A DNA stretch of 21,919 bases from Promethearchaeota archaeon (GTDB lineage: Archaea > Asgardarchaeota > Lokiarchaeia > Sigynarchaeales > SOKP01): the NCBI GenBank assembly GCA_019057975.1, contig JAHLWJ010000037.1, positions 1 through 21,919 of the forward strand. The letters run 5' to 3'. The notes beneath the pieces were generated by a model. The model had not been told where the DNA came from and made no database searches. It worked only from the letters and a program-made list of their open reading frames with translations. Below, one piece after another: positions 1 to 21,919 of this stretch. The number at the start of each line of letters is the position of its first letter. Within the stretch, counting starts at the first letter, position 1. The translations under genes and the position numbers were made by a program.

Positions 1-181
1 AGGGGTTTTCTCCGCGCTTCACAACGTCGGGAAGTTTCTATCGTCCACTTTCGGGTTCAACTACTACGAGGGAACTACGATCTGGGCCAACAACGACCGA
101 GCGATAAAAACTATATTTCCACACGGCGTTCCGGTAAGAACTCATTACGTAGTTCAAAAGCGAATCTTAAGAAAAAAATAA
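1..181 (+). CDS. C-terminal end of an unknown protein (5' cut by window edge)
   Basis: The frame starting at base 2 stays open to TAA at 179-181 and gives 59 residues with tryptophan, glycine and aromatic residues (the segment around TTIWANNDRAIK) and a basic tail ending RKK. Codons such as GCG, TCG, CGC and ACG are frequent, unlike the AT-rich genes in the middle of the window, which supports real coding. I do not recognise the family. The next 50 bases are rich in T, as expected for an archaeal transcription end. Confidence 0.6.
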   Translation, partial: GVFSALHNVGKFLSSTFGFNYYEGTTIWANNDRAIKTIFPHGVPVRTHYVVQKRILRKK

Positions 182-199
182 ACTCGAATATTAAATTCT

Positions 200-230
200 A
201 AAAAGATTTTTATTTTTATTTTTTTTATAT
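200..230 (+). terminator. Oligo-T transcription terminator
   Basis: A run of T tracts (ATTTTTATTTTTATTTTTTTT and nearby) lies about 20 bases after the stop codon at 181. Archaeal RNA polymerase stops at such tracts without needing a hairpin. There is no clear stem-loop. Confidence 0.45.
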
Positions 231-250
231 TAAAAATTATTTAACCGTAC

Positions 251-372
251 AGGAGGGATATATAACGAATTTAAGCTTAAAATTAAAAGACTTAGAGAAA
301 ATAATTGAAGTCCTTAAGAAGCATATAGTAATTAAATTAGAAATGGCAATAATTAAAGAAAGAATTTTTTAA
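251..372 (+). other. Perfect Shine-Dalgarno followed by a short frame without an ATG
   Basis: AGGAGGG at 251-257 is followed by an open frame from ATA (262) or ACG (265) to TAA at 370-372. It encodes about 36 mostly helical residues of leucine, lysine and glutamate, coiled-coil like, ending ERIF. A TATA-like stretch (TATATTAAAA) lies just before it. Either a start codon has been lost by mutation, a non-canonical start is used, or the match is chance. Only the sequence pattern supports it. Confidence 0.25.
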
Positions 373-388
373 CCTTAGTCACTGAATA

Positions 389-1630
389 CTATTTATACTT
401 AATCCAAGTTTTTTGATCGTCGCGTTCTATCATAATTTCTCCTTCATGGACACTGTCATGGTGCGACTCACATAATACAATCATATTTTGGGAGTGGTCC
501 TCTCCGCCCTCAGACAATGGAATGATATGATGTGTTTGAATCGTGTAAGACCGCTTTTTCTCTGTTTTGCATAATTCACATTTAAATCCATTAGCTTTTC
601 TAACAAGGAATGAAAGTAGATTATTACGTTTAACTCCAACGGGCAATTTTCTTTCGTCTTCCTTTTGAATCATTTCCTCAATGGAAAGCCCTTGCTCCCT
701 GTAATCACTTATAATTTCTTCAAATCTTTCTTTATAATGTTCATACAAAGCTTGATTTAGGTTAAGGTTTGATGAAATGAAGGATTTCTGATGCATGGGA
801 AAAATTGCTTTGAGTCGAGCCAATAATAAAGGGTCCTGTTCTGAAATACCTCGTTTTACTATATATTTGTTTTTGACTGCGTTAAATACAGAGTTTATAG
901 TAACTCGTCTCAACCCCATTCTACTCCATGCCCATAAAACTTTTTTTAATTCGTAAAGATCAGAGATCTTAAATTTAAGCCCTCCAATTGCTCCAAGCGT
1001 CATATTTCCGATAGCCGCAGCACCGGTCTTATTGATTAATTTTCTTAAAGGTGGATAAACCGCGAAAACTTTTCTAAGAACGATAATAAAAAAGATAAAC
1101 TTTCGGGAGTATGGGCCATCCGCTTTGTAAAAACAAAACTCAAGAAAAGCTATTGTACGATTATCCGTATTTTCGACAAGCTTGAAATCAACAAATATTT
1201 GAGATAATTTTTGAAAAAAGGTTCCTTCGGTGAATTCTTGATCCTTATATATTTAAAGTGAGAGACGAGTTAATTTTTTTATTTGTGGTTTCCAATTTAG
1301 ATGATTAGGCTTAATAACTCTATCTTCTTGACGATTATGCTTAATGACTTTATCCTTCTCAGAGTTAGGTTTAATGACTTTATCTTCCTCAAAATTAAAC
1401 TTATCGACTTTTTTCCATTGTTTTCCATCTTTACTTATTATCAATTCCTTTCTTTCAAATTCCCTCAATTTAAGCACTACAAATTTCAAATCCCACTCAT
1501 CATTGATTAAAAAATTTGATGTAATACTTCCAAGAGATTTCCATTCGTTTGTAATCGCATTTTGAATATTCTCACTGGTTAAAGTAACTTTTTCAGACGA
1601 TTCTCTTATAGTCTTCTTAGAATTAGGCAT
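389..1630 (-). pseudogene. Winged-helix/HNH endonuclease gene interrupted by one in-frame stop
   Basis: Two pieces lie in the same minus-strand frame and are separated only by TAA at 1253-1255. The 5' piece (1630-1256) gives 125 residues with a winged-helix-like segment followed by three copies of a ten-residue repeat containing VIKPN. After the stop the frame stays open for 84 codons with no ATG, GTG or TTG, and the text still reads like protein (for example FYKADGPYSRKFIFF). It then reaches the first ATG at 1003 and the C-terminal HNH domain. That domain has a CELC pair, THHIIPLSEGG and a final LCESHHDSVH, the usual zinc and metal-binding layout of HNH nucleases. A TATA-like box at 1659-1668 sits 34 bases before the ATG at 1630. 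The simplest reading is one gene of about 413 codons broken by a nonsense change. A separate HNH gene starting at 1003 is possible but leaves the 84 open codons unexplained. Confidence 0.65.
1304..1393. repeat. Three tandem 30-base repeats inside the HNH gene
   Basis: Three adjacent 30-base units encode the ten-residue motifs EEDKVIKPN, EKDKVIKHN and QEDRVIKPN (minus strand). The units differ by a few bases each, so this is an old in-frame minisatellite, probably a charged linker between the winged-helix and HNH parts. Confidence 0.75.
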
Positions 1631-1724
1631 AATAGCATTATTAAGATGTTTAATTGGGCTTATAAAAGATTATTTTATTTTACTATTATTTTTTTTTAAT
1701 TTATCTCAAGATTTACTTAATTCA

Positions 1725-2222
1725 TCAGAATTTAAATGAAATCTCGTTTTCCAGTTCAGTACCCTTAATAGTCTCGATTAAAATGGAATAAGTGTCTTGT
1801 TGGTGATACCTATCGCAATCATACATATCCGCATCTTCATAATTCTCGCCATCTCCTTCAACATAATACCCCATCTCTCGAAGAAATGGTTCTAATTTTT
1901 CTTCATATTCGAAACAAATACATAATTTATCGATATAATTCCATAAACCAAGAAAATGAGTTTTAATTTGAGAATAATTTTTTTTCATTAACTCAGTTCC
2001 TTTAACCTTATTAATCAAATTGCAAAAAACTTCATACATGTACTCATCGGTGAATTCATAAATAGTTTCCAAAAAGGTAAGGAAGTGTTTCTTAAACCAT
2101 CTGTTCCCTTCTGCCACTGAAAGAAGAAAAAGGAACGCATTATGTCTATACCAATCGGGTATTTCGCCTATGTTTTTCAATTGAGCAACAAACAAAGACT
2201 CACTAATTTTGAACTTGTTCAT
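1725..2222 (-). CDS. Hypothetical protein, 165 aa
   Basis: No family recognised. The protein is acidic, mostly helical by composition, with a cysteine pair (LCICF) near the middle and an acidic patch (EGDGENYEDADMYDCD) near residues 122-138. A TATA-like element (TTTATATAA, plus-strand 2273-2282) lies about 50 bases before the ATG, and there is no clear ribosome binding site. It lies alone between the broken HNH gene and the 74-residue gene, on the same strand as both, with gaps of about 95 and 147 bases. Confidence 0.6.
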   Translation of the reverse strand: MNKFKISESLFVAQLKNIGEIPDWYRHNAFLFLLSVAEGNRWFKKHFLTFLETIYEFTDEYMYEVFCNLINKVKGTELMKKNYSQIKTHFLGLWNYIDKLCICFEYEEKLEPFLREMGYYVEGDGENYEDADMYDCDRYHQQDTYSILIETIKGTELENEISFKF

Positions 2223-2369
2223 GTAAGGGGATATAAATTTGTCTTTTTCTTTATTGTTTATTATAATCGGCGTTATATAAATAGATAATCGTTTGTCTGA
2301 TTTTATTGCTTAAATAATTAAAAAATTAGTTATTGAGAATTAAAAGAATAAAGATAAAAAAATTGTGAG

Positions 2370-2594
2370 TTAAGCTTTGATTTTTTCAGGTTTGTTATAG
2401 TTTTTTAAGCCGTTGGTTCGATGGTGGTTGTCCTGCTTAGTTTTTCGCTCCCGCAAGATTTCGTTCACTAAAGAAGCGGCACCTCCCTTTAAGAACAACT
2501 TAAGGTATTTCAGTTCGTTTACGCTAATAATTAGAGATTGGAGAAATTCGGGGTGCCGGTAATCCTGCCACATAATATTTCGCAATTTTTTCAC
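2370..2594 (-). CDS. Small basic hypothetical protein, 74 aa, GTG start
   Basis: The GTG at 2594 is chosen because GAGGT (plus-strand ACCTC, 2602-2606) lies seven bases before it. The product is lysine- and arginine-rich, with a helical middle (residues 18-50) and a basic, asparagine-rich tail. The stop codon of an upstream short frame (2600-2772) lies five bases before this start, so the two were probably translated together. Family unknown. Confidence 0.5.
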   Translation of the reverse strand: MKKLRNIMWQDYRHPEFLQSLIISVNELKYLKLFLKGGAASLVNEILRERKTKQDNHHRTNGLKNYNKPEKIKA

Positions 2595-2599
2595 GGTAA

Positions 2600-2772
2600 C
2601 TACCTCTTTTTAGCGTACTTTTGAACCATCAGGTCCCAGTTGTCGGGAGGAAGACACCCACCCGTTAAATAATTACCGGTTGAGGGAACGCTGTTACTTG
2701 GCTCTAAATCGACGGCTGAACTTTTATTATTATTTGCTTTTATTTTTACTTTTACTTTTTGTACAAATTCAT
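2600..2772 (-). pseudogene. Short gene with a likely one-base deletion
   Basis: A minus-strand frame open from about 2786 to TAG at 2600-2602 gives a convincing peptide ending with SVPSTGNYLTGG, a cysteine, PPDNWDLMVQKYAKKR, but it has no ATG, GTG or TTG start. An ATG at 2772-2770 lies in the neighbouring frame. Adding one T in the AATTTG just after it restores a single 57-residue protein beginning MNFVQKVKVKIK. It ends five bases before the next GTG start. The family is unknown. A read error in a T run would give the same picture. Confidence 0.4.
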
Positions 2773-2955
2773 GGTTATAAATTTCTTATCACCGCTTTTA
2801 CCTGTTAATTAGTAAGTATTTTTCTATTTTTTTGTTAAAAGTGTTTTTATCGCAAATACTGGCGAGATTATTTAAAGAAAAATTAGATTTCCAAGGTTTC
2901 TTTAATTCAATAAAAATAAAATAAAACAAATAAAATAAAATAAAACATCTCTAAA
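2773..2955. other. Non-coding AT-rich stretch
   Basis: I see no gene in this stretch. It ends in a low-complexity stretch of AAAAT units from about 2911. It separates the small gene pair from the TFB-like gene. Confidence 0.5.
2911..2946 (-). terminator. T-rich terminator after the TFB-like gene
   Basis: On the minus strand this is a run of TTTTATTTTATTTTATTTG type, starting ten bases after the stop codon at 2956. Repeated T4 tracts right behind a stop are typical of archaeal intrinsic termination. Confidence 0.55.
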
Positions 2956-3720
2956 CTAAATTTTTGTAAGCAAGAATTGTTTGAGCCGTTCCCTTGATTT
3001 TGCGAAGCCATTGAATTCCCCAAGTTGGTTCGGCACGAAAATTCTACGCCTTATATGGTAGTGAGCTCTGGTTATATTTGTTCCGAGCGCTTTGAATATT
3101 TCAGAAAGAGCCCGAAGCTTGTAGTCGAGAGCCACGAACGAGAGCGCAATAATCAACCCCGCCACGATGTTGTCTTTCGTGTTTCTAAACAACGGGAGAA
3201 AAGTTCTAATCATCTTTTTCGTGGTATCCCAGAAATCATAATCCAAGTTAAATCTGGTAATCATTTTAGCAATCAGTTGAGACACAAATTCCTCGCGGTT
3301 GCGCTTGATGTACTCGGTATAAAAGGGGCCGACTACAAGCAAACCTTCTTTAAAATCGCTCAGAGAAATATCTGAAGCCAAACAGAAGTCAAGGGACTTA
3401 ACTGTCATTCCCTTAGACCTTAAAACAGTATAAACAATAACGGGGGCTAACAATCGCACGCTCTTAAACTTCGTGCATTTCTTAAGACGGGCGTAGACTC
3501 GATGGAGTAATTCTTGGCAGTCTTTCTTATATACAGCCAGCTCGTATAACTTTAATTCTTTTACGATCGAATCAAACGCATTGGCGAATGGAAGTATGTA
3601 AAACTTATAATTATAATACGCTTCGTTAGCAGAGATGTCGAACTTCCTACTTATCTTTCCGTAAGTTACTTCTTGTTTCTTTAAAGTTTCGATCTGATCT
3701 AACATTCCTTGAGAAAGCAT
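2956..3720 (-). CDS. TFIIB/TFB-like protein without zinc ribbon
   Basis: Two stretches have the spacing of TFIIB cyclin repeats. The first runs from LLHRVYARLKK through VRLLAPVIVYTVL to DISLSDFKEGLLVV; the second from DNIVAGLIIALSFVA to FKALGTNITRAHYHIRRRIF. The second ends in the recognition-helix pattern that in TFB contacts the BRE. There is no N-terminal CxxC zinc ribbon; instead residues 11-35 (VTYGKISRKFDISANEA) look like a helix-turn-helix. The frame extends upstream to a TTG at 3753, but I place the start at the ATG at 3720, because TTTAAATA at 3743-3750 is about 26 bases upstream, which predicts a leaderless transcript. The product is then 254 residues. It may be a TFB paralogue acting as a regulator rather than a general factor. 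The family assignment is by pattern only. Confidence 0.6.
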   Translation of the reverse strand: MLSQGMLDQIETLKKQEVTYGKISRKFDISANEAYYNYKFYILPFANAFDSIVKELKLYELAVYKKDCQELLHRVYARLKKCTKFKSVRLLAPVIVYTVLRSKGMTVKSLDFCLASDISLSDFKEGLLVVGPFYTEYIKRNREEFVSQLIAKMITRFNLDYDFWDTTKKMIRTFLPLFRNTKDNIVAGLIIALSFVALDYKLRALSEIFKALGTNITRAHYHIRRRIFVPNQLGEFNGFAKSRERLKQFLLTKI

Positions 3721-3742
3721 TAAAACAACAAAGCAACGAAAG

Positions 3743-3750
3743 TATTTAAA
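3743..3750 (-). promoter_or_regulatory. TATA box for the TFB-like gene
   Basis: TTTAAATA on the minus strand is centred about 26 bases before the ATG at 3720, the usual distance to an archaeal transcription start. It also lies inside the longer TTG-started frame, which argues against that longer start. Confidence 0.6.
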
Positions 3751-3856
3751 CAAAAAAATTTCTTCTTGACAAATTAAGATAACATCTAAATAATTAAGAA
3801 CTCCTGAGAAAAGAAGAGAATTACAATTCGTAAAAATCGATAGTAGATAATTTTTC

Positions 3857-3864
3857 TTTAAATA
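3857..3864 (+). promoter_or_regulatory. TATA box for the zinc-ribbon gene
   Basis: TTTAAATA is centred 25 bases before the ATG at 3886, which predicts a leaderless message. It faces away from the TFB-like gene's TATA box, and the two promoters share about 160 bases. Confidence 0.6.
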
Positions 3865-3885
3865 AGAGGGATCAATTTTTGTAAC

Positions 3886-4272
3886 ATGATTACACCTGAA
3901 CTTGTATCCGATAAGAAAAAAGTATGCTCGGTTGAGTGTTCCATATGTAGGAGCTGTGAAAGTACAGAAGTTAAAATCAAAAGGCTCGGAAAGTCGTTTG
4001 GCGTGGTGTGTGGCGATTGCTTAGAAGAGTTTTCGGACAAAGACCTCGAGCTCATGCACAACATGTTCACCGCTTTTGGCGGTCATTTTGGTAAGTTAGG
4101 CGCTTCGAAAGAAGAGACGTATAAAAGATTGGAAGGAATAGCGCGTTCGTACGAAAGAAAGGGTAAAAAAGCTTCTGACATCGAGGGCGATATTAAAACT
4201 ATACATCTAGCTTTTTTATACGGTATCTCTCCAGTTCAGTTAATTCGGGGATTAAAGATGTTGTTAGAATAA
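3886..4272 (+). CDS. Zinc-ribbon-type hypothetical protein, 128 aa
   Basis: The N-terminal 50 residues hold two cysteine pairs, CSIC and CGDC, about 20 residues apart, with extra cysteines nearby (VCSVEC, SCES). This is a treble-clef or zinc-ribbon style site. The remainder (residues 55-128) is helical and ends with SPVQLIRGLKMLLE. CG-containing codons are common. It is transcribed divergently from the TFB-like gene and may be under joint control. I do not recognise a named family. Confidence 0.7.
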   Translation: MITPELVSDKKKVCSVECSICRSCESTEVKIKRLGKSFGVVCGDCLEEFSDKDLELMHNMFTAFGGHFGKLGASKEETYKRLEGIARSYERKGKKASDIEGDIKTIHLAFLYGISPVQLIRGLKMLLE

Positions 4273-4300
4273 TTTAAGAAAAATTTCCATCGAGCAAACC

Positions 4301-4309
4301 TTTATATTA
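4301..4309 (+). promoter_or_regulatory. TATA box for the small membrane protein gene
   Basis: TTTATATTA lies about 30 bases before the ATG at 4335, so transcription should start at or just before the start codon. Confidence 0.5.
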
Positions 4310-4334
4310 AACTAACTTATAAAAAGAGTATACC

Positions 4335-4607
4335 ATGAAACTTAAGAAAACGCTTAAAGCTGTAATTAAAAATTTGTTGTGGTTCGCGATTTTGGCAATA
4401 CCCATATACCTAGTTGCGTACGTCGTTTCCAAACTGTCCATCTTAATCTCTGAAGGCGCGTACGTTAGCTTTCCCTTGGAGTTCGCGTACCAATTATACC
4501 CACTGATGGAATTGGTAAGCCATACAATAAGTGCTTCGGTAAGCGTAGTGGTCGCAGTAATCGGTTTGTATTTTATGGGCCGTTTTTCAAAAAAATATAC
4601 TGATTAA
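4335..4607 (+). CDS. Small membrane protein with two transmembrane helices, 90 aa
   Basis: A basic N-terminus (MKLKKTLKAVIK) is followed by a hydrophobic segment at about residues 13-36 (LLWFAILAIPIYLVAYVV), a short loop, and a second at about 63-82 (VSVVVAVIGLYFMG). It ends in a charged FSKKYTD tail. Both ends are predicted inside by the positive charges. It lies 62 bases after the zinc-ribbon gene with its own TATA box. No function can be inferred. Confidence 0.65.
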   Translation: MKLKKTLKAVIKNLLWFAILAIPIYLVAYVVSKLSILISEGAYVSFPLEFAYQLYPLMELVSHTISASVSVVVAVIGLYFMGRFSKKYTD

Positions 4608-4691
4608 ACTTTAAATTTTTCTTTATATAGCCAGATTTAGACTATTGGGTAATTAATTTAATTTCAACGATCAGTATAACTTAAATGAATC

Positions 4692-5219
4692 ATGGTAGAA
4701 TATCACAACAAAGCCTTTTTTGGCTCGAAAGTGGGTATGTTTTTCGATAGCGGTTCTTGGACTAGTCCGTTTTTTTATCTTAAATTTATCAAGAAGCGAG
4801 ACAACGACACGTGGGAAAAACCCTCGTTAAGAGAAGGCAAGTCCATCAAGTTTACTTTAGAAGACACGACGCTTATACTAAGGGTATTGAAACGAGAGGA
4901 GCTAAGCTGGAACACGGTTCACGTGTATAAAGGTAATAAAACGCGCATCTCTTTCCAATGGGAAAAAGGTAACAAAGAGCGCCTTCTCGTTAACGGCGGC
5001 GTTTACCACAAGATGTTAAACTACGCCGAGGTAATATTGTTTAAATTGCTGTTGGAGCACGTGTTTGGCGAGAAGATCGTCCGTTCGACCGTCTTTTCCA
5101 GAGATGGAAGCTTTAAGAAGTCAGTTGGCGTCCAATCCGAAGGAAAAAAACGCGAATTAATCGTTACCGAAGAAATAATAAGAAACACGCGACCTGACGG
5201 AATCCGATCCCAATATTGA
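4692..5219 (+). CDS. Hypothetical protein, 175 aa, beta-strand rich
   Basis: The product alternates short beta-like segments with charged turns (FFYLKFIKKR, KSIKFTLEDTTLILRVL, KTRISFQWEKG, ERLLVNGGVYHKML) and then has one long helix (YAEVILFKLLLEHVFG). The order of strands followed by a helix is reminiscent of whirly/PC4-type single-strand-binding domains, but that is a weak shape argument. An earlier ATG at 4685 is in another frame. Codon use matches the neighbours on the left and the UvrD and Rad50 pieces, so it is probably resident DNA. It is the last intact gene before the AT-rich block. Confidence 0.65.
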   Translation: MVEYHNKAFFGSKVGMFFDSGSWTSPFFYLKFIKKRDNDTWEKPSLREGKSIKFTLEDTTLILRVLKREELSWNTVHVYKGNKTRISFQWEKGNKERLLVNGGVYHKMLNYAEVILFKLLLEHVFGEKIVRSTVFSRDGSFKKSVGVQSEGKKRELIVTEEIIRNTRPDGIRSQY

Positions 5220-5312
5220 AGAGAGTTTTAAAAATCTAAGAAAACTTTGAATTCGAAATCCATTCGAGATTTACATATTAAATAATCTAATACTTTCCAA
5301 AATATCCTAGCA

Positions 5313-5683
5313 TTAAGGAGTTTTCTCATCAAGGAAGAATCTATAGGTGATTTCAACCATTGCTTGATCAATTACTCCTGCTTTTTTACTTTTTCTAATA
5401 CTCTAGATGCAAGTCGAACCTTCTCATCAGGAATTGAACAAGAGATATTATTATTGTGTTGAATGAAATTGATACATTTCACTTTATATAACTATCTTAA
5501 TCCTTCTAACACTAATTCTCTGGACAGTTTAACTTCTGGTACTAATCTATCAATAAACATTTTGTTATCATTTTTCAACAACACATCTAAAATAATAGCT
5601 GAAAGAACTATGTTACTATTAGGATGTTCATATCTACTGCTCTGCTTTATTAGATGAGAAAATAAATCTCTATATTCTTCCAT
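5313..5683 (-). pseudogene. Decayed gene with cyclin-fold-like (TFB-like?) sequence
   Basis: From ATG at 5683 the frame runs 63 codons to TAG at 5492-5494. The same frame then continues for 39 more open codons to a TAA at 5372. Just before that TAA, reading one extra A in the A6 run at about 5382-5387 moves into a frame that continues KKAGVIDQAMVEITYRFF to a stop at 5313. Repaired, it would be about 123 residues. Segments such as NIVLSAIILDVLLK, EVKLSRELVLEGL and ASRVLEKVKKAGV resemble the helices of TFIIB cyclin repeats and roughly match the TFB-like protein at 2956-3720. The family assignment is weak. The two lesions are seen directly. Confidence 0.45.
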
Positions 5684-5733
5684 AATAGTAATATCATCCT
5701 TTATCTAACAGACAAACGGAAAGAAATAATTTT

Positions 5734-5770
5734 TTGAAAGTTACTATTTATGGTATTCTTTCTATAAAAA
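5734..5770 (+). repeat. 37-base direct repeat, left copy
   Basis: The sequence starting TTGAAAGTTACTATTTATGG and ending CTATAAAAA is identical to 10134-10170, in the same orientation and exactly 4,400 bases apart. Weaker ungapped similarity continues on both sides (about 5721-5800 against 10121-10200). The two copies bracket the CHAT, HEPN-like and 242-residue genes. Confidence 0.9.
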
Positions 5771-5945
5771 ACTTAAAATGAAATTCTTCCAAGGACTATG
5801 CAAAATTACAAATAATATTTTATAATATCATAAAAAAATGGGGTCTTTGTTATCGTAGTTATTTTGATACTCTTTATACCAATGAACAATAGATTCTACT
5901 ACAATTCTTAAAGTGATTTTAAAAATTCCATAAATGATAGAAATA

Positions 5946-7226
5946 TTATAATTTTTTGATATAATCTTTAAAATCTCTTAAAACTTGGATGTTGGAATTG
6001 GTTTTTAAAAAAAAAGTTTCATCAGAATTTAAATTTCGAATTGAAAAATTTGTTATTTTTTTATTCTTAAATAATATTACCTCGTATTCTTTATCTCGAA
6101 TTGTATTATCATCATTGAAATAGGTAAATCCCAATAATTGAAATATATCTTTTGATCTTTTCAATAATGTGGCTAACGATTCAATTATTATTTTTCTTTT
6201 TTTTTTTTCATTTCTAAAGTGATCATATACTTCAAGTGTGTTTATCAAATTACTTTTTGCAATAAAAAATTTATATTGATCTAACCCTTTCTGAATCCTA
6301 TATAGTGAATCATTATCAAGTTTCGGATTTCTTTCGATTTTAATTATTTTCGAAATGATTTTAGTCGTATCTTCTGGACTAATTAATTGATGACCTGCCC
6401 AGTCTTCGCTAAATTGAGTTTTAATAAGCCTATCTGAAGGTATTTTTTTATTCCATTTTTCAAATTCATCAGAATTTATTTGTTTAATTCTTTTAAAATA
6501 ATAATTATAATTTGTTAATCCTACAAAAAATGGATTGGAACAAAATATATGACTAATTAAATTTGTCTTTTCTATCATTATGTCCAAAAAACTTATTTTA
6601 GTAGAAGTCGCTGATCCATTAGGCATCAAAGAATACAAGGCATATGTATTTCCCCTTTTTAAAGTTGATTTTTTCTTAGATAACTCCATATTGTACTGAT
6701 AGTTTCCCTTCCCAACCGATTTTCTGACATTATCATTATTTAGCCATTCCTCATAAAAACCTTTAGTAAAAGCTATAGCAGAATCATCATCTGTCTTACC
6801 TTCTGCCCCCACTGTGAAGCTTATAAACTTAGCGACTTGTCTTGCAATATTTATTGATTCGCAAACATTGAATATTACTAATTCTATTTTTTCTCTAAAC
6901 TTAAATAATATATTTGCTAAATTTTCTGTCATATCAATAGAATTAAACTCAAATTCATCATCATCTTCATCAAAGAGGGGTCCTACATAATGAGTTCCAT
7001 GACCAGAAAAATGAATTACCTGAGGATTAATTTTATCAATAATTGCTTCTAAAGATTTTCTTTTAACTGCGAATGCATATTTAAGATTCACTAATTTTCC
7101 AAAATATGTGGTTTTTAATATTTCTCTTATACTTTCAAACTCTTTTTCTGTTCTCACGACTTTCTCATTATTAAAATTTGAACCGAGAAAGAGAATTGTA
7201 ATTACATTTTCAAGATGATTTGACAT
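5946..7226 (-). CDS. CHAT-domain caspase-like protease, 426 aa
   Basis: The first ~200 residues match the CHAT fold: a core strand (ITILFLGSNF), a typical glutamate-containing helix (EKEFESIREIL), then IHFSGHG with the catalytic histidine at 76, and LVIFNVCES with the catalytic cysteine at 122. AFTKGFYEEWL follows as in other CHAT proteins. The region after residue 210 is unlike any domain I know and may recognise a partner or substrate. Unlike the classic TPR-CHAT layout, no TPRs are fused to it. CHAT proteases act in bacterial and archaeal immunity by cleaving partner proteins. A TAGGA-type ribosome binding site lies about eight bases before the ATG at 7226, and a TATA-like TATATATTC lies around 7273-7281. 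It is the last gene of the minus-strand module, 467 bases after the HEPN-like gene. Confidence 0.8.
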   Translation of the reverse strand: MSNHLENVITILFLGSNFNNEKVVRTEKEFESIREILKTTYFGKLVNLKYAFAVKRKSLEAIIDKINPQVIHFSGHGTHYVGPLFDEDDDEFEFNSIDMTENLANILFKFREKIELVIFNVCESINIARQVAKFISFTVGAEGKTDDDSAIAFTKGFYEEWLNNDNVRKSVGKGNYQYNMELSKKKSTLKRGNTYALYSLMPNGSATSTKISFLDIMIEKTNLISHIFCSNPFFVGLTNYNYYFKRIKQINSDEFEKWNKKIPSDRLIKTQFSEDWAGHQLISPEDTTKIISKIIKIERNPKLDNDSLYRIQKGLDQYKFFIAKSNLINTLEVYDHFRNEKKKRKIIIESLATLLKRSKDIFQLLGFTYFNDDNTIRDKEYEVILFKNKKITNFSIRNLNSDETFFLKTNSNIQVLRDFKDYIKKL

Positions 7227-7693
7227 TTAAAATTCCTATTTTTCAGATTCAATATTTAATATTTTATTTTGTGAATATATAATTCTTAGGATAGTAGAAA
7301 ATTCTGATAAATTAGACTATTTGTTTCCCTGAATATTACTTCAGAAAATATCGCGATCATTCATAAGAAATCCCAACATAATTTAGGTAGAGATCTGACA
7401 TAATGAGATATAGTTCGATTAGTAATATAATTCTTTATCTATTTATTCATAGAGTTCTGTTCTATGGAATTTCTATTTTCGCATTAGTTTTTTCTTCAGA
7501 TATATGGCATTATTTTAATCAAAGTCCAGAATTCTTCCTTGAACTCATTTTAATTTACTTCAAATTAGCGTTTTTTAATAGTTACTTGTAATTTCAAATA
7601 ATATTAATCGCAATCACTTTGATAGGAGAGACTTCACTCATTTTCTATCAAAGAAAGATAAATTCCAAAAATAATTAGAATATTTATAGTTCT
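7227..7693. other. Gap between HEPN-like and CHAT genes
   Basis: This 467-base stretch holds the CHAT promoter, a strong hairpin at 7617-7653 and a hydrophobic 62-codon plus-strand frame (7403-7591) that I do not trust as a gene. Nothing else could be recognised. The hairpin makes read-through from the HEPN-like gene uncertain. Confidence 0.5.
7617..7653. promoter_or_regulatory. Hairpin, 13 paired positions, between HEPN-like and CHAT genes
   Basis: CTTTGATAG (7617-7625) pairs perfectly with CTATCAAAG (7645-7653). Four further inner pairs (GAGA with TTTT, using G-U pairs in RNA) leave an 11-base loop. It starts 41 bases after the stop codon of the HEPN-like gene. It could end or process the upstream message, protect its 3' end, or be a protein binding site. 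Confidence 0.6.
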
Positions 7694-9007
7694 TTAAAGT
7701 AGTTCTTGGACAACGACGAAGAGTTGGAACAATAAAGCTTCTAAGATTTGCTTGAATGTAATCGTGTCTAAATATTCTAACTTTAGATCATGAGCTCCAT
7801 GATTTCTCAGAAGATAGACTAACATTGTATTTATAATTTTCTTGTTCTTTGATATTGTGTATGTTGAAGTGATTGAATATAAATTTATGTTCCGCGCAAG
7901 CATAGTACCTATAGATTGATTAATTAATTGAGGATTTCTAAAATATTGGTGTCCAGTGAAAAAGTTCAAGCTTCTTTTGACAGAATTTTCGTGAGAATCA
8001 TCGGTTCTATCAAAATTACCGTTTGATAATCCTTCAATTAAAAATTTAGATTTATATCGAATATAAGTCTCAATATGATTGGTAGGTGGAATTTTCTTTT
8101 CCATGATATGATCTAACAGCAAACAGAAAGAAAGAATGTAGTTTAAGTTTCTCATCTTCGCAAATTCATTATCATATAAATCGAAAGTCTCGATATTGAA
8201 AGCTTGATAATATCTAGTAATAAATAAATAGGTAAAAAAAAGTATTTCATCTTCAAATTCATCATAATTAGATAGGAATTTATTTCTAATCTCTTGATAA
8301 GTAAGGTTTTCTTGGAACTCGTTATTATACCTATCTATAAAAGATGAGAGTTTCTCTATTAAATCGCGTGTTGAGTAATACAAATATTTTCCTCTTCTCT
8401 CATTCATTGAAGCAAATAGAAAAGCAGGAGAATCATGGTAATCATAATTAGGATTCTGCTTTAATCCCCGAATTTTATCATCTTCTAACGCTTTATGCGC
8501 ATAATAAAATGCAAAATCAAAATTCCCTACATCAATGTAATTTGTCACATTAAAAAAGAATGGAGTACCTTTCTTTATATGGAAATTATTGTTTTGTTCC
8601 CATTGATCTACTTCATAGAGTAGGGAATTCCACAAATCAATTTCTTGAAAAGATAAATACACATTATTATAGGTCCCCCAAACAGGCTTAAATGAATTAA
8701 AGAAATGATCTGCTAGGTGATTTGCTGAGATAATATCATTTTGATTTTCTTCAATATCTTTAATTGCGGTAAAAAACACGTTAAAGATCGACTTTAATTC
8801 GTCTTTCACGAGATTAGTTTTAATAATCCTCCTATTATTAACGAATGTTATATAATTCCGTTCTAGCCAATTGGTTAGAGGATTGTCATTGATTTTAATA
8901 ATTCCGTAAGATTGAGCAAAATGATCTCCTTGTGAGGAAATATAGATGTGAAAACCTTCAATATTATTTTCATATTCCAATTTTTCATCAACCATTAGTA
9001 AAATCAT
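7694..9007 (-). CDS. HEPN-like protein (putative RNase), 437 aa
   Basis: Near the C-terminus, residues 401-406 read RNHGAH, the R-x4-H motif of HEPN ribonucleases, followed by a long helix (KQILEALLFQLFVVVQELL) as in that fold. The middle holds KGTPFFFNV, then AFYYAHKALEDD, YHDSPAFLF and a helical segment (LYYSTRDLIEKLSSFIDRY) that recalls HEPN proteins linked to abortive infection. The N-terminal ~90 residues are unassigned. The ATG at 9007 overlaps the end of the 242-residue gene by 20 bases; a second ATG at 8995 would overlap by 8. The tight overlap means the two are co-translated and probably work together. The HEPN assignment rests on the motif and helix pattern, not on a search. Confidence 0.6.
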   Translation of the reverse strand: MILLMVDEKLEYENNIEGFHIYISSQGDHFAQSYGIIKINDNPLTNWLERNYITFVNNRRIIKTNLVKDELKSIFNVFFTAIKDIEENQNDIISANHLADHFFNSFKPVWGTYNNVYLSFQEIDLWNSLLYEVDQWEQNNNFHIKKGTPFFFNVTNYIDVGNFDFAFYYAHKALEDDKIRGLKQNPNYDYHDSPAFLFASMNERRGKYLYYSTRDLIEKLSSFIDRYNNEFQENLTYQEIRNKFLSNYDEFEDEILFFTYLFITRYYQAFNIETFDLYDNEFAKMRNLNYILSFCLLLDHIMEKKIPPTNHIETYIRYKSKFLIEGLSNGNFDRTDDSHENSVKRSLNFFTGHQYFRNPQLINQSIGTMLARNINLYSITSTYTISKNKKIINTMLVYLLRNHGAHDLKLEYLDTITFKQILEALLFQLFVVVQELL

Positions 9008-9716
9008 TTTTTATGGAAAAAACATTATGAAAACTAGTAATAATATTATCTAAAGCTAATTGTATAGTATATTGCTCTTGTAAATCGAGAATACCGGTTT
9101 CTTCGAATTTCTTTGTCGGATTAAATTCATATATCTCAAATGGCTCTCCCTTGAGTAGATGATAATTAGTTAAATTACCAGGTTTGATAAGAATTTTCAG
9201 TCTTTTTTGATAACTCATTTTTGCATATATTTCAGGAACAAGCTGCAAAAAAAACAGGTGTAAATGGTTACTTAACATATTTAAATTAATTATCTTTCCT
9301 GTTATTGTAGAAATCACTTGACTGTGTACAAATAATATGACTCCATCTTCATGAATAACTAGGCTATCAGGATTTCTCTTAATGTGAGTACTTATGCATT
9401 CCCATTCATCAAATGATTGAGGAAAGCTATATTCTGCAAAAAGAGGAGAATCACTCTCTGGATCAAATATTTGTTGAGTTTTTGAACTTTTTCCTGATTG
9501 ATATTGTCCTTTCAATATAATTCTGCAAAATTTAGTGAAATTGGAATGATTAAAACCTAGACTTCCGTTTAATGGATATTCCTCTGGACTTAACACTATT
9601 TTTAGATTATAATATTTATTATGAAAAAGATGAATTGTATCCTGGAGGATTTTTTTAACAGTTTTTTTCCTTAGTATTTTTGCTTTCTCTTGCTTAAAAA
9701 TATCATTTTGATTCAT
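8988..9716 (-). CDS. Hypothetical protein, 242 aa, partner of HEPN-like gene
   Basis: I do not recognise this protein. It has a basic, helical N-terminus (EKAKILRKKTVKKILQDT), a mixed middle with a strand pair (DSLVIHEDGVILFVHS) and a final helix (TIQLALDNIITSFHNVF). There are no transmembrane segments and no obvious catalytic motif. QSGKSS near residue 73 is not a convincing P-loop. It is the first gene of the minus-strand module, with a TATA box at 9761-9769, and its stop overlaps the start of the HEPN-like gene. It could be a sensor, an antitoxin or a structural partner; I cannot choose. Confidence 0.7.
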   Translation of the reverse strand: MNQNDIFKQEKAKILRKKTVKKILQDTIHLFHNKYYNLKIVLSPEEYPLNGSLGFNHSNFTKFCRIILKGQYQSGKSSKTQQIFDPESDSPLFAEYSFPQSFDEWECISTHIKRNPDSLVIHEDGVILFVHSQVISTITGKIINLNMLSNHLHLFFLQLVPEIYAKMSYQKRLKILIKPGNLTNYHLLKGEPFEIYEFNPTKKFEETGILDLQEQYTIQLALDNIITSFHNVFSIKNDFTNG

Positions 9717-9760
9717 TATTTTGAATGAAACATTTGGATTTGTTGAAATTCTATTACCAT

Positions 9761-9769
9761 TTTATAAAA
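9761..9769 (-). promoter_or_regulatory. TATA box for the minus-strand module
   Basis: TTTTATAAA on the minus strand lies about 48 bases before the ATG at 9716. A start of transcription 25 bases on would leave a leader of about 20 bases. Confidence 0.45.
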
Positions 9770-9979
9770 TTCATTCTAATTTAAATCTAAACTTTTTTTT
9801 GGAACAATTTTCTTTTTATTAATAACAAAAGATTAATTTTATGAATCTTTGAAATAATTTGTACTTAGATCAAGTTTTATAATCCTTTTATATATTTCAT
9901 TCATAAGGGAAATTTAAGATGACTCCTTTTGAAGAATCATTAGATCCCACTTTCATTTAATCAGTATGTTAAGAAACGG

Positions 9980-9993
9980 TATTTACGTAAATA
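9980..9993. promoter_or_regulatory. 14-base perfect palindrome, candidate operator
   Basis: TATTTACGTAAATA reads the same on both strands. It lies between two divergent gene sets, as a dimeric repressor site would, though it is over 200 bases from either start codon. Confidence 0.45.
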
Positions 9994-10133
9994 TGGGATT
10001 AGATTCAATAACTCTAAAGAAAAATAATTGAAAATCCCATTATTTGCTTTATATAATTGATTTATTGAACTATGAATGAATTGGTATAAAAATTAAAGAT
10101 TATTCAATATTAGTAAGCAAAAGATATAATTTG

Positions 10134-10170
10134 TTGAAAGTTACTATTTATGGTATTCTTTCTATAAAAA
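10134..10170 (+). repeat. 37-base direct repeat, right copy
   Basis: Identical to 5734-5770 in sequence and orientation. It lies 166 bases before the nuclease start codon. Recombination between the two copies would remove a 4,400-base circle with the entire CHAT/HEPN module. Confidence 0.9.
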
Positions 10171-10322
10171 TTCTAAAAAGAAATTATTTATAGAATTATG
10201 CTGGATTAAAAAATCATTTCATAGTACTTTGTAGTAAAAATTCATTTTGAGAACTTGAAGATATATAGATAGAATCAAATAGTTAAATTTTTATTATTAT
10301 ACTTAGACATATTTAAAAATTC

Positions 10323-10328
10323 AAGGAG
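10323..10328 (+). promoter_or_regulatory. Shine-Dalgarno of the nuclease gene
   Basis: AAGGAG ends seven bases before the ATG at 10336 and fixes that start. A TATA-like TTATTATTATA near 10290-10300 is placed to give a short leader carrying it. Confidence 0.65.
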
Positions 10329-10335
10329 ATCACCA

Positions 10336-12504
10336 ATGCCTTGTACTATTTGTAAGTCATTAAGAGTAATTGATTCTAAGGGAACCATTAGTTGCCCTAA
10401 ATGTCTTAATTATACAATTCTAAATAAAAACCTCAAATTAAATCAATTAGAAGAGGAAATTATAAGAGTTAGAAAACTAGTGAAAAGGAAATTAAAGAAG
10501 TGTAATCTTGAAGCATTAAAACATAGTTCATTTCAAAAAAGGGAAGAATTAGCAGGTAAAATAATTCAAAATATCAGAGAACACCATGAATTGTTAGAAG
10601 AGTGGTTTACTCTTAATTTAATCATTTCGCTGATATTTTCCATAGAAACTTCAAATTTAATATTTCCAAAAAATAGTGATTATCGCGTGAATCTAGAAAT
10701 TTTATACTCTCAAGTAAATTCGATGTACAAGATAAAACATTTAATATCACTTTTGAAATTTGATAAAATCAGATATATTCGACAAGAAAATGGTGAAGAA
10801 GTGATCTATAAAACTGAGAAAGCTCCTATGACCTCTTTACCCTCAATTTTCAAATCAAGTGATATTGGGTCAACAGAATTTGAATATGGTATTTTTCAAA
10901 CGTATTTTTCTCATGAGTTGGAGGATCTCATTAAATCTGAATTGTATTCTCAATATTTAAAATCTTATTATAATGAGAGGATTTTACCATTTTTACGACC
11001 AAGAAATGCACTGCAGCTATATTTCATATTAAAATACATCATTGACAATTTTAGTTATATTGGGTCCCCTCTAAGCACACAGAAAGGATTAATTTCAATA
11101 GTAAAAAGTAGTGATTTAAAGAATATATTAAAAGAGAAATTCGATCAGAGTGAAATAGAATCCTTTTTCCATAACATGATAGTTAGGGACTCAAAAAATC
11201 CCAGTTCATTTAGTTTTTTTTATTATAATGGATCCACTAAAGAAATAATAATTCCTTATCAATCATTAGAAATTCTCCTTATTTCTATTTATAGTCATGT
11301 AGATCTACCTAAAAAAGGGGAAGAAAGCAATATTAAAGGGAAGTACCTTGAAGAATTAATTCATTCTGATCTACAGGTATATAATTTGACTCTCTATCAT
11401 CCCGAAGATAATTCTCCCTTTGTCGGAGTCAAGTTAAAGGAAAAAAAGTATGGAGATATTGATATCTTGGGTTATAATAGTGAGTATGTGATATTAATTG
11501 AATCTAAATTTTGGTATAGACCTACAATTCAAGTTTTAGAGCCCGAAATTGAGAAATTCTATCAACGATGCAAATATGTTGAAAACAATCTTGAACAGTT
11601 TGGAATACAGAAATCGAAAAATGAATTGCAATTTATTAAGATGTTTTATACTCCATTTGCCCCTTATCGACATTATAAGGATATTATGTTATTTCCAACA
11701 CGATTTTCAATCCACTTTTATTTAAAGGATCTCATTTCCATAAAGAAAGTAGATTCTATCTCCCATAACAATAAAATTTATGACATTTTGAAAAATGTTT
11801 CAGGTCGCCATCCTTACCCTATAGATCTTAATAAGATCGATGATAGAATTCCTAAAAATAAATATCGACTAAATGACTTTCGAATAATTCGATATGATAG
11901 TAGTGAAATTGTTTTAATGAGTTTCAATCAAAGTGGGGAGAAACATCAAATCTTCTGCAATATATACACTGAAATCTATGACTTATTAATTACTAGTGAT
12001 TTTCGGGAAGGGGATTATATTAAATGCATATTATTTAATCAATTAGGAAATTGGGCGAAAATTCAATTAATATCTTTCAAACCTGTTGAATATGATAATC
12101 TATATATTCGTCTTCTAAATCTATATAGAAATGAGGGGCATTTAGATGAAATCTATGAGGTTTTCAAGAAAAACAATTTTGACTTAGAAAAACTGGTTAA
12201 TCATTGCATTCGAAAAAATCAATCAATTTTTCATGCTGTTGGGTTTGTCTTGGCTGCTAATGATAACAAATTAGTTGGAACTCAGTGTGATTGTGGTGAA
12301 ATTATGCATTATAAACCTCAAATTTATGAAAAATTATTAAATCTTTATCCAAACAGGAAAGTGAAATGTAAATATTGTGATCCCGACTACAAGTTAAAAT
12401 TGCAAATGATCACTGGAACTCAATTATATACCTACACAAATAAGTTCACGGATTTAGATCTTAAAGAATTACAATTTTCAGCAAGAAAAAAGAAAGCGAG
12501 ATGA
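10336..12504 (+). CDS. Zinc-ribbon PD-(D/E)XK nuclease, 722 aa
   Basis: The N-terminus is a zinc ribbon with CTIC (residues 3-6) and CPKC (20-23). A long helical region follows. Residues 335-392 form a PD-(D/E)XK core: glutamates at 339-340 in GKYLEE, aspartates at 374 and 376 in GDIDIL, then the paired E389-x-K391 in ILIESKFW, as in Mrr/NERD-type restriction folds. A second zinc site near the end has CDC (651-653) and CKYC (678-681). Two zinc sites around a nuclease core suggest a DNA-cleaving effector that reads a nucleic-acid feature. AAGGAG at 10323-10328 lies seven bases before the ATG, a rare clear ribosome binding site in this window. It stands alone, with 322 bases before the next large gene. 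The target is unknown. Confidence 0.75.
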   Translation: MPCTICKSLRVIDSKGTISCPKCLNYTILNKNLKLNQLEEEIIRVRKLVKRKLKKCNLEALKHSSFQKREELAGKIIQNIREHHELLEEWFTLNLIISLIFSIETSNLIFPKNSDYRVNLEILYSQVNSMYKIKHLISLLKFDKIRYIRQENGEEVIYKTEKAPMTSLPSIFKSSDIGSTEFEYGIFQTYFSHELEDLIKSELYSQYLKSYYNERILPFLRPRNALQLYFILKYIIDNFSYIGSPLSTQKGLISIVKSSDLKNILKEKFDQSEIESFFHNMIVRDSKNPSSFSFFYYNGSTKEIIIPYQSLEILLISIYSHVDLPKKGEESNIKGKYLEELIHSDLQVYNLTLYHPEDNSPFVGVKLKEKKYGDIDILGYNSEYVILIESKFWYRPTIQVLEPEIEKFYQRCKYVENNLEQFGIQKSKNELQFIKMFYTPFAPYRHYKDIMLFPTRFSIHFYLKDLISIKKVDSISHNNKIYDILKNVSGRHPYPIDLNKIDDRIPKNKYRLNDFRIIRYDSSEIVLMSFNQSGEKHQIFCNIYTEIYDLLITSDFREGDYIKCILFNQLGNWAKIQLISFKPVEYDNLYIRLLNLYRNEGHLDEIYEVFKKNNFDLEKLVNHCIRKNQSIFHAVGFVLAANDNKLVGTQCDCGEIMHYKPQIYEKLLNLYPNRKVKCKYCDPDYKLKLQMITGTQLYTYTNKFTDLDLKELQFSARKKKAR

Positions 12505-12686
12505 TTTTTGTCGATTTATAGAAATCTTTGCTATATTTAGGAATCCCATTTACCATATATCATGTATATAATAAATTCAATGATTTCCTGATTGAGAGAA
12601 TTTAATACGAAATGAAATTCCGTAATAGATCGTTATTTAGTGATAGAAGAAATGTGTAATTTCCATCTGATTAAATTCATTTTTTA

Positions 12687-12696
12687 TTTTATAAAT
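12687..12696 (+). promoter_or_regulatory. TATA box before the short frame and TPR gene
   Basis: TTTTATAAAT is centred about 26 bases before the ATG at 12718. It is the best promoter for the 721-residue TPR gene as well, whose leader would then be about 120 bases. Confidence 0.5.
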
Positions 12697-12717
12697 TTTC
12701 CTTTCTATATAACTAAC

Positions 12718-12792
12718 ATGAAACTAAAAAAAATCCTGAAATTTTTTGAAGCAAAGGATCAAGAAGCTATTCTGAGGAGAGAATCTGCTTAA
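12718..12792 (+). CDS. Possible 24-residue leader peptide
   Basis: The frame encodes MKLKKILKFFEAKDQEAILR followed by RESA. Its ATG sits exactly where a leaderless transcript from the TATA box should begin, and it ends 46 bases before the TPR gene's upper ATG. It may be a regulatory upstream peptide or the remnant of a lost gene. The length is too short to prove coding. Confidence 0.3.
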   Translation: MKLKKILKFFEAKDQEAILRRESA

Positions 12793-12826
12793 GTTCGTTA
12801 TGACAGATATTTGAAAATTAAAAAAG

Positions 12827-14992
12827 ATGGTGGAAAAAATGAGTGATATATTTAAAAGTTTTTATATAAATTACTTTTTGGATTATTGGGAATTAAGATA
12901 CAAGTTTCTAAAAGACTTGATTGAGAATAGTGAAAAAAGTGACGAACTGATAAACAATATTGAAGAAATTAACACTATTCCAAATTACAAAAAGAAATTC
13001 ATAACTCTTCTAAAATTTGAGATACATTTTTTAAAATTTCAAGTTATAGAAGCATTATTTAACTTTATTTTTGCCTTAGAAAAATTAGATGATATCGATC
13101 TCTGGTTTAATCTTAGTTTTCCAAGTAATATTAGTGAAAGAAGTTTTGCAGCTTATGATAAAATCTCAGAATTTAAGAATTTATGGGAACTGGAAGATTA
13201 TTTAAAGAAAGAAGTAGAACTAAATGAAAATTTGGTTCCATATTGGAAATATGTATTTTATTATGATGTTGACCTTTCAAATTGTGGAGTAGATGTCAAA
13301 GTTATTGAGTCAAATATCATTAAAATCCTAAATAAAATGGCTCGTACTTTTGCAGATCGAGACGATTATAATGCTTATAAACATTCACTTGTATGTTTTT
13401 CGACTTCCTTGGCTCTCTCAATTATTCCTCATGATACCAAAGAATCAATACCAATCGGTTTTGCTAAAAATGGAATGAATTATCTTACAAAAAGCGAAAA
13501 AGAAGATGATATTGTGGTTAATTCTACTTTTAAAGCCTTTTCTCCAAAAGAAGATCTTTACTACATTCGAGAAGCAATGAGATTATTAAAGAATATTATA
13601 AATATAAGAAAACCACATTTTAGTAAAGAGAAAAGTGATGATTTGTATTATTGTCAAGAAATAACTGAGTCTTATCATTTTATTGAAGATTACATGTTAC
13701 CAAGATTTAGTCGATCAACAACTTCTTTAAATCAGATTTTAAATCAAGCAGTTAACAATTATGAACAAGATAATATAAATAATGCTATAGTCTTATTCAA
13801 GAAGGTTCTTCAATTAGATGATAAAAATCCATACGCAATTTTAGGATTAGGATATTCTTATCAAAAAATTAAAGAATTTGACAATGCTATTAAAAATTTC
13901 AGACGGTATACAAATGACAATAGAGCTAAATATTGGAAAAGAGCTCAATATAATTTGGCGTTGTGTTTCTATGAAAAAAATGATTTAACTCAAACGGATG
14001 TTGGATTAGCTAAGTTAACAAGACTTTTTCCAGATGATACAGACAGTATCGTGAATATTGCGAGGTATTTTCTTGCTGATATTAAGCTAAGATTAAACCA
14101 ACAACATTTTGAAGAGAATGGAAAAAATGAGATGAAATACATTAAAGCTACATCAAAATTATTGAAAAAAGCAGAAGAACTATCTTTTGAACATCCAGAA
14201 CTATGGTTTAGTCTAGCTATTATCAAGTCGCAAATGGGGCATTTAGAATCTGCAAAAGAAATATTTGAAAAGTTAAATAAACATTTTCCAGATCATTTTC
14301 CCACTAAATTAAGTTTAGCTCACTTATTAATAGATTCTGATGGAAATTTAGAGGAAATTTCTAGATTACTTCAAGAATGTGAGGATTTAAACAAGGAAAG
14401 TTCCAATTTATGGATAGGATATTCTATTTTAAGGAAAAGACAAGGTGACATAGAAGGTTGTCGTGAGGCTTGCAAAAAAGCGATAATTCTATCAAAAAAT
14501 CCTGAAGAAGAAAAACAAGCTTTCGGAAATATAGGAGCCTTTTTATTTAATCGTGATGATTATGAAAGTGCATTAGAGTATTATCAGAAATCTCTTGAAA
14601 TCGATAATGAATTCTTCTTTGCTTTTGAAGGAGTTGTAAATTGCTTGCTTAAACTCAAAAGGTATGAAGAAGTTGAAGAAATAACTAGAAACTTAGAATT
14701 TAGTAAAAGTAATAGGTTTATATTAAAAACAAGAGCGTATACACTCTCATACATGAATAGACATCATGAAGCTTTAGAATTAATTGATAGATGTATTGAA
14801 GCATTTACAGAGGATCTGAAATTTTTAAGTGACCTATATGATTCGAAAGGAGATCTCTTAGAAAGAAGCGGTGATAAAATAAAAGCTCTTGAATTTTATC
14901 AGAAATCTCTGGATACTGGAGATGGAGATTTTGAATTTTCTAGTGAAACAAGGGAAAAGCTAAGTAAGCTTAAATCTTCAAAAAATGATTAG
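12827..14992 (+). CDS. TPR protein with HEPN-like N-terminal region, 721 aa
   Basis: Residues 1-300 are helical and unassigned; ADRDDYNAYKHS (residues 176-187) resembles the conserved N-x2-KH segment seen in some HEPN-like phage-resistance proteins. From about residue 303 there are TPR repeats, recognisable by pairs such as NPYAILGLGYSYQKIKEFD and AFGNIGAFLFNRDDYESALEYY, and by repeated FYQKSL or YYQKSL at helix ends. TPRs usually bind a partner or trigger protein. A second ATG at 12839 is preceded by GGTGG (12829-12833) and is the more likely start, giving 717 residues (MSDIFK). It lies in the same direction as the nuclease and SIR2 genes, with its own promoter. Function is unknown; a sensor of the island is the best guess. 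Confidence 0.7.
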   Translation: MVEKMSDIFKSFYINYFLDYWELRYKFLKDLIENSEKSDELINNIEEINTIPNYKKKFITLLKFEIHFLKFQVIEALFNFIFALEKLDDIDLWFNLSFPSNISERSFAAYDKISEFKNLWELEDYLKKEVELNENLVPYWKYVFYYDVDLSNCGVDVKVIESNIIKILNKMARTFADRDDYNAYKHSLVCFSTSLALSIIPHDTKESIPIGFAKNGMNYLTKSEKEDDIVVNSTFKAFSPKEDLYYIREAMRLLKNIINIRKPHFSKEKSDDLYYCQEITESYHFIEDYMLPRFSRSTTSLNQILNQAVNNYEQDNINNAIVLFKKVLQLDDKNPYAILGLGYSYQKIKEFDNAIKNFRRYTNDNRAKYWKRAQYNLALCFYEKNDLTQTDVGLAKLTRLFPDDTDSIVNIARYFLADIKLRLNQQHFEENGKNEMKYIKATSKLLKKAEELSFEHPELWFSLAIIKSQMGHLESAKEIFEKLNKHFPDHFPTKLSLAHLLIDSDGNLEEISRLLQECEDLNKESSNLWIGYSILRKRQGDIEGCREACKKAIILSKNPEEEKQAFGNIGAFLFNRDDYESALEYYQKSLEIDNEFFFAFEGVVNCLLKLKRYEEVEEITRNLEFSKSNRFILKTRAYTLSYMNRHHEALELIDRCIEAFTEDLKFLSDLYDSKGDLLERSGDKIKALEFYQKSLDTGDGDFEFSSETREKLSKLKSSKND

Positions 14993-15074
14993 TCAATCAA
15001 AAGATGATGTCTTAAAGCGGATTCGTCATGAGGTATCACGATCTCAATACTTCAAAACAAACATAGAAGAATGA
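14985..15074 (+). CDS. Possible 29-residue overlapping peptide
   Basis: ATGATTAG at 14985-14992 overlaps a start with the stop of the TPR gene. The frame continues for 29 codons (MISQSKDDVLKRIRHEVSRS and onwards) to TGA at 15074. The overlap is of the kind used for coupled translation, and the peptide looks like the charged N-terminus of a longer protein, so it may be a truncated gene. Evidence is limited to the frame. Confidence 0.3.
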   Translation: MISQSKDDVLKRIRHEVSRSQYFKTNIEE

Positions 15075-15138
15075 ATAAGTTTTTTTATAGAATTGTAATG
15101 ACAAGGTTGATCAACATCATTACTGATTAACACATACA

Positions 15139-15147
15139 TTTAAAATA
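15139..15147 (+). promoter_or_regulatory. TATA-like box for the SIR2-TPR gene
   Basis: TTTAAAATA lies about 48 bases before the ATG at 15191, giving a leader of roughly 20 bases. No ribosome binding site was seen. Confidence 0.4.
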
Positions 15148-15190
15148 CCAGAATTCAATAAGATCATAAGAATCCATTAGTTGCATAATT

Positions 15191-17623
15191 ATGAAATTAA
15201 TTAATACCAGTTTTAATGAATTAATAAAAGATAAAAAGCTTACGTTTTTAGTAGGAGCCGGGTGTTCAGTCAATCCACCCTCTTCCCTTCCAACAGGTAA
15301 TGAAATGATGAATGATATTATAGACTTTTCTTGTAGCGAAAATTTTAAAGAAGATATCAAAAAATTAATCTTTAGAAAAATATTAAGGTTTGAGCAGCTG
15401 GTGGAGATCTTTGTAGAGTTAATTGACAAAAACTTGCATTGCATTGATTTTTTTTCTGAGTGTAAATACCCAAATTCAATCCATTTATTTTTAGCCCATA
15501 TGATTAAAAAAGGTCATTTTGTTATTACGACTAATTTTGATTCTCTTATTGAACAAGCACTGATCGAGATTGGAATTCCAAAAGATCTAATCCTTCCAGT
15601 CATTACAAAGAATGAGATCTTAAAATATAACAATCCTAATGATATCTTCAACGGAGGTAAGTTTTCTGTATATAAAATTCACGGTTCTCCGACAAACATT
15701 ATTAATAACACTTCAAAGTCAGAATTAAGAGAATCCCTTATCGTAACCATCAGATCATTTGTACAAGATAAAAAAGGGTTAAACATCTTTGAATTAGAAC
15801 CATATAAACAAGAAGCCGTTGAAAATTTGCTAAAGAGTCGAACTTTGGTTGTCATGGGTTATTCTGGGAGTGATGATTTTGATATCATTCCTACCTTAGA
15901 GTCTGTTAAAGGAATTAATGAGATTATTTGGATAACTCATGATGACACCCAAGATCTTAAAATTTGGGAACTAGAGGGATTGAATAATGATGATTCCAAG
16001 CCTCAAGAAGTAGATAAGATTTTAAGCAGATTGAAGAATCAAAGTAAAGATATTAAGATCATCAAAGTTATTGGGATGGTTAAAAATCTTATTTCAGAAG
16101 TAGAGCATTTCAAAGCGAATAATGTCTCAGAATTGTTTGAATTAAAACCTATTCAATGGTTACAGACTAAACTCAATACTCCTCCCGAAATTGTAAAAAT
16201 TCAGATGTGTTATTTAACTTTAATCAAATTCAGTTTCTTTAGAAAAGCATTAGAATGCGTTGATAAGATTTTAGATATTGCTATCAAAGAAAACGACTTA
16301 CATTGGCAAAGCGTGGCATATAATAATAGAGGGTGTATTATGGAGATACAAGGAAATTTTAAAGAAGCTTTGACAAATTTTAATAAAGCTTATGATGTTA
16401 TCAAAAAAGCTCCTCCATTATCAAGACATTTAGTAAAAGTGCAATTTAATAGAGGAAAAGCTTTCCATAGTCTAGGACTGATAAATAAAGCTAAAGAAAT
16501 TGAGGAAGAAGCTTTAAAAGTTGCAAAAGAGTTAAATAACAAAGTTTTGATAGCAATTATTTCTAATGGATTAGGTCTGATAAATAGAGAACTTGGTATT
16601 AATGACCTTGCTGAAACATATTTCAGATCCGCTTTATCATTATTTGAGAAAAATAACGATCCAATTGGAAAATCTGTGGTACTTCTAAATTTAGCACTTA
16701 ATTATAGGAATAGAGGAGATTATGAGCAGGAACAAAATTACTTACAAATTGCAACCCAAATTTCAGAAAAATTGAATAGCAGGATTTATCTAAGTGCTTG
16801 CTATACTGAATGGGGACATTCATATTCAAATATTAATGATTGGGAAAAAGCTCAAATTTTTTATAATAAAACTCTTGATCTTGCTGTAGATATGGACGAT
16901 AAAAAACGACTTGCAGATGTCTTGAGATCATTGGGAAACCTACTTTCACGACAAGGAAGATTAAATGACGCTTTAGAAAAATATAATGAATCCTATCAAA
17001 TCAATATTGGGATTGGATCCAGACAAGGAGAGGCAGTGAATCTAGAGGATATGGGATATATCTTTGAACGAAATGGAGATCTATCTAAAGCAATTAAATG
17101 TTATAAGAAGGCTCTTGAAATAAATCAAGAAATTGGAAATTATAAGAAGATCTTGAATAATCACAATAGCCTTGGATTAGCATATCATAAAAAGGAAAAA
17201 TTTGGAGAAGTATTAAAAAATTATGGTATATGTCGGGCTATGATAAAAAATGTTGAAGATCCACTTGTTTTATGTAATTTCTATCTCAATTATTCAAGTC
17301 ACTTGATTGATTTATCTAAAGATGATGAAGCTTCAGAATATTTAAAATTAGCGAAAGAAATTTGTGATAAATTCTCAATAAAATCGAATTTACCACATTT
17401 AAATGCTATATATGGTAAATTACGTGAAAAAAATGGAAATGATGAAAAAGCTATCTTCTACTATAAAAATGCATTGGAAAAAGCAGAAGAACTAAATTAT
17501 AAAAGAGATGAAGCATGTTATCTGAACAAGTTAGGACTTTTATATAAAAAAATAGGGAATTTTGATAAAGCATTAGATCATCATGAAAAAGCACTTTTTG
17601 AATATCTTCAAATCTTGTTATAA
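15191..17623 (+). CDS. SIR2-domain protein with C-terminal TPR array, 810 aa
   Basis: The N-terminus has the NAD-binding pattern of SIR2 proteins: LTFLVGAGCS (residues 17-26), VITTNFDSLIE (111-121) with the catalytic-type asparagine, YKIHGSP (161-167) with the histidine, and VMGYSGSDDFD (221-231). Defence proteins of this type break down NAD+ when triggered, stopping the infected cell. From about residue 310 to the end there are roughly a dozen TPR-like repeats of about 40 residues (for example SVVLLNLALNYRNRGDYEQ, AVNLEDMGYIFERNGDL and ACYLNKLGLLYKKIGNFD), the longer-spaced kind found in signalling sensors. The array probably detects a trigger or forms a higher-order complex. The family role is known; its trigger here is not. 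It is the last gene of the AT-rich block. Confidence 0.85.
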   Translation: MKLINTSFNELIKDKKLTFLVGAGCSVNPPSSLPTGNEMMNDIIDFSCSENFKEDIKKLIFRKILRFEQLVEIFVELIDKNLHCIDFFSECKYPNSIHLFLAHMIKKGHFVITTNFDSLIEQALIEIGIPKDLILPVITKNEILKYNNPNDIFNGGKFSVYKIHGSPTNIINNTSKSELRESLIVTIRSFVQDKKGLNIFELEPYKQEAVENLLKSRTLVVMGYSGSDDFDIIPTLESVKGINEIIWITHDDTQDLKIWELEGLNNDDSKPQEVDKILSRLKNQSKDIKIIKVIGMVKNLISEVEHFKANNVSELFELKPIQWLQTKLNTPPEIVKIQMCYLTLIKFSFFRKALECVDKILDIAIKENDLHWQSVAYNNRGCIMEIQGNFKEALTNFNKAYDVIKKAPPLSRHLVKVQFNRGKAFHSLGLINKAKEIEEEALKVAKELNNKVLIAIISNGLGLINRELGINDLAETYFRSALSLFEKNNDPIGKSVVLLNLALNYRNRGDYEQEQNYLQIATQISEKLNSRIYLSACYTEWGHSYSNINDWEKAQIFYNKTLDLAVDMDDKKRLADVLRSLGNLLSRQGRLNDALEKYNESYQINIGIGSRQGEAVNLEDMGYIFERNGDLSKAIKCYKKALEINQEIGNYKKILNNHNSLGLAYHKKEKFGEVLKNYGICRAMIKNVEDPLVLCNFYLNYSSHLIDLSKDDEASEYLKLAKEICDKFSIKSNLPHLNAIYGKLREKNGNDEKAIFYYKNALEKAEELNYKRDEACYLNKLGLLYKKIGNFDKALDHHEKALFEYLQILL

Positions 17624-17756
17624 ATACCCTTAAATCATGAGTATTAATCAAATCAACTGCATTATGAATATTTTGCTGTAAGTCATTTATATGGTTATAT
17701 TTACTATAAGGTAGACGAAATTCAAACCAAAAATATATTAAATCTCTTATTTTTAA

Positions 17757-18278
17757 ATTTATTCCTGTTTGAACTTTTTAGACCAACTAAGCGTATACGC
17801 CCCAAATTATCCCACAACTCAGAAATTTTTAGAAAATTTAAGTTTGAACTTATCACATTTAGAATCTAAAACGGTCTTTGTAGGAGATCAAACAGAGGAA
17901 GAAAGACCTTTGGTATTATCAACAATCCATCGGGCTAAAGGATTAGAATGGCGAATAGTATTTATTCCGATGTTGTGCGAAGATTCCTTCCCTACCAGTA
18001 GAGTAGTTGGCGATACCGAAGCATACGAAGAAGAACGAAGGGTTTTTTACGTCGCAACAACTAGAACTAAGGATCAATTGTATCTTATATCGCCGGCGAT
18101 TATAAATTCCTATAAGGGCCCTCAGACAGTTCGTATATCTCAATTTGTTAATGAATTAAACTCTAAAGTCTATCAAAGATCATCTGTCCTATTTAAGCCA
18201 ATGTCATCAAAAAAAAAGATTTCTAAAGAAAACAAAGCGTCATTTTTTACAACGGCAGATAAACTTGGAAAGAAATAG
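17757..18278 (+). pseudogene. C-terminal remnant of a UvrD/PcrA-like helicase
   Basis: The frame opens after a stop at 17754-17756 and contains helicase motif V (LVLSTIHRAKGLEW) and motif VI (EEERRVFYVATTRTKDQLYL), followed by a poorly conserved lysine-rich tail. Motifs Ia to IV and the Walker A and B sites are absent, so the product cannot be an active helicase. Only a TTG at 17769 could start translation. Codon use is richer in CG than the genes to its left, so the piece belongs to the resident chromosome. The upstream ~400 or more codons have been lost or moved, and this marks the right border of the island. It meets the next gene tail to tail, 29 bases away. Confidence 0.8.
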
Positions 18279-18307
18279 CTGAAATTTAAAATTAATATCG
18301 TTTGATC

Positions 18308-19984
18308 TCATTGGTTCTTTGACAAATCATCCAAAAATTTATTAAGGTTATTTAAAACTTTTATTTCTTCGAAATTTATCGGTATACTAGCTCCATTCAA
18401 AATCGGAATTAAAATTGTTTTATAAAAATGTATGAATTCACCATCTTTTGATTTTATGCTAATTATGCCTTCTAAATTATTGGAAAATGGCGTTAATATA
18501 AGCTCCTTCTCGTCCCTCATTGCTACAAAAAAACTATATGGACGCCCAAGCCGCCTTACTTGAATATTCCCTAATTTATTCATAATTGAAAAGATTCTAT
18601 CGTAAATATCCTCTTCCCAAAATGAATAGAAAACAATTTTCTTATCTTCGTTTTTAAAAGCCCACTCTGAAACAAACGAGAGTACTTCTTGAAAGGGTAT
18701 TGGTATGTAAATATAAGCTACATCTTTGGTATTAGAAATAAGATTTGTAATAAGATTAATTAATGTTTCACCTCCATAAAAAACTTCAAGTTCTGAAACT
18801 AATTTTGGATAAACGTCGTCAATGAAAATTCTAAAATCTTTTTTATCTATATTTGCATCGATATATGCTTTTATAAACTTCTTTTCGAAAAATTTAATAA
18901 TAGCTTCCCTGTAAAAGACTAATCCTTTGTCGTCTATAACTTTTCCATTTGTGTTACGTTTTAGATTATGTAAGTCAGAACGTTCTAAGTATTCAATGTA
19001 TTCGTTATTATCGTCACATAATCGCTGGACTAATCTTTGAAAATGTTCATTACTTTCTTGACTCTCACTTTTTTCTTTAGGGGATTCTTCTTGAATACCT
19101 AATTTTTGTTCTATAATTGTCTCTAATTTGAATATCTCCTTCGAGTTTTTTTTATTATCGGAATAATCGTAATCTAAATGTTGATTACAATATTCTAACG
19201 CTTTTTCATACTCTCCTGCGTTGAAATGAATTTGTGCTAAATGTTTTACTGCTCTAAAATACCAAAGAAATGATCCAGGGTCGTAATCGTCTAAAGTTTT
19301 TTTAAAACATTTTGTTGCCTTTTCAATATCACCTTTTCCATAGTAAGCCATACCAAGACAAATCCATCCGTCTGGGTTCATCCCTACTGACTCTATTGAT
19401 TTTTTACAAGCTTCTATAGCATTATCGTATTGTTTTGCTTTAACAAATAGTTCTCCAAGACGATTCCATTTTTTATACTCATTTGGGCTAATTTTCAATA
19501 TTTTTCTTAGAGTATTTATTGTAGCTACAATATCTCTTTCTTTTTCATTCTTTCGGAGTAGAGTTTCAAGAGTTCTTTTTTCTTTATTTGAATATCTTGG
19601 TCCTATTTGGTAAATTCGATGTTCGTTAATATTGTCTTTTGGTTTAGTAAAAAAAGAAACATAATCAACCTTCAATGTTGTATTTTCTGATTCTTCATAA
19701 CTAATCGTATCGTAATATTTTATACCTTCAAATTCGGCCGGATCTTTGTATACTGTTTTAGCTCCTTTAATAGAATAATGAAGAGTTAAATCTTTTCGAG
19801 TTCCTTCCATAACATTCCTAAATTCAACAGGAAATTGATCTAATTCATATTTGCTATAGGTTGAGAGTGCTTTTGGATTACTACTTATGATTTGTGCTAT
19901 CTTTTCAACACTTAGGTCGGGTATATCTTTTTGTGATGTAATATTATATACTTCTTTATGAATTAGAGTTTTGCTAACCATCAT
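18308..19984 (-). CDS. Unknown-domain/TPR/TrmB-like sensor protein, 558 aa
   Basis: Three parts can be seen. Residues 5-131 are an unrecognised domain also found twice in the upstream neighbour, with FPVEFRNV, GTRKDLTLHY, VDYVSFFTK and EHRIYQIGPRYS. Residues 150-295 are four or so TPRs (KKWNRLGELFVKAKQYDNAI, GWICLGMAYYGKGDIEKA, AQIHFNAGEYEKALEY). Residues 400-530 resemble the PLD-like ligand-sensing fold of TrmB/FilR1 regulators (GGETLINLITNLI, DKKIVFYSFWEE, ELILTPFSNNLEGIIS). No DNA-binding helix-turn-helix is evident. ATG at 19984 and 19981 are adjacent, and a TATA-like ATTTATTTTA (20001-20010, minus) lies 22-25 bases upstream. The neighbouring gene ends 37 bases upstream on the same strand. 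A signalling role is inferred; no function is known. Confidence 0.65.
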   Translation of the reverse strand: MMVSKTLIHKEVYNITSQKDIPDLSVEKIAQIISSNPKALSTYSKYELDQFPVEFRNVMEGTRKDLTLHYSIKGAKTVYKDPAEFEGIKYYDTISYEESENTTLKVDYVSFFTKPKDNINEHRIYQIGPRYSNKEKRTLETLLRKNEKERDIVATINTLRKILKISPNEYKKWNRLGELFVKAKQYDNAIEACKKSIESVGMNPDGWICLGMAYYGKGDIEKATKCFKKTLDDYDPGSFLWYFRAVKHLAQIHFNAGEYEKALEYCNQHLDYDYSDNKKNSKEIFKLETIIEQKLGIQEESPKEKSESQESNEHFQRLVQRLCDDNNEYIEYLERSDLHNLKRNTNGKVIDDKGLVFYREAIIKFFEKKFIKAYIDANIDKKDFRIFIDDVYPKLVSELEVFYGGETLINLITNLISNTKDVAYIYIPIPFQEVLSFVSEWAFKNEDKKIVFYSFWEEDIYDRIFSIMNKLGNIQVRRLGRPYSFFVAMRDEKELILTPFSNNLEGIISIKSKDGEFIHFYKTILIPILNGASIPINFEEIKVLNNLNKFLDDLSKNQ

Positions 19985-20000
19985 GTTTCACTTTTTATAA

Positions 20001-20010
20001 TTTATTTTAT
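20001..20010 (-). promoter_or_regulatory. TATA-like box for the 558-residue protein
   Basis: TAAAATAAAT on the minus strand is centred 22-25 bases before the adjacent ATGs at 19984 and 19981, so a leaderless message of its own is possible although the gene follows closely behind another. Confidence 0.4.
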
Positions 20011-20021
20011 GCAATCATCTT

Positions 20022-21479
20022 TTAATGTTTTGATTTATTGATTTTTTCGTTAATGTCAATTAAATGTTGTTTGACCTCCACATCTGAAGAATCCAAATCC
20101 AAAGCTTTTTGATAGGCTTCTTTAGCTTTTTCGTATTCATTATTATACTCGTAAGCTAATCCTAAATTATCCCATGTAATCGAATCTTCAGAATCTATTT
20201 CGAGAGCCTTTTGATATAACGATATGGCTTCTTTGTAGTTAGACTTGCACACAAGAGCCAATCCTAAATTATTCATAGTATCAGTATCTTCAGGTTCGAG
20301 TTCTAAAACCTTAGTATAATATTCTATTGCTTTATCGTAGTTCTCAATATCATAATTCAATTCACCTAAACCAAATAAATCGTCAATAGAAAACGCCTCT
20401 GAACCATATCTCCTTCCAATTTGATAAATTCGGAATTCTACTCTTCCATCTTTTTCTTTTGTAAAGAAAGAAACTATATCCACTTTAGTAATTCTATCCA
20501 GATACTTAAAATCTTTAAACTCACCGTTTTCAATGATTGGTACTTTATCCGCATAATGATAAATGATATCTTTTCTAGTTTTTTCATCAACATTTCTAAA
20601 ATTAACATTATGTGTAGCTTCTTCGTAATCCAGATGTCGGGGAATAAATTCTAACATAAATAGAATACTTCCGATTTCTTCGATATCAAAATCATGAATT
20701 GTTGTTCCTTTAGTATATTCTCGTTTATGCAATAATGATTTGGTTTTAGATACTTCTGCTTTTGACTCTTTTAAGAATTCAAACTTTTTTAAATCAACTT
20801 TAAAAGGATTAACATCAATATTTAATTCTTTATTAAAGAATCTTCTTGTTTTTATTTGCTTGCTTACAGCATCTTCAATTTTTCTTTGAATCTTCCAGTA
20901 TTTTTTTTCCGGACCCAATTTATGATAAATTTCTCGTAAGATATTTAGATAAAACTCCTGTTTTTTTGGATGAAATGACTTAAATTCACCACTTTTAGTA
21001 ATTCCTTCAAGTAGAGCTCTTTTTTCTTCAAGAGATTTATCACGAATATCATCTCTAAATCCCCTTATATCTTCAACACTTTTAGAATACCTTCCCCCAA
21101 TCTGATAAATTTTATGCTCAGATATAGAATTCTTGATTTTAGTAAAAAAAGATATTATATCCACTCTCTCAACATCATCATTGATAAAATACCCTTTTAT
21201 TTTGTCAGAATCGAGATCACGTTCTATAATTGTTGTTTTATATAAGAATGTAATATCAAGCCTAGTTGAATTTATAATACTCTTGAAATTAACTGGAAAT
21301 TTCTTAATTTCAAGTGGAATCTCTTCAAATAATGTGTAATTCCCATAATCCCGTTGACTACTGATTCCTTTTTCTATGGTGTAAAGAATATGGCCAATAT
21401 CTTCTGGTTTAAACTTAGGAATAGTGTTTTCTTCTACCTTCTTATATTCATATTTATATAATAGGGTTTTATTTACCAT
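20022..21479 (-). CDS. Protein with two copies of an unknown domain plus TPRs, 485 aa
   Basis: Residues 4-132 and 246-359 are two copies of the domain also present at the start of the 558-residue protein. Shared landmarks are KTLLYKYEY or KSLLHKREY, PEDIGHIL or EEIGSIL, NSTRLDITFLY or EKTRKDIIYHY, VDIISFFTK or VDIVSFFTK, and KIYQIGGRYS or RIYQIGRRYG. A charged helical linker lies between them (about 145-240). Residues 367-480 form three regular 34-residue TPRs (YDKAIEYYTKVLELEPED, YKEAISLYQKALEIDSED, YEKAKEAYQKALDLDSSD). No catalytic motif is seen. A TATA-like stretch (21497-21508, minus) is 23 bases before the ATG, so the message is probably leaderless, though the gene is only 63 bases behind rad50. 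Confidence 0.7.
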   Translation of the reverse strand: MVNKTLLYKYEYKKVEENTIPKFKPEDIGHILYTIEKGISSQRDYGNYTLFEEIPLEIKKFPVNFKSIINSTRLDITFLYKTTIIERDLDSDKIKGYFINDDVERVDIISFFTKIKNSISEHKIYQIGGRYSKSVEDIRGFRDDIRDKSLEEKRALLEGITKSGEFKSFHPKKQEFYLNILREIYHKLGPEKKYWKIQRKIEDAVSKQIKTRRFFNKELNIDVNPFKVDLKKFEFLKESKAEVSKTKSLLHKREYTKGTTIHDFDIEEIGSILFMLEFIPRHLDYEEATHNVNFRNVDEKTRKDIIYHYADKVPIIENGEFKDFKYLDRITKVDIVSFFTKEKDGRVEFRIYQIGRRYGSEAFSIDDLFGLGELNYDIENYDKAIEYYTKVLELEPEDTDTMNNLGLALVCKSNYKEAISLYQKALEIDSEDSITWDNLGLAYEYNNEYEKAKEAYQKALDLDSSDVEVKQHLIDINEKINKSKH

Positions 21480-21496
21480 ATCTATTCTTCATCTCA

Positions 21497-21508
21497 TTTT
21501 AAAATAAA
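21497..21508 (-). promoter_or_regulatory. TATA-like box for the 485-residue protein
   Basis: TTTATTTTAAAA on the minus strand is centred about 23 bases before the ATG at 21479, matching leaderless archaeal starts elsewhere in the window. Confidence 0.45.
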
Positions 21509-21542
21509 TATTAATAATCTTAATTTATTAACCAGCAAAAAA

Positions 21543-21919
21543 CTACATTGACTCTCTCTCGACTTTTGTAAGGTGATTGCTCTTTTTAAACGTGTATATA
21601 TCGGTTACAAACGAATCTAGAGCCCTTTCGTGAGAAATAATAATCATCTGAGAAGTATTAAGCGAGTTAAAAATCTCTTGCATACGATTAACTTGTTGCT
21701 GACTAAAACCATCGGTAGGCTCGTCTAAAATTAATAAATCCTTAGTTTTGACGTCTTGATATCTTTCGTTAATGATTTTAGTTAATCCTAACCTGTAAGC
21801 TAACGATATTGCGCTCTTCTCTCCTCCTGATAGGTCGCGAAAAGGAGAATCGTAACCGTTAACGTTAATTATTGGCTGAAAATCATCGGGGCGAATCTCA
21901 ACTTCTATATTTCCACTCT
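21543..21919 (-). CDS. rad50: Rad50-type ATPase, C-terminal end (5' cut by window edge)
   Basis: The last 125 residues show the ABC signature motif (DLSGGEKSAISLAYRLGL), Walker B with the catalytic glutamate (LLILDEPTDGFS) and the H-loop histidine (MIIISHERALDSF), in the order found in the C-terminal lobe of Rad50. Rad50 works with Mre11 in double-strand break repair, and in archaea often with HerA and NurA. Codons such as CGC, GTC and ACG are common, as in the left-hand host genes. SbcC or SMC proteins are less likely given the DGFS and SHER wording. The rest of the gene lies outside the window. Confidence 0.85.
   Translation of the reverse strand, partial: SGNIEVEIRPDDFQPIINVNGYDSPFRDLSGGEKSAISLAYRLGLTKIINERYQDVKTKDLLILDEPTDGFSQQQVNRMQEIFNSLNTSQMIIISHERALDSFVTDIYTFKKSNHLTKVERESM

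What the first reader, a model, noticed from the sequence alone, without database searches (positions are those of the whole stretch)
18308..21479. An unrecognised ~115-130-residue domain present three times in two adjacent TPR proteins
Direct comparison of the translations shows one domain at residues 5-131 of the 558-residue protein and at 4-132 and 246-359 of the 485-residue protein. Conserved marks in order: K[ST]L[LI][HY]K.EY; an [DE].IG.IL helix; a [FV]xFR/K[NS] segment; TR.D[IL] followed by HY or LY; a strand pair V[DE]x[VI]SFFTK; and IYQIGxRY[SG]. It is always N-terminal to TPRs, once followed by a TrmB/FilR1-like sensor fold. I cannot link it to a named family. The copies are diverged, so this is an old domain rather than a recent duplication.
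Basis: partly seen in the sequence, partly recalled or inferred. Interest (0 to 1): 0.8.

Follow-up and report, generated by a model that had tools for sequence, protein, structure and literature searches.

The report
Lokiarchaeal add-on to DNA-repair operon
Two neighbouring archaeal proteins carry three copies of an unnamed domain of about 125 residues, and in most relatives whose gene neighbourhood could be read the domain sits in gene clusters for DNA-cutting repair or defence machines, so it is probably an unnoticed accessory part of those machines.

The parts
18308..19984 (-). 558-residue protein: DOM, then TPRs, then TrmB-like sensor
19589..19975 (-). DOM copy A1 (residues 4-132)
   Evidence: modelled
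19160..19540 (-). TPR region (about residues 149-275)
   Evidence: Pfam TPR_1 9.7e-17; PDB TPR matches
18377..18793 (-). TrmB-like (PLD-superfamily) sensor fold without an HxK motif (residues 398-536)
20022..21479 (-). 485-residue protein: DOM, linker, DOM, TPRs
21084..21473 (-). DOM copy B1 (residues 3-132)
20403..20744 (-). DOM copy B2 (residues 246-359)
20055..20387 (-). TPR region (about residues 365-475)
   Evidence: Pfam TPR_1 2.4e-24
21543..21917 (-). 3' end of rad50, cut by the window edge; 63 nt upstream of the 485-residue gene
   Evidence: 95.2% identical to Rad50 residues 570-693 of L002; SbcC_Walker_B 3.0e-5
17769..18278 (+). C-terminal remnant of a UvrD-type helicase, convergent with the DOM genes
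   Evidence: 86.1% identical to residues 552-717 of UvrD in L002; Pfam UvrD_C 1.3e-21

Best explanation
DOM is an optional, fast-changing accessory domain of the Mre11-Rad50/HerA-NurA DNA-end-processing machines of Lokiarchaeia. I propose that DOM docks on a component these operons share (Mre11-Rad50 or HerA-NurA), while the attached TPR repeats and, in the 558-residue protein, a TrmB-like ligand pocket recruit partners or report a signal that switches the nuclease machine on or off. Shown: homology of the copies, purifying selection, the recurrent placement, the predicted fold class and the TrmB-like fold. Inferred: physical docking, regulation, and that one role is shared by repair-type and defence-type operons.
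For: 6 of 7 complete DOM loci lie in Rad50/Mre11 operons, in three kinds of setting. (1) Canonical nurA-herA-mre11-rad50-DOM in L002 and L017, plus the rad50 end in the window. (2) In G038, Argonaute (Piwi 3.9e-10)-NurA-HerA-Mre11/Rad50 fusion-325-845-DOM. (3) In G033 and G007, NurA-HerA-Mre11-Rad50 followed by JetC- and JetD-like genes and DOM. Spacing is operon-like: 19 nt after rad50 in L017 and 39 nt in L002; in L018 9 nt after the jetD-like gene and a 4-nt overlap with the next. The loci use different DOM clades, so it is not one locus seen repeatedly. Standalone DOM proteins (L016, L017) show that DOM itself, not the TPR, is the constant part. The gene is under purifying selection (dN/dS about 0.23).
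Against: DOM follows rad50 in only 2 of the 19 canonical operons whose downstream gene is readable, so it is dispensable there. It is absent from 3 of the 5 loci with a JetD homologue. One complete locus (L001) has a SMODS-like nucleotidyltransferase gene and no Rad50 nearby. Two partial copies (G038 contig 71, G002 contig 127) were left out of the count and were not seen beside Rad50. The window operon has 63-nt and 37-nt gaps, so co-transcription is not shown. No interaction was tested.
Confidence: 0.45

Rival explanations
1. DOM genes are independent defence or signalling cargo that repeatedly settles behind rad50 and in defence operons; the neighbourhood marks a variable insertion slot or defence island, not a shared complex.
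For: The position after rad50 holds different genes in relatives: a 311-residue exonuclease-like protein in G064 (call by eye), a 644-residue ATPase-like protein in G042, nothing before uvrD in G001. The 485-residue protein is 66.8% identical to its L002 relative while rad50 and uvrD there are 95.2% and 86.1%. The window beyond uvrD carries a SIR2-TPR gene. L001 pairs DOM with a SMODS-like gene.
Against: In G038, G033 and G007 DOM is inside or tightly spaced within diverged, separate Rad50/Mre11 operons, which one insertion slot does not explain.
Confidence: 0.28
2. DOM is itself an enzyme, for example a nuclease or nucleotide-processing domain, that acts on DNA made by the neighbouring machine.
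For: Polar residues are among the best conserved in 70 unique copies: R63 0.94, D65 0.99, D107 0.92, K116 0.93, E121 0.90, Y125 0.94 (weighted frequency).
Against: No family or fold match to an enzyme.
Confidence: 0.12
3. The 558-residue protein is a TrmB-type transcription regulator and DOM is its DNA-binding part.
Against: No helix-turn-helix domain was found in the protein; the DOM model is mainly antiparallel strands with one helix; most DOM proteins lack the sensor (lengths).
Confidence: 0.1

Closest known systems
Archaeal nurA-herA-mre11-rad50 cluster
   Same: Same four genes in the same order upstream of DOM in L002 and L017. The linkage is known in hyperthermophilic archaea: abstract of PMC2288612 seen in a search listing; Constantinesco 2004 seen as a reference in PMC5365140.
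   Different: An additional DOM gene after rad50, in 2 of 19 readable canonical operons of the class, plus the window.
Nbs1, third subunit of the eukaryotic Mre11-Rad50 complex
   Same: Position in the argument only: a lineage-specific regulatory partner of Mre11-Rad50 (passages of PMC10586767).
   Different: No sequence relation was tested or found; no complex shown for DOM; no FHA or BRCT hit in Pfam (that these define Nbs1 is recalled).
Wadjet (JetABCD)
   Same: G033 and G007 carry JetC-like and JetD-like genes in the jet order next to DOM.
   Different: JetA and JetB have no profile match. The operons also carry NurA, HerA, Mre11 and Rad50; a review of SMC-based immunity has no mention of HerA (passages).
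TrmB sugar-binding domain
   Same: Fold of the C-terminal part of the 558-residue protein.
   Different: No helix-turn-helix found; joined to DOM and TPRs instead.

Membership tests
nurA-herA-mre11-rad50 operon (as accessory gene) | Adjacent, same strand, after rad50 | tested here: met
   Window, L002, L017; in the window only the rad50 end is visible
nurA-herA-mre11-rad50 operon (as accessory gene) | Constant presence in the operon | tested here: not met
   2 of 19 readable canonical operons in the class
nurA-herA-mre11-rad50 operon (as accessory gene) | Physical association with Mre11, Rad50, HerA or NurA | not testable with these tools
   No binding data
TrmB/FilR1 regulators | TrmB-type sensor fold | tested here: met
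TrmB/FilR1 regulators | N-terminal helix-turn-helix DNA-binding domain (recalled) | tested here: not met
   Pfam scan of the whole protein lists only repeat and unrelated weak families among the best 25 of 27
Phospholipase D enzymes | HxKx4D catalytic motif (recalled) | tested here: not met
   No HxK in the 558-residue protein; 2 of 17 relatives have an HxKx4D string, at residues 179 and 191, outside the sensor
Wadjet (for the linked loci G033 and G007) | JetC and JetD homologues | tested here: met
   PADLOC JetC 2.1e-12 and 6e-22 (for G033 a mad3 model scores better, 2.2e-16), JetD 4e-16 and 3.5e-17; Pfam JetD_C 24.5 bits over a cut-off of 22 for G033
Wadjet (for the linked loci G033 and G007) | JetA kleisin and JetB KITE subunits | tested here: inconclusive
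   Right size and order, no profile match
PsbP/Mog1/START-like folds (DOM) | Shared fold | tested here: inconclusive

The most novel reading that the evidence does not exclude
Lokiarchaeia have added a lineage-specific third component, DOM, to Mre11-Rad50/HerA-NurA machines, and use the same component in merged operons where Argonaute, end-resection genes and a Wadjet-like SMC system appear as one defence machine.
Probability: 0.3. Interest if true: 0.82.

Novelty: new variant of a known kind. Interest (0 to 1): 0.6.

Why it matters
Mre11-Rad50 works with dedicated regulators in eukaryotes, and Asgard archaea are their close archaeal kin. A candidate accessory subunit, found with both repair-type and defence-type Mre11-Rad50 operons in an Asgard class, would give a concrete handle on how end-resection machines are regulated or turned to defence. 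It can be tested by co-expression and pull-down.

Tried and rejected

Mobile origin: no relative in viral contigs with two profiles (19 and 33 pattern stretches), and none in phage or plasmid records with one standalone protein as query at E 0.001.

Weak genome hits left out of the six genomes: G041, G177 and G034 (3.6e-4, 9.1e-4, 0.008) and G011 and G052 (about 0.01, where G041 fell to 0.004). The G041 and G177 frames read by eye as other proteins. Two partial copies were also left out of the locus count (G038 contig 71, G002 contig 127).

Recent tandem duplication: rejected, because the copies are only about 40% identical and fall in different clades. GHKL label for the 472-residue neighbour in G033: only gyrase B at E 0.13, so it rests on motifs seen by eye.

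Literature: nine searches, several with capped lists. No listed title or abstract opening describes this domain or a NurA-HerA-Mre11-Rad50-Wadjet operon. Two archaeal defence papers had no occurrence of Wadjet or Mre11 in the held main text (find only). Preprints and most subscription papers are not in the library.

Full report
Check of the observation. The three copies align with scores of 182, 185 and 164 against shuffle means of 32-35 with SDs of 5.7-6.4 (2000 shuffles per pair), that is 21 to 27 SD, with 34 invariant columns. The 485-residue gene has dN/dS of about 0.23 against its relative in L002.

Distribution and architecture. Protein searches gave 19, 19 and 30 hits; 69 proteins carry a hit and 74 copies are near full length. 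The genome-contig scan with one peptide pattern gave 2 loci, both labelled Lokiarchaeia or Lokiarchaeota. Whole-genome searches found strong matches in 6 genomes, all in the class of G002 (7 of 83 at E 0.001, one of them, G041, rejected), and 9 of 227 in the phylum at E 0.01, three of them weak. Genomes outside that phylum were not searched this way. Forms seen: DOM-DOM-TPR, DOM-TPR-sensor, DOM-sensor-DOM (P0032, sensor by eye), DOM-TPR (L001), TPR-DOM (L020) and standalone (L016, L017). In the tree most first copies form one clade (98/91, 23 rows, single-copy proteins included) and most second copies another (97/90, 17 rows); the second copy of L018 is unplaced, and few columns limit resolution. 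The duplication is therefore old.

Genomic setting. The window ends inside rad50: 124 residues, 95.2% identical to Rad50 of L002. L002 shows the intact neighbourhood: NurA (Pfam 1.4e-6, 28.4 bits over a cut-off of 21), HerA (7.7e-21), Mre11 (metallophosphatase 1.8e-16), Rad50, the DOM-DOM-TPR gene, then a convergent UvrD helicase. L017 has the same four genes and a standalone DOM 19 nt after rad50. In G038 an Argonaute gene (Piwi 3.9e-10 over cut-off; PADLOC pAgo 3.9e-26) precedes NurA and HerA (both by BLAST), an Mre11-Rad50 fusion, two unknown genes and DOM. In G033 and G007, NurA, HerA, Mre11 and Rad50 (Pfam) are followed by four genes of which the third and fourth match JetC and JetD; then DOM-DOM-TPR directly in G033, or one gene and TPR-DOM in G007. 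G033 also has a Piwi-like gene just under the Pfam cut-off (28.8 against 28.9 bits). That makes 6 of 7 complete loci. The seventh, L001, lies beside a nucleotidyltransferase with a weak SMODS match (18.8 bits against a cut-off of 26.5).

Counter-evidence and control. Mre11 of this operon occurs in 21 of 83 genomes of the class; I fetched or already held all 21 loci. In 19 the gene after rad50 is readable; DOM is there in 2 (L002, L017). A convergent uvrD is nearby in 7 of the 19. The slot after rad50 is variable. JetD homologues occur in 5 of 83 genomes and 5 of 227; DOM is present in 2 of these 5 loci. The association is thus strong seen from DOM and weak seen from rad50: DOM goes with these machines, but they do not need it.

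Mechanism and verdict. The simplest account is an optional docking or regulatory domain on a component shared by these operons, with TPR and sensor parts as adaptors. The main rival is independent defence cargo in a variable slot; fast divergence (66.8% identity against 95.2% and 86.1% for flanking rad50 and uvrD) fits both. No interaction, activity or transcription was tested. The domain is unnamed; the machines it goes with are known; hence a new variant of a known kind.

Noticed in passing
L060 and L018 (G033), L059 and L020 (G007): NurA-HerA-Mre11-Rad50 and JetC/JetD-like genes run in one strand-consistent series, which looks like a merged end-resection and Wadjet-like operon. G039 (L064, L055) and G014 (L065, L057) have a similar but diverged series without DOM, where the Mre11-like gene was recognised by eye.
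   Followed up: partly
L061 1402-4849: In G038 an Argonaute gene stands directly before a second NurA-HerA-Mre11/Rad50 fusion operon; the same genome also has the canonical operon without DOM (L049).
   Followed up: partly
window 17769-18278: Only residues 552-717 of a UvrD helicase remain; its frame has several stops just upstream, and a SIR2-TPR gene lies beyond. Insertion, rearrangement or an assembly join were not told apart; no obvious flanking repeat.
   Followed up: partly
window 15191-17623: SIR2-like domain followed by TPRs (SIR2_2 2.9e-12), a likely defence protein.
   Followed up: no
window 5946-7226: CHAT-like protease domain just below the Pfam cut-off (22.5 against 24 bits).
   Followed up: no
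L001 7025-7921: Nucleotidyltransferase with a weak SMODS match 70 nt upstream of a DOM-TPR gene.
   Followed up: no
L039 6309-7244; L053 5920-7854: Other genes sit directly after rad50 in relatives: by eye an exonuclease-like protein (G064) and an ATPase-like protein 5 nt after rad50 (G042).
   Followed up: no
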